Shown here: piece by piece, positions 1 to 64,000 of the stretch
How the letters are laid out: every line of letters begins with the position of its first letter
How positions within the stretch are numbered: position 1 is the first letter of the stretch
Assembly: GCA_949751835.1 (NCBI GenBank)
Contig: CATKHK010000065.1
Location: 213,754-277,753 of the forward strand
Length of the DNA: 64,000 nucleotides
Direction: 5' to 3'
Origin: Blepharisma japonicum
Lineage: Eukaryota > Ciliophora > Heterotrichea > Heterotrichida > Blepharismidae
The notes under the pieces: generated by a model
What the model saw: only the letters and a program-made list of their open reading frames with translations
Told to the model about the DNA's origin: nothing
Database searches by the model: none
Program-made: the position numbers and the translations under genes

Positions 1-517
1 TCATACCTTTTCCACCTCCACCCATAACAGCTTTTATAAGCACTGGGTAGCCAATTTTGTCAGCTTCTTGCTTTAGTTTTTCCACTTCTTGTGAGTCTTC
101 GTGATATCCAGGGACTACAGGAACTCCAGCCTTTATCATAATTTTTTTAGACTCACTCTTTGAGCCCATTGCTAAAATTGCACTTGGAGGTGGTCCTATA
201 AAGATTAAGCCATTTTCATTGCACATTCGTGCGAATTCAGCGTTTTCTGATAGAAAGCCATAGCCTGGATGGATTGCTTGGACACCGTTTGATTTGGCAA
301 TGTCAATAATTCTAGATTTATTTAGATAACTTTCTGCTGATGGAGCTTTTCCAATATAAAATGCATGGTCAGCCATAGAAACGTGAAGGGAATTCCTATC
401 TGCTTCACTATAAATAGCAACAGTGGAAACTCCTAGCCTTCTGGCAGTTTTCATTACTCTACATGCAATTTCTCCTCTATTTGCCACAAGGACTTTTGTA
501 ATAAAATTAAGTGCCAT
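1..517 (-). CDS. MCCC1: Methylcrotonoyl-CoA carboxylase alpha subunit (biotin carboxylase domain), N-terminal part
   Basis: Partial gene: the start ATG is at 517 and the rest lies beyond the left edge. The 172 visible residues are the N-terminal biotin carboxylase subdomain, with [13 protein letters not shown] near residue 9, the stretch [16 protein letters not shown] near 80, and the glycine-rich ATP-grasp loop GGGGKGM at the edge. Biotin carboxylases use ATP and bicarbonate to carboxylate biotin; MCCC1 acts in leucine breakdown in the mitochondrial matrix. The wording [16 protein letters not shown] and [10 protein letters not shown] resembles MCCC1 more than propionyl-CoA carboxylase alpha, but PCCA is not excluded because the rest of the protein is missing. 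No clear mitochondrial presequence is visible before the domain. It is divergent from the SR-protein gene starting at 769. Confidence 0.8.
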
Positions 518-768
518 TTATAATCACATTCAACAATAGTCTAAATTGATGAAAGTTTGTAATTTTCCACACGCTAAAAACGAAATAATAAATAATTTTT
601 ATCTTAAATCTTTACTTTCATTCCTAGTCAAATCCTTTTGTGTATTGAGATCATAGTAATAGATAAATGGGCAATGAAATAATTACTATTAGTAAATTAT
701 ACTTAATAGGCAAAAAATAATTATTGGGCCTATTAATTACACAAAAATATCCCATTAATTATATAAAA
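518..768. promoter_or_regulatory. Divergent intergenic region between MCCC1-like gene and SR-protein gene
   Basis: About 250 bp of AT-rich DNA between two outward-facing starts, so it must hold both promoters. I see no convincing TATA box or repeat. An open frame upstream of 769 contains no ATG, which supports 769 as the start of the SR-protein gene. Confidence 0.5.
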
Positions 769-1418
769 ATGCCCAAGGGTAGCCGCAGAAGAGTGTACAT
801 TGGCCGTCTCGACAGGAGAACTCGTGCGAGGGACCTGGAAGATGTCTTTAACCGTTATGGTCGCATTCGAGACGTGGAGTTAAAACGGGATTACGCTTTC
901 ATTGTATGTGCCGACGTTAGGAGTTTTATGAGCCTCGAGATGCGGAAGATGCAATCCGTGACATGGATGGGCGCAAACTGGATGGATCTCGCATTATCGT
1001 AGAATGGGCTAGTTCAAGCAGAAATGACCGCGGGTCGATAAGTGACGACACTTGCTTCAATTGTGGACAAACCGGACATTGGTAAGTATCACGTAGGGCA
1101 AATAATTGCAAGGAAGGAGACTGGAAAGATAAATGCTATAGGTGTGGGGAAAAAGGTCATATGAAAAGAGACTGTGAAAGTTCTAGATCGAGGTCAAGAT
1201 CTAAGGACAGAAGTGACAGAAGAAGAAATTCTTCAAGAGACCGCGATTCTAATAGATACAGAAATGGGCCTAAAGATAAGGACAGAAAAAGAGATAGAGA
1301 CGACTCTGCTGATAGATCAAGAGAAGAAGCAAGAGACAGGTCAAGAGAAAATTCTGGGTCAGTGGAGAAAAACAGCAAAACTGAAGAATCGCCTGTCAGA
1401 GAGGAATATGAATCTTAG
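769..1418 (+). CDS. SR-type splicing factor: RRM, two CCHC zinc knuckles, RS tail (two mini-introns)
   Basis: Removing 904-920 and 1082-1096 gives one open frame of 205 residues. Residues 6 to about 77 form an [22 protein letters not shown] is the first strand and helix, and [17 protein letters not shown] is RNP1 and what follows it. Two zinc knuckles follow, [14 protein letters not shown] and [14 protein letters not shown], both CX2CX4HX4C. The tail is rich in SR, DR and RD dipeptides. RRM plus two knuckles plus RS is the layout of plant RSZ32/33-type SR proteins; mammalian SRSF7 has one knuckle. Such proteins bind exonic enhancers in the nucleus and recruit spliceosome components. Both introns fall inside conserved motifs, which makes the splice assignment strong. 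Convergent with the next gene, 40 bp away. Confidence 0.9.
904..920 (+). other. 17-nt intron
   Basis: GTATGTGCCGACGTTAG. Its removal joins DYAFI to [12 protein letters not shown] and restores the RRM RNP1 motif and the following helix. It is 2 nt longer than the other introns found here. Since 17 is not a multiple of three, retention would shift the frame. Confidence 0.85.
1082..1096 (+). other. 15-nt intron
   Basis: GTAAGTATCACGTAG. Removal joins TG to G, making the Trp codon inside [14 protein letters not shown], and completes the first zinc knuckle with its final Cys. Retention would put TAA in frame immediately after GTGG. Confidence 0.95.
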
Positions 1419-1458
1419 TTAAGTCTTATCGAATATCTAGTGACAAATTAATCTTAAA

Positions 1459-2775
1459 TTAGTTATCATGTCTTGAACGATTAGAAAGAGATCTGGGGCT
1501 CTTTGATGTCGCAAATCCATGCTTGGCACAGTGAACCGTTGAATATCCTTTTGACAGCAAATGATCACACGTCGGACAATGTCTTAATCTTGAAGGAGTT
1601 AAAGGGAAATTTGTAAAAGAATGCACTGATGCACTTCTACCTATATTTATTTTTGGAGATTTCAAATAACAAGAAATATTCCTCCTTTTACTTTTGGGAG
1701 TGTGCATTTCACCATCATCAAGAGATGTGTGGATTTCTTTTGGTTTTTTGGGAGTTGTGGCTCGTTCTCTTCTAGGAAGAGTTGCCACTTTTTGAGGAGG
1801 CTCATCTTTAGAGATTTTTGGGCTTTTTGATCTTTTTGGTGTAGACGATTTCTTGATAATGGCTGCTCTTCTTGGTGTGGTTGATTTTTTTTCGTTTTCT
1901 TGTAAATTTTGTATGACTACTGTTTCTTTTATAGTGGAATTATTTGATGTGCTTCTTTTTCTCGTTTTTTTCTTTTTTCTTGTATTTTCTCTTGAAGTAT
2001 TTGCTAATTGCTGTCTTAATGCATTGTTTTCTTGTCTTAAAGCTTCAATTTCACTGAGAAGAGATTTTTCGTTTTTTCTTGAGGTAGAAAGCTCCTCTTC
2101 TTTTAACGACTGCTTTTTGCTTTCTTCTTCTGAGTAGTAAGAATTAAATGAATCTTTAATGATTTTCTCATCTTCTTGCTTATATATTGGGTTTCATCTG
2201 ATTTGCGAAGATTGCAAACTTTTGGTGCTTTCTTGAAGCATGTCTTTATCTATACTTTCTAAAGAATTATAAATATCATCAACTGAATCTTTTAACTTCC
2301 CTACTTCTGCACGAATAGAATTATTAGGCTCAGAAGTTTTCTCTACATTTAAATAGTCAGATTCCTGAAAACTAGGATTTTCCTCTACTTGGATTTCTTC
2401 TTTGTATATTTCTCTTGTTTTTGGAGGCCCAAAACTTGCAATAAAGTGCATAGTGTCTGTTCCTACATCTTGCTTGACTAATGGCGGCGATTCAATAATT
2501 TGTTCTTGCTTGGGCTTATTTTTGATAGTCACTGGAGATTTCGGAGGACTAAAAATACCTCGGTCAAGCTTGTCTTCGATTTCTCGTCTTAGTCTTTCTC
2601 TTCTTTCTCTTGAAACTAAAGGACTTTTTTCATTTCTTTTATTTGAATAAGAAACTTTCCATGAGTTACTTGGCGATTCATCGTGGTTGATATCTTTTAA
2701 TGCAGACTGTAAACTTCGGATTTCTTGTCGCAGCTTTGCATTCTCTGATTGTAAAGTCTTGGATTTATGAGCCAT
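1459..2775 (-). CDS. Coiled-coil protein with a C-terminal CxxC/CxxH-like motif
   Basis: A 438-residue protein of unknown function, read through one TGA (Trp) at 2194-2196. It begins with a short coiled coil (about residues 6-30, SENAKLRQEIRSLQSALKDI). A long charged region rich in Ser, Lys and Pro follows, and another coiled-coil stretch near residues 215-260 (SEIEALRQENNALRQQ). The C-terminal 40 residues contain HCPTCDHL and VHCAKHGF, a possible small zinc-binding site, in a tail rich in Ser and Arg. Repeated TP and SP sites suggest phosphorylation. I do not recognise a family; a cytoskeletal or basal-body role is possible but not shown. The start ATG at 2775 is the first in frame. Confidence 0.75.
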
Positions 2776-2969
2776 TTTAAGAATTATTCAAGTTGAAATT
2801 TAAAGGAATTTCTATCAAATATTTTCAGATAATCATTCTTTCTTAATTATGAATGGTTAATTTGGCATATATGATACTCAAGTGTAAGATATAAACAATT
2901 TTAAATCAATATCATTTCACCAAATATTTTCTAAAGCTTCCTAAATAAACAAAAACTAATTAATAAATA

Positions 2970-5339
2970 TTATTTCTTTTTCTTTTTAACTGTCTTAACC
3001 GTTGGTTTTACCTCAATATCGCTTTCCTCTTCCTTCTCATCTTCCTCTTCTTCAATCCTATTTTCATCTTCTGCAAACTCAGGGTCGACCTGATCCTTCT
3101 CTTCCTTTTCTTCTCTTTTCTTTTTCACCTTCTTCAGTGAGCTTTTAAAAACAGTATTATAAACCCTCGTTATTTGGGCCTTTGTTTTAGTTGGAATTTT
3201 TTTGAATTCTTCTTCACTTTTTTCGTTATCAAATTGCAATTGAATTAGATGGTCTTTAAACATATCAGGGTTAAGACCATAAGTATGGATTATTTCTACA
3301 GCTTCTTCTACGCCGTCTATATCATACTTTATTATAGGCTTCATAATCATTTTATAGATTAATGGGACATATTCACTGAGAATTGTAATATTATCTCCTG
3401 TAATGTGCCCTGCCATAGCAGATCTAAGCTCTTGTACAAGTCTTTCATTCTTTTTCTGGGTGGAAGATTTTCCAAACCATTCAGGAAATCGAGGAAAAGG
3501 GATACCATTGCCAGTGAGAGCACCTGGTTCGATAGCTGAAGCTTGGCCAAGCTGTGGAAGAAGAGCCCAATCGTTGTTAGTGCGAATTTGCTTATTAATT
3601 AAGTCCCCAAATGCAATTGAGTCAGCAGCATTCGCCATGTTGTCTATAGTTTGGCTATTTTGAGGAATTGCTGATAAGTAGTTTTCTTGTATAAGAAGTG
3701 GAATTAAGTCAAAATCGACGAAAAACAAGTCAATTTTTTGTCTATGGCTCATTGCACGAGTTTCACGATTATTTAGTAGTTTTGCAGCAGCATCAAAATT
3801 TCCTACCATTGTGATGGAATCTTTTGCAATGAATTGTAAGCCTCTTTTTGCTTCATTGTAATTCATGGATTTATTGGTCCTTGCCCACATTTCTAGTAGA
3901 GTTAAAGTTTGCCTTATATCATTTCCTGAGGATTCTATAATCATTTCTAATGCATTTGGCTCAATTGATAATCCTTCTGAGGCCATAATTGCTAAAAGTC
4001 TTTTAGAAATTTGAGCTTTATTAGGCTTTTGAAATCTGAGATCATAACAATAGTTAGCTAAAGATTTCAATTTTGAGCTTTGCCTATCATTACAAATACA
4101 AATAATAGGGACTTTGGTGTTTTTTATCACTTCAATTAGTGCAGTAGTCCCTCCTCTATCCCCAGCTGACATGCCATCAACCTCATCCATAATAATCAAA
4201 TTTTTCATGATTGTCCCATTGCCTGTCATGCTCTGGTTTCCGCTCGAAGCTTTCAAAGGGTCAAGAATTAGTTTTTTTGATCGAAAATCACTTGCGTTCA
4301 TTTCCATTATTTGATAATTTAATGTTTTCCCTACAACTCTAGCAGCAGTTGTTTTGCCTACTCCTGGTGGACCAGAAATTAAAGCTGCTTTTGCATTAAC
4401 ATTTAGTGTTAAATCCAGCCTGCCTCTGCTAAATGCATCCACATCTTTTTTATTTTCATGAATAACGACTTCTTCTCAATCTCTTAGCCATTCCCATAAT
4501 TTTTCGACTGTTTTATTATTCCCCAAGATTTCTTGGATGGTTTTAGGCTTGTACTTGTCAACCCATAGCTGACTTGAGTTTGATAAAGACTGTGTTGGGT
4601 CATTTTGACTAGCTTTAGCTGGGATTATTGCTGGTCTCTGTGATACTTGAATTGCATTAAAAGAATCCTGATCTACAGGTGACGATTTTTCATTCCCTTT
4701 TAAGTCTTCTATCATATGTTCAAGCTCTTCTTCATTCATAATTTTAGTTCCATTTTCTAATGCAGTTTTATATTTATTTCCTTCAGTAAAATTTCTGCCA
4801 TCTTCCAGCTTATCTCCATGTATTAAACAACTCGTTCTCTTACTAACATTTCCAGTCACTTTAGCTCCAAATGATTTCAGTATATCTGTTAGTTCATTTC
4901 TATCATAATTGCTCAGAACTCCTGTTATCACAAAAGTTTGACCTTGTAAAGGAGTGCTAGAGGAAGGAAGGAGCTTTGACTCATTTTTTGGCTTCTTTTT
5001 GGATGGTGCGGGTTTTTGAGGCTTGTCATCAATTTTTTCTTTAGCCTTGGACTCGCGCTTTGGAGAAGTTTTTTTAGTATTTATTGGTGGGGATTTTGGG
5101 CGTGAGTATTCTTGATCTGATGGAATTATTTCTGTTGCTGAAGAAGTATAGTCTGGGGAGTCTTGTGGGGATTGGCCTTTAGGGAAGAATTTACTTGTAT
5201 TTTTTTCGATTTTTGGCTTTTTGGTTTCTTGTTTTGAAGAGGCTTTGTTTAAGCGCTTTCGTTTTGGAGATTCTTCTTTTGGTTTTTCTGGTTCTTTATC
5301 TTTTATCGGCGCGCCGAAATATTTTCGAATATCTCCCAT
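2970..5339 (-). CDS. RFC1: Replication factor C large subunit (RFC1)
   Basis: One exon of 789 residues, read through a TGA Trp at 4476-4478 (WLRDWEEVV). The N-terminus MGDIRKYFG matches the family start MDIRKFFG, a PCNA-binding-like motif. A basic low-complexity linker follows, then a BRCT domain (about residues 135-210, GQTFVITGVLSNYDRNEL). The AAA+ clamp-loader core has Walker A GPPGVGKT, Walker B IIMDEVDGM and a C-terminal RFC1 domain. The end is a long Lys/Glu tract finishing in poly-Lys, a likely nuclear localisation signal. RFC1 opens and loads the PCNA ring at primer ends, with RFC2-5. Length is shorter than human (1,148) and close to yeast (861). Divergent from the EF-hand gene, 554 bp away. 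Confidence 0.95.
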
Positions 5340-5893
5340 ATTTATTTAGCATTGATGTGTTGATTATGCTTTTGATATTTCTGATAGTTGAATCATTAAG
5401 CCTAAGTGCAATTAATTAATTAATTAATTAAATTGAATATAGAATTACTATAATTCCATAGTGCTTTATTATCTTTATTTATTATATTCAATAAAATAAC
5501 TTCAATGTACTATAATTTTACCAGAAAAGAATATTTTAATTAATTAAGCTAAATTATTAGGATGCATAATTAACTTTACGCAGATTATAAATTAAAAAAA
5601 CTCAATACTGAACGCAAATTGCTTTTTCGTTAAATAATATGATTTATAATATAATTTTGTCATATAGTTTTCTTCATCATCAGCTTCTGGGTTTTATTTT
5701 AGTATAAATAAGTAGCATATAATCATTGTTATTGCTTAGTTTGAAATAAATTAAATATTTTAAAAGAAAGTTTGCTTGTTGCCGCATATCTTTATTATTT
5801 TGAGCAAACTTCTGCATCCATATTCAAATTCATCTAATTTCATTTAGCTTTCGCTAGTTCTAGTTTCTTTTATTCAAATTCATATTATTTTAA
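5340..5893. promoter_or_regulatory. Divergent promoter region between RFC1 and EF-hand repeat gene
   Basis: 554 bp, strongly AT-rich, with no coding frame I trust. It contains an ATTA microsatellite (about 5413-5431). A near-repeat of TATTCAAATTCAT occurs at about 5820 and again at about 5873, just before the ATG at 5894. No recognisable promoter motif. Confidence 0.4.
5413..5431. repeat. Short (ATTA)n microsatellite
   Basis: Four to five tandem ATTA units about 75 bp upstream of the RFC1 start. Confidence 0.7.
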
Positions 5894-8416
5894 ATGGCTA
5901 GAATCAGGAGCAAGTTCGAGAAAGAACTAAAGGAAAAGCTTACTCAGAAAACCCCTGGAAATTTAAGCGAAGAAACATTTCTACTTAAGACTTTTCGATT
6001 TTTTGACTTAGACAACTCCAAAACTGTTTCAAAACAAGAATGGGTCCGCGCCATTGAAAAAATTGGGGTAATTGTGGATGATCCTCAACAGCTTGATGAG
6101 CTTTTTGATATTTATGATGATAGTAAAGACGGGTTTTTGGACTATAGAGAATTCATAGCAAGCATCTTTGGACCTGATTCCTCAGTTGGAAAACAATTAT
6201 CTCCACAAAAAGTGTTGAGACCTTCAGAACAGCAGAGAGCTGAAGAGTTGTTAGAAGCTATCAGAGAAAAATTAATAACAAGAGGATCAAGAGGCTTATT
6301 AGGCCTTGCTAGACAGTTCAAAATAATGGATGATAATGATTCAGGGACTTTAGAGTTAGAAGAATTTGTAAAAGCTTTTAGGGACTATAGGGTTTCTATG
6401 TCTGAAGAAGATGCACAGCTATTATTTAGCTATATTGATAGAGACAATAACAACACAATTGATTATAACGAATTCCTAAGAGCTTTATCAGGCCCTATGA
6501 ATCCCTTTAGAAAAAATTTAGTTGTTCAAGCCTTCAGAAAGCTAGACCTAGATGGCAGCAATGCTATTGATATCAATGACATTCGGCAGCTCTACGACGC
6601 CAAAAATCACCCAGAAGTACGAGCAGGTCGCAAAAACGAAGACGAAGTCCTTAACGAATTCCTCGACACTTTTGAAATGCATCACAACATGGGCGCCACA
6701 AGAGATGGAACAGTGACTTATGAAGAATTCGAAGAATATTACAGTAATATTTCAGCTGGCATTGATAATGACCAATATTTTGAAGCCATGATGAACTCCT
6801 CTTGGAAACTCACCCCACCTCCTGAATACACTAAAAATAAAGCATGGTCTTCACAACAAGAAGAATACTCCAAGCCTACAAGTAGAGCTCCAAAGCCTGA
6901 GCTAACCCAAAGAAGGCCTCCAGGTGCTGAAGCTAGCTTAGACAGACTAAGGAAAAAATTAGCAAGTAGAGGTGCCAGAGGAATCCTTGGGCTTGCTAGG
7001 CAGTTTAAGATTATGGACGACGATGGCTCTAGAAGTCTTAGTCTGAATGAATTTAAAAAAGCTTGTAGAGACTACAGAGTTGGCATTGATGAAAATGATG
7101 TAGAAATCGCTTTTGCAGCAATAGACAGAGACAGAAGTGGAGAAATCGACTATGATGAACTTTTAAGAGCTATCAGAGGCCCTATGAACCAGTTCCGTCG
7201 AAACTTGGTTGAGCAAGCTTATAATAAGCTCGATAGAGATAAAAACGGTTTATTAGAAATTGAAGATATAAGAAACGTTTATTCTGCTTCCAGGCATCCA
7301 GATGTCAGAAGTGGCAAGAAATCAGAGGAAGAAGTGCTCGGGGAATTTTTAGAAACTTTTGAAATGCATCACAATATCAGTGATTTATCAAGAAGAGACA
7401 GAAAAATTACTAAAGAAGAATTTATGGAGTATTATAATAATGTGTCATCAAGCGTTGATGAGGATGCATACTTTGAGCTAATGATGAACAACGCATGGAG
7501 ACTTAAAGACCAAGGACCTGTCAAAGAAGCCTGGAGTAATGTGACCAATACGTCTCACCATAGACAGCAGTGGCTTGCAGACCATCATCGTAGTCAGTTT
7601 GGAGGCAGCGTTAGCTCAACTGCTCCATTTGGGACATCAGATGAACCTATGGACTGGTCAACCACCTTACGCCCAGCTAGAAATGAAGATGTCGACCTTA
7701 TTTCAATAGCTGCTAATATTCCAGCTGCAGGTGCTCCTACATGGTCAATCACTTCGCCATCCTCTTCTACAAATCAGCCACTGCAAAATGAAGCTCCAGA
7801 AGAACTCCTGAACGAGCTACGAGAAAAGCTAGCTAATAGAGGAGCACGTGGCTTTGTAGGACTTAGCAGACAATTTAAAATTATGGATGACGATAAAAGT
7901 AAATCATTAGACCGCAATGAATTTGTAAAGGCACTGAGAGACTTTAGGCTTGATGTTACTGAAGAAAACGCAAGAAAATTGTTTAGGTATTTTGATGTGG
8001 ATGGGACTGGAACTATTGATTATGAAGAATTTGTGCATAGACTGAGAGGTGAAATGAGTAATGCTAGAAAGCAGATGGTGCTCCAAGCTTTTAATAAGCT
8101 AGATAAAACTGGAGATGGATTTATAACAGTAGAAGACTTGAAAGGAGTTTATAGCTCAGCATCACATCCTGATGTAAGGATGGGGAAGAAGACTGAAGAT
8201 GAAGTCCTCTGCGAGTTTTTAGATACTTTTGAAATTCATCATAGCTTGTATAAAGGAGGAAAAAGAGATGCCAAAGTGACGAAAGACGAATTCCTGGAGT
8301 ATTATGCACATATTTCTGCTTCCATTGATGATGATAGATATTTTGAACTTATGTTGAGAAACGCTTGGAATTTTGATAACAGGACTCAACAAAAAGCATG
8401 GAAAGGAGAGTATTAA
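5894..8416 (+). CDS. Calcyphosin-like EF-hand protein with three tandem modules
   Basis: 840 residues in one exon with no TGA. Residues about 28-95 hold a pair of EF-hands (DLDNSKTVSKQEW, DDSKDGFLDYREF). Three copies of a calcyphosin-like module follow, beginning near residues 116, 348 and 637. Each starts LREKLxxRGxRGxxGLxRQFKIMDD and continues with EF-hands such as DRDRSGEIDYDEL and DKTGDGFITVEDL. Each also has the segment EFLDTFEMHH, followed by a YY-rich end. Linkers are rich in Pro, Ser and Thr. Family knowledge: calcyphosin and CAPSL are four-EF-hand calcium sensors, often found in ciliated cells. A calcium-regulated ciliary or cortical role is therefore plausible but inferred. Triplication in one chain is unusual for the family. 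Confidence 0.9.
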   Translation: MARIRSKFEKELKEKLTQKTPGNLSEETFLLKTFRFFDLDNSKTVSKQEWVRAIEKIGVIVDDPQQLDELFDIYDDSKDGFLDYREFIASIFGPDSSVGKQLSPQKVLRPSEQQRAEELLEAIREKLITRGSRGLLGLARQFKIMDDNDSGTLELEEFVKAFRDYRVSMSEEDAQLLFSYIDRDNNNTIDYNEFLRALSGPMNPFRKNLVVQAFRKLDLDGSNAIDINDIRQLYDAKNHPEVRAGRKNEDEVLNEFLDTFEMHHNMGATRDGTVTYEEFEEYYSNISAGIDNDQYFEAMMNSSWKLTPPPEYTKNKAWSSQQEEYSKPTSRAPKPELTQRRPPGAEASLDRLRKKLASRGARGILGLARQFKIMDDDGSRSLSLNEFKKACRDYRVGIDENDVEIAFAAIDRDRSGEIDYDELLRAIRGPMNQFRRNLVEQAYNKLDRDKNGLLEIEDIRNVYSASRHPDVRSGKKSEEEVLGEFLETFEMHHNISDLSRRDRKITKEEFMEYYNNVSSSVDEDAYFELMMNNAWRLKDQGPVKEAWSNVTNTSHHRQQWLADHHRSQFGGSVSSTAPFGTSDEPMDWSTTLRPARNEDVDLISIAANIPAAGAPTWSITSPSSSTNQPLQNEAPEELLNELREKLANRGARGFVGLSRQFKIMDDDKSKSLDRNEFVKALRDFRLDVTEENARKLFRYFDVDGTGTIDYEEFVHRLRGEMSNARKQMVLQAFNKLDKTGDGFITVEDLKGVYSSASHPDVRMGKKTEDEVLCEFLDTFEIHHSLYKGGKRDAKVTKDEFLEYYAHISASIDDDRYFELMLRNAWNFDNRTQQKAWKGEY

Positions 8417-8500
8417 GCTAAATTATTTAAAATTGGATATAAATACTGCTTGGTCTGAATAAATCTCAGCATGCTTCTGATAATTAATATATAAAATATA

Positions 8501-9472
8501 ATGAGAAATGGAAAGAGAATAAAGAGAAATGGCTTTGATCCTCCATTTCATCCTTTTCAAATTTTAAGCTGACTTATAACCACCTTCAACTTCTTTATAT
8601 CTGCAATAATCTTTATTCCTATGCTTGATTTTATCTCTAAAGTACTGAATATGCAGGTTATTTTTGGAATTTTATATTTTTCTTCACAAACCCTTGTTAT
8701 AATTATAGCATATAAAGCAACAAAATGTGACCCAACTGATCCATGGTCGATTGAGCATATAAATCCAGCCTCTAATGGAACCCAAACTACTCAAAACTGT
8801 GAAGCATTTTGCACTATCTGTAACTGCAATGTAAACCCTAAAAGCAAACATTGCAGTAGATGCAATCGGTGTGTCGACAATTTTGACCATCACTGCAAAT
8901 GGCTTGGCAACTGTATTGGACAGAGAAATTATAAATTATTTATATTGCTCATTGTTTCTTTGATGATCAATTTATTGGTTATATTGGTATTTAGCATTAT
9001 TTTATTGGAAAATTACTTTAATAATTATGAAGATTTTCAGGATAAGGCAAATAATAAGCTTGGAAATTGTAATGCAGTTATTGCACTGATTTGAATTATT
9101 TCAATGTTTTCTGGGCTTTTCTTCCTTGCTGACTTATATCTTATTGGCTTGCATATTTATTTGAAAAAATTAGGTATGACAACATTTGACTATATAATTT
9201 ATAATCGGAACAAGGAAAAAAGCAAAAATAAAATTAATTCATGCAAAGACGAGACTATTGTAACTCCTGACGGAGGCAACCTAAATATAAATATTCCAGG
9301 TGTTAAAATAGGGAAAATTATCATGGATAGCAACCCATATGCGGATTCTGAAGACTTCAACTCATCACGAAGGTTTGATTTGCCTTATGATGATACTGAG
9401 TTAAAAAGCCAAAGCAATATTTCAGTGCTTGCATCTGATGGAAATAAATACCCTGACTCCAATAAGTGTTAA
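8501..9472 (+). CDS. DHHC-type protein S-acyltransferase (palmitoyltransferase)
   Basis: 323 residues from ATG 8501, with TGA (Trp) in ILSWLI and near 9092. Order: cytosolic start with NGFDPPFHPFQ, a conserved lead-in in this family. Then TM1 and TM2 (about residues 22-75), and the Cys-rich domain CTICNCNVNPKSKHCSRCNRCV leading to DNFDHHCKWLGNCIG (about 105-145) with the catalytic Cys. TM3 and TM4 follow (about 145-225), then a polar cytosolic tail. DHHC enzymes transfer palmitate to cytosolic cysteines of membrane proteins. The next gene, 70 bp downstream, encodes a small protein starting MGQSQSCNC, the kind of N-terminus these enzymes modify; that link is only suggestive. Confidence 0.93.
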
Positions 9473-9542
9473 TATTTACTATAAGTTTAGGGTTCCTATT
9501 AATGCATTATACCATTAAAATTTTTAGATAAAACAAATTATT

Positions 9543-9941
9543 ATGGGACAGTCTCAAAGTTGCAATTGTAGCCAGCAGCAAACACCTTTTTCAGCAGAAC
9601 CATATATAGATGAGCCTTATATAAACAAAGAAGATGTTGAGATCATTCATAATTGTTTTGAATATTTGTCTCCTAAGGACGGAGTTGTTTCTTTGAATAA
9701 AATTCAAGACCATAAACATGAAGCGCCTGTATATATGCAGGAACTGATTTATGAAATTGAAGAAAGGAAGTCAGATGTGAATTTTGATGAATTTTTCGAC
9801 ATAATGAAACCTAAAGTACTGGAAATGAAGAGACTTCCTGAAAATTCTGTCATTAGAGAAGATACATCAGCAAGTGTTTTTTGTATTATTTGCCCATATA
9901 AAAAGAATGAAGGTAGAAATAAGAAAATGCTTTATGAGTAA
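9543..9941 (+). CDS. Small N-myristoylated/palmitoylated EF-hand-like protein
   Basis: 132 residues. MGQSQSCNC carries Gly2 and Ser6 for N-myristoylation and Cys7/Cys9 as likely palmitoylation sites. The body has two helix-loop-helix stretches resembling degenerate EF-hands (DVEIIHNCFEYLSPKDGVVSL at about 30 and SDVNFDEFFDIM at about 78). Neither has a full set of calcium ligands. A possible membrane-tethered adaptor; no family recognised. It lies directly downstream of a DHHC transferase on the same strand, with separate transcription assumed. Confidence 0.75.
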   Translation: MGQSQSCNCSQQQTPFSAEPYIDEPYINKEDVEIIHNCFEYLSPKDGVVSLNKIQDHKHEAPVYMQELIYEIEERKSDVNFDEFFDIMKPKVLEMKRLPENSVIREDTSASVFCIICPYKKNEGRNKKMLYE

Positions 9942-10197
9942 GGATTATTTAATTTGAAGGATTAGTAATGAAAATTCTTATAATTGTTGAAGCAATTTAT
10001 TTTAAGATTTTAAAGAGAATTTTATCATTTTTGTTTAGTTTAATCTCAAAAAGGTTAATTGATAGTAATATCTTCTAGATTTAAAATAATTGCTCCTTTA
10101 TGTCTCAAATGTGCTGATTTCTATTAAATTTAATATATACCTATAATTAATAATTCATAGATAAGAATCAAAGTACCCATCCACAATTATCTTATAA

Positions 10198-11811
10198 ATG
10201 GCAGAAATAGTAATCAGAATTCACTCCAAAACAGGTCGATCCCGTATCAACCTTCCGTCAAACGCCTCCTTGCAAACTCTTCAAGACGCGATCGTAGAAA
10301 GACTCCACGTCCCAATTAACAAACAAATTTTAATCAAAGAAAGAGGAGGCCCATTAAAAGGCAAACCTCATCAGTTGTTATCAGCATTAGGAATATTCAA
10401 TGGTGCTATCCTTAATCTCGATGCTGAAGCAGAAATCGCAGCTGTCCCAGTCTCCAAACAAATGACGATGCCTCTCCCTGAGCTTTCCCCTCAAAAAAGT
10501 ACAGAAAAAGAAGCAAAAAAAAAGCCAGAAGACGAATACATCAGACCTTGCCGACATGGCCCTAGAGAACGCTGCATAAACTGCTTAGCCAGAGAAGACG
10601 CAAAACGAAAAGAAGAAGGCAAAGATAATGAACCCCAAAAAGAAGACAGAACTTGGCTTTGTCAGCATGGCCCTGACGTAAAATGTCTGAACTGTTTACA
10701 AGATAATTTTGTAGCTGGGATAAAGCATGAGTCTTTTGGGCATTTTATGGCAGCCAAAAGGTCAAAATGTGAGCATAGTCACGATGCAAGATGTCCAAAT
10801 TGTTTGCCGCCTGCAGAAACTTCTTATAAAATTAAAGAGGATTGTAATAAGCATCCACCATGGCCTGCTTCTATTTGTAATTCGTGTATGCCAGCAACTG
10901 CTGTATTGGCAAGGCAGCCTTATAGACATGTGGATTATGTGCAATTGATGAATTCGACTGAAATGAATAGCTTTGTGAGCTATTGGCAAAATAAAGGAAT
11001 GCAGCAGAGAGGTGGATTTTTGTATGGATATTACGCTGAAGATCCAAATTATCCGGATGGAATTCGTGCAGTTGTAGAAACTATTTATGAGCCTCCTCAA
11101 ATTGGTGATATGAATGGATTTCAATTTTTAGATGACCCAGATGAAGTTTATGCTGATATGATTGCTGAATCTCTTGGGCTAGAAAAAATTGGCTGGCTGT
11201 TTACATCTATTAATCATGACGAGTTTCTCTCATCTCATGAAATCAAAAAAGCAGCAGAATTCCAACAGCAGCATATAGTAGAAGACCCTTCAGGCTATAA
11301 AGTGTCAAAATTCGTAACTGTTGTACTTAAACCGACTGATGATGGAAGTTTAACACCTCATGCATATATGGTTAGTGACCAAGGACAGGCGTTAGTAAGA
11401 GATGATGTACTAGGAGATTCTGATTCCCGACGACATTTAGTAAAAAGGCAGCCTAAAGATAGAGAACTGTTGCCTACAATTTTATGTGAAAATCGTCCAG
11501 TAGAAGAGTTTCCACCTGATTGGCTTATAGTAAGTCTAGGCTGTGGAAGTCCAATTAATCCTATGAGGATTCTTCACAATACTGATTTCCCTATAGAAAA
11601 CAGAGATAGAGACATAACTCCTTCAGATATCAAAAGTTATTTGAATAAGCATAAAAATGAGCCATGGTTTAGAAGATGCTCAAATTTCCATTTCCTTCTG
11701 CAAGTAGCTAAATATCTTGATCCAGATAGCGCTTTAGCTGCAGCTGATGCTGTTTCTAAGGAACGTGATATTCCAAGAGGTCTTCAAGATTTATTAAATT
11801 CAATTCAATAA
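10198..11811 (+). CDS. NPL4: NPL4 ubiquitin-recognition cofactor of CDC48/p97
   Basis: 537 residues. A ubiquitin-like UBX-type domain covers about residues 1-80 (MAEIVIRIHSKTGRSRI). A zinc-binding region with repeated CxHGPxxxCxxC-type motifs follows: CRHGPRERCINC near 118, CQHGPDVKCLNC near 155, CEHSHDARCPNC near 191. Next comes the family hallmark HPPWPASICNSC with RQPYRHVDY. The rest is the MPN-like core (GWLFTSINHDEF, about 325) and C-terminal domain. Npl4, with Ufd1, binds and starts unfolding ubiquitinated clients for Cdc48 in ER-associated degradation. The C-terminal NZF finger of metazoan NPL4 is absent. The extra CxHGP repeats before the canonical zinc finger are worth noting. Confidence 0.93.
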   Translation: MAEIVIRIHSKTGRSRINLPSNASLQTLQDAIVERLHVPINKQILIKERGGPLKGKPHQLLSALGIFNGAILNLDAEAEIAAVPVSKQMTMPLPELSPQKSTEKEAKKKPEDEYIRPCRHGPRERCINCLAREDAKRKEEGKDNEPQKEDRTWLCQHGPDVKCLNCLQDNFVAGIKHESFGHFMAAKRSKCEHSHDARCPNCLPPAETSYKIKEDCNKHPPWPASICNSCMPATAVLARQPYRHVDYVQLMNSTEMNSFVSYWQNKGMQQRGGFLYGYYAEDPNYPDGIRAVVETIYEPPQIGDMNGFQFLDDPDEVYADMIAESLGLEKIGWLFTSINHDEFLSSHEIKKAAEFQQQHIVEDPSGYKVSKFVTVVLKPTDDGSLTPHAYMVSDQGQALVRDDVLGDSDSRRHLVKRQPKDRELLPTILCENRPVEEFPPDWLIVSLGCGSPINPMRILHNTDFPIENRDRDITPSDIKSYLNKHKNEPWFRRCSNFHFLLQVAKYLDPDSALAAADAVSKERDIPRGLQDLLNSIQ

Positions 11812-11896
11812 AAATAACCTCAATTCTAATGCTTTTTAAAGATGTCGATTACGCACATTATCTCTTTCATAAGGTCTTTGAAACTGGTGGTAAAAT

Positions 11897-12970
11897 ATGT
11901 ATATGCAAACCAAACAACCTTTGAAAGCTGGAAATGAAAACACCCCGACAATCACTACAAAACTAAAAGCACAAATTCATGGGAAAATTATTTCTAATAC
12001 AAAAAATAAACAACTTTCACAAGGGTTGCCGAGTGGCACACTAAAAGTTCAAAGAAAAGGGGTGAATTTGCACTTGAAGCCAGGGTCCCCAGACCGATAT
12101 AAACAAAGTTTCCAAATGAGTGATGTAGCTTCTAATATGAACTTTCAATCACAGCGGAAACCATTTAAGCTTCTCAATTATCAAGATGAGCCAATTCATA
12201 GCAGATCTCCAACTACTATAATTAACGAAGTTAACCAAAGCTACCAATTTGTATCTGCTTTAAGCGAAGTACCGAACTCAAATTTGCAAAATTCTAATGC
12301 TTCTATTGAATTTTCTGACTTAGACTATTTAGAAGACTCTGATGCTATTTTATCTGATTTTTCTTTATCTCTTGAAGAGCCTAAAGAAAAAGAAATATTT
12401 AAACCATCTATGCAAAATCTTTCAAGAAATTCAATTTTTGCATCAACTGTGGAGCCTCGAAGCCAGCAAAGCTCAGAATTAAGGCTAACCCCTGCATCTT
12501 CTCACAGTCGTGAAGAAAGATTTTCGACGATCTATACCCTTTCAAGTGATTCCTCAGCTAAATATGTACATACTGGAAACTCAGAAGTCCCATCTCCCAG
12601 AATAGAAGAAAATAAAGCGACGTGCACCACAAGATTTACCACAAATACATTGGAAAATGAACTGGAATTTAACAATCAAGACGAAGAAAACTTTAAATAT
12701 GAAAGAAGCTTAAGCAAGTCTGAGTCATTACCAGAAACCCCATTAGGGATTTTACCGGCTAGAGCTTACTGTCATCATTGTGCTATGGATGTGTCAACAG
12801 TTGTAAGACTAGAATTACCTACCATGCCTATGTAATTTTTATGCAGATGAAAAAGAATTTGTTGTGCAAGCTTTTTCGGGGTCGATAATTTGGAAAAATT
12901 CCAAGATATCGTGCACAATTGTAAGAGATGCAGACGAGAAATCGCGAGAGTGCAGCCTCTTAAGTTATAA
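11897..12970 (+). CDS. LITAF-domain-like protein with long disordered N-terminus (one intron)
   Basis: Removing the 15-nt intron at 12832-12846 gives 352 residues. The first about 290 are low-complexity, rich in Ser, Asn, Glu and Gln, without domains. The last about 60 resemble a LITAF domain: CHHCAMDVSTVVRLELP, then after the splice a hydrophobic WKRICCASFFG segment, and finally the second Cys pair IVHNCKRCRREI. The CxxC...HxCxxC frame around a short membrane-dipping hydrophobic stretch is the family signature. It places the protein at endosomal or lysosomal membranes with both ends cytosolic. Without splicing the protein would stop at the first half of the domain, which supports the intron. 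A TGA Trp follows the splice directly. Convergent with the next gene (51 bp). Confidence 0.75.
12832..12846 (+). other. 15-nt intron
   Basis: GTAATTTTTATGCAG. Removal keeps the frame and adds the second half of the LITAF-like zinc motif. If retained, ATG-TAA stops translation at the first intron codon. Confidence 0.9.
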
Positions 12971-13021
12971 ATGTTTTAATTCATAATATCTAATAGAATA
13001 TTTTCAATAACTTGAAAATGC

Positions 13022-13726
13022 TTATTTAGGGGTATTGATGGTTGTAAGGTTATGCCCTAAGGAAGATAATAAATCAAAGTTCCTCTTTGCACTTTCAGAT
13101 TGAGATTTTAAGGCGTTTTCAATGAGCTTAAAATCGGCTTCAGTCACATCTCTTACATATTTTGCTGGATTTCCTTCCCAAATTGTATATGATGGAATTG
13201 TATTTCCAGGCCCTACAACGGTGCCAGGTCTTAAAATGACTCCTCTTTCAATTTTTGCTCCTCCTTGAATCGAGCTTCCTTTACCAATAAGTGAAAAGCT
13301 GTCCACAATGCAAGATATTAGTGAGCAACCTTCTTCAATCACAACGTTGCTTGCAATAGTAACTGAGCTAGGAGTTGCTGTAGGTAGGTGATAAACAGTA
13401 GTAATTGAAGAATTTTCGCCAATAAAGACATTGTCATGAATTCTTACAGCGAATTTGTCACCTTTTAATACAGCGCCATACCAAACTGCAGAGTTGTTGC
13501 CAACAAGAACTTCTCCTACAAGAGATGCGTTTGGTGCTATGAAGGAATTTCCATATGATGGCCATAACTCGTAAATTGGCATTAGTTTTCTGTGACGGGA
13601 ATATTTTTCTAAGTAGGCAACATCATCAGTCATTTTTGACCCAAGTCGATCGAGGGCTTGTCCAGCGTCTCGAAGAATATAGCTAACACCCATGAGAAAA
13701 TTCTTAGCGATAGCTTTTCCCAGCAT
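13022..13726 (-). CDS. Gamma-carbonic-anhydrase-like protein (left-handed beta-helix), probably mitochondrial complex I
   Basis: 234 residues. A basic, hydrophobic start (MLGKAIAKNFLMGV) could be a mitochondrial presequence. From about residue 60 there are hexapeptide repeats of a left-handed beta-helix: SLVGEVLVGNNSAVWYGAVLKGD, then SVTIASNVVIEEGCSLISCIV, ending WEGNPAKYVRDVT, a family hallmark. In plants and in ciliates such as Tetrahymena, gamma-CA proteins form a matrix-facing trimer on respiratory complex I. Two of the three zinc-binding His seen in active gamma-CAs are replaced (VVIEEG where active members have GH; LIS where they have LH). This copy is probably a structural CAL-type subunit. 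Identity of the family is secure; complex I membership is inferred. Confidence 0.88.
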   Translation of the reverse strand: MLGKAIAKNFLMGVSYILRDAGQALDRLGSKMTDDVAYLEKYSRHRKLMPIYELWPSYGNSFIAPNASLVGEVLVGNNSAVWYGAVLKGDKFAVRIHDNVFIGENSSITTVYHLPTATPSSVTIASNVVIEEGCSLISCIVDSFSLIGKGSSIQGGAKIERGVILRPGTVVGPGNTIPSYTIWEGNPAKYVRDVTEADFKLIENALKSQSESAKRNFDLLSSLGHNLTTINTPK

Positions 13727-13796
13727 TTATTTATTATTGAATCCTCATTTTTAAAACTAATTAATATGATTATTTAATAGCTTGTTTGAAGCGAAA

Positions 13797-14198
13797 TTAT
13801 GATATAAATTGATTGGATTCTTCTTTATTAAGTGGAATGCTCTTAAATTTCTTCTGCAAAAAGGCTTTCTTTTGATATTGGTTCATTGAATATGTGGTTT
13901 TGTTTATTTTAACTTTTCTTCTGTATAAGAGAAACAGCATATACCAGCCAAAAATGCAAAAACTCCCACCTACAGGCACCATCACAGTTCATGTGAAAAA
14001 TGATATTAATGGATTTGAGTCATAATAAGCATTTTTTATTGTTTTCCATTTCCAATATTTTGTCATTTTATTAAGGTTCGCTTTATAAATTTCCCAAGCA
14101 ATCCCAGCAAAGCCTCTGCTGCTATTGAAATGTGATCCTAATTTTGGTAAATCAGAAATTTCCATAGCTTTTTGAACCCTAAAGTCTTCTTCTCTCAT
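13797..14198 (-). CDS. Small single-pass membrane protein
   Basis: 133 residues from ATG 14198, read through a TGA Trp at 13989-13991. The N-terminal half is soluble (MREEDFRVQKAMEISDL). One transmembrane segment follows near residues 65-90 (FFTWTVMVPVGGSFCIFGWY), then a basic tail with many Lys. Another in-frame ATG lies 36 bp upstream, but the extra residues are only hydrophobic AT-rich codons. No family recognised. It sits beside a likely complex I subunit; small one-pass proteins of this build are common in ciliate mitochondrial complexes, but nothing shows that here. Confidence 0.6.
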
Positions 14199-14373
14199 AT
14201 TTATAATGGTGCAGAGTATTAATATGATTATCAAGATCTACTAAGATTTGTAAAGATATATGAAAATTTGCTTTCTATTCATTAGCATTTAAAAATAGCT
14301 TCAAAAATATGCAGGATTTTCTTAGTATAGTTTTTTGGAGTAAAATTTAGAGACATACATTAGATAAATAAAT

Positions 14374-14880
14374 TTATAAGTGAGGGTTTAGCTTATGCAA
14401 TATGAAGTTGTTATAATGCTCAATATTTTCTCTATGAAACAGCATATTTCCAGTATCACGATTAAGGGGGAACCATTGGACATAATCAACTTCTTCAGAG
14501 TCAGCTATTTCGCCTGTTTTTTCAACAAAAGCAATGTAATAAATTACATGCTTACGGATTGGCTGTCCTTTTTTATTGGTAAACACATATACTATAGGTT
14601 CAATTGGAGCAGCTAAGGTTTGGTCATTTGTCCAGCCATGAGCTCCTAAAAATATTGTAGGTGAATGTCCTGTTTCTTCTTGAAGTTCTCTGATTGCAGC
14701 TTGTATATCTGTTTCTCCATGCTCCCTATGGCCTTTTGCGATTTGGAAGTAGTCATATCTTTTGGATTTAGACAGCAAGATTTCGTAGTCAGCGCCGCTA
14801 GTCCTAAGTGGAACGATTCCATAGCTATAATCATTCGTTTCCATGATTGCTCTCTTTAAAATAGATTTAATAAATATCAT
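14374..14880 (-). CDS. Nudix hydrolase, diadenosine tetraphosphatase (NUDT2/Ap4A)-like
   Basis: 168 residues from ATG 14880; a second ATG at 14844 (METNDYSYG) would give 156 and start at the domain itself. The Nudix box GHREHGETDIQAAIRELQEETG fits GX5EX7REUXEEXGU and coordinates magnesium. The order SYGIVPLR...LLSKSKRYDYFQIAKGH before the box and HVIYYIAFV...VQWFP after it resembles bis(5'-nucleosyl)-tetraphosphatases, which cleave Ap4A. The 12 residues between the two ATGs (basic, hydrophobic) could be a mitochondrial presequence. Substrate is inferred. Confidence 0.85.
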   Translation of the reverse strand: MIFIKSILKRAIMETNDYSYGIVPLRTSGADYEILLSKSKRYDYFQIAKGHREHGETDIQAAIRELQEETGHSPTIFLGAHGWTNDQTLAAPIEPIVYVFTNKKGQPIRKHVIYYIAFVEKTGEIADSEEVDYVQWFPLNRDTGNMLFHRENIEHYNNFILHKLNPHL

Positions 14881-15015
14881 TTTATGCAAATATTTCTAAT
14901 TTTAAGGCATTTTATAAATACTTATAATAAATTTATAGGGTTATAGAGAGGCAATTAATAAATTTGTATTCCTTAATAAAAAGAGTTTTAATATTCATAA
15001 TTCTTAATTCAATAA

Positions 15016-15771
15016 ATGTCAGAAGGAGAAAAAGAAGACATCAAGCCAGACTTGCCAGAACCAAGTGTTGATATAAAGTTCGGGTGTATGAGAGTCCGCT
15101 ATTGGTGGTATGCTATTTTATGATGCCAAAGCATAATTTTAATCCTTATGCTTGGCGCTCTTGGTTCTGAAAGCTGGGCAAAACAAGGAAAAGGCGATAA
15201 CCAGTGGAAAGGAAGTCTAAATTATATTACATCTCCTGACTACTACGAATATTTTGACTACATCGATATGCAAAAAATTTATTGTGATATGGACACTACC
15301 GAATATGAATACGACTCCGATCTTGCTGATGCATTATGCAAAACGTTTAAAAATATGAGAGGAGCTGGAGCAGCATTCAACTTTTTTGAAGTTTTTGCCT
15401 ACGTAGCTACTGTCCTATGGATGATAAGAGTTCTCTACTCTTTACTCGAAAAAAAATTCTTATCTAACTGTTGGGGATATGTTTGGCCTTCATTAGGGCT
15501 ATTTTTCCATATATTAGCAGAAATTATTTGGAGTGGGGCAACTGGTGCCAAAATGAGTGGATCTTGCGATAAGCTGAATAGTGGCAGCGACCCAGAAGAC
15601 ATCTGTGCAACTCAAGGGCCAGCTGTGGTCCTAGTGGTCACTCTACTATATATAATTACAGCAACAATTTTCTATATAGTCTATAATAAGAGAAGAGGGA
15701 CCAAGGAAGAGGAGCTGGAGACTGATAATATCCATGCAGGAGGTGGCAGTCTTAATAATAATGGTGTTTAA
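15016..15771 (+). CDS. Four-TM membrane protein with Cys-containing luminal loops
   Basis: 251 residues from ATG 15016, read through a TGA Trp in YAILWCQSII. TM1 is at about residues 30-50. A long hydrophilic loop follows (about 50-118, with YCDMD and LCKTF cysteines), then TM2 (about 118-143), TM3 (about 152-175), a loop with CDKLNSGSDPEDIC, TM4 (about 203-227) and a short charged tail. The four-TM layout with Cys pairs in both non-cytosolic loops resembles tetraspan proteins, but no tetraspanin CCG motif is present. I do not recognise a named family; it may be ciliate-specific. Confidence 0.75.
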
Positions 15772-15844
15772 AAAATTTAAAACGCATTTATTTTAGAATC
15801 GTATGAACTGTTTAAAAAAATGTAAAATAAATCGTATAGAAGTT

Positions 15845-17041
15845 ATGGGAATTTGTATTCAGAAGCAAAAAAAAGAAGAATCTCCTGAAGCCAATCATGA
15901 AACAAAAGAAAAAGAAGTTGCAGAAGTCCCGCAGCGACCAGTAAGAAAACAGCATGTCCGATTATCTGTTGTACCTTCAAAAACTCCTTTATCTCGTATT
16001 GACTCAGACTTGTTAACTTCAGTCAAAGAAGCTATCACAAAATCAGAAAAATCCCGAGGAATCCCAGTAGATACCCAAAATGACTCAAAAAACTCACGTA
16101 TTTTAATTGCTGGGGCTCCAAATGAAAATCGGCAAAACGGATTTGAAGATAAAAAATTGAGATTTGAAGGAGAAAACGCCAACATGAGCTATGTCAGTTC
16201 AATCGGAGTTGGAATTGCGTGCAAAAAAGGGCTTAAAGAGGATCCTAATAACCAAGATGACTTTACAGTTTTACTAGACAAAGCTTTTCAATTTTTCGGA
16301 GTTTTTGATGGGCATGGAGCTTACGGGCATGAAATTTCGAACTATATACATTTGCTGCTACCTAAATTGATTATTAAGCATGAACAATTTGAAGAAAATA
16401 TAAGAGAAGCTATCATACAATCATTTTTTCATGCAAACAGCTCTTTAGTTGAGCAGTGCGACAAGCCTGAATCTACTTATGACTGTATGATGTCAGGAAC
16501 TACTGCAACTACTTTACTGATTAAGAATAAACACATATTTATTGGCCACGTCGGAGACTCAAGAGCCGTTTTATGTTTAAAAAATGGAGAAACCATTCAG
16601 GCCAAACGACTAACTACAGACCACAAGCCTACTTTACCAGGAGAGCTACAAAGGATTCAGTCTTGTGGAGGTGAAGTTAAACAGCTTCCTGATGATATTC
16701 CACACAGAATTTTTATGAAAGGAAAAGATTATCCAGGGCTTTCTACAAGTAGAGCTCTAGGTGACGCTATCGCTCAAATGGTAGGCGTTTCTCCTTTGCC
16801 TCAATTTGAAGATATCCCTTTTCAAGACAATTTTGAATACTTGATCATGGGCAGTGATGGTGTTTGAGAGTTTATAAAAGACCAAGAAGCCGCTGATACT
16901 ATTGCTAAATCAGGAAAAAATGTCCGACAAGGAGCTCAAGCCTTGGCATCTTTAGCATGGCAAGGGTGGATAACTACAGAAGAAGATGTGGTGGACGATA
17001 TAACGGTGCTAGCTATTCATTTACCGAGTTTATTGAAATAA
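15845..17041 (+). CDS. PP2C-family Ser/Thr phosphatase, N-myristoylated
   Basis: 398 residues starting at ATG 15845. MGICIQ is a good myristoylation signal with Cys4 for palmitoylation; an ATG 42 bp upstream is in frame but would destroy it. A 110-residue Lys/Glu-rich linker precedes the catalytic domain. The PP2C motifs are FGVFDGHGAYGHE (about 152), GHVGDSRAVL (about 233), STSRALGD (about 300) and GSDGVWEFI (about 336). The Trp of the last is encoded by TGA at 16865-16867. The protein ends DDITVLAIHL, the final metal-binding motif. PP2C phosphatases are Mg/Mn-dependent monomers; this one probably acts at the plasma or ciliary membrane. Tail-to-tail with the next gene, 12 bp apart. Confidence 0.93.
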
Positions 17042-17053
17042 ACATAAATTATA

Positions 17054-18070
17054 CTAGCTGAATTCTTCTGTTCTTGGGAACTCTTCTTCTATTAAATGCT
17101 CTAGGTTGTTTCTGTAATAATCTAAACCTACCATAAATTCATTAGCATTTTTGGTGTCTTCAACAAAGTCTCGATATTTTATTCTTCTAGCGACCTTTTG
17201 CAAGTCGAAAAAGTAATATTGATTCATTAGTGGGCTGATGAATAATTTTTTGTTGGTAGATTGAAGGGTGTTTTGATTTCCAAATTTTCCTAATATTGAG
17301 CTGATTATTTGGAAGCCTACATAATTCTCTCTTGGCATCCTCGCCTGTATAAATTCGCTCGCCTTTATAAATCCTTGAACTTCAGGCATAGTCTGCAATA
17401 AAGAAAAATTCCCTAGAAATCCTCCTGATTCTGTTATTTCTGCTATAGCTCTGAATGTAGAACAGTCAGAAACTCCTTGAAACCTATCAGTCCCGATACC
17501 AATACATCCTAAAATTGCATTAACTCTTGTCTGTTTTACAGCAAGAACACTTAAAATGTCCTCCAGCGGTGTTCCAAGCTCTTTTTCATCTCCTGCCATT
17601 AAACTATCACTTCCGCCATCAATCAAAATAACAAGCTGAATATTATGCCTTTGTATAACAGCCTGATAAGCTGCCGTAAGTTTATCGACCCCTCTCCTTT
17701 TAAATGCATAAACTGAAATTTCTTGGTTCAATTCTTCTCTAAACCATTGGCATAAATACTTTTCAACGAAAAAGCCTTGGTTACTTGTATCAACTAGTCC
17801 ATGGTTAGTATCAGCAGTGATTCTCATGCACACGATTGGCATAGCAGGGTTGGATTCTCTGAAAATGACTTCGCCGTCTGCATTTTTGATCTCGCTGAAA
17901 CTCATATTGCCCAAAAATACTTCTTTTCCTTGAGATTTAAGAGAAAAATACAAAGGAAGACCTTGAACTACATCATAGACCCCTCCACAGCCACTTATAA
18001 GAATATTGCTGGCTTCATTAACTCTTTTCCAAAAATCTAATTGAAGCCCATTTCCATAATAAGCTTCCAT
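17054..18070 (-). CDS. DUF1152-family protein
   Basis: 338 residues, one exon. SNILISGCGGVYDVVQGLPLYFSL (about residue 22) is a dinucleotide-like glycine-rich start typical of DUF1152. A second conserved stretch is VILIDGGSDSLMAGDEKELGTPLEDILS (about 150), with GCIGIGTDRFQGVS further on. Members occur in archaea, bacteria and protists; their biochemical role is not established. No signal peptide or TM segment, so probably cytosolic. Confidence 0.8.
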   Translation of the reverse strand: MEAYYGNGLQLDFWKRVNEASNILISGCGGVYDVVQGLPLYFSLKSQGKEVFLGNMSFSEIKNADGEVIFRESNPAMPIVCMRITADTNHGLVDTSNQGFFVEKYLCQWFREELNQEISVYAFKRRGVDKLTAAYQAVIQRHNIQLVILIDGGSDSLMAGDEKELGTPLEDILSVLAVKQTRVNAILGCIGIGTDRFQGVSDCSTFRAIAEITESGGFLGNFSLLQTMPEVQGFIKASEFIQARMPRENYVGFQIISSILGKFGNQNTLQSTNKKLFISPLMNQYYFFDLQKVARRIKYRDFVEDTKNANEFMVGLDYYRNNLEHLIEEEFPRTEEFS

Positions 18071-18160
18071 TATATTTTAAGCTAAAATTATATTAAAATA
18101 ATCGCTAAAAGTATAGAAAATCTGTTGATTCAGTATATTTCATTAATGAGAAGTCCTAAA

Positions 18161-19360
18161 TTACTTATAAAACTCAAACTCAGTATCGCTTTTCTTTACC
18201 ACATTTTTGTAAGCCTTCTCAAAGTCTTTCGGAAGAATCACATATCTGTTTCTCCTCACAGCTAGTAGCCCTGCTTCTTGGCAAATTGCAGAAATATCGG
18301 CAGCACTGATTTTCTCAGGTCTGTTGACGTAATCTTCTAAGTCGACTTCATCTGATAAGTTCATTTTGCTTGTAACCGTTTGGAAAATTAGTCTTTTTTG
18401 TCTTCTGTCTGGCATTGGGAACTCAATTTTTCTGTCTAATCTCCCAGGTCTCATAAGGGCGCTATCCAAGGTATCAGCTCTGTTGGTGGCCATAATCACT
18501 TTTACGTTGACGCTTTGGTCAAAACCGTCCATTTGGTTTAGGAGCTCTAATAAAATTCTCTGAACTTCTCTATCAGCTCCAGTCTGAGCGTCAAATCTTT
18601 TTGTTGCGATTGCGTCTATTTCATCAATAAATACGATACTTGGTGCGTTTTCTCTTGCCAATCTGAATACATCTCTCACCATTCTTGGGCCTTCTCCCAA
18701 ATATTTTTGCACAAACTCGCTGCCGACTACTCTTATGAATGCAGCTGTAGTGTGATGAGCCACTGCTTTGGCAAGCATGGTTTTTCCTGTCCCTGGAGGT
18801 CCGTACAATAAAACACCTCTTGGAGGGTCAATTCCTATCTGTGCATATAGCTCATGGTTAGTAAGAGGTAGCTCTACAGCTTCTCTGATTTCTTGTTTCT
18901 GTATATCAAGGCCGCCAATGTCTTGATAAGTGACTTCTGGTTTTTCGCCTACCTGCAAGAGCTGAATCGACGCATCTGTTTCATTAGGCATTATATCAAC
19001 CACACTGTGAGAATGCCTATGAAGAGCTATTGAGGAAGATGGCTTGAGGAGCTCTCTGTTTAATGTTGACAGAACTCTTACGTAATAATTTGACCCAGCA
19101 GTGCTAGATACAATAGCGTAATTTTCGTCAATAAGCTCTAAGAATTGACCTATCACAAGAGGCACTGACTGAATTCTTTTGATTTCTTCTTTGGCTCGGA
19201 TGTATTCACGCTTGAGATTTTTCTGCTCGTCTTTGATATAGTCTGCCTGGATGGTGAGGAATTCCAGCTCTCTTTCGAGGGATTTCATTTTCTGGTAGAA
19301 GTCGCTGGTGTCGTCTTCGATGTTCATGTCCATATTGGCTGCTGAGTCGACTAGTGCCAT
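18161..19360 (-). CDS. RPT3: 26S proteasome AAA-ATPase subunit RPT3 (PSMC4)
   Basis: 399 residues from ATG 19360. An N-terminal coiled coil (about 20-70) is followed by the OB fold (about 70-130). The AAA+ domain has Walker A GPPGTGKT, Walker [11 protein letters not shown] and Arg-finger region [13 protein letters not shown]. The C-terminus DTEFEFYK matches the RPT3 ending and inserts into the 20S alpha ring. RPT3 pairs with RPT6 in the six-member base ring that unfolds ubiquitinated substrates. Family length is about 400-420, so it is complete. Confidence 0.96.
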
Positions 19361-19482
19361 TTTCAATTATAAGAATTGTATCAAATTCATGTCAGAAGTG
19401 GAAATTTTCTGGTTTTTTAGAAAAACTGCTTATGGTAAACTTGCTTTTATGCTTAAAATTTTAAAAGATTTATAAATATAAA

Positions 19483-20427
19483 ATGGAAGCACATAAAGTA
19501 AGAAGAAAAAATCTATCATTGGGAATTCCAAGCACAAAAGCTTCTACACCAATTTGACCTTTATCACCTAGATCTCCTTCTCTTGAAGGAAACCGTCTTT
19601 GTGAGCCAATGACTCCTAGAAAATTATTGTACGAGTTTCAGTTAAGAGATGCAATAGTAAGACAAGAAATTTGTAAAAGCGAAAGAGAAAACTGTGAAAT
19701 GAAAAAGAACATTAATGAACTGAAAAATGAGATTTTACAAATAGAAAAAGAGCTGAATAAAGAAGAAAGGCTGCTAATTAGACAAGAAGAAGACTTAGCG
19801 TCGTTACATTCAAAAATACTGAAAAATGAGCTATTTCAAATTGAAAACGCAGAAAAGATCAAAGATTCTGTTGATAATTACAAAGAACTCATAAACTATC
19901 TTAATGATAATATTGGGGAAGAAGAAAACTATTTTAACAACACCAAAAAAATCACATCAAATTTAAAATGTTCACTACAAGCTCAAAATAGTGACGTTAT
20001 GGAAAACATGAGAGAACTTATCAGCATATATGAAGACCAATTAAAATTTAAAGACCATACATTTAAAGACGAAGAAAATATATTAAATAGAGGAAACCAA
20101 ATCGAGTCAAATAAAAATCAAGAAATTGCAGAAATGATATCGGAATTAAAAAATGAAGAAATTTCAAACCAAAAATATATTTATAATATGCAAAAAAAAA
20201 TAGAAATAATTAGTTCAGGAAAATTGCAGAAAAAGATAGAAAGAGACTTATTGATACAAAAAGAGTCTTTAAATTCAGCTGAAGATGTATTAAGCAGGCT
20301 GAAACAAAAACTAAAAACATCAGAAAAAATGGAACCATTTGTTAAAAAACTGGGATTAAAAATTGAAGGGCACAAAGATAGAATTATCCGGATAGATTTG
20401 TCATTAAAAAGAGAATTAAATTTCTAA
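19483..20427 (+). CDS. Coiled-coil protein
   Basis: 314 residues from ATG 19483, with a TGA Trp at residue 25 (TPIWPLSPRSPS). The first about 45 residues are Ser/Pro-rich with several SP sites. The remainder is almost continuous coiled coil, rich in Glu, Lys, Asn and Leu (for example KNEILQIEKELNKEERLL), up to the stop. No family recognised; such proteins are common in ciliate cytoskeleton and basal bodies. The stop is 5 bp from the stop of the calcineurin gene on the other strand. Confidence 0.75.
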
Positions 20428-20432
20428 ATTAA

Positions 20433-21836
20433 TTATAATCCCGGTCTCTTTTCATTAACAATGTCAGCTGACTTGATATCAGAAAAATCATCAGCAGCGT
20501 TATATAAAGCGCTTTTCCCACCAAGAATTAGTCCTTTTGGAACTTTGCTATCTGGACACATTCCTTTAAGCTTGATAATAACTTCATGCTCTTCTCTTAC
20601 CGTTTTAAGCATTTTCAGCATTCTTGACACACTTTTTACTTTATTTACCAATTGGGTTTTTCTGTTTTCTCTGATATTATCTTCTAATTCTTTCAACCTG
20701 GATTCATAATATTCGTTATCAATATCATCGTTTGGCTTTATTTTTATAACAGTCATAAGCATTTCCATCACTTTTTCTATCACAAAAGGAATGCTTCAGC
20801 TAAAAACATCCATGAAATTAGGAAGCAGATATGGATGCTGTGTATAATTATACTGCTGAATATTCAGCGTATTATTATCAAATTTTATGATTGCACCTTT
20901 ATTTCCATATACATCACAATAATTTGGAGCCGAAAATATTGTGATAACTGTTGGAAATTCGCTTGCGCCGCTCCATCTGTGCATTTTATATCCATCCAGC
21001 TGTACTTCATGTGCTCTTATGAGAGAAATTATATCATTCTCCCTCAGAAATTTCTCTGCAACTTCTTGGCCAAAAATGTAGCTGCATCCTCTTACATCAT
21101 TATACCTAAACCCTTCAATTAATCTTCCTTCTGAATTATCTATAGGATCTGACCACAAAAGATCACAAAATACTCCATTTCGTGGCGTTTCTATAAATCT
21201 GTTAATTCTAACTATATCAGCTAGAGTTCGTAATTCTGGAGATATCCCTCCATGAATATTTAAAAATTTTTTATTTACAAGGCAAGCCAAAGGTAAACTG
21301 TCAAAACTTTCCATAAAAAATTCATAAACTTCTAAATCGTATTTATATAGGCATTCTTGTCGGAAATTAAAAAATGAAGTCATTTGTCGACATTCGTGAT
21401 TTCCTCGAATCATAAAAATTGTGTCGGGGAAATTAATTTTAAGAGTATACAAATAGAGTATCACTTCTAAAGAAAACGACCCTCTATCTACATAGTCTCC
21501 TAAGAATAAATATTTTGTAACCTCAGGGCTTCCTCCTATTGAAAACATTTTAAGCATGTCATAATATTGGCCATGTATGTCACCTACAATAGTTACTGGA
21601 TCTTGAAGTGACAGCAAATTTGGCTCACGCTTGAATATATTTGTTGCTGTGTCTATAATGTTCAACACATCAGCTTTATATAGCCTTCCTTCCCTTTGAA
21701 AATGATCCCTTAACACTTTCCAAGCAGGTTTGCTATCATTATTAGGATACATCAAACTTCTTGACAGTGGCTGATGAGGTGGTGCTTTTACTTCTTTGAC
21801 TGTTCTGTTGTTTAAAGGGTCACTTAAAGCTTCCAT
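20433..21836 (-). CDS. Calcineurin A catalytic subunit (PP2B)
   Basis: 467 residues, with a TGA Trp at 20796-20798 that restores the family motif FMDVFSWSIPFV. The PPP catalytic motifs are intact: GDIHGQ, GDYVDRG, RGNHECRQ. The helix after FSWSIPFVIEKV binds the regulatory B subunit. A basic stretch NRKTQLVNKVKSVSRMLKML (about 380-405) fits the calmodulin-binding site, and LKGMCPDSKVPKGLILGGK follows as in animal calcineurin. The chain ends DIKSADIVNEKRPGL, which aligns with the autoinhibitory segment around DRINERMPP. It therefore stops right after that segment, shorter than human (521). Calcineurin dephosphorylates targets when calcium/calmodulin binds. Confidence 0.95.
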
Positions 21837-21998
21837 TTTTTTTTGTTAGTTATGCTTGAATTGCTGCGATAAATAAAGGTTGATTACTTATAAATTATGC
21901 AGATTATAGATATTAATCCTAGGGCTTAATTAATGATTAATTAATTTTCAATATTTCCTAAAAACTATTAAAATTGATATTATGAGGCTAATTTTAAT

Positions 21999-23231
21999 AT
22001 GGAAGAGTTTTTAAGGAATTCTGGTATCTGTGAGCCTTTGGTAAATGCAGTCCATACTTTAGGATATAAAAATCCAACTGCTGTTCAGTCAGAATGTATA
22101 CCTTTAATCTTAAAAGGTGAAGAAGTCAAAGCAAAAGCTCCAACTGGTACAGGAAAAACTGCAGCCTTTGCATTGCCAATTCTTGAGCTCTTACGACGAG
22201 ACCCTTACAGTGTATTTGCATTAGTAATATCTCCTACAAGAGAGCTTGCATTACAAATTAATGACCAATTCAAAGCATTTGGCTCCAACATAAATGTAAA
22301 AACACAATGCATTGTGGGTGGAGTCGACATTTTAAGACAAGCACAAGCTTTAACACAAACAAGACCACATATAGTAATTGGAACTCCTGGAAGACTTAAT
22401 ACTCTTTTATCACAGCCAGATATCCTCGAAATTTTTTCAAGTTTACAGTTCCTTGTGCTGGATGAATGCGATTTTTTAGAAGAAAGCCAAAAAGGCGATC
22501 TTGACCAAGTAAAAGCTTTGATTTCACCATCAAAAGTACTGAATTTTTCAGCTACACTTGATGAAGGGCCTACATTAGGAGAAAGAGCCAATATAAAAGA
22601 ATACTTTTTACTAGTCCCTGACGTGGTAAAAGATAATTACTTAATTAAACTTTTGGAGAGGCATAATGATATAAATATCATTGTGTTTACACAAACATGC
22701 CCAGAAGCATTTTTATTGAGTAAAACACTGGAGGAAATGAAAATCAGCGTCTTGCCACTGCACTCATTGATGTCTCAGCATGCAAGAGAAGCAAGCCTAC
22801 ATCATTTTAGGTCTGCAAAAGCAGCTGTATTAGTAGCAACTGATGTAGCTGCAAGAGGGCTGGATTTACCTCAAGTAAGGCTTGTAATAAATCATCATGT
22901 CCCTAGATCTAGTAAAACTTATCTTCATAGGATTGGAAGAACTGGCCGTGCAGGAAGAGGTGGAATGGCTATTACCCTAGTGACACAATTTGAGGTTTCA
23001 CTAGTTTTGCATATAGAAAAAAAATTAAATACACATTTAGAAGAACTTTATAATGAAGAAGAGATGAAAACTCTGGAAGATGAAGTGGTTAATACGCTAA
23101 ATAAAGTTACAAATATAAAAGCAGTGATTTCACATAGGGTAAAACGCCCTTCTTTGGATAATAAAAAAAGAAAAGAACTGCTGGTGTCTAAATTAAAGAA
23201 AATTCAAAGACTTTCGAGAAATACGACTTAA
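21999..23231 (+). CDS. DBP8: DEAD-box RNA helicase, DDX49/DBP8 type
   Basis: 410 residues, one exon. Motifs in order: Q motif (GYKNPTAVQSECIP), I APTGTGKT, Ia PTRELA, Ib TPGRL, II DECD (not DEAD), III SAT, IV IIVFTQTC, V TDVAARGLD, VI HRIGRTGRAGR. The regions EYFLLVPDVVKDNYL and VRLVINHHVPRSSKTY match DDX49/Dbp8. That helicase acts on the 90S pre-ribosome for 18S rRNA maturation in the nucleolus. DECD instead of DEAD occurs in some active helicases, so loss of activity is not implied. Divergent from calcineurin A with 162 bp between starts. Confidence 0.88.
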   Translation: MEEFLRNSGICEPLVNAVHTLGYKNPTAVQSECIPLILKGEEVKAKAPTGTGKTAAFALPILELLRRDPYSVFALVISPTRELALQINDQFKAFGSNINVKTQCIVGGVDILRQAQALTQTRPHIVIGTPGRLNTLLSQPDILEIFSSLQFLVLDECDFLEESQKGDLDQVKALISPSKVLNFSATLDEGPTLGERANIKEYFLLVPDVVKDNYLIKLLERHNDINIIVFTQTCPEAFLLSKTLEEMKISVLPLHSLMSQHAREASLHHFRSAKAAVLVATDVAARGLDLPQVRLVINHHVPRSSKTYLHRIGRTGRAGRGGMAITLVTQFEVSLVLHIEKKLNTHLEELYNEEEMKTLEDEVVNTLNKVTNIKAVISHRVKRPSLDNKKRKELLVSKLKKIQRLSRNTT

Positions 23232-23967
23232 TATGAATTTAAGTATTTTTGGCGAACAATTAGCGTTAAATCTATTATTTATTTATATTTTATATTGAAT
23301 TCAGGTTTTTCATTATTATTTTTTGAAACTTTTGAATACTACATTGGAAATTTTTAATTCAATAAAGGCATTTTAATTTTGCTTCTAAATTAGCAATATT
23401 TCAGATTCATAAAGCTTTAGAGTTAAAAATTTTTAAATGTTAAATAAAAAAGATATGTGATCCTCATTAAGTTAAAAGAACTCCATGATTAATCAAATTT
23501 TTTAATATAATATTTCATAGGTGATATCGAAATTCAAATTTTAAAATTATTTAGTAGTTTTCTTAATTTTTTCAAAATTATACTAATTTCTAAAATTCCA
23601 TATAAGTACAAAATTCACCTAAACATTATAAAAATTAAAAAAATAATTCCAGTTATTGATGCATATACTCTGCTTATAATTTATCTTTTTCAAATAATAT
23701 CAATTAACAACGATAGTATAATGCACCCTCTATGTACTCTAAATTGCTCATGCCTTATTATTTTTTGTTAAATAGGTAAAATAATCAGCACTCTAATAAA
23801 GATTTTTTTTTACTGACAAAGTCAGATTTTTATTTTTAATCAGGATGGCTAGTTACTTCTCTGCAAAATAATTTACTGCTAGAAATTTCTCTTTGTTCTC
23901 ACCCATTTAATAATCAAACTATCTATCTTCTGATGTGAGAAATGAATTATTATTTTTAAGTTTGAAG
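23232..23967. other. AT-rich intergenic region
   Basis: About 736 bp between the helicase stop and the CDPK start. Very AT-rich, with stops in all frames. I see no tRNA, repeat or convincing coding segment. The CDPK promoter should lie in the right part. Confidence 0.5.
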
Positions 23968-25560
23968 ATGGGATCATGCCTAAAAAAACAAGGGAAAAGC
24001 ATGAGAATATCTCAAGATCATTACACTATTGAAACTCCAATAAGAAGAAATGATTCAGCTCATGAGTCTCTAAGATACGTTTTTTTACAAAAAAGTAAAC
24101 TTTATATAGATATTCACCTAGATTTTGAATTTATCAAAGTCCTTGGTCACGGAAAATACGGGAACGTAAATTACGCGAAAAAGAAAGATCCGCTTATTAA
24201 GCAAGAATTTGCTGTAAAAAGTCTTATTAAGCCTATGATTGAAGATAAAATGTATACAATTCATCGAGAACTTGAGGTTCTGCTTTCTGTTGACCATCCA
24301 AATATAGTAAAATTTTTTTACGCATATGAAGATCCGAAGTTCATTCATATTGTCACTGAGTATTGCCCAGGTGGGGATTTACTTTCTAAGCTATGCCAAG
24401 TCGGAAAATTTTCTGAAGTAGAGACTGCTACTATAATCAAAAAATTACTTGGCGCACTGAACCATTTACATGGGATGGATATTTGTCATAGGGATATAAA
24501 ACTTGATAATATTCTTCTTGCTTCAGAAGATTCCGTGTCAAATATAAAGCTAATTGATTTCGATTTTGCCAAAAGAATTGACAATCTCCACCTTGACATG
24601 AACACAATTGTAGGAACTTTGCATTTTATCGCCCCAGAAGTTTTTGACAGAGTGTGCGGAACTTCTGCGGATTTGTGAAGCCTTGGAATCGTTATGTATA
24701 TTCTGCTTGTAGGAAAGCCACCATATAGAATTGACAGTGAAAGGGAGGTCCTTGATCAAATAAAAAATAGACAGCTGGATTTCAATGATGAAGAGTATCA
24801 AAGGACAAGCCCGCTTGCCAAAGATTTATTATCAAAACTACTAGACACTAATTATAATAAAAGAATTACAGCCAGAGAAGCACTAAAACATCCATGGTTT
24901 GTAACAGTGAACCAAAAATCAACTGACTGTAATAACGAAATAATCTTAAAAAGACTAAGAACATACCAAGTAAAAGGAAGATTGAAGAAAGAAATAATGA
25001 AAATTATTGTTAGGCTTCTAGAGCCAGAAGACATTCAAAACCTAAAAGAAGTCTTTGAGCTTCTAGATACAGATCATAATGGATACATTACTTACGAAGA
25101 CTTCGAAAAAGGTTTAAGCACAATTGGGGTAACTGATGCTTCCGAGATTGAGCGTAATTTTTAGTTAGAAATTTGAAGTTGTGCAGAAACAACTATAAAA
25201 GGCAGACTAAGATACTCTGATTTTCTAGCAGCAACACTTAATAGGAAATCAGCGCTCACAGAATCTACTTTGTGGGCGGCATTTAAATACTTCGACTATG
25301 ATAACTCTGGGAAAATGACCCCAGCGAATATATATTCTGCCCTTAGAAGAGCAGGAGTAGACATAACAGACGAAGATTTAGAAATAATGCTAAAAGAAGA
25401 AGGTATCTTATTGACCCAAAAAATTGACTTTTCAGAGTTTAAAAAGATTGTTCTTCGTAATTTTTATATAGCTGTTGAAAATTTTATAAGAAAAACTTCT
25501 TTGCAGTCTAAACGAAGTATTGGAGCTCTTAGTCTTGAATGGGGGTTCAGCTTTATGTAA
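23968..25560 (+). CDS. Calcium-dependent protein kinase (CDPK), N-acylated, one intron
   Basis: 525 residues from ATG 23968 after removing intron 25154-25168. MGSC gives Gly2 myristoylation and Cys4 palmitoylation. The kinase domain (about residues 50-310) has the Gly loop LGHGKYGNV, FAVK lysine, CHRDIKLDN catalytic loop and APE (FIAPEVFD). SADLWSLGIVMYILL has its Trp as TGA at 24676-24678. The metal-binding DFG reads DFD (LIDFDFAKRI). An autoinhibitory junction and four EF-hand positions follow. EF1 (DTDHNGYITYEDF) and EF3 (DYDNSGKMTPANI) look competent; EF2 and EF4 are degenerate. CDPKs act in calcium responses of protists and plants. An ATG 33 bp upstream is in frame but would block acylation. 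Confidence 0.92.
25154..25168 (+). other. 15-nt intron
   Basis: GTAATTTTTAGTTAG. Removal joins C to AA and gives EIEQIWSCAETTIKGRLRYSDFLAATL, the normal CDPK EF2-to-linker sequence. The unspliced frame stops at TAG inside the intron. Confidence 0.93.
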
Positions 25561-25623
25561 ACCCAATCGTTATAAAAAGTAATCTAATAAATTTAATCAT
25601 TTTATCATTATGAAGAATCTTAA

Positions 25624-26520
25624 TTATTCTTTTTTCTCTTCTTCTGCCAATTTACGTTGTGGCTCGACTTCTGCAATGCGAACGTGTGCGATGCCTATTT
25701 GTGCTTGGATAAGAGGGTCGTTCCAAGGCCCTGCATTGCTCATAAGGCAGCCTACCGGACAATTGCAATTTCCTCCTAAGAATTGTGGGACGTTATCTGC
25801 AGGAGCTAGTTCTAATAGTTTTTTTTGGAATTTGCTGCCTTCAAGACTGATTTTTTGTTGAGTTCGCTCATCAAGCCAAGGTCTTATAACTTTCCAAGCC
25901 ATTGAGAAAAGTGTTGGAGTATTCACAATAAACATCCTCCCAAGCATTTCTGGGTAGTAGTCTTGACCAATTTTAGAAGCCATCTGCACAAACTTGTAAA
26001 CCTTTTTGCTCATCAGCTTCATAGAAGACCCTCCCAAGTCCAAAATCGTCAGCGATTGCTCTACAGGATGCCCTGCAGCTACTGCACATGATGGAATTGT
26101 TATACTAAGCATTGTTTCATAAGATTTAACGAAATATCTTAGCATCCTATCTTCTGTCGTAATTTCAAACAGTCTCTTTAAATCCAGTGCCCCAATCCTT
26201 TCAATATAAATAGGTCTCCCATGCGAATCCGTCTTATGAAAGCCATGAGGATAGCAGGCTTTTACCTGTTCAATTTCTGGAAACTCATAAGACATGATTT
26301 GGTCGACTTGGAACTCTTCTCTCCACTTCAGGTAATTTTGGAACATCTCCATCGCTTTATCAAAGTTGAACTTTCTGGCACGGAGAAATCTGCCTAAGGT
26401 ATGGTCGTCAAAATTCCCTCCCAGCGCTTCTTTGAATCGGACAAGAACTTGGCGCTCTTCTGGGGTGAGAGTTCCTAGAAGGGTAGGTAGAGGAGTTGTA
26501 AGCTGTTTGCGCTCTTCCAT
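25624..26520 (-). CDS. SEC14-like CRAL-TRIO lipid-transfer protein
   Basis: 298 residues, one exon. CRAL-TRIO N-terminal helices cover residues about 1-75 (DDHTLGRFLRARKFNFDKAMEMF). The SEC14 lipid-binding domain (about 85-270) has GRPIYIERIGALDLKRLF, LTILDLGGSSMKLM and the gate region YYPEMLGRMFIVNTPTLF. Family members swap phosphatidylinositol and phosphatidylcholine and support Golgi and phosphoinositide signalling. The start ATG lies only 29 bp from the oppositely oriented ATG of the BEACH gene, whose first 74 codons are a diverged copy of this gene's first 74. This complete gene is presumably the parent of that copy. Confidence 0.93.
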   Translation of the reverse strand: MEERKQLTTPLPTLLGTLTPEERQVLVRFKEALGGNFDDHTLGRFLRARKFNFDKAMEMFQNYLKWREEFQVDQIMSYEFPEIEQVKACYPHGFHKTDSHGRPIYIERIGALDLKRLFEITTEDRMLRYFVKSYETMLSITIPSCAVAAGHPVEQSLTILDLGGSSMKLMSKKVYKFVQMASKIGQDYYPEMLGRMFIVNTPTLFSMAWKVIRPWLDERTQQKISLEGSKFQKKLLELAPADNVPQFLGGNCNCPVGCLMSNAGPWNDPLIQAQIGIAHVRIAEVEPQRKLAEEEKKE

Positions 26521-26557
26521 TGTTTATTGGCTTAATAAACCAATAAACAATGGAAGA
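26513..26557. repeat. Perfect inverted repeat across a 29-bp divergent spacer
   Basis: Arms 26513-26530 and 26540-26557 are perfect reverse complements (18 nt each) around a 9-nt spacer CTTAATAAA. They contain both start codons: the SEC14 ATG at 26520 reading left and the fusion-gene ATG at 26550 reading right. The symmetry continues imperfectly for about 220 bp on each side as duplicated coding sequence. Confidence 0.97.
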
Positions 26558-29500
26558 TCATAAGCAACAAACGATTCCGCTGCCCGCACTTCTAGGGACA
26601 TTAACGTCTGAAGAGCGGCAAATACTGCTGAGATTTAAAGAATCCTTAGGGGGAAATTTTGATGACGATACTTTAGGCAGATTTCTTCGTGCGAGAAAAT
26701 TCAAATTTGATAAAGCAATGGAGATGTTTCAAAATTATTTGAAGTGAAGAGAAGAATTTGGAGTTGATGGTAAGCGAATTTATGAGCATTTAGAAACAAT
26801 GGCATTTGGCGGGGTAATAAAAGAACCATTAACTCTTTGGGATATAGTAAATGCTCTGCCAAAAAAATCAATTGCCCAATTTGTATTTCAACTGCTAGCA
26901 AATAATAATTTTGAGTATCAATCAATGCAGACTGCAATTAAGCTTTTGCAAGCCCTTATCACCCCAGATAGGTCAAATTCACCATTCAGCTATTTTTATT
27001 TTCCAGGTCCAGGTTGCGGTTTACAGTTAAACCCAGAAGATTTTCAAATTTTTCCATTCCAAAAAGCCGTTTCAGCTTGTTTTTGGATACGTCTTGAAGA
27101 CTTAAACTTAAACACCCCTTCAACTTTAATGCTGTTTCACTCACAAGGAAATGGCGGGATTGAAGCATATTTTATAGGAAACAAGCTTTACTATAGAGTG
27201 CTTGGGGTTGAATATTCCCCACCAGTAGAAGGCTCTAATGGAATTTTACTTCACGAATTTCAGCCTGAAGATTGAACATTTCTAGCATTTGAGCATGAAA
27301 AACCAAAAGTAGGAAAATATCAGCTAAGAGTAGTAGTAAATGGAGAAGAAGTATTGAATTCTCCTATGGATTACCCAAAATTCAAATCTCCCAACCCAAT
27401 TTTGACACACGCTGCGTTTTGTCTGAGCTTTATAGGCCAAATTAAGTGTATCATGATTTTCGATGACTTGATTTCTGTACAACGGATGAAGTCAATATAC
27501 CAAAAATCAAATGGAGCTGTCTCACAAGGCCATGAAGCAATAAAAGCACTTTGCCGAGGAATTGATAAAAATTTGAATAAAAAACTTGTGCTGTTTTATC
27601 ATCCACTCAGGACGAATAATAATATAGCTTATGATGGAGTTAGAAAGGCAGATGCCAAGTTTCTAGGAGGAACTGGGGTCAAGCTGGTAAATCAAAGCAG
27701 AATGTCATGCTTCGGCGGGGTATGTGCACTTTTACCAATTTTAGAAAAAATAAAAAGCATCCCTATAAAGACTTCAGAATTATTAAGTGATTGGTTTGGG
27801 CTCCTAATAACGTGTTTAAGAGATCGGCCAGAAAATCAAGTTGAAGCTTGTATCATGAAACTTTTTAAAGCTGCTTCTGAGCTTCTCTTACAATTTCCCC
27901 CGAACTCTATAACTGAAGAAATAGTCCAACAATTAGAAGAAATTTCTCAATTTGTCATGCCTCAGCTACGAGACCAATTAACTGGACATTTACTGTGGTT
28001 TTTAGATATTTGGAAAAAAACAGAAAAAAACACTCAGGTAAAATTATTTAAATTATTAAAATCTTTGTATACGAAGGCACCAAAGCAGCTTAGCAAGCAG
28101 GTTGACGTTAAAATGATTCTTGAATTATTAATATGCCATTATGGAGGAAATGATAATATGGTTTCTGAAGAGCAAAATAAAGAGCAGATATGTGATATTG
28201 TGTCAGTAATTGAAATTATATTTTTAACAGTTGGAGAAGCTATGGCTGTTGAGATAAATCATGTTATTTCTGCATTGTTTGGTAAGTCATCTCCATTTAT
28301 TCAAATTCAACTATTACAGCTATTAAAAACTCTTCTTAGTGACAGGCCTGGCGATGTATTTGGTGCTCCAGCTTCAGTTTTTGCTAAAAATTTCATTGAT
28401 GCATCAGGTCTTGAACTTTTACTATTTTTAATATCATCTTCAGTGTCAGAAGTGAGAACTCTAAGTCTTGCATTAACTGACACCATTTTAAATTACTCTA
28501 CTAAAACTCAGATTGCAAGCCACAAAGAAATTTTTGTTTACATAAGTTCAATAGTATTGCCAACACCTAAAGGTATGAGTGGCTCTTTTAAATATTGGCA
28601 GCATTCCATAATATCCCCGCATGATACTTTTCAGTCTATAAGTTCTAAAGAGGAAGAATCAGTCGAATTTATTACTTCAAAACTACCATCACTTCAAATA
28701 TCTGATGAAAATATCAAAGCACCCCCTATGTCAAAATTCAAAAAACAAATGAAATTTGGGTTTTTAGATGAAGAAGAGGAAGAAGTCAAAGATACAAAAG
28801 AGTCTAAAATTGATGAAGAAGAGGAAGATTTTGGGATTAAGCCTCCACCTGCTCCATCATCAAAGAAAAAAATCAGCTTTACTTTTTCAGATCCAAAGCC
28901 GATAGAGGTACCTCAAGAGGCTCCTAAAAAGCAGGGAGGATTTATATTTGACGAAGATGAAGATGCTCCATTAGCTCCACCGCCACCTAAGAAAAACATG
29001 AAGATGAGCTTTGATGAAAATGCTCTCTCAGCTCCTAAAAAAGATACCAAAATGAGTTTTGATGAAGAAATTTTGAAAATCCCAGCCTCTAAAAAAGAGC
29101 CAAAAATGAATTTCGAAGAAAATGTCCTAGTTGCTCCACCTCCACCCAAAGGAAGAAAACCAAAAATGAGCTTAATGATTTTTGAAGATGCTGAAGAAGA
29201 TATACAACTGACAGATTTACCTATGACTGAGAGATTTATAGAGCCAGAAGTATCAGAAAATATTGATTTATCAAAAACTCAAAATTCTTCAAAAATCGTA
29301 AAGTCTTTCAGCCAAGGCAGAAAAATGCCAAAATTTCTATCAGATGAGCTAATTATTGATACAGAAAAAATCAATGAAAATTACACCTTTGGAGGAGAAA
29401 AAGGAGAAGCTATAAAAGCTGAAGATGAAGGGGAGGAGGATCCTTTAATTAAAGAAATACGTGATATGACCAAAGAGTGCTTAAAATATATGCACGGAGA

Positions 29501-32500
29501 AATTGCAGTAAACCAAGAATTTCAGTTCTACCCTTTACCTCCTACATTTCGTCCCCAAACAGTGAGAGGATTAAAAACTATAAACTTATCAAGTACTTTT
29601 AAAAAAGAATCAGGAAATCATCCAATAATTGAAGAAGTCAGCTCAGAAATGTCGCCTCATGAGTCTTTAGCCACTCCAAAGAGACATGAAGAAGATGGCG
29701 TTTATCATGCTGTCCTTGGAATTGTTCTCAAAAAAACTATTGAAGGCGCTGACATTATTGATGACTCTGACCATATAGAATCTAAATCAGGCTTAACTTT
29801 ATTGCAAGAAATCGTATCTCGAGCTTCGTTAGAGCTAAAGCATAAAGCTATGCAAGATATGCTAATGCTTACAAAATGGAATTCCAATAATTCTTCTATC
29901 TTAGCTCAAGACGCTGATTGGCATTATTGGCTGCTTAATTTATTATTTGAAACTCCTGAGCACCAAGATGAAGGAATTGCAATTTTTGACTTAGGCTCAA
30001 GAATTCATACAATTGTTATGAAACAAGCTATGCTAGCTGATGAAGAAGGCTGGAAACATATCAGAAGACTAATATATTGGTATGAAATGAAGAGAGATAT
30101 AGAAAAAGCCAGAAATATCGTAAAAAGTTTATTAGAAAAACTTAGTGAGTCTTTACAGTCAAACTCTATGGGATGCAGGCCTGCACTTGTATCGACACTA
30201 TGGAAAAATTTGGTAATTACAAGCTATTTGGTAGAAGAGTTTGTGATTTATTCAAAATCAAGGTCAGAAGAAGAGCTTGGGGAATCATTAATAATGGCTG
30301 ATGAATGGGAAGATGCCACTGTTATGGATCTTTATTTCCAATTGCTTGACCCTATATGGCCAGTAGTTCTTTTTAATAATAAAGAATCAAAGTATGAAGA
30401 AGAACATATACAGCTTATTAATACTATAGAAAAAGCTGCACAAACTGCATTCAAGACTGATATTCAGCTGCTTATTTTTGAACCTCCTGGAGAGCTTAAG
30501 CCCAGAGGACTGTTTATTAAAACAATTATGCACTTGGCCTGCATGAGTGTAAAAGCAAGCACTAATGAAGAACAGACAAAGCTTTGACTGTCAATAGTGG
30601 AAAGGCTAATTAAATTTATATTATTGGTGTCTGAAGCAGGAAAAAAACAAATGCAAAGCCAGACTACTAAGGTTCTTAATGCATGCATTTTATATACAGT
30701 TGGATTCTTTGCTTCTTATTTAGACGAGTTGAGAGAAGATCAGAAAACACAGTATATTCAAACATCGGTAACAAATATTTTGAAATATATCTTTACAGTC
30801 TACATATCAAGCTTAAAATCCAACCAAAGTCAAGGATTTAAAGGATTTTTAAGGTCTGGCTTTGTTTCTACTACTGTAAGCGAAGATGTTGCCACCATAA
30901 TCCTGCAATTTTTATCCGACACTGATATGGAGCGCCTAGAAAGCATGATGGCTGACAATTTTGAAACTCTTGACTATCTAATCACCACTGATGATTGGAA
31001 ATTCGCTTTAATATCAGCAGCTTCCCAAGTAAATGATCAATTTGATAACAAAATAAGGACGAAAAGCATATGCCAGCATAGAGAAAAAGTTGCAGAAAAA
31101 CTTAGCAAAGAATGAGATGCATTAAGCAAGCAAGTTGAAGAAACCAATACGAGAATAAATAGCCATGTACAGAAAATTGCTAATGACAAATCAAATGATG
31201 AAGAACGGAAAATAAATAACGCGATCGTCCATAATGAAGAAAGAACCAGACAAAGGAAGCATATGCTGAATAAAAGAATGAGACTTTTAACTGAATGGCG
31301 AGGGCCTTGGCATGTTGAACAAGAAATCAAGCTTGAACCTTGCCAAATAATGGATTGGCAATACACTCGACCAATTCTAAAAATAAGGTCAGATAAATTC
31401 AAGCCTTTTATGAAACAAGAGCAAGTACAAATTCCAGAAAATCCTAATTTATTAAAAGAGGTTTCACCAATTATTTTGAGAAAAACTTCAGATATCGAAT
31501 ATGAAGATGATGATAAATCTATGAACACTGAATCTGAAGAACCAAGCGCAAGAGCTTCATTAAAGCCAAAAATAGACTCTTCTTTAGCGTCTATTTTAAG
31601 TCACGACAGTTTTACTATCCAATCAGAAGTGGGAATAATTAATACATTAACAGTGAGATATGGAATACTTCAGCTCATAACATCCAAAAAAGAACAAAAA
31701 TTGCGATTCATTTATGACCCAGAAGTTAAGCACAAATTCCAGTCCAATGTAGAAATTTTCGAATATTCAGCATCACCAAATAAATCCTATATAAAAGATT
31801 GGAACATAGAATCTTTAGAAGTGGTTTTTCCGAAGACTTATGTTATGAGAAATACAGCTGCTGAGTTTTTCTTTAATGATGGCAGAAGTGCATTAATAAA
31901 CTTTACTAATCCTAACGAAAGGTATGATTTTGTGAACCAAATTAAAAAAATTAAGAAAAATGCTGTTAAATTGGAATTTTTCAAAAAACCAAACCCAATG
32001 AAATTCATAGCAGAAAGCGGGATGACTGAAAAATGGCTGAATTGGGAAATCAGCAATTTCGAATATTTAATGTTCCTGAATTATGCGGCTGGAAGATCTT
32101 ATCATGACTTAACACAATATCCAGTTTTTCCATGGGTTCTTAATGATTATCAATCTCCTACTATTGACCTTAATAATGAATCTATATATAGAGATCTGTC
32201 CAAAAACATGGGCAGCCTAGGCCCAGTTGAGAGATCTCAAAGCTTCAAAGAGAGATATTCCTCATTTGGCTTCCCTGAAGAAATTCCTCCCTTTCATTTT
32301 GGATCTCATTATAGTAACCCTGGAATAGTTTTTCACTATTTATTAAGGTTATTCCCATACTCTGAAGGCGCCAGAGAGCTTCATGGTGGCAAATTTGATC
32401 TCCCAGACAGACTTTTCAGTTCAATTTCAGAGTCTTATAGGCTTTCTACCGATGATATTGCTGATGTGAGAGAATTAATCCCCGAGTTCTATTTTTTGCC

Positions 32501-34004
32501 TGAATTTTTGATCAATAAAGAAAACTATGATTTTGGCCTAACACAGCTGGGCAATAAAATTAATAATGTCCAGCTTCCTCCATGGGCTCCTACTGCTTAT
32601 GATTTCATCAGAATTAATCGAGAAGCATTAGAATCCAATGTTGTTTCAGAAAAAATCCACAGCTGGATAGACCTAATTTTTGGGTACAAACAAAGAGGTC
32701 CTGAAGCAGAAAAAGCAATGAACATTTTTTACTATATGACTTATGAATCTAATATAGATTTAGACAAAATTGAAGACCCTACCCTCCGTGCTTCTATTGA
32801 AGCTCAAATCGTGCACTTTGGAAAAACCCCTTCGCAATTATTCACAAAGCCCCATCCACAGCGAGAAAATCCCCATAAAACTAGTCCTGGCCCAACAGTC
32901 ATCTCTAAAGAAGCCAAGCTGAAAATTTATTTTCCTCAATATCGAAAACCTTTTGATAAGCCTTTTACCTTCATGAATTATTTTGATCTCCCTGACAAAG
33001 CCATACTTAAGGCGAAAATGTATAAAGACAAAGAAATTTTCGCAATCAGGAGAAATGGTAATTTAATTAAATATAACTGGTGGCCTACTCCTATGGGCGA
33101 ATGTAAAACTCCATTTACATGTGCCAATAATAAAGAAATTCAGCTGCTGAAGGACCAAAAATCGTGGACTATTGAAAATCAAGACAGGTCAGCTATAGGT
33201 TTTAACGCCCCAATTGAGATTATGGACCAAGGAAAAATCATTGTGAAAGGAGGGTTTTGGGATGGAAGATTGACGGTCCAGAAAGCAAATGTAAAGGACC
33301 ATCCTCATAAATGGTGTCATCATAATACAATTACATGCATTGATATAGACGAAGAAGAAAAAGTAGGGATCACTGGAGGAAAAGATGGAGATGTACTAGT
33401 TTGGCAAGTTAAAGGAGATGTATGGCAGCCTAGATGGCAATATATTGACCATGATGACCAAGTTATGTCAGTCACTATTTCTCAAGAACTCCGACTATTT
33501 GCCAGTTGTTCTTTGGATGGAACGTGCAATATTTATTCACTTATGAAAGGCAGACTTATTAGAGTAGTCAGTCTTCCAAACTTTTCCCCTATTTATATGG
33601 TCAAATTTTCCCCAGCGGCTCCTGCAAAAGTAGTTTTATTTTCTTCTGAAGAAAGCTGCTTATACTCATTTTCTATTAATGGAGAACCTTTATATAAAGT
33701 TCATGAAAGGTGTGTCCATATGACGAGTCCGATTATTTTGAGAAATTTAAATCAGCAGGAATTTCTTATTTATGGGACTGAAACTGGAGATATTGTGATC
33801 AGATATGCATCGACACTTGAACCGTTAAGGAGATTTTCAATTACAGGAGGATCTCCTGTGCTGACGTTAATGGCTAATAAAGACCTTAGATTTTTGCTTG
33901 TAGGGTGTGCTGATGGAGAATTAGGCGTTTTAACTGATCCTGATGCAACTCTTTTAGTATTGGAAAAGCAATGGCAGCTTGGAAATGTACTTAATCTCGG
34001 CTAA
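26550..34004 (+). CDS. Giant BEACH-WD40 protein with a duplicated SEC14 N-terminus
   Basis: One open frame of 2,484 residues, read through TGA Trp at 26745, 27273, 30585 and 31113. Residues 1-74 copy the CRAL-TRIO N region of the neighbouring SEC14 gene (61 of 74 identical). The BEACH-family part starts near residue 84 with alpha-helical repeats. A concanavalin-A-like domain lies near 140-330 and more helical repeats to about 730. An acidic/proline tract with KMSFDE-type repeats follows (about 735-885). A PH-like domain (about 1690-1815), the BEACH domain (about 1820-2107, with NWEISNFEYLMFLNYAAGRSY and HFGSHYSNPGIV) and C-terminal WD40 repeats complete it. BEACH proteins (neurobeachin, LvsA, LYST) are membrane-trafficking scaffolds. 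If the first 83 codons are not translated, ATG 26799 is the alternative start. Confidence 0.93.
28755..29190 (+). repeat. Acidic/proline repeats inside the BEACH gene
   Basis: Degenerate repeats of about 20-30 residues with cores such as FDEDEDAPLAPPPPKK, MKMSFDENALSAPKK, TKMSFDEEILKIPASKK and PKMNFEENVLVAPPPP. They alternate an aromatic-acidic patch with Pro/Lys. Such repeats look like arrayed short linear binding motifs. Confidence 0.75.
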
Positions 34005-34085
34005 ATTTTCATTAATAATATCAATAATTAGAAAAATCCAATTTGTTTGTTAACATAAATCTTGCATAGAGAACTCCAAATAAAA

Positions 34086-35177
34086 ATGATTGTGAACTAT
34101 AGTAAGCCAGAGATTCTAGCAACATGATTTGAATCCAGCATTAATCAAAGAAAAGATTTGCTTACATACAGAGATGAAAATCTTATTACACTAATAAACT
34201 ATGTGAATACGAGTTTAATGCTGACATCGGCTGACCAAATCAAGGATGATTATGAGCTGCTAGGACTTATTGATACTTATTGAAGTGAGCCTGCTTATAT
34301 GCAAGTGAGGCCTAGTGCAATTAAAGGCAATAAATTAACAAACCTTATCAGTGAAAAATACCCGGAATTTTTGATGGGCGAAAAGGTATTTTATAATGAT
34401 CAAGGAAGCATTGTCAAGCTATTTCAAGGAGAAATAAAATCTTGAAAGCATTTTCAGCTGAGCATTTGTATGCTGCTTGAGCAGTCATTTTTGAAATGTC
34501 ATTATACTAAATTAACAAATCAAGCAGAAAAAATTGCGCAAAAGCTTCTTTACCATGAGAAAATTCCGATTAAAAAGAAAAAGGATAAGGTTGAAATTGA
34601 AAACCCGCGAATAATATATGACGTCTGTAATGTGAGAAAACAGTCAGATGAAAAAGAAACATTTGAAAATTTAAACTGTGAAGAAATTCCTTTAAATGAA
34701 AAATCCCTTAGTCTTACAAATGACACATCTCAAGAATCATCAGATAGTTGCAACGAAGTTCAAAACATAATTAATTCGCTCCAAAATCTATCTGTAGAAC
34801 CCGAAGTAACAATTCAGGTTGAGCCAGAAGATTACTCATCATATGACATGAAAAATTTAATTTTTGAAGTTTTTAGTGATATTTCTACACAAGCTGACAC
34901 TGACATTGAAAAAGATATATTTGAAACCCTTATTTTTAATGAGAACAGTTTAGGAGGAAGGTCATACAAGCTCAGGAAAATTTATTCCTCTAAAGCTATT
35001 GTATGAGATGAAGAAATGAAGCAGATTCTTAGCAATTCTTATAATGAAATAGAAGTAATGAATGACCCTTATACATCTTTTAATGAATATTCAATTGTGA
35101 GAGACTATTATCAAAATATACGATATCCCTACCTGAATATGCCTCAAAAATTTTATAATTTTAATCAGTTTAGCTAA
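34086..35177 (+). CDS. Hypothetical protein
   Basis: 363 residues from ATG 34086, read through four TGA Trp codons (ATWFES, DTYWSEP, KSWKHF, IVWDEE). The N-terminal about 150 residues look globular (LLGLIDTY, NLISEKYPEFLMGEKVFY). A basic KKKKDK patch follows, then an acidic Ser/Glu/Asn-rich region, and the chain ends in a Tyr/Asn-rich stretch. No family recognised. It follows the BEACH gene by 81 bp on the same strand. Confidence 0.65.
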
Positions 35178-36152
35178 ACCAATAAAATATATTGAATTCT
35201 GAGAAGTAACATCAGCAGTTAAAATTATTTTAACATTTTTGATATGAAATTAGAGATAGGGGCAGCAATTAATACCACCAATTGCTGCTATCATTTATCT
35301 TAATTCCTTATGTATAATCTTACACCTCATATGGAGCCAAGAAAGTAAATATGCAGATTTTTGCCATGGAATAAAACTAAAATAAAATTAAATAAGCAAA
35401 TTGGCAATTTTTAAATTAATTTCAGATAGAAAAACAATTTTTATTGATACTTGTCAAGTTTATAACGACTAATTTGATAAAAAATATGATCAATAAAAGC
35501 TTGCTTTTGTCTTTCACAATCAGCAATAGTGGAGATATTTTCAATTAGCTTGGCTCTGCACAATGAATAAGCGATTAAATAAATTTTCCTATTAAAAATT
35601 AGTATTTTTTCTCAAATTAATTTCTGTGAATCATAAGTACAATTATAATTTATTAAAACATTACAATAACAGAGTTATTTCTGATATGTAGGAAATATTT
35701 TATCTTGGTTTTATATTAACCATAAGAAATCATCTTTTCTTTAATTCCTAACCTAAATAAAAATATTTTTAGAAGAAACAGAAAGGAAGAGAACTATCAC
35801 TGAATTCAGACTTAAAAAAGCTCAGAATTTTGTTAAAAATCCTTATAAAAATAATGACTGAAATTAAATTCCTGATTGGCCCAGGAATTCAAGATCATGG
35901 AATAGTTCATTGATCTTGAGAAATAGAGATTTCAGATATCTTATTATTTTTATATCGGACTCAGATCAGTTTTCTTTTTGCGAGAATTTAGATATTACTC
36001 AAATCAGTTTGTCAGAGTTTTAATTTTGGATACAATTGAACTTAAATTAGAATTTATTGTAAAGGTTAGATTGAAAATCTTATGATATTAATTTAAAAGC
36101 CTGAGTTTTAACCTAATTACATGCCAGAATACTATAAATTTGGAATTAATAA
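35178..36152. other. Gene-poor AT-rich region
   Basis: Nearly 1 kb with no gene I can close. A minus-strand frame ending in TAA at 35441-35443 has protein-like composition over its last about 50 codons (for example STIADCERQKQAFIDHIFYQ) but lacks a convincing start. A 45-codon plus-strand ORF lies at 35854-35991. Both could be chance in AT-rich DNA with only two stop codons. Confidence 0.45.
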
Positions 36153-36527
36153 CTAATTATCAATAACATCTTCCCAAAAACACCTCATCGATTGAAGATG
36201 ACCAGAATGGATTTCTGAAATATTTAAGGCATTTTCCAATTGTTTAATTTTGTTGGATAATTCACTCATCTCATTGCGTTTCCTTTCTGCTTCTTTATCA
36301 TGCTGTTTAGCTACGCATTGAAGTAGCTGCTTTAAATCTGAACATGTGTAGGTGAGTGACTCTTTTTCTGCTTCAAGCTTATCGACCATAGTCTGAAGAA
36401 GGTTAATTTTTTTATTCAGAAGAGAATTATCTGAAATAGTTATTGTTGTGTTTTTAAGATTTCCTGAAGATTCTAGTTTGAGTTCAGCTGGAGCTTTGGA
36501 TGACCATGAATTTACAGTTGCTGCCAT
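36153..36527 (-). CDS. Small coiled-coil protein
   Basis: 124 residues, ATG 36527, stop TAG. A Ser-rich start is followed by a coiled coil from about residue 35 to 105 (NKKINLLQTMVDKLEAEKESL, NEMSELSNKIKQLENALNI). The end is SMRCFWEDVIDN. No family recognised. It is isolated in gene-poor DNA, but its codon pattern and clean start and stop support expression. Confidence 0.6.
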   Translation of the reverse strand: MAATVNSWSSKAPAELKLESSGNLKNTTITISDNSLLNKKINLLQTMVDKLEAEKESLTYTCSDLKQLLQCVAKQHDKEAERKRNEMSELSNKIKQLENALNISEIHSGHLQSMRCFWEDVIDN

Positions 36528-37911
36528 TGTGAAATATGGATTATAAAGATATATGCTATTGCACTAATTTTAGTTATAAAATTAGAGAGTTTATAATTTT
36601 TAGCCTTCACTTATATGAATTATTCATAAATAAAATTTAGGAAAAGAAATTTATTTAATGCTATTTAATAGTGAATTCTTTTCAATTACTTTTAAAAGCA
36701 TTTAAAGTAGCAAAAATCATTCCTTATAAGTTTTTTTTTCATATTTATTCAAATTGTCCTTGCTAAGTATTTTTATTTATAAAAAGCTGTTTTTACTTTT
36801 CTTGTTTCAGTTTGATTATTTATGAGAATTTTGTTTTTACAATTTTCTCAAGTTTTCTAGACTCAGACTTAAAAGCAGCTTTTTAGTCTTTTATAATGTC
36901 TTGAATTCCTAAAAAATTAATCATCAATTTAATTTCCTTAGAAAATATCATTATTTACAGAAATCTTTTCCAGCAGGAAAGTTCTTATCAAAATTTTCCT
37001 TATATCTGGAGCCTAGGTAATAAAATAATTCCTCTCTCATCTTACTTCTTATTTTGTCAGTATCTGCCCTTATATACTTTCCATCCATTATTATATACTC
37101 CTGTCATGTAAGTGCTGATGAAATTTTCAGAAAATATGTAATTGCAGGTAGTAGTCGAAGAGAAAATGAGCCGATGTTTTCTAGTAGCCAAAGAGATATT
37201 TTATAGTAGTCGGAGAGAAAATGATCTCATATTTTCTAGTAATTAATTCAGCATTATCTTTAAATTATACCATAATCTAGAAATATTTTTCATGAAATCC
37301 CTATTAATGAACCTTGAAAATAAATGAGCTTTCCAATTCTAAATGCAGGATGATCTGTAAAATTTTATATTAATCAATTAACTTAAAGAAGGCGACATTT
37401 TAACAAAAAGATATTTCCTAAATTAAATTGAGATGCTTTTAGTTCATTTTATGAGAGAGAACCTTGAATTAAGGACTCCTGATCAATAAAGAATTTGTAA
37501 CATACAAATATCGGTAATTTAGTTTTTTAATATCATCGTCAAGCTCTGTCTGGGAATTTTCATTGTGTTAATTTAAGAGAGGAATTATCTAGCATATACC
37601 TCATATCAGTAGAAAACTGTGGTAGTAATTTTAATTTATCCTAGTTTTGTCTTAGTAAATAATATTGCAGCATTTAGTGATAAGCATCCATAAATCATAA
37701 TTTTAAACTAAAGAATTGTCATTTTGGTGAATTTATTTTAAGTTAAATAGGGACAATCTTTAAAAGGAACTTTATTTTAGAGAATATTTTTACAAACTTA
37801 ATTGCATTAGAAATATCTTTCATCGAATTATTATATTTCCAGCTATTAGCTTTTGTAATTGAAAGACATTTTAAGCTCTAATACCGTCCATAATAAATTT
37901 GAGAAGATATT
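36528..37911. other. Gene-poor AT-rich region with an imperfect direct repeat
   Basis: About 1.4 kb without a complete gene. It holds a pair of 38-nt direct repeats 55 bp apart (37149-37186 and 37204-37241). A minus-strand open frame runs from TAA at 36951-36953 up to TAG near 37240, and its last about 50 codons look protein-like (RADTDKIRSKMREELFYYLG). No ATG lies early in it. It may be a gene remnant or a 3' exon. Confidence 0.45.
37149..37241. repeat. Two imperfect 38-nt direct repeats, 55-bp period
   Basis: Unit 1 (37149-37186) begins TAGTAGTCGAAGAGAAAATGA and unit 2 (37204-37241) begins TAGTAGTCGGAGAGAAAATGA. Both end TTTTCTAGTA. They share the outer parts and differ at a few internal positions. 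Confidence 0.85.
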
Positions 37912-40900
37912 ATGCACTACTTGTTTTTTATACTCCTATCTTATCAATTTTCCAAAATTAAAAGTTTTGCACCTGAAAACTCTATAAGAGATGATCAATA
38001 TTTTTCAAAATTAAGAAACAATACCTTAAACTTATTTGAAGAAAAACTTGAGGATCAGTATTTGGCTAAGACTCTTATAGATCGTCATAGAGGCAATATA
38101 AATAACTCAATTGAAGAGAACATTCTTTCGAAAAAATTCTCAAGAAAGCTTTGCTTATCGAATGAATATGATGACGGAACAGGAACATGTATAAGTTGTG
38201 GGACAAATTGTGATCAATGCACTCAAGATTCATGCACACAATGTCAAACCACTTTTCACCGTGATATAAATAATCTTTTTAATTGTATTACCTGTGACAC
38301 TGCTAATGGGCAATATATCACAAATGATGACAATTGTTCTTCTTGCTCTGATACATGATGTGAAATTTGTCCTAACGATGCTTGCACTACCTGCAAAACT
38401 CCTTATTACTTCAAAACTCAGTCAGACTCATCAATTTCCTGTGATAATTGCAATACAAATAGCGGATTTTATGTAAATTCAGATACATGCGAGCCATGCA
38501 CAGACACTAAATGTGGAAAATGTCCTAGTGATGTATGCTCTAAATGCAAATCGGGGTACCTTTTCAGTGTAAATGATCCTTCCTTATGTGATTCTTGTGA
38601 TCTTTCTAATGGATTTTATAATAGCTCAGATCATTGTGTTGCATGTTCTGATACCCATTGTGCTAAATGTTCTGGTGATGTATGCACTTCTTGTAAAGCA
38701 AATTATTATTTCAGCATAAGTGACCCATCACTTTGTGATGTTTGTAACACAGATGGCATTTATGGGGATACTGATGGATATTGCAAGACTTGTGCTGATT
38801 CTAATTGTGAGCAATGCAATGCAAAAAATCAATGCAGTGTCTGTAAAATAAAGACAAATTATCCGAATGGTAAAGGAATTTGTGAAAAATGCCCAACGAA
38901 CCAATATACTAATAATGATGGAATTACTTGTAATGATTGTCCTTCTGGGACATATTCAGATTCTGGAGCTACAAGCTGCACCAATTCCTGCTCAATAGTA
39001 GATTGCGATGTTTGTACAGGGCCAGGCCAATGCTCAAAATGCAATAATATTAATCATTATTTTACAGGAACAGCTTGCCAAGAATGCCCTGCAGGAAAAT
39101 ATTCAAAAGGTGATGGCTTAACATGTTCAGCTTGTGAAGACCCTGGATGTCTTGTTTGCACAGGAGGAGGCCTTTATTCTTGTTTATCATGTTCAGCCCC
39201 TTCTTATTATTTATCTGATGGTCGCTGTACTCCTTGTCCAAGTGGAAAGTATTCTATTTCAAGTACTGCTTCTTCATGTATTGACTGTGGACTTGGCTGT
39301 TCTTCTTGTAGCAGCTTAACTGTCTGCAATACTTGCAATGATCCTACTTCTATGTCAAATAAAGGTGATGGGACATGCTCCTGTAGTTATTCGAACTATT
39401 TTATGGACTCCACAAATATATGCAGACGATGCTATGATTTATGTTTAACTTGTAGCTCAATAAACAGCTGCAATTCTTGTGTCCAGCATTCATCAATACC
39501 AAGCGGTTCAGCTCTATGCCAGTGTGATGAAGGATATACAAAAGCTGGACAAAGCTGCGAATCATGTGGAAATTTATGCTTAACATGTGTATATGTAGAT
39601 AATAATAGGTGCAATATTTGTGTAAAACATGCAACACCGGTTGAAGAAAAAGGAGGAGGATGCACTTGTAATGACGGCTTTTATAAATCTGGAAACATAT
39701 GTGTTGCGACATGCAGTAAATTATGCTTAACTTGTGATGCTGAGCATGGAAGTGTATGCTCAAGCTGTGTTGAAAATGCAGAACTAATTGGAACTATATG
39801 CAGCTGTACTGCAAACTCAATATATAATTCAACTACAAATTCATGCGTATGTAATAGTGGATATACAGAAGTCAATAATAAATGTGTCCTATGTAAGAAT
39901 TATTTTGAGTTGACTGATGTTATTGATGGGTACTATAATGGTGATTTTTCTGCAATTTTAATAGAATTTGGTGAGGCTATTGACACTTCTGTTGATCCGA
40001 GCTGCTCAAATACAATTGATCCTATAAGTCAGTATAAGTTGGGATTAGTGCCAGTTTGCACGTGAGATGGAAATAATAGACTTAAGATTCAGTTGGGAAA
40101 AGAATTCATGATTAGACTTGAAAATGTATATTTGCTTGGCACAAATATAGTTAAAAAAGATGGAAATTGTACGACAAATTATAACCAGCTATATGTACCT
40201 TTAAGAATTACATCAGATCCAACGCCAAGAGCTATAATATCAGGCCCTTCATCATTTTCTCTAGGTTGCACAGACACCAATCTTCAATACTCAGGTCTAA
40301 AATCAACTGGCAGTTTAAACTATTCAATGGCATATTCATGATCCGCAGCAATATCACCAGCAAATTCAGTCTTGATTTCTTACATCTCCACCCAAACGGG
40401 CTCAACACTCAATATAAACAGAACTTATTTTTCAGCTGCCACTGATTATGCTTTAACAGTTACTTTAAAAGTCACCAATGCCTTTTCGTATTCCAATGAA
40501 ATTTCTCTGACAACATCAATAAACTCAACTCCATCTCTTCAAGTATTAATTGATGCAGGCAATAACGATAATATGAAATCATCAGAATTGAGAATTTATA
40601 AAGCTTCAGTTTTTTCTTATTGTGGAAGCGATACATATGGTATATCTTGATCATGAAGCTACGTCCCACAGGCTGGAGCTCCATCAATTTCTTATATATC
40701 TATTCTTTCGACATCTAAACAGCCTAATAAGCTTGTAATTAACCCAAAAATGCTGCCTGGCGGGTACTCTTATATGTTTACTGCGACAGCAAGTTTGACG
40801 GATTCGTCAGGAGTAAAAAAATCAGGCTCTGCTTCTATATTGATATCTGTGACATCTACACCTTTAGTAATTCAGCTATCAAAAGCAGGTGGGACTGTAT

Positions 40901-43539
40901 TTCCAGATAAGCCATTTGAAATTAATGGTGATGGATCATACGACCCTGATGGTTTATCAGGATCGTTAGCTTATGAATGATCATGCCATTATTCTTCAAA
41001 TAATAGTGCATGCAAAGATAGGGATGGGAATCAGCTTATTTCTGGACAGTTCTATTCAAGTTTAGCTATTTCTTCAGGGAAGTTTATCCCAGGTGGCAGC
41101 TATAATTTAACTCTTACTATTAAAAAGGATGCCCGCACAGCATCTACAACAATATCATTACAAGCATTAGTTCTATCTGCAAATTATTCATCCAATACAA
41201 GTATAGAGATTTCTTATAAAACTCAAAAAGTATCCCCAAAAGATTCTTTCACAATAGGTGCAACTATTGAAACTGAGCCTGAATCAGCATTAAAATGATC
41301 ATGTAGCGACTCACAAATTTCAATTTCCCCAAACAATTTATCAATGATGAAATTGCCTGCAAATACCCTTATTAGTGGAAATTCTTATACTTTTCAACTA
41401 AGTGTTACCGAAAGTTCAGGAATAGTAAGCTACCAAAATATATTAGTAAATGTAAATAGTGGGGCTGCCTGCATTAATGGGCTTAAAATTTCTCCATCTG
41501 CAGGAAAGTCTTTAACAACTAAATTTTCCTTATCAATTGATGGCTGTGATGATAAAGACAGAGAAGATTTTCCATTAGTTTATACTTTTGAAGACACATG
41601 AAATGGAATCTCTTATGTCCTAGGAATCACCCTTGAAAACGCAATTTCAACTTATTTGTTCCCTGGCCTTAATTCACTTGCTGTAATGGTTTGTGACCAG
41701 TTAGCTGGCTGCTCTAGCTATGAGCAGATCATTTCGATAGGAGAAAATGCAAGATTTTTAGCAGAAACCAGTCTTATGAGTACCTATAAAGCTGAGACAT
41801 CAGATTTAGACAAAATTATGCCAACAGTTACTTTATTTGCTTCATCAGCAGAAATTGATGAAGTGCTATTTACTAAAATGTCAGAGGATTTAGAATATTA
41901 TATAAAAAGTCAAAACTCAATTACATTAAAAATATTTAAAGGTTTATGTGGGGCTATTCAAGCTCTTACAACTCAGGATAGCTTTATGACTCAAGATAAA
42001 TATGAATATTATATGGATTGAATTTTATCATTATTAAATGATAATCAAATACCAATAAATGCAGACTCAAACAGCATTTTTGATATCTTATTAACGATTA
42101 CAAATGGATATATCAGCAATTTCAACTCTACTGCTGGAGATTATGAAAATTCTATAGTAAATGCTAATGGATTTTTAAATAAAATTTTGGATTATATTAC
42201 AAAAGATGACTTGCCAGGCCAGAGCAGCATTCCGAATGCTTCGATTAACACAAGCATTCACGTAGGTAAAATAAGAAATTTCCCTGATTTAATGGTGAAA
42301 AATAGTTATTCCTTTGATGACTTTACAATAATTTTTCCAAGCCATATCCCATTTAATGACACTGAAATATTAAATTTGAGGGCAAATTCTTATGAAAACA
42401 ATGATGAATATTCTTCTTTAATTTCTCTCAGCTATGCCACAAGTGGGACTTACAATAACTTTGTATATGATGCTTCAGATGAAGAAGAAATCCAATTTAA
42501 CAGCAAAAAATATCCCATTAAAATTGAAATTCCATATGGTAAAATACCTGAAAATGGATGAACTTGTTTATTTTTTAATACCTCTTCAAGTGCCTGGGAA
42601 AATAATGGATGTGTTATTTCACAAGTTGCAAGCTCAGCCGTGAGTGTAAAAATTTATCATTTTTCTATGTTCAAATTAGCTGAAAAACCGCTTGAAACAT
42701 TTTTATGTAGCCAGAACTTAGTCCTTATTTATATCATGTCTGTATTTATATTTATTGGACTAATTTTAACCCCAATAGCTTATTTTCTTGACAAAATATC
42801 AACAAGAAAGACCTTGAAAACTCTTACGACAGAAGAAATTAATCAAGTCACAGCAATGAATCTTAATGAATCTATCAAGAATTTAACTGAAGAGCCATCA
42901 CAGCTTGATATTGATATAGAAAGAACTGAGCAGAATGATAGAAATGCTGATGAGGTTGTTAATGAGCCAAATTCTCTGACCACTGAAATAGATGATAAAG
43001 AAATAAAAAAGAATTACATCATATTCTTAGAAGGGCACTTAACGTTAGGATTGTTACTTCATAGAGAAGATTTTCCAAGATATCAAAGAATTTTTGTATT
43101 ATTTACTATTATTTTTTGGGAAATGCTATTAGAAGGGCTATGATTTTATTCTTTTGAAGATTACAAAAATGGGGAGGAAGATGACAATTGGTCTGAAAAT
43201 TATAAAGGAAAATATTTTGGGTACTCAATTCTGGCAATAGTTTTATCAGCTCCAATTGAATTTTTAATGATGTTTTGCTTTACTACTAAAAGAAAAGTTA
43301 AAAAAATATTGATTATTTCGGCATGGGCGTTAGGAGGTATATTACTAAGTGCATCAGTTGCAGGTATTTCAGCATTAAATGTGGAGTTTTGTAATGAATG
43401 GAGTGGTTATTGGACTCTAAGCTTTATATGGGGGATTATTATTGAAATTTGTATTGTTCAGAGTTTATGGACACTAGGAAGATATGCAATTTTAGTTTGG
43501 TATCCCCAGTATAAAATCGAACAGAATAGAAACAGCTAA
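37912..43539 (+). CDS. Polycystin-1-like surface protein: Cys-rich repeats, REJ-like region, GPS-like site, about five TM segments
   Basis: A single frame of 1,875 residues with about ten TGA Trp codons. A signal peptide (MHYLFFILLSYQF) leads to about 600 residues of furin/EGF-like Cys repeats, roughly 50 residues each (for example CSDTHCAKCSGDVCTSCKA). Residues about 700-1400 contain REJ-like repeats with WSC-type motifs (EWSCHYSSN, LKWSCSD) and DGDGSYDPDG-like beta-sandwich hallmarks. Near 1540-1590, CLFFNTSSSAWENNGCV followed by a hydrophobic strand resembles a GPS/GAIN site. TM1 is at about 1603. A cytosolic loop and four more TM segments follow (about 1723-1855), introduced by LTLGLLLHREDFPRYQRIF. 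The REJ-GPS-TM order is that of polycystin-1 proteins. No PLAT domain is evident. Confidence 0.85.
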
Positions 43540-43801
43540 TTAAATAATTTTTTTTAATTAAACAATCTATTTTCAAACTTATTGAAGAGTTCAGTGATTT
43601 TATTTAGATTTTAGAGAAAAATATTGAATTTTATTATCTTAATATGCCAATCCATAATTAATGCCATAATTTGAGAGATTATATATTTCATGTATCAGCA
43701 TCAAAAGATATTATTTTAAAAATTTATTTAAAATGATTAGTTCTTTTATGTGATGTTTAATATATTAATGCTATTTCAAATCTAAAGGTTTTTAATAGAA
43801 A

Positions 43802-44302
43802 TTAAGTAAACTCATAATATTGAGAGCAGTGGAATGCAGCATATTCCAAGTTAAGCTCAACTGCATCTAATTTCCTCATGAATGAATCTTTTTTGCTTAA
43901 ATCATCAGCTACTTCTTCTCTTTTACTAAACGAATTATTGTTTTGTAAAATGTGTTGCTTTATATCAAATGTAGGTCCAACTTTTATCCAATTCAAAACA
44001 GAATTTTCTCCTTTGCTCTTTAAATTGCTTAAAAAAGAAATAGCTTTATCAGCATAAATTCTTGAGGAAAATCGAACAAATGCACAAGAATGCTCTGAAA
44101 TAAGCTTAATTTCAGAAATTTCTCCGAAATTAGTGAAGTACCCGAATAATGCCTCTTCTGAGCTGTAAAGCTTTGTTAATCATTGGACAAAAAGTGTGCA
44201 GCCGCTGGCATCAATGAACCGATCATCTCCTGAAGAGTTTTTATTATTTTCTGGACCTCTTGAAGCTGTATTTATTGATTCTGGCTCATCAATGTCCATC
44301 AT
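43802..44302 (-). CDS. RRM-domain protein
   Basis: 166 residues from ATG 44302 (MMDIDEPES), read through a TGA Trp (FVQWLTKLYSS). An RRM spans about residues 34-105: GCTLFVQWL is RNP2, a helix EEALFGYFTNFGEISEIKLI follows, and CAFVRFSSRIYADKAISFL is RNP1. The pattern resembles the RRM of RBM22/Slt11-type splicing proteins, but similarity is loose. The last 60 residues are helical and charged. Convergent with the large surface-protein gene (262 bp). Confidence 0.75.
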
Positions 44303-44796
44303 ATTAATGAATTATATTTTATATTTTGATTTTGCATCATTTTAAGAATGAATAAAAATTTTGCCTATTTTGCTTTTAATAATAAATAGTCATTTTGCGT
44401 TACATTTTCATCCTCATATTCAAACAAACATGAGAATTCAAATTTTGTCGATTTATTTTGCATTTCAATACAATTAAGCTGAAAAATATTTAAACTCCTT
44501 AGCATTTATTACTTAGGTTTGTCTTTTTTTCCTAATATTCTCAAGCTAAAATTTAGGTTTATTCCTTTAGTTATATCCCTCCTGACTAAATTCTGGCAAA
44601 TAATGCGAGTAATAGCAAGTATAAATAAATTATTAAAAGATAAATATTTCTATATTAAGTTTATATTTCATTAATGTATGCTAATTGAAATAAATCACTT
44701 TTTTTTTGTACTAATAAGAATTTGAGAAATTCAATTATATAAAAAACAAAATTGAAATAACTAAAAACAAAAATCAATGATATTATAATAAAAGAA
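44303..44796. promoter_or_regulatory. Divergent AT-rich intergenic region
   Basis: 494 bp between the RRM gene and the pseudokinase gene, which face away from each other. No repeat, RNA gene or ORF I can support. Confidence 0.4.
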
Positions 44797-46056
44797 ATGG
44801 GATGTGGAAAAAGTGTTCAAATTGCAAACAATATCAAAGTTTTGCCTCCTAAAGACAAATGTTTTATTAGCACAAATAATATCTCTGATGAAAAGAGTAC
44901 GCTTTCAGCAGATTCAAAAGCAGGGAACGTAGCAGCTTGCGATTATGAAAATTTTTCTGTAATTGAGTGCCATGATGATTATCAATTTGTAAAAGCTTTT
45001 CACGTGCCAAGCCAGCAGAGCCGATTAATTAAGATGATCCCGAAAGAAAATTTATCAGAAAAATTATATTTTAAAAGTAATTCCATTTTGCAACTCCGAG
45101 AAGCAAAAATTTTGAAACTACTATCTCATCAAAATATTCAAAAATGCTTGGAAGTTATCGAAGACGAGGCAAGCATAGGCATTGTTTTTGAGAATCTAAA
45201 TGGAATGTCAAGCCTTAATTCCAAATTTAGAGTTTTCAACGAATTCGAAGCTTCTCAGATCATGAGGCAGCTTTTTTCAGCTGTCTCTTATATGCACTTA
45301 AAAAAAGTAATCCACCGGAAAATAACTTTAAACACTCTTTTCATCGACGAAGACAATTTATCAATAAAACTCTGCAATTTTGAAGACGCTTTTATAAAAG
45401 GTTTAGAGCAGCCATCAAAAATCCTAGAAGAGCTTCCTTTTATAGCTCCTGACTTTGAAAGCAGCCGATATAGTGAGAAATGTGACGAATGAAATTGTGG
45501 AGTAATAATGTATATGCTACTAACTGGCGAATCTCCTTTTCCTGGCCAAAATGAAATAGAAATTAAAGCTAAAATGAGGTCAGGCAATTATTTAAAAAAT
45601 ACCCCAAAATATGACTCTATATCTCTTCAAGCTAAATATATAATTGACAAATTACTCAACATTGATTCATTGGCAAGAGTATCAGCAGGCGTTGCAATAT
45701 ATTACCCATGGGTTAATCAAGCAATGAATGAAGAGAAAAAAAATAAGAAAAAGCAAGGACAGGATATAAATAATACTAATTTGAGTATTTCGAGAGATAG
45801 CGATTTATCACAAATTGTTCCAGCAAGAAGATTATCTTGTTTTTCATGCTTTTCTGGGAATAAAGATGCAGAATTTATAGATTTTAATGATTTAAAAGAT
45901 AATACTGATGAAACTTATCAGGATTTTTTGAAAGGATGGGTAAAGATTGTAGAGTCTAGAGAAGGGCTTGTACCGAGTTGCTATAGAGAGTTTTGCGAGA
46001 AAGAGCATCAAAAATATGGGGAAATTGTGATAGCTATTCCTAAAAATTTTGTTTAA
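44797..46056 (+). CDS. Membrane-anchored CDPK/CaMK-like pseudokinase
   Basis: 419 residues with a TGA Trp in the kinase DEWNCG motif. MGCGKS predicts myristoylation and palmitoylation. The kinase fold is clear (ILKLLSHQNI, IMRQLFSAVSYMHL, VIMYMLLTGESPFPG, PWVNQAM), but catalytic residues are lost. HRD reads HRK (VIHRKITLNTLF) and the usual Asn ligand of the catalytic loop is Thr. DFG reads NFE (LCNFEDAF), the Gly loop is ECHDDYQF, and APE reads APD. The ATP-site Lys may remain (RLIKMI). No EF-hands follow; the tail (QDFLKGWVKIVESREGL) is unique. Likely a scaffold or competitor for CDPK-type signalling at the membrane. Inactivity is predicted from residues only. Confidence 0.88.
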
Positions 46057-46081
46057 TTTTATTTTTATTAATCCTATTAAA

Positions 46082-47545
46082 TTATTTAGGTGAGTCTGGG
46101 GTTGTTGGGAGTTTTGGACTTTTTTGTTCTGAAGAAAAGAAATCAGCCACGCCTTCCCACTGCTCAGTATTTTTCAAGCTTGGAATCATATATTCATCAA
46201 ACCGATCTGGCAGACGCTGCGGTTCAGGTGATTTGCTTCTTCTTTTCCTACTTTAAAATTACTCAGCCGTAATATTATATCTCCTCCTTACTAGCCTATC
46301 CTCTTCTTTTATCAATCCCAGATTATTTTTATCCCACTTCCCCCTATTTAGCATTGGCGATTCATTAGAAAACTCTTCGGTTTCAGTCCTGTCCTTGGGT
46401 GTGACAGCTGTCGAAATCTGCTGATTTAACTGGGCAAGCCTTGAGTTTTGTTTATCTAAAATGCTCAATAATTGTTGGCTTTCTCCAATTAATTTTGAAT
46501 ATTCATCTTCAGTTTTATATGAAGGAGCATCATATTTTTCAATGCGCGATGGAGAATAAGAATAATTATTAAGATCAGGATTTTCAACTTGTGTTTGAAT
46601 TAATTTGTCAGATTTTGAATGATATATTTTGCTGCGATCCGAAGTCGCTTTAGATTGAGAAGGAGAAATATAATAGGATTCACAGTCATAGTGAGTATTT
46701 GTGGATTCTTCTTTGGACGACTCTAGTTTTGGAGAGCTTGATACTTGTACCTGATTACCTTGGTTCGAAAAATTTCTGATTGGTGAATTTTTTCTAACTC
46801 CATAATAATTAATCAGATCTACAATAAATTTCATCATTCTCAACAAAATATCAGGGAATTCTTCTTTTTCTACTAATTCTCGCAGTTTTTTTGATCCTAC
46901 CATTCTCGACTTAAACATTGTATACACGCTTGGGGACTGATGGACTTTATCAATAATATAATTCACATACTGTGCAATTTTCTGGACAATCCCTAATCCG
47001 TCATCTTCAAACTTTCCATTTCCTTTTACATAATTACTAGTTAAAAGCTCTTTTCTAAGCGCTTGATTAGCAGTCTGCAACTGTTCCCATCCATTCATTT
47101 GCATATTTACCCTCTCACTTAGTTCATTGATTTTAATTTCTTGTTCATTGATGATTTTATTTTTTTCTTGATTTAACTTGTTCATTTTTTTTAATTCTTC
47201 TTGCAAAGCGTCGCATTTCATTTTCAATTCTTCGGCTACACGAATGGCTTTTCTTCCGTTGATGTTTTCTATTTCAAAAACTTGGAGCTTTTCATTGTAG
47301 TGCTTTTCTATGTGTTCTCGTTCTGATAAACTTCTTTTTAAAGCTTCGCGTAAGGCGTCTCTTTCTTTTCTTAATGAAGAAATGGCTTCAGTTGCTTTTC
47401 CTAGGTCTTGTTTAATTAATTCAAATTTTGTGCTTTCCTGGCTAGTGAAGGAGTCATATTTTCTATCAGAGTAGGTGAAGGAATTTTCAGTTAGGTCGTC
47501 AACTTGTAGAGGCATATGCAAATCAATATTTCTTCTATATGACAT
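46082..47545 (-). CDS. Coiled-coil protein, one intron near the 3' end
   Basis: 482 residues after removing intron 46248-46262 on the minus strand. A coiled coil covers about residues 40-170 (KATEAISSLRKERDALREAL). A helical globular part follows (about 180-250, GIVQKIAQYVNYIIDKV and DILLRMMKFIVDLINYYGV). Then a Ser/Tyr-rich disordered region with repeated YSPS-like sites leads to a short second coiled coil (about 350-375). After splicing it ends KRRSKSPEPQRLPDRFDEY...PKLPTTPDSPK, with many SP/TP sites. No family recognised; a cytoskeletal or centrosomal role is conceivable. Tail-to-tail with the pseudokinase (25 bp). Confidence 0.75.
46248..46262 (-). other. 15-nt intron
   Basis: Minus-strand sequence GTAATTTTAAAGTAG. 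Without splicing GAG-TAA stops the protein; with splicing the frame stays open for 54 more codons of SP/TP-rich sequence to TAA at 46082-46084. Its form matches the other introns in the window. Confidence 0.85.
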
Positions 47546-47791
47546 AATACTAATAAAATTATTACTCTTTTTATATTAACAGCGCAGAATTTATTTTTAT
47601 ATTTTTTGCATGGAGTGTGATTTAAGTCAGATGTATTAGTTGTGTATATAGATAAAATTTATTCAATCTTTATTGTTTAAGTGTGCTAAAGAGTAAAAGA
47701 GACTATTTTTTTTGCATGAAGGATTAAGAGGCAGTTAATATTTGAGAATTGATTAGCAAATGAATAATTAATTAAATGTAATATAAGCAAT

Positions 47792-50700
47792 CTAGAAAAA
47801 TGGCTCATCTAGAGCATCGGCTAAGTCTGCTGCTGATTTTAATGCTGCTTGATTAATTTTCTTCTTATATGGCAAATCGTTTCTATCTCCTTCATCTCTA
47901 AATATTCTTGAAAGAGAAGGTAAAGCAGGGATTCTACTTCCTTGTCTTGCTAAGTTCGACAAATTATTTTCTGTTTTCCTGTATTTAATTTTCTTATCTT
48001 TTCTTAGAGACCTTTGGGTCTGAATTTTTGTCAGTTGTTCTTGTTTTTCTGCTTTTGAAGCTTTATGCAGCAATAAATCGAAAGTGATTACTCCATTTTT
48101 TGCATTTTTCACTGTATATTGTTTAGTTAAATCTTCTTTTTTATTCGAAGCTAATGCAATAACTCTAGGACTAGTAACACTGAAGTGGTAATTCCCATGA
48201 TCATAATCAAATTCCTTGCTAAGCTTCTCAGGATTTTGTGGAGTCATAAAATTCCTCCCTTCTTCATGAATTCTTGGTGATTCATAAACTGATTGTCCAT
48301 GATACTCTTTTTTTCTTATTTTTTCATACACATCATTAAACTCAGCCTCATCTCTTTTATTGAACTTGCTTACATCTAAATAAAAATGTCAAGGTACCTG
48401 GCTTTCTTGCTCTTTTCTTACAGTAGTTTTATTTTTAACTGTAGCTGTGCCTTGCTGTAAGCATCCAACCATCCTTCCGTCTTCTGCCGAAATGATTTTC
48501 ACCATTTTGTCATAGCTGGTCGTAATTAAAGTTTCGTTTTCTCTAATTAAAAATAAATGCCTTATGCACTCTGTATGTAGCTTTATTGAATACAAAACTA
48601 CAAGAGTGTCACTAGGAATATTTGGAGCTGCTAATATAGATTTATTGACCAATGACATCATTTTATTTTCTCGTCCATCAGTAGATAATGGCTCTATTGA
48701 TAAAAGGTCAATTATGCCTTTAAAAGAAATTGCTTGCAAGTTTCCTCGGTCGTCACCTGTAAAGAGTATATGTTTTGACAATAAATAAGAAATCCCTTGG
48801 ACTACTGAAGTCACTCCATCTGGGTCTCGGTTTGTATAGGAAAATACTTTATTATACTTATAAGGAAGAGGGTGAAGAGCCCATAGGATTATTTCACCTA
48901 GAGAATCACAAGCAATAATGAGAGGCATAAGATCAATAGTTTGGATTACAATAAGTTCTCCTTGATGAACCATTGGCTGGCCTGCATAAGTAGCATCCTC
49001 AGTGTCTCAAATATGAATAATTCCTTCACTTGTTCCAATAACTAAAATTTCTAAATAATATACAAATTTGATAACTGGGATTACACAGCCTATATTATCG
49101 ATGGTCTGCAGAACAACAGAATCGCTTAATGATTTATCTTCGTGTATCATGATAGTCATATCTAAAGACCCAGTCGCTATAAACTGTCCTTTTTCTGAAC
49201 TAGCTATACAGTTGACTTCTCCTTTATGATCTGATAACTGTTTCATTAATGCTCCATTCTTTATATTGTAAACCCTTGTATGTCCTCTTGTATCTCCTAC
49301 GAAAACTCTTTTTTCTCATCCATCAATTTCTACACATGAAATATCACTATCTGCTGAGGCTGCATACATGTTTTCTGGCTTCCCTGTAAATGCATTCCAT
49401 ACCTTTACTTTATTCATAATCGGAGTGATGAATTTATAATAATTTGGGGTATAAAATGATGCTAATGGTAAGCTATCATCTACGAAATTTGGATTTAAAT
49501 TTTTATCGTAATCATAAAAAGCAAGTCCTTTTCCTCCAAAAACAATTCTTTCTTGTTTTTTTAAAAAAGTGAAATCTGATAGAGAAAAACGAGTCCCTGA
49601 TTGTTTTTCTTCCAAATTAAAAGTTTGCACACAGCTGAGGTTTCGAATGTCCCAAACTTTCACCCAGCCATCAATATCAGCTGAAATTACTTGTGGGCTG
49701 TCTGGGAGAACTTTAACACCCACTAATGAAGAGTTGTGCCCTTCAATTTTAAAAGCTACTGTGTCTATATAAGGGTTTCATACATAAATATCATGATCAA
49801 AACCAGCTGAAAATAGTAAACGATACTCTGGGTTAAAAGCAAGAGACAATACACCTTTTGTGTGGCTTCCATAGATTCTCCGAGGGGATGCAGAAATCAT
49901 ATCCCAAAGAATGACTTTTCTGTCCTGAGAGCAGGAAAATAAAAACTCGAGCTTGGGGACTGCAATTAAATCAGTCACCATGTCTTCATGTCCTTCTCTA
50001 AGGACTTTTATAGGCTCGCTTCTCTTTTTGTCCTCAAAATTCCATATATTAATAGCCCCAGTATTATCTCCAGAATATAAAATTCCATGGCTGCTATTTC
50101 ATGCCATGCTTCTTTGAGGGCTTTTAGCATATAGAATAGGATATCCTCCTTTATAATTTAAAGAATGAAAATTTGAGCCATTTGAGCTTCAAGTCCTTAT
50201 TGTACCATCATTGCAGCTTGTGAGCAAAAACTGATACCCTGGATCAGGTAAAAAAATCGCATTATGGACTATTGCTTTTTTCGGACCTCTATAAGGAATT
50301 CCATCCTTATCTCCTCCTATATATTGTGATTCTTCATTTTTTACTTGCAAATCCCTTCCCATAACTTGGCCAGTTTCAGGGTGATAAAATTTTACTATAT
50401 TTGAATAGTCTTCAATAACCCCTATTCTGTCAAGTCCTTCTAAGTTTATTAACTTTTCAATGATTCCTTCTGAATTATAAGAAGGCTTTACCGTGCTTAA
50501 TGAATAATTTTTAATTGAATCGACCCTAGTTATTTTCATCCCATTAAGTGTCGTTGCTTTTTCTATTATATAATTTGTAAATTCGTCTCAATCCAATTTT
50601 CCATTTCCATTCATATCAATATCTCTAAACAATTGTAACAAAAGTTTCACCATAATTTTATCTCTGTTTTGTAGTGTTGGTTTTCAGTGCTTTAAATGAC

Positions 50701-50899
50701 TTCTAATAATAACAACAAATTCCTCAAGTGTCAGTTCTCCTTCTCTGCTTTCAAATTCTTTTTTAAGCGAACTGATAGTAAACGGGTCAAAATTCATTGT
50801 CAAATCTAGTAGTAATTCCTCTTCAACCTCCAATTTTTTCGAATACGTAGTCCTAGGTGTAAGAGGTTCTGGGCCTTTTTGAATAATTCGTTTCGACAT
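47792..50899 (-). CDS. EF-hand plus WD40 repeat protein (WDR49/WDR64-like)
   Basis: 1,035 residues, read through many TGA Trp codons, most of them in WD40 positions (VWDIRN, TWSSNG, IWDTED). An N-terminal EF-hand region covers about residues 30-105; the second EF-hand, DIDMNGNGKLDWDEF, has all ligands. About 10-12 WD40 repeats follow (about 130-870, for example LFSCSQDRKVILWDM and ISADIDGWVKVWDI). The C-terminal about 170 residues are basic and disordered. EF-hand plus double WD40 propeller is the layout of WDR49, WDR64 and EFCAB8, proteins of cilia and sperm tails. A calcium-linked ciliary role is inferred. Its start lies 22 bp from that of the glutaredoxin-like gene. Confidence 0.88.
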
Positions 50900-50921
50900 T
50901 TATAAAAGTTATTAATACAAA

Positions 50922-51293
50922 ATGGGAATAAGACAATCAGCTCAATGTCCAGTGAAGCCAGAAGTATTGGAAACCGTGAAGTTACACTCAGTTGTTATAT
51001 ATAGTCGACATTTAGATCCTAGCTCATTTAAAGCAGAAAATCTTCTGAGAAGGATGGGCGTAGATCCATATGTAATTGAAGTAGAATTCGAAGAAAATCA
51101 GAGAATGATTATGAGAGCTTTATTTCAAATGACCGGACAAGTGACTTTACCAATAATCTTTATTGGTGGAAAATTTGTTGGAAGCACTCTTGAGTTATCT
51201 AAAGGAATTAAATCTGGGTATATACAAATTTTATTAAAAAGAAATAATGTTGAAATTACTGAAAGTGAGGAAAGTGAAGAAGATAACCAATAA
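50922..51293 (+). CDS. Glutaredoxin-fold protein lacking the active-site cysteine, N-myristoylated
   Basis: 123 residues. MGIRQS is a myristoylation signal. Residues about 18-110 follow the glutaredoxin fold: VVIYSRH (strand), a helix FKAENLLRRMGVDPYVIEV, then TGQVTLPIIFIGGKFVGSTLELSKG, the TVPxxFIxGxxxGG glutathione-binding region. The active site, normally CPYC or CGFS right after the first strand, reads RHLDPSS, with no Cys. It cannot run the usual dithiol or monothiol reaction. A binding or structural role is more likely. The tail is acidic. Confidence 0.8.
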   Translation: MGIRQSAQCPVKPEVLETVKLHSVVIYSRHLDPSSFKAENLLRRMGVDPYVIEVEFEENQRMIMRALFQMTGQVTLPIIFIGGKFVGSTLELSKGIKSGYIQILLKRNNVEITESEESEEDNQ

Positions 51294-51320
51294 TTTTCAA
51301 TTTTCATATAATTAATAATC

Positions 51321-54300
51321 TTACTCAGGTTTCGGCAACTCGTCATCATCAGCTTTGTTGCTTTTTATCATTGCTTCCATTTTGTTAATTTCTTCATTCA
51401 ATTCATAATTTTTATCTTTTAAGGCTTCAACTGTTGCTTCTAATGGCCGAATTGTTTCTATCAATTGATCTCTATCTTTTAGCAACTCAATATAATTATC
51501 ATACAATTCTACGCTTTCCTTTATTTTTTCTTCTGTTTTAATTTTTATTTTTTTTTCGTGGCTTAAATAGGTTAAAAAGCCAATCCTTAAATAGTCCCAA
51601 TAATTCATTCTAGCTCGAAATTCATCTTCTAAATTTCCTGTGCCTCCAAAAATGACAGCTCGACCTTCAATTTCTTGTAATTTTCGTTTCGTGAAAAGGG
51701 TGTCTAACGAAGATTTTATTTCAGCTCGTTTGTGTCGTTCCAGAATAATTTCGTCACTTTTGCCAATTGCCCATGCTTTAGGGTCATCTTCTTCTTCAGT
51801 TCCATCAGGGATTCTATTGAAAACACATACAGCAAGCTCTTTATTTTCCTCAATAGGGTCTCTATTTTCTATTTCTCTTGATAAAAGTTGTTTGATTTTT
51901 GATACAAAATAAACCAATAAAGATTCTATATAATCAGTTCTTTCATCTTCTTTTCCTATTGCTTCTTTAACCTTGGTATAAGCTCTTTCTAAAATTGCTA
52001 TAAAAATATTAAGTAAAATAAATTGGAAAAAAATCATAAATGTAAAGAAAAATATGTAGCTCATAACAAGGTCTCCTTCTGCAAGCTCTGAGAAGTTGAA
52101 TTCTCCTATTATCATTGAAAAACAGACCATAAAGGAACTATCGATAGAGCTATAGTTGAAGAGTGTATGCCCAAATGATAAGTAAGCAAAAAATACAAAT
52201 CCAAGTAAAATTACAATAATCATAACTAAGAAGTATGTAATATCAACCATAGCAGTTTTTACAGTATCTTGTAAGAAACTTAGGGCTTTATTGAATGAGA
52301 CATAGTTCAAAATCCTAAAATAAATAAACAAAATATTAAAAGCTGACCAATTTAAATATTGCTCTAGTATAGTGGCAGCTTCAGCAAATTTATCATGAAA
52401 TTTCGTATCGTCACTGATCATTTCATAGTCAATCACATCTAAAGTCAAATATCTCAAATACAAGCCTATGCAAACCCAAGAGCACATATAAGAAGCAACA
52501 TCAAAAATGACAAAAGGTGTTAAAATGTTATTAATCCTCCTCAATCATTCAGGCTTAGCTTGATTTCTTTTTCGCTTTTGGTCAGTCGTCAAGATTTCAT
52601 AAAACCTTGACCTCCAAGCTTCATAATTAACATAGTCTCTTCTGATAGTAAGAACTGTAATAGCCATATGATAGCATAATAAAAGCACAAAAACAAGCTC
52701 AAAAAAGGCTCTTGCTCCATCTCCAGGAGTTGCATACATTTTTAGCCTCATAGGCCATATATAGTACTGGAACAAAATTTCACCTCCAGAATACATTTCA
52801 GCAATAAATCCTACATAAGTAAAATAATTAATGTCACCGTTATACAAAACGAAATCAATAAGAAGACTATTCATTGTATCATTAAAAAAATGGTCTTTCA
52901 CAAGAGTTTCTATTTGTGTCAAATAACCGTCGGAGTCCGGGAAAAAATAAAAAATATAACCACCTCCTTTATATAAAGAGACATCACCTTTATATTTCCA
53001 GTCACAATTTAAAGTAGCTGATTTTGTGAATTCATGAGCTGGGTGAGTTTCAAATGCTGAATAAGTTGGGTATCTTGACCGAGGCTGAACTTCATCAAAA
53101 AGATCTGATTGATTATCATCAGTGGCTACTTTTCTTATTGTAAATCTGATAGGCCCATTAGTTGCACAAGCTTCAGTATTATTAAAATTTTGGCCTACAA
53201 GGTAATTTTGCTGCATAGTGTAAGTATATGCTTTTTTGAAATTTCCAATAAACGCATAATACAGTCATCTGGAAAAGTCATTATAGTCGTGAACATCATC
53301 TAAGCTGTATTTTCCGTCATATGTTTGAATTTCAAAAGAGTCAGTAAATGTGCTTAGTAGCTCATGCCGAGCAGTTATATCTTGCTGGTAAAGCAACGTT
53401 ACTGTATAAATAATCGCAAAAATCACAAAAATCAAAGCTGCCCATAGTTTTTTCGAAAACATTAAGGTTGACTCAGTAATTTTTACATATTTTTCTTTAT
53501 CTGTCAAAACTTCATGGTCAATTTGTGCACCCCATAGCTTAGCATCATTATAATCAATATAAGGATTTTTTGACTTAACAACCTCTTCAGGGTTTTCATA
53601 GTGCTCATCTGCTTCATCATTTTTATATTTCAAAATTAATGCACGCTTTTTGCTGAAAAAGCTGAGGACTCTGAAATATAAATCTTTTCCTCAATCAATT
53701 ACAGAAAAAATGATATGCTTTTGTTCTGCGACTTTTTGATTCTTTTTAGATTGTTCTAACTTCTCAAGCTCTTCTCCATAAGCATTTCCTATAATAGCAA
53801 TAAACATACTCAAAAGAATAAAATTTATGAATAATGTAAAGCAGATAATAAAAAACGCTCCAATATGAAAATTATGGTCCAGAACTCCTATAACACCATC
53901 TATATTATCGAACAAAATCAAAAAGCAAGACGCAAATGCAAAACCTACTTGACTGAAATCCTCCATGTAACCTCCAAAAGCTACGTGAGAAAAAATCACG
54001 AAGCTAATAAAAACCCCTAAAAGGAGGCAAGAAAAGTAAAAAATTTCATTTTTTGATCTTACAAGAGCCCTATGAAGCAGCCTAATTCTTTCAAATTTCC
54101 CAAGATACCTTAAAAGTCTGAAAAATATCAAAAGTAAGTTAATTCCATTTAATTCTGTATATAGCTTGTAAATTGACAAAGTATCTAATAAATCATTCTG
54201 AAGGCTCGTCAAGTTATCAAATGAATCTAAATGAGATATAGAATTATCTGCGACCTTGATCCACAAGGCAATATTAACATACGACAAAATAATTGATGCC

Positions 54301-55319
54301 GTATTCAAAATATTCCACAAGCTGGCAAAGTGCTTTTTCACTCCTCCTCAAAACATAATTACTCTGGCACTATTTACATTAATTCCTTGACTCTGTAATG
54401 CTACTTTTTGCGCTATAATGTCAACTTTTATTAAAAACAGCTCTATACCTGTATATAAAAGCAGCAAAATCACATATATTGCTTCAAGAAATGCACGAAA
54501 CCTGTCAATTGGGGTTCGATAAAACATATAATCCATTGACCTTATGTCAAATTTAGTAGTTACAAGTCCAGATTCGTCAAACCAAAACTGAAATGCTGCA
54601 TATGTTAGCATATCTCAATGTCCATTATAAAGAACAAAATCTACATACATCGCTGCTGTTTGGCTGTCTATTCATTTTTCTGTGACAATAACATTATAAG
54701 CATCTGACAGCTGGCTTGAAGAATTTGTGGAAGAAAGATATTGAAAGCCTCCTGATTGTCTGACTCCTATACTTGAGTCGTATTCAAACATTGACCCACT
54801 CCCATAAGTAGCTTTGCTTTCTCCACTACTGGACTCATACAAACCAAGTCCTGAAATTGCTCATCTTTTGGGGTATACTTTATTAGTCCTGTGATAAGGG
54901 TTGTCATCTAGTTTTACACGCTTTTGGACAAATCTGATAGGTGTTATAAGTCTGTTATAAAATGCGACTCTTTGATAAGTGTCCTTAACTTGGCTTCAGT
55001 CGTCATAATAGTCTTCAGCTTGAAGCAAAGGAATGAGATCGACGATAATTCAGTTCACAACATCATCTTTACAGTATATTTTTGGAAAGTCATCGTTACG
55101 GTCGGTGAAAAACTGCCGGACACCTGCAGAAATATGGTATGTATTTTGGGTTTTTACCTGATTTAAGATAACGACGACAAAGACCACAGTGAATATGATA
55201 AAACGGACGATTTCGCTGATCGTCATTTGGCTATCATGTATCTCCCGGACTGGTTGAGGCTTGGGTTCACTTGTTTGCTCAGTTGGGTCTTCTTCTTTTG
55301 GATCATCACTTATTTCCAT
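51321..55319 (-). CDS. Tandem polycystin-2-like (TRPP) channel: two channel domains in one chain
   Basis: One frame of 1,332 residues with about ten TGA Trp codons. Domain 1: S1 near residues 37-56; extracellular polycystin (TOP) domain to about 255 with DFVLYNGHWDMLTY; S2-S6 to about 500. Domain 2: S1 near 620-641; a second TOP domain with DFVLYNGDINYFTYVGFIAEMY; S2 near 866-889; S3-S6 to about 1111. The C-terminal tail ends in a coiled coil (about 1280-1325). The domain 2 pore (IIGEFNFSEL) resembles the TRPP filter; the domain 1 equivalent (LILFDNIDGVIG) is divergent. TRPP channels are tetramers of single units, so this two-unit chain could assemble as a dimer. No EF-hand is visible. Confidence 0.9.
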
Positions 55320-55404
55320 GATTCCTCTTTTTATATATTCTAATTTAAAAAACGGTAGGTATTATTTTTCTATCTCCCACAATTTAACTTTCTTTATTTA
55401 AAAA

Positions 55405-57135
55405 TTAGCTGAATTCTTTAATCAAATTAGAAAATTCTTCCTGTGTTAGCGTTTCTCTTTCAACTAAATTCTTTGCAATGTACATCAATAAAGACTTGTT
55501 TTTCAGCAGCTTCTCTTTAGTCCTTTTATAGCTTTCGTCAAGAATATCTCTGACTGCTTTATCAATCAAGTCTCGCTGTGCCACCCCTTCACTGTCATCA
55601 TCAAGTGCATTTAGATTGACAAGTCCAGTGATTTCGTCAAACATCCCTCCTTTGGTGTAATGATAAGCAGTTTGAGTCGCTTTGTCTAGATCACTGCTGC
55701 AGCCTGTCGTTAAGTTGTCGATCCCTAAAAATATTTCTTCAGCTGCTCTTCCACCCATTGCGACGTCAATTCTGGCGAGGATTTCTTCTCGGTTGATACT
55801 GACTTTGTCCTTGTCAGGCAAGCTTACAGTCATGCCTAGACTAGGACCACGAGGGAGAATTGTAGTTTTGTGAAGTGGGTCAGCACCTTGGGTGAGTACT
55901 GCAGTTAGGGCATGCCCGACTTCATGTATAGCTGTGTTGAGTTTTTCTTCGTCTGTAAGTGATAGAGATCTTCTCTCAACACCCATAAGGATTCTATCGA
56001 TAGATCTTTCAACATCATTAATATTGCATGCACTTCTGCCTTCCTTGACTGCATTAAGGACTGCTAAATTTACCACGTTAGCCAAATCAGCGCCTGTCAT
56101 CCCAATTGTGCCTTTAGCAACTATTTCAGGAGTTACAGTTTCGTCATGATAAACTTTTTTCAAATACAGCTCCAAAATCTGTGTTCTCCCTTTTTTGTCA
56201 GGCATCGGGATATCAATGACTTTGTCAAACCTCCCAGCTCGCTTTAGCGCATGGTCTAAACTTTCTGGGTAGTTTGTAGCCCCTATCACTAAAATGTTAT
56301 CTTTAGGCTCAAACCCGTCCATTTCTACAAGCAGCTGATTCAAGCTTTGTCTGTTATAATTAAAGTCTTTACTTTTTCTGCTTGCTCCTAATGCATCTAT
56401 TTCATCAATAAAAATGATACAAGGCGCGTTTCTTTTGGCTTCTCTAAATAACTCCCTGATTCTTTTAGCTCCAAGCCCTACAAAAACTTCTTCAAAATCT
56501 GAGCCAGAATTGAAATAAAATTTCACTCCAGCTTCCCCAGCAATAGCCTTAGCAAGTAAAGTTTTTCCAGTTCCTGGCCTTCCAGTCATTAAGATTCCTT
56601 TTGGCATTTTTGCGCCGGTTGAATGATATTTTTCAGGGTTACTTAAATAGTCCACAATTTCTGACAATTCTTCTCGACATTCGTCAATGCCTCTAACATC
56701 ATCAAACGTCACGTTGGTTTTTTCAGCTGTTATTATATGTTTAGTAGAGTCCAACATTCCTGATCCTCCACTTCAGTCTCGTTTAACCATTTGGTATAAT
56801 ACGAATGAGCATGCAGCAAATCCTAAAAATCCAATAACTTTTGTAGGGAAGTTTGTAGGAGGCAGGACTTGCTTTACATAAATTGGCTGTGAGAGATTTT
56901 GAAATGACATTTCAGGAGGTGCTGTGGATGCTGGTTTCTCAATTTTTTCAGTTTTTGAGGGCGTAATGTATTTTAATGCATATAGATATTGCTGCTTGCA
57001 TTTGGTTTCTTCTTCTTTGTCGAAGAATTTCATGTTTTCGTAGGCTTCTTTGACTTCATTAAAACGCATTTCACGATTAAGCTTGCGAAGATAACGATGA
57101 TCTGAGAACAACCTTTTTGTGATAGCTCTGAACAT
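55405..57135 (-). CDS. YME1: Mitochondrial FtsH-family AAA protease, i-AAA/YME1 type
   Basis: 576 residues from ATG 57135, with a TGA Trp at 56773-56775. [18 protein letters not shown] is a basic amphipathic mitochondrial presequence. A short helical region and one TM segment (about 100-120, [18 protein letters not shown]) follow. The AAA+ domain has Walker A GRPGTGKT (family GPPGTGKT) and Walker [12 protein letters not shown]. The M41 metalloprotease site is HEVGH. One TM segment and the sequence resemblance favour YME1L, whose catalytic part faces the intermembrane space, over m-AAA proteases. It degrades unassembled inner-membrane and intermembrane-space proteins. Confidence 0.92.
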
Positions 57136-57945
57136 GGTAAATTTATTAGAAAATGAGCATTTTACTTTTATATCTTTTGAAGACAATCACTTCTGATAAA
57201 AATCAGGGAAAGTTTATTTGCAAAATTAAGCAATATATTTATGAGAAAGATAACATATTGTTTTAGGAATTAACAAATTATTTTAGATATATTTTTATAG
57301 GAGATAAGGCGTAAGATATTTAAGAGGATAAGCAATAATGATAAAATTGAAGATTACTCTAGATAAATTTTAGATGCTAAAATAATATGTAAATAAATAA
57401 ATATATTAAGAATTGCCAAGCTTTGCCTCATTCAGCTTCTTCTAAGTTTAGTAATTTGCTCACGCAATCTTTTAAGAACAGCAGGTCAATTTTTAGTTTT
57501 TTCACACTCTTTTTAAGGTTTCAGATACTCCTGAAAAGAAATTCTCTAACAAAAATTATATAAGCTATATTTGTTTTAGAAGATAGAGAAAATGAAATTT
57601 CACTTTTCAAAAACTTATTGACCTATCAAAGAGTTCTTTGATTGCAATATTCAATGAAAATGAAAAAATGCATATGAGAGAATATACTCTTATCTGATTA
57701 GTAAATATTACAGTATCAGTGACTAGGGGGAAGCCTTTTTACCTCCAAAAAGGCCTTCATGCTTTTCTTTTTCTCTAAATAAGCATTTATTTTAAATAAT
57801 TTTTCTTTTTTGAAAATTTATTTAATTTTAAAATTTGTTATGAATATTCACTATTGCTAAGAGCAAGAATTGTTTTAGTATTTATAATATTCAAAAGCCT
57901 ATTAAAACGTAGAATCAGAAAATTACTTAATACATTATCTGTAAT
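57136..57945. other. AT-rich intergenic region with a stable hairpin
   Basis: 810 bp between the YME1-type gene and the 3' end of the DYRK-like gene. It contains the hairpin at 57730-57758. A minus-strand open stretch (about 57400-57620) contains protein-like residues (LKIDLLFLKDCVSKLLNLEEAEWGK split over frames) but no clean start. I cannot call a gene. Confidence 0.45.
57730..57758. repeat. Inverted repeat (hairpin)
   Basis: GCCTTTTT at 57733-57740 pairs perfectly with AAAAAGGC at 57747-57754 around a 6-nt loop ACCTCC. The pairing extends outward (GAAG with CTTC) if one base is bulged. This is the most GC-rich spot in the region. Confidence 0.8.
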
Positions 57946-59187
57946 TTACATCGTGCCCTCATCTTGTGAATAGTTAGAAGATGGCGCAGTTGATTTCTTG
58001 GAAAAAGGAGACGAAAAGTCAGAGTCTGGAGATACTGATTTAAAAGTATTTTTTGGTGACAATATCACCGGTTTTACCAAAGTTGGGTACATAGTATAAA
58101 AGAATGGATGTCTTAGCGCTTCTTGTGCCGATATCCGTTTGTTTGGCTCAAGTTGCAGCATTTTGTCAATTAAATCAATGAAATATTGGTTCGTTATATA
58201 ATCTTCTTCCCACTCCCCATATTTTTCAATGAATTTTTCAATTGAAGTAGGTTTCGAATTTTTCAGCTTACAAGGCTCTAGCATTGAAATTTTTTCTCCA
58301 ATATTAAAATATTGGGCTGCTTTTTCACTGCTTCTAATCATATTTTTATTAGGAAATCCTCTTAAGTTTACAATTCTTTGCATCTGGTCATAACTGTTAC
58401 ATCCTGGGAATAATGGCCGTCCAGTATGCATCTCTACCAAAATGCAAGCTAAACTTCAAATGTCTATAGCATTGCTGTAAGGAAGCCCTAATAAAACTTC
58501 AGGAGCTCTATAATATCTGCTCTGTGCACATTTAGCTTGAACTTCTGTGCCTTTGTAAGAACTTCCGAAATCAATTATTTTTACCCCAGCTCTGTCCAAT
58601 GATTGTAGCATAATATTTTCTGGCTTTAAATCGCTATGTATAATTTGTAAATTAGGAAGCGCTAGTAAGCTTAAGCCAGTCAGCAGCTGCCATGCAAAAA
58701 TTCTAATAGTCTCAAGAGGAAAGCCTTGAAAATTATTTTCTTTTAGAAGCTGATATAAATCTTTTGCCAAATGTTCGAACACTATACATGTGACGCCTCT
58801 TCAAATGAAAGTGTCGACCATTTTGACAAAAAACCCTTCAGCTTGGTCTGCTTCTTTTAATAGTCTAAGAATTTCAATTTCATTCTTAGCTTGAGACTGG
58901 AATAATGGCTCATTTCTGCTAATTTTTATGGCAACCGTGCGCTTGCTGACTAGATCAAGAGCTTTGACTACTTTTCCGAAAGCTCCTTTGCCAATTGAAC
59001 ATATAACTTCATATCGCCCATTGTTGAGCAATGCACCTTTTTCGATTTTCCCTTTTGAAAGTAAGGAATCATCAAAATCGTATGGAAATGGTGCGAAATC
59101 TTTGCTTTGGTCAGCTTGGGATTTGGCGAATGAAGTTAAGGTCTCTAAAAGAGACGAGCTTGTTGAGGTGAGTGAATCGGAATCCAT
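57946..59187 (-). CDS. DYRK-family protein kinase
   Basis: 413 residues with two TGA Trp codons (FIWRGV and DIWSLA). After a Ser-rich start, the kinase domain (about 55-355) has IGKGAFGKVVKA, VAIK, HSDLKPENIM, DFGSS and SRYYRAPEVLLG. HSDLKPEN, the DFGSS and the QSRYYR loop place it in the DYRK/HIPK group of CMGC kinases. DYRKs autophosphorylate the second Tyr of YxY just before QSR; here the position is Cys (QAKCAQSRYYR). It lacks the usual activating Tyr and may be constitutively set or differently controlled. The C-terminus is Ser/Pro-rich. Confidence 0.9.
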
Positions 59188-59618
59188 TTTTTATTGGGCT
59201 AAAGAATTTTTCGGGTTACAACGAAGAAAAACGATAGAAATTTAGAAGATTCTTAGAAGCAAAATTAATAAAAATAAATCCAAAAAGTATAAATTAAATT
59301 TGTGGGAAATAATAGGAATATTCATTGAGATTTGTGTTGAGTTAATGAATTTGTGAGAAATTTAAAAATTGTTGGATTTTTAGATTAATACATGCAATCT
59401 AGCTTAATTAAGAAATCATAAATATTTATATTAATAGTAAAACTAGTTATAAATTGCACTTACGCTTGAATAGAATATTATTTGAAATTGTATGGTTTAA
59501 ACTCCGAAATAGAAATTTTTTATTCTTTTAATATGGCAGCATTAAAAAAATGAAAATCATATAAGTAGTTCACAGCAGTTTTACTTAATAATTTTTCTTA
59601 AAATATAAAATATGCTTA
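59188..59618. other. AT-rich intergenic region
   Basis: 431 bp between the DYRK-like start and the beta-helix stop. No ORF, RNA gene or repeat that I can support; it should contain the kinase promoter. Confidence 0.45.
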
Positions 59619-61193
59619 TTAAAATATTTGACACGAATATTGCAACGGTAACTGCACTTCCCCTACCCACTCATTCTCATTTCTCAATATCTTGATATCC
59701 CACTTTTTCCTTGTGATTAAGCATATTTGAATTTGGTTTTCAAAAGCTTTATTTCTTAAAATTTCTCCTTCAACGTTATCTCTTATATTAAACCCTACAG
59801 CAGTGTTTCTATAAGCTTTGTTTTCAGAAACCTTACACATCCCATTTCCTGCAATAGTAATCCCCGTTCTCTTATTATCATGCACTAGATTTTTCACAAT
59901 ATCTAAATTACTTTCTATCACCAAAATCCCATCATTATTCTCATAAATCTCATTTGAGTTTATTTCGCATCCATTTCCCTCAAATACAAAAATTCCTTCA
60001 CATCTTCCCCTATAAATCCTATTTTCACTTATAATAATTTTTCCTGATCCACACGCAATATTAGCTCTAAGGTTGCCATATACACAATTTTTATCAATAA
60101 TGGCTGAGGTCCCTGTAGTCATTAAAATTCCTTGGCAAATGTTTTCATATATATCATTTCCTCTGATTTCTGCATTAGCAGAGTCTTCAATTCTAATCCC
60201 AGCTTTTCGGTTATTACAAATAATAGGATTGTCTTCTATTAAAGACCTGCAGCTTTCCCCTTGAATCCATATAGAATTTTCATTTTCATACAACTGGTTT
60301 CCAAAGATTTTTACATTACTTCCTGTCATATAACTTCTTATCGCAATCCCGCTGCCAAAATTACACCTAATTTTATTTTTTGTGATAACTGGATTTGAGT
60401 CCATAATTTCAATGCCAACTTCATTGAATTTTATATCATTTTCTTTGATTTTCGCTATATTTCCATTCATGATTAACACCCCAGCTCCTTCATTTTGCAT
60501 AATTTTATTATGCTGCACAGTTGGAGCAAACTCAACATTTTGGCATAAAATTCCGCATCGTGAGTTATTTACAATTGCGCACTCTGAGATAGTGACGACA
60601 TTATTGGGCGTGCAATCTAGCAATACAGCGCTGTTTTTGTGTTTATATATTTTACAAGCTTGCATAGCTAAATTTGAGTCTTTTGCGTAGATCCCGGTAG
60701 AGCTTATGTCTAAACTTCCTTTTACATCACAGTTACTCATGTGGACTTGGCACTCATTAAGAAAAAATGCAGGCATTGGGGCTTTTATTGAGCTTAAAGT
60801 GACTTGACAGTCCTCAATAATGACGTTTCCGCCAAAAATCTGGACTCCGCAGTTTGCGTCCGTTTTTGATTTTAATTTAGCCAGCCAGTCAAATTCTTCG
60901 TTTTCATCTTTTTCGCCGCTGTGGATTAATTTAAAGCCTTTTATTGTACAGGTTTCGCCTTCGTTCAGCCTAATTGAAACAAGTGGGCCTCTGCCTACAG
61001 AAATTTGGACTTCTCCATTAGTTTCTTTGGCTTCTATGATTAAACCTGGCTTAGTGATTTTTATTGGTTTTGAATAGAGACCTGGGGATACGATAATTTT
61101 GGAGCCATTTGAAGCAGCGTTAATAGCTTCTTGGATAGTCATGTAATGGCCATATCCAGGTGCTACAATGAGAGCATTATCTGGAGGTTCCAT
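59619..61193 (-). CDS. Right-handed parallel beta-helix (PbH1) repeat protein
   Basis: 524 residues, one exon. From about residue 25 the sequence is a run of about 20-23-residue beta-helix rungs, with recurring patterns such as IEDCQVTL, ISECAIVNNSRCGILC, IRGNDIYENICQGILM and INSNEIYENNDGILVIE. No signal peptide or TM, so probably cytosolic. The repeats resemble those in FBXO10/FBXO11 and SHCBP1 rather than secreted pectate lyases, but no F-box is visible. No catalytic residues can be assigned. Probable scaffold or binding protein. Its start is 12 bp from the RRP4 start. Confidence 0.85.
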   Translation of the reverse strand: MEPPDNALIVAPGYGHYMTIQEAINAASNGSKIIVSPGLYSKPIKITKPGLIIEAKETNGEVQISVGRGPLVSIRLNEGETCTIKGFKLIHSGEKDENEEFDWLAKLKSKTDANCGVQIFGGNVIIEDCQVTLSSIKAPMPAFFLNECQVHMSNCDVKGSLDISSTGIYAKDSNLAMQACKIYKHKNSAVLLDCTPNNVVTISECAIVNNSRCGILCQNVEFAPTVQHNKIMQNEGAGVLIMNGNIAKIKENDIKFNEVGIEIMDSNPVITKNKIRCNFGSGIAIRSYMTGSNVKIFGNQLYENENSIWIQGESCRSLIEDNPIICNNRKAGIRIEDSANAEIRGNDIYENICQGILMTTGTSAIIDKNCVYGNLRANIACGSGKIIISENRIYRGRCEGIFVFEGNGCEINSNEIYENNDGILVIESNLDIVKNLVHDNKRTGITIAGNGMCKVSENKAYRNTAVGFNIRDNVEGEILRNKAFENQIQICLITRKKWDIKILRNENEWVGEVQLPLQYSCQIF

Positions 61194-61205
61194 TTTTTGA
61201 TATAA
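61194..61205. promoter_or_regulatory. 12-bp divergent spacer between beta-helix gene and RRP4
   Basis: The two start codons are separated by TTTTTGATATAA only. Promoters and 5' UTRs must reach into each other's coding sequence. Confidence 0.9.
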
Positions 61206-62003
61206 ATGGAAATTGAGATAGAAAGAAATCTAGTGATGCCTGGAGATGTAGTCCCGTGCCCTACAGGATCAATGCCTGGATATGGAACTTATCAAAATGA
61301 TGCTGGAGAAATTATATCTAATGTAATAGGATATCCTGCAATGTACAATCGCCTTGTCTGCGTCAATTCACTAAGAGGCTGCTATATAGGTGAAACTGGA
61401 AACGTAGTTATAGGGAGAATTTCACAAGTAGGCAATAAAAGATGGAAAGTCGATATTGGTGCCTCACAAGAAGCTGCTTTGCAATTATCATCAATTGACT
61501 TGCCTACAGGAGAGCATAGAATTCGTTCAGAAGAGGATCAGCTTCATATGAGAGAATATTTTAACCACAATGATTTGCTGTCAGCAGAAGTCCAATCAAA
61601 GAGCCAAGAAGGCAAAGCAATTAACTTGCAGACAAGAAGCAGCAAATTCGGAAAGCTGAAAAATGGGATGCTTGTAGTGGTTTCACCTAATTTAGTAGCA
61701 AGAATGAGGCAGCATTTTTGCCAATTAAATAACGAAGTGGATATTATTTTTGGCAGAAATGGATGGATCTGGGTGTATTACAACAACACAAATGAGCTTG
61801 AAGTGCCACTTATTAGAAGACAACAGATTATTAGAATTAGCTGCTTATTAAAGCTAATGAACAAAGCACTTGTCATGATTTCCCCTGAAAAAATCCAACA
61901 GGTATTTGAAAGAACATCTGATATTGAATTAGAGTAATATTTATATAGGGATTTATTAGCAGAAAGCACTTTAGAAAGAATTAAAGATATTGACGTTGCT
62001 TAA
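61206..62003 (+). CDS. RRP4: Exosome subunit RRP4 (EXOSC2), one intron
   Basis: 260 residues after removing intron 61934-61948. LVMPGDVVPC and GYGTYQN match the N-terminal domain. An S1 domain covers about 60-145, with RYIGE-like CYIGETGNVVIGRI and KRWKVDIG. A KH-like domain follows (about 155-230; GRNGWIWVY corresponds to GNNGFIWIY). RRP4 is one of three cap subunits of the RNA exosome that thread RNA towards the ribonuclease, in nucleus and cytoplasm. The spliced C-terminus (EDLLAESTLERIKDIDVA) replaces an otherwise early stop. Near usual family length (about 290). Confidence 0.93.
61934..61948 (+). other. 15-nt intron
   Basis: GTAATATTTATATAG. GAG-TAA would end the protein here; splicing keeps the frame and adds 17 helical residues after ELE before TAA at 62001-62003. 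The form matches the other introns. Confidence 0.8.
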
Positions 62004-62066
62004 TAGCAAAGTATTTCCCACATTTTTCTTTAATTAACAAAATTATTTACAACTTAAACCATTAAT

Positions 62067-63341
62067 ATGAAATTACACAACACCCCTAAATACTTTTCTT
62101 CTGGCTTTAAAGCCAAGCCCCAAAAATTATCAAAGCTTACGATTGAGCTGCCAGATGCTGATGAGTCTACTCCTGAGCCTCCAAAGGTGCAAAGCTGCAA
62201 AATGACAAGACAATCTCCGTCACATCGGCTTGTATGTATATCAAGACCTAAAACAATAAGTAAAACCCCTTCAAGCTTCCACCCTCCTTCAACAAAATCA
62301 AAAAATAATTATTCTTTAAGTAGCACACCTTTAGGTGGATTTAAATCTTTCCAATTCCCATCAACAACAAGAAATGCTGATCTCAGCAAAACTCCACTAC
62401 CTCTAAAATCTCTAACAGTCAAAAACATATACAAGCCTAAAACTCACACATTCAAAAAGAAACCAAAACCGAATACCAGTGGCAGCTCAGCCTTTAAAAA
62501 AATGTCAACTTGTATCACTAAAACCCAAAAAGCAGAAAAAATCCCTGAAACAGGGTCTTCTCCGAATATTGCTAGTGTAATTACCCAGCTTAAATCAAAC
62601 CAACCTTACGAAACAAGTAAATCTGGAGAAGAAGATGCTGAGACTACAAATAATTTATGATATAAAGAGCATCTATATACCACTTTTCAAGGTCTGCACT
62701 TGGTTAGTTTATTTCCTCCAGCAGATATGAAAACGATTAAAAGTAAGCAATTAAGTATTCCAAAAAGAAAAGGGTATGAGAATGCAAAAACTATAATTTT
62801 TGACTTGGATGAAACTTTGGTACATTGCAGCGAAGACATAGAAAACTCTGATGCAATTCTGCCAGTCACATTGCCAACTGGCGAAGTCATAGAGGTTGGA
62901 ATTAATATTAGACCATTTGCAATAGAGTGCTTAAAAGCTGCAAATAAGCACTCAGAAGTGTTTGTATTTACAGCTTCGCATAGATGCTATGCTGATGTAG
63001 TATTAGATTTCTTAGATCCAAATAATGAACTTATCCATCAAAGGTTTTATAGAGAAAACTGTGTCGAAATTGGAAAAATTTTAATTAAAGATCTCAGAAT
63101 TTTTGATAGAAAATTGAAAAATATTGTGATTATAGATAACTCAGTTTATGCATTTGGATATCAGCTTGACAATGGAATTCCTATAATATCATGACACAAT
63201 AATAAGCATGATAAAGAACTTTTCAATCTTATTGATTATCTTGAAACGCTATCTAAAGTTGATGATATTAGAGTCGTAAATAGGCATGTGTTTCATCTTC
63301 ACACTTTTTATGAAGATTGTGTAGAAGAATTCAATTCTTAG
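62067..63341 (+). CDS. SCP/FCP1-like phosphatase (HAD family, NLI-interacting factor domain)
   Basis: 424 residues with TGA Trp codons at 62658 and 63192. The first about 210 residues are disordered, rich in Lys, Ser, Thr and Pro. The catalytic domain follows (about 235-415): IIFDLDETLVHC holds the DxDxT nucleophile, VFVFTASHRCYADVVLD is motif II, and IVIIDNSVYAFGYQLDNGIPI holds the metal-binding DNS. This is the CTD-small-phosphatase pattern. Family members remove phosphate from RNA polymerase II tails or other Ser/Thr sites. The large number of such genes in ciliates makes the exact substrate unclear. Confidence 0.92.
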
Positions 63342-64000
63342 TCCATTAATTTAGTATTAATTAATCTTATTTTATTGCCTACTATCTTTGTTTTTGTATT
63401 TTTAAAATTATTAATTAGTTTATTTTTTTATTTACTTAATTTTAAAAGATGAATGATATAGAAAAGAATTAAAATTAGATATAAGAATACCAAAACTGAT
63501 AACAACTTGTATTAAACTGTATGAAATTTAAGGGAAAATATTTCTACCCTTATAATTTTATTTTATTTTGAATTGAATGATGCACCTTATAAATATTGTA
63601 AATGCATTTGAAAAGAATATTGCAAGTAGATGTTTTATCTACTATGAGGCTTCCATAAAATCATATAATTTTTAAATTTTTTATTTTTTTAATGCAAATT
63701 CATACTAATTCAATGTTTTAGCATCAAAATAAATTGTATATCAATTTTCTTTAACAAATTTCGTTTTTGAAGTGATTTTAAATTTCAATGGGTTACTGAG
63801 CACATACCTTTTTTATGCCATCGTCTTGCGCCATCTTTAATTTTTCACCCATTTTGACTTAGTCATTTTTCTGAAATGGCTCCATAGCAAAAAAGTAAAG
63901 AAAAAAATTTTTTGTATATATAAGAGGGGTCGAAAAGAAAAATGGAAATAGAGTAAGAGTGCAAGTACCCTAGTGTGGAACGTACTGCGAAAATTTCCAT
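63342..64000. other. Intergenic edge with TATA-like box and a structured segment
   Basis: 659 bp, mostly AT-rich without ORFs. At 63915-63924 there is TATATATAAG, the clearest TATA-like element in the window. At 63942-64000 lie nested inverted repeats: ATGGAAAT with ATTTCCAT outside, GCAAGTAC with GTACTGC inside. This may be a non-coding RNA gene or the start of the next gene; the edge prevents a decision. Confidence 0.45.

Follow-up and report, generated by a model that had tools for sequence, protein, structure and literature searches.

Introduction

As a kind of event, the chimeric partial duplicate is already known, and chimeric gene duplicates in which a partial copy and other genic sequence together form a new reading frame are reported from C. 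elegans and Drosophila (PMC3449122). Among rearrangements, fold-back inversions are described in yeast with hairpin stems down to 4 bp (PMC7467729), and the 21 sequenced human cases of another report have spacers of at least 766 bp (PMC3907307). Regarding the two protein families concerned here, the helical N-terminus of Sec14 has been named the CRAL-TRIO N-terminal extension (PMC10225987), and Bcd1, a cortical patterning factor of Tetrahymena that belongs to the NBEA class, is described as an NBEA orthologue (PMC12151471). For the ciliate Blepharisma stoltei, short intergenic regions, tiny untranslated regions and tiny introns, mostly of 15 and 16 bp, are reported (PMC9942806). Neither a Sec14-BEACH nor a CRAL-TRIO-BEACH chimera is named in the literature listings and the opening parts of abstracts that were searched.

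Here we describe a locus of Blepharisma japonicum, located in a stretch of 64,000 nucleotides at the end of contig C65 (hereafter, the window), in which a Sec14-type N-terminus precedes an NBEA-like BEACH protein. Like the chimeric gene duplicates, the BEACH frame is built from two donors, the Sec14 copies and a BEACH gene of the type found on contig C50, and by this two-donor criterion it can be regarded as one of them; unlike in those duplicates, the partial copy lies head to head with a Sec14 gene and appears to replace the start codon of the recipient. The locus also resembles fold-back inversions in its head-to-head arms, palindromic join and short centre, but its arms are only 232 nt long and old, and its candidate hairpin does not go beyond chance. 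At the protein level, the N-terminal residues of the frame align with those of yeast Sec14 and Sfh1/YKL091C, whereas the lipid-binding CRAL_TRIO domain of the Sec14/CRAL-TRIO transfer proteins is missing. Its DUF4704, PH_BEACH, Beach and WD40 parts are those of the NBEA/LRBA class, from which, Tetrahymena Bcd1 included, it differs in having the Sec14-type N-terminus.

Results and discussion

A single inverted repeat, with arms that are 77% complementary over 232 nt each, joins the 5′ ends of a Sec14 gene and a BEACH frame in the window (Table 1), in line with the adjacent, oppositely oriented SEC14 gene and its duplicated 5′ end that an earlier note on this DNA had pointed out. The repeat is centred at 26535, where 1 nt separates the arms, and no other inverted repeat of at least 60 nt with copies within 3 kb was found in the window. 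Folded as single-stranded DNA, it gives a z of −18.7, and none of 100 shuffles folds equally well. The Sec14 and BEACH genes are arranged head to head with their start codons 29 nt apart, a gap that is not odd for this genome: among 12 divergent pairs collected by simple ORF rules, introns ignored, from the window and four further stretches of the genome, three have gaps of −23, 12 and 29 nt.

The genome (45.2 Mb in 224 contigs) was searched for relatives of both genes. The Sec14 search gave 12 matches in total; a second full Sec14 gene, 88% identical, lies on contig C9, and a more distant one, 68% identical to the adjacent gene, on contig C72. We refer to the adjacent Sec14 gene as copy A, to the arm within the BEACH frame as copy B and to the full Sec14 gene on C9 as copy C. 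The best solved relative of copy A is a Sec14-type transfer protein (E 1.4e-66). The kinase genes next to copies A and C are 75% identical across 393 aligned codons (pS 0.71), and neither the BEACH N-terminal part nor the Beach family, used as queries, had a match on C9. Within the window kinase, the 15-nt sequence GTAATTTTTAGTTAG at 25154-25168 breaks the frame, which remains open there in the C9 copy, and it looks like an intron.

Table 1. Coordinates of the features at the Sec14-BEACH locus, numbered from the first letter of the window
Feature	Position	Strand	Remarks
Calcium-dependent-type kinase	23968-25560	+	Kinase and Sec14 form a block duplicated on contig C9
Sec14 gene, copy A, 298 aa	25624-26520	-	CRAL_TRIO E 4e-33; CRAL_TRIO_N E 3.5e-8
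Left arm of the inverted repeat	26303-26534	-	Leader and first codons of copy A
Gap between the two start codons	26521-26549	.	29 nt; CCAATAAACA directly 5′ of each ATG, with a 9-nt centre
Right arm of the inverted repeat	26536-26767	+	Leader and first codons of the BEACH frame
NBEA-like BEACH frame, 2,484 aa, TGA as Trp	26550-34004	+	Open frame; domains over curated cut-offs
Sec14-derived first 73 codons, copy B	26550-26768	+	Includes CRAL_TRIO_N at residues 36-62
Junction of codons 73/74 and beginning of the native BEACH sequence, residues 73-104 and a few more	26766-26881	+	Match to the C50 paralog
Met84, next possible start	26799-26801	+	Native homology already begins 5′ of this codon

When TGA is read as Trp, as fits Blepharisma, the BEACH frame has no interruption between 26547 and its stop, and the frame continuity across the junction that the earlier note had reported, together with its TGG-to-TGA change of a Trp codon, is confirmed, Trp66 being encoded by TGA in the BEACH frame but by TGG in the two Sec14 genes. 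Curated cut-offs are exceeded by DUF4704 (E 4.9e-20), by PH_BEACH (E 4.4e-10), which stands before Beach (E 2.1e-114), and by the C-terminal WD40 propeller NBCH_WD40 (E 2.9e-19), and residues 1750-2105 align with LRBA and NBEA. With a BEACH domain accompanied by PH_BEACH, DUF4704 and WD40, the frame fits the NBEA/LRBA class. Members of this class have a ConA-like domain near the N-terminus, and the ConA-like match of the frame, Laminin_G_3 at residues 168-310, reaches 23.0 bits, below the cut-off of 27.6. In the whole genome, the Beach family gave at least 15 matches, a lower bound as all such counts here, of which two adjoin on contig C1 and are probably one gene. Further downstream in the window, a frame of 1,875 residues (37912-43539) has no Pfam match at E 0.001.

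Among the first 74 residues of the BEACH frame, 61 agree with copy A, as the earlier note had counted; 12 of the differences fall within the first 73 codons, and residue 74 also differs (Q against G). The CRAL_TRIO_N match in this part has an E of 1.3e-6 and 28.9 bits against a cut-off of 23, and yeast Sfh1 and Sec14 align with residues 10-73 and 11-73, respectively (E 1.7e-10 to 1.3e-9). A profile search gave no match to the lipid-binding CRAL_TRIO domain in the BEACH frame at E 0.01, which agrees with the helix bundle without a lipid pocket that had been claimed from the letters. Two weak structure models, one of residues 1-417 alone (mean pLDDT 37) and one of residues 1-150 with one other row (mean pLDDT 60), were read for helix positions only, and helices are predicted at residues 20-32, 39-51, 53-70 and 72-86 by the latter.

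The Sec14 homology ends abruptly and BEACH sequence begins, again as described before: of the 90 nt after codon 73, 22 agree with the C9 Sec14 gene and 25 with copy A, whereas 78 agree between these two Sec14 genes. A BEACH paralog on contig C50, which begins MADDFKVSENLQDLAQ and whose frame is open for 30 codons upstream of its start with no other ATG there, served for comparison. Because residues 73-104 of the window protein match residues 3-34 of the C50 protein ungapped with a score of 56, where the maximum of 2,000 shuffles is 31, the Sec14 piece appears, judged by this paralog, to end no more than about three codons from where the native BEACH protein starts. Apart from these two proteins, no third homologue of the C50 N-terminus was found in the search, the next match having an E of 1.03. 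The shared FVFQ motif is preceded by 110 residues in the window BEACH protein and by 116 in the C50 protein, because the ALP motif is followed by 6 residues in the former and by 82 in the latter, a difference of about 76 that may reflect either a loss in the window protein or a gain in the C50 protein.

Two other candidates at the junction were considered and rejected. The 17-nt sequence GTAAGCGAATTTATGAG, directly after codon 73 and one further base, is intron-like, but its removal would break the frame that carries the native BEACH homology, and the introns of B. stoltei are mostly 15 and 16 bp long (PMC9942806). The arm as a homologous replacement of the C50 helices was likewise discarded, as residues 35-116 of the C50 protein score 17, where the shuffle mean is 21.9.

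Based on these comparisons, we propose, as the probable reading of the locus, that the leader, the start codon and 73 codons of a Sec14 gene, encoding the CRAL_TRIO_N helices, were copied head to head, and that the copied piece continues in frame into an NBEA-like BEACH gene, whose native start codon it would have displaced. With less weight, a fold-back (hairpin-primed) event within the Sec14 leader may have produced the copy, which was then joined to the BEACH gene close to its start. What the sequence itself shows is the homology, an uninterrupted frame, a junction close to the native start and the pattern of purifying selection given below, and by its sequence the locus is real, old, coding in its pattern and joined at about the native start, giving a Sec14-fronted NBEA-like protein. 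It is possible, and we suggest it tentatively, that the BEACH scaffold uses the helices as a cap at its N-terminus or for targeting. A more specific course of events, which we regard as rather doubtful, is that a fold-back copy overwrote the start codon of the NBEA-like gene in one step, bringing leader, ATG and helices together, and that these helices replaced lost N-terminal ones of the scaffold and have since been kept by selection outside a lipid pocket. In comparison with the C50 protein, a swap of the N-terminal helices is thinkable, but the stretch concerned in C50 does not resemble the arm.

The leader of copy C offers a candidate for the hairpin. At the corresponding position, the sequence GTTTA-ATTA-TAAAC, which starts 23 nt before the ATG of this copy, could fold into a stem of 5 bp with a loop of 4 nt. 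Priming from this hairpin would produce a joint of 32 nt, which a single substitution and a gap of 3 nt separate from the observed one of 29 nt. A comparable stem is present in 4.1% of shuffles when the exact arm is required and in 16.6% when a shift of up to 3 nt is allowed, and several other short inverted repeats lie upstream of the C9 gene; therefore, the fold-back origin stays a suggestion, plausible but not beyond chance.

The earlier note had derived the copy from the adjacent SEC14 gene, of which the head-to-head, Sec14-derived piece stands. Given the layout, a local origin would be natural, but the adjacent gene is not established as the source by the sequences: the two arms share 85% and 84% identity with the C9 DNA, and 78% with each other. 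The tree in which A and B are sisters has the lowest likelihood of the three possible trees in all four analyses. The AU test does not exclude it (P 0.108, 0.155, 0.076 and 0.132), and in one analysis, with the longer alignment and a nucleotide model, its RELL proportion of 0.048 is just outside the 95% set. The C72 outgroup is saturated at synonymous sites. The copy is old.

A check of dN/dS between the copies had been suggested, and pN is indeed far below pS over the 73 codons, both between A and B (pS 0.83, pN 0.084) and between B and C (pS 0.565, pN 0.069); between A and C, the values are 0.61 and 0.052. On the B branch, 13 synonymous and 9 non-synonymous changes stand against 21.5% of sites being synonymous (P 1.4e-4), and the A branch has 16.5 and 5.5, respectively; the 3 synonymous and 4 non-synonymous changes of the C branch are not significant (P 0.17). 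Relative to the majority ancestor, B carries 31 nucleotide changes and 8 amino acid changes, and none of 20,000 neutral simulations gave 8 or fewer amino acid changes, while 56% contained a stop. When 38 changes were simulated from copy C, the minimum was 14 amino acid changes in 5,000 runs, against 11 observed. The substitution pattern in the arm is that of purifying selection on a translated frame.

The selection on a translated chimera that the earlier note had read from the locus is supported by the substitution pattern, but part of that selection could predate the fusion. Because the three-copy tree is unrooted, changes counted on the B branch may partly belong to the stem of A and C, in which case some of the constraint would not be that of B. 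Since the duplication is old, moreover, a full Sec14 gene may have been the target of some of this selection before the fusion took place. Carried to its end, this argument becomes a rival explanation, in which the copy long remained a complete Sec14 gene until its first 73 codons were fused to the BEACH gene by a recent deletion, and the selection was mostly that of Sec14. The copies did diverge long ago, and B does not differ in its ratio of non-synonymous to synonymous changes from copy A, which is a full Sec14 gene (Fisher P 0.53). However, the low agreement of the 90 nt after codon 73 leaves no Sec14 remnant there, and the Sec14 search gave no further Sec14 piece in the window, and we consider such a late fusion unlikely.

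A faster divergence of the arms as a way to avoid the palindrome was also considered, and rejected. With C as the reference, both arms had evolved more rapidly than C itself (chi-square 7.76 for 22 against 7 changes), but the effect vanishes with the C72 copy as the outgroup (A against C, 15:15; B against C, 9:16), and the A-B identity is above the codon-shuffle expectation (z 2.5), not below it.

With respect to the start of translation, A, B and C share the same 10 nt, CCAATAAACA, directly 5′ of the ATG, and between B and C the identity extends to 15 nt, while most synonymous sites differ. The 14-nt motif CCAATAAACAATGG, comprising leader and ATGG, is found at 26540-26553 on the plus strand and at 26517-26530 on the minus strand, and occurs exactly five times in the genome, three of these being copies A, B and C; the frames that begin at the remaining two sites are 14 and 16 codons long. 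The identity of the leader in three copies and the rarity of the motif support the use of the ATG at 26550, and we infer that translation starts at this Sec14-derived codon, for which the copied leader would supply the start context and perhaps also a promoter. The same two observations would suit a second rival, namely that the copy contributed nothing but leader, ATG and perhaps promoter, the 73 residues being passengers, which is quite unlikely, as the amino acid changes in the arm are far below the neutral expectation.

Very improbable is a start of the BEACH protein at Met84, with the arm untranslated or a separate peptide. The ATG there has a good context (GAAACAATGG), but a start at Met84 would cut into native BEACH sequence, since residues 73-83 match the C50 protein by themselves (P 0.0017, and 0.008 without residue 73), and the arm has an open frame with substitutions of the coding type. 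Palindromic joins are a known class of assembly artefact, but a false join is extremely improbable here, because it would give nearly identical arms, and these differ at 23% of positions, mostly synonymous.

If the proposed head-to-head copying of a Sec14 front into the NBEA-like gene is true, the locus would be a clear case of inverted duplication creating a new protein architecture, in which a palindromic 5′-end copy took the start codon of another gene and was selected until synonymous sites were near saturation. It would then become testable whether CRAL_TRIO_N helices act without the Sec14 lipid pocket, and whether they alter a member of the NBEA class, which includes Bcd1.

Several further observations concern the Sec14 type, its leaders and the contigs. 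On contig C72, the Sec14-type module forms the C-terminal portion of a frame of 692 residues that also has a weak Kelch match (L024, 2790-4865); since its homology starts at about the Sec14 start codon, more than one fusion seems to have involved the Sec14 type of copies A, B, C and C72. The CCCTAACA repeat was not seen as a run at the beginnings of contigs C1, C9 and C65, over 180 bases each, or in the last 300 bases of the window, which are the end of C65. On contig C1, at about 935-944 kb (L032-L036), five near-identical leaders CCAAGAAACAATGG lie within 9 kb and precede frames starting MALKE, some of them short or broken, as in a tandem gene family. Finally, codons 1-73 of copy A (26302-26520) have a GC3 of 0.49, compared with 0.36 in its codons 74-270 and 0.25-0.32 in the other copies.
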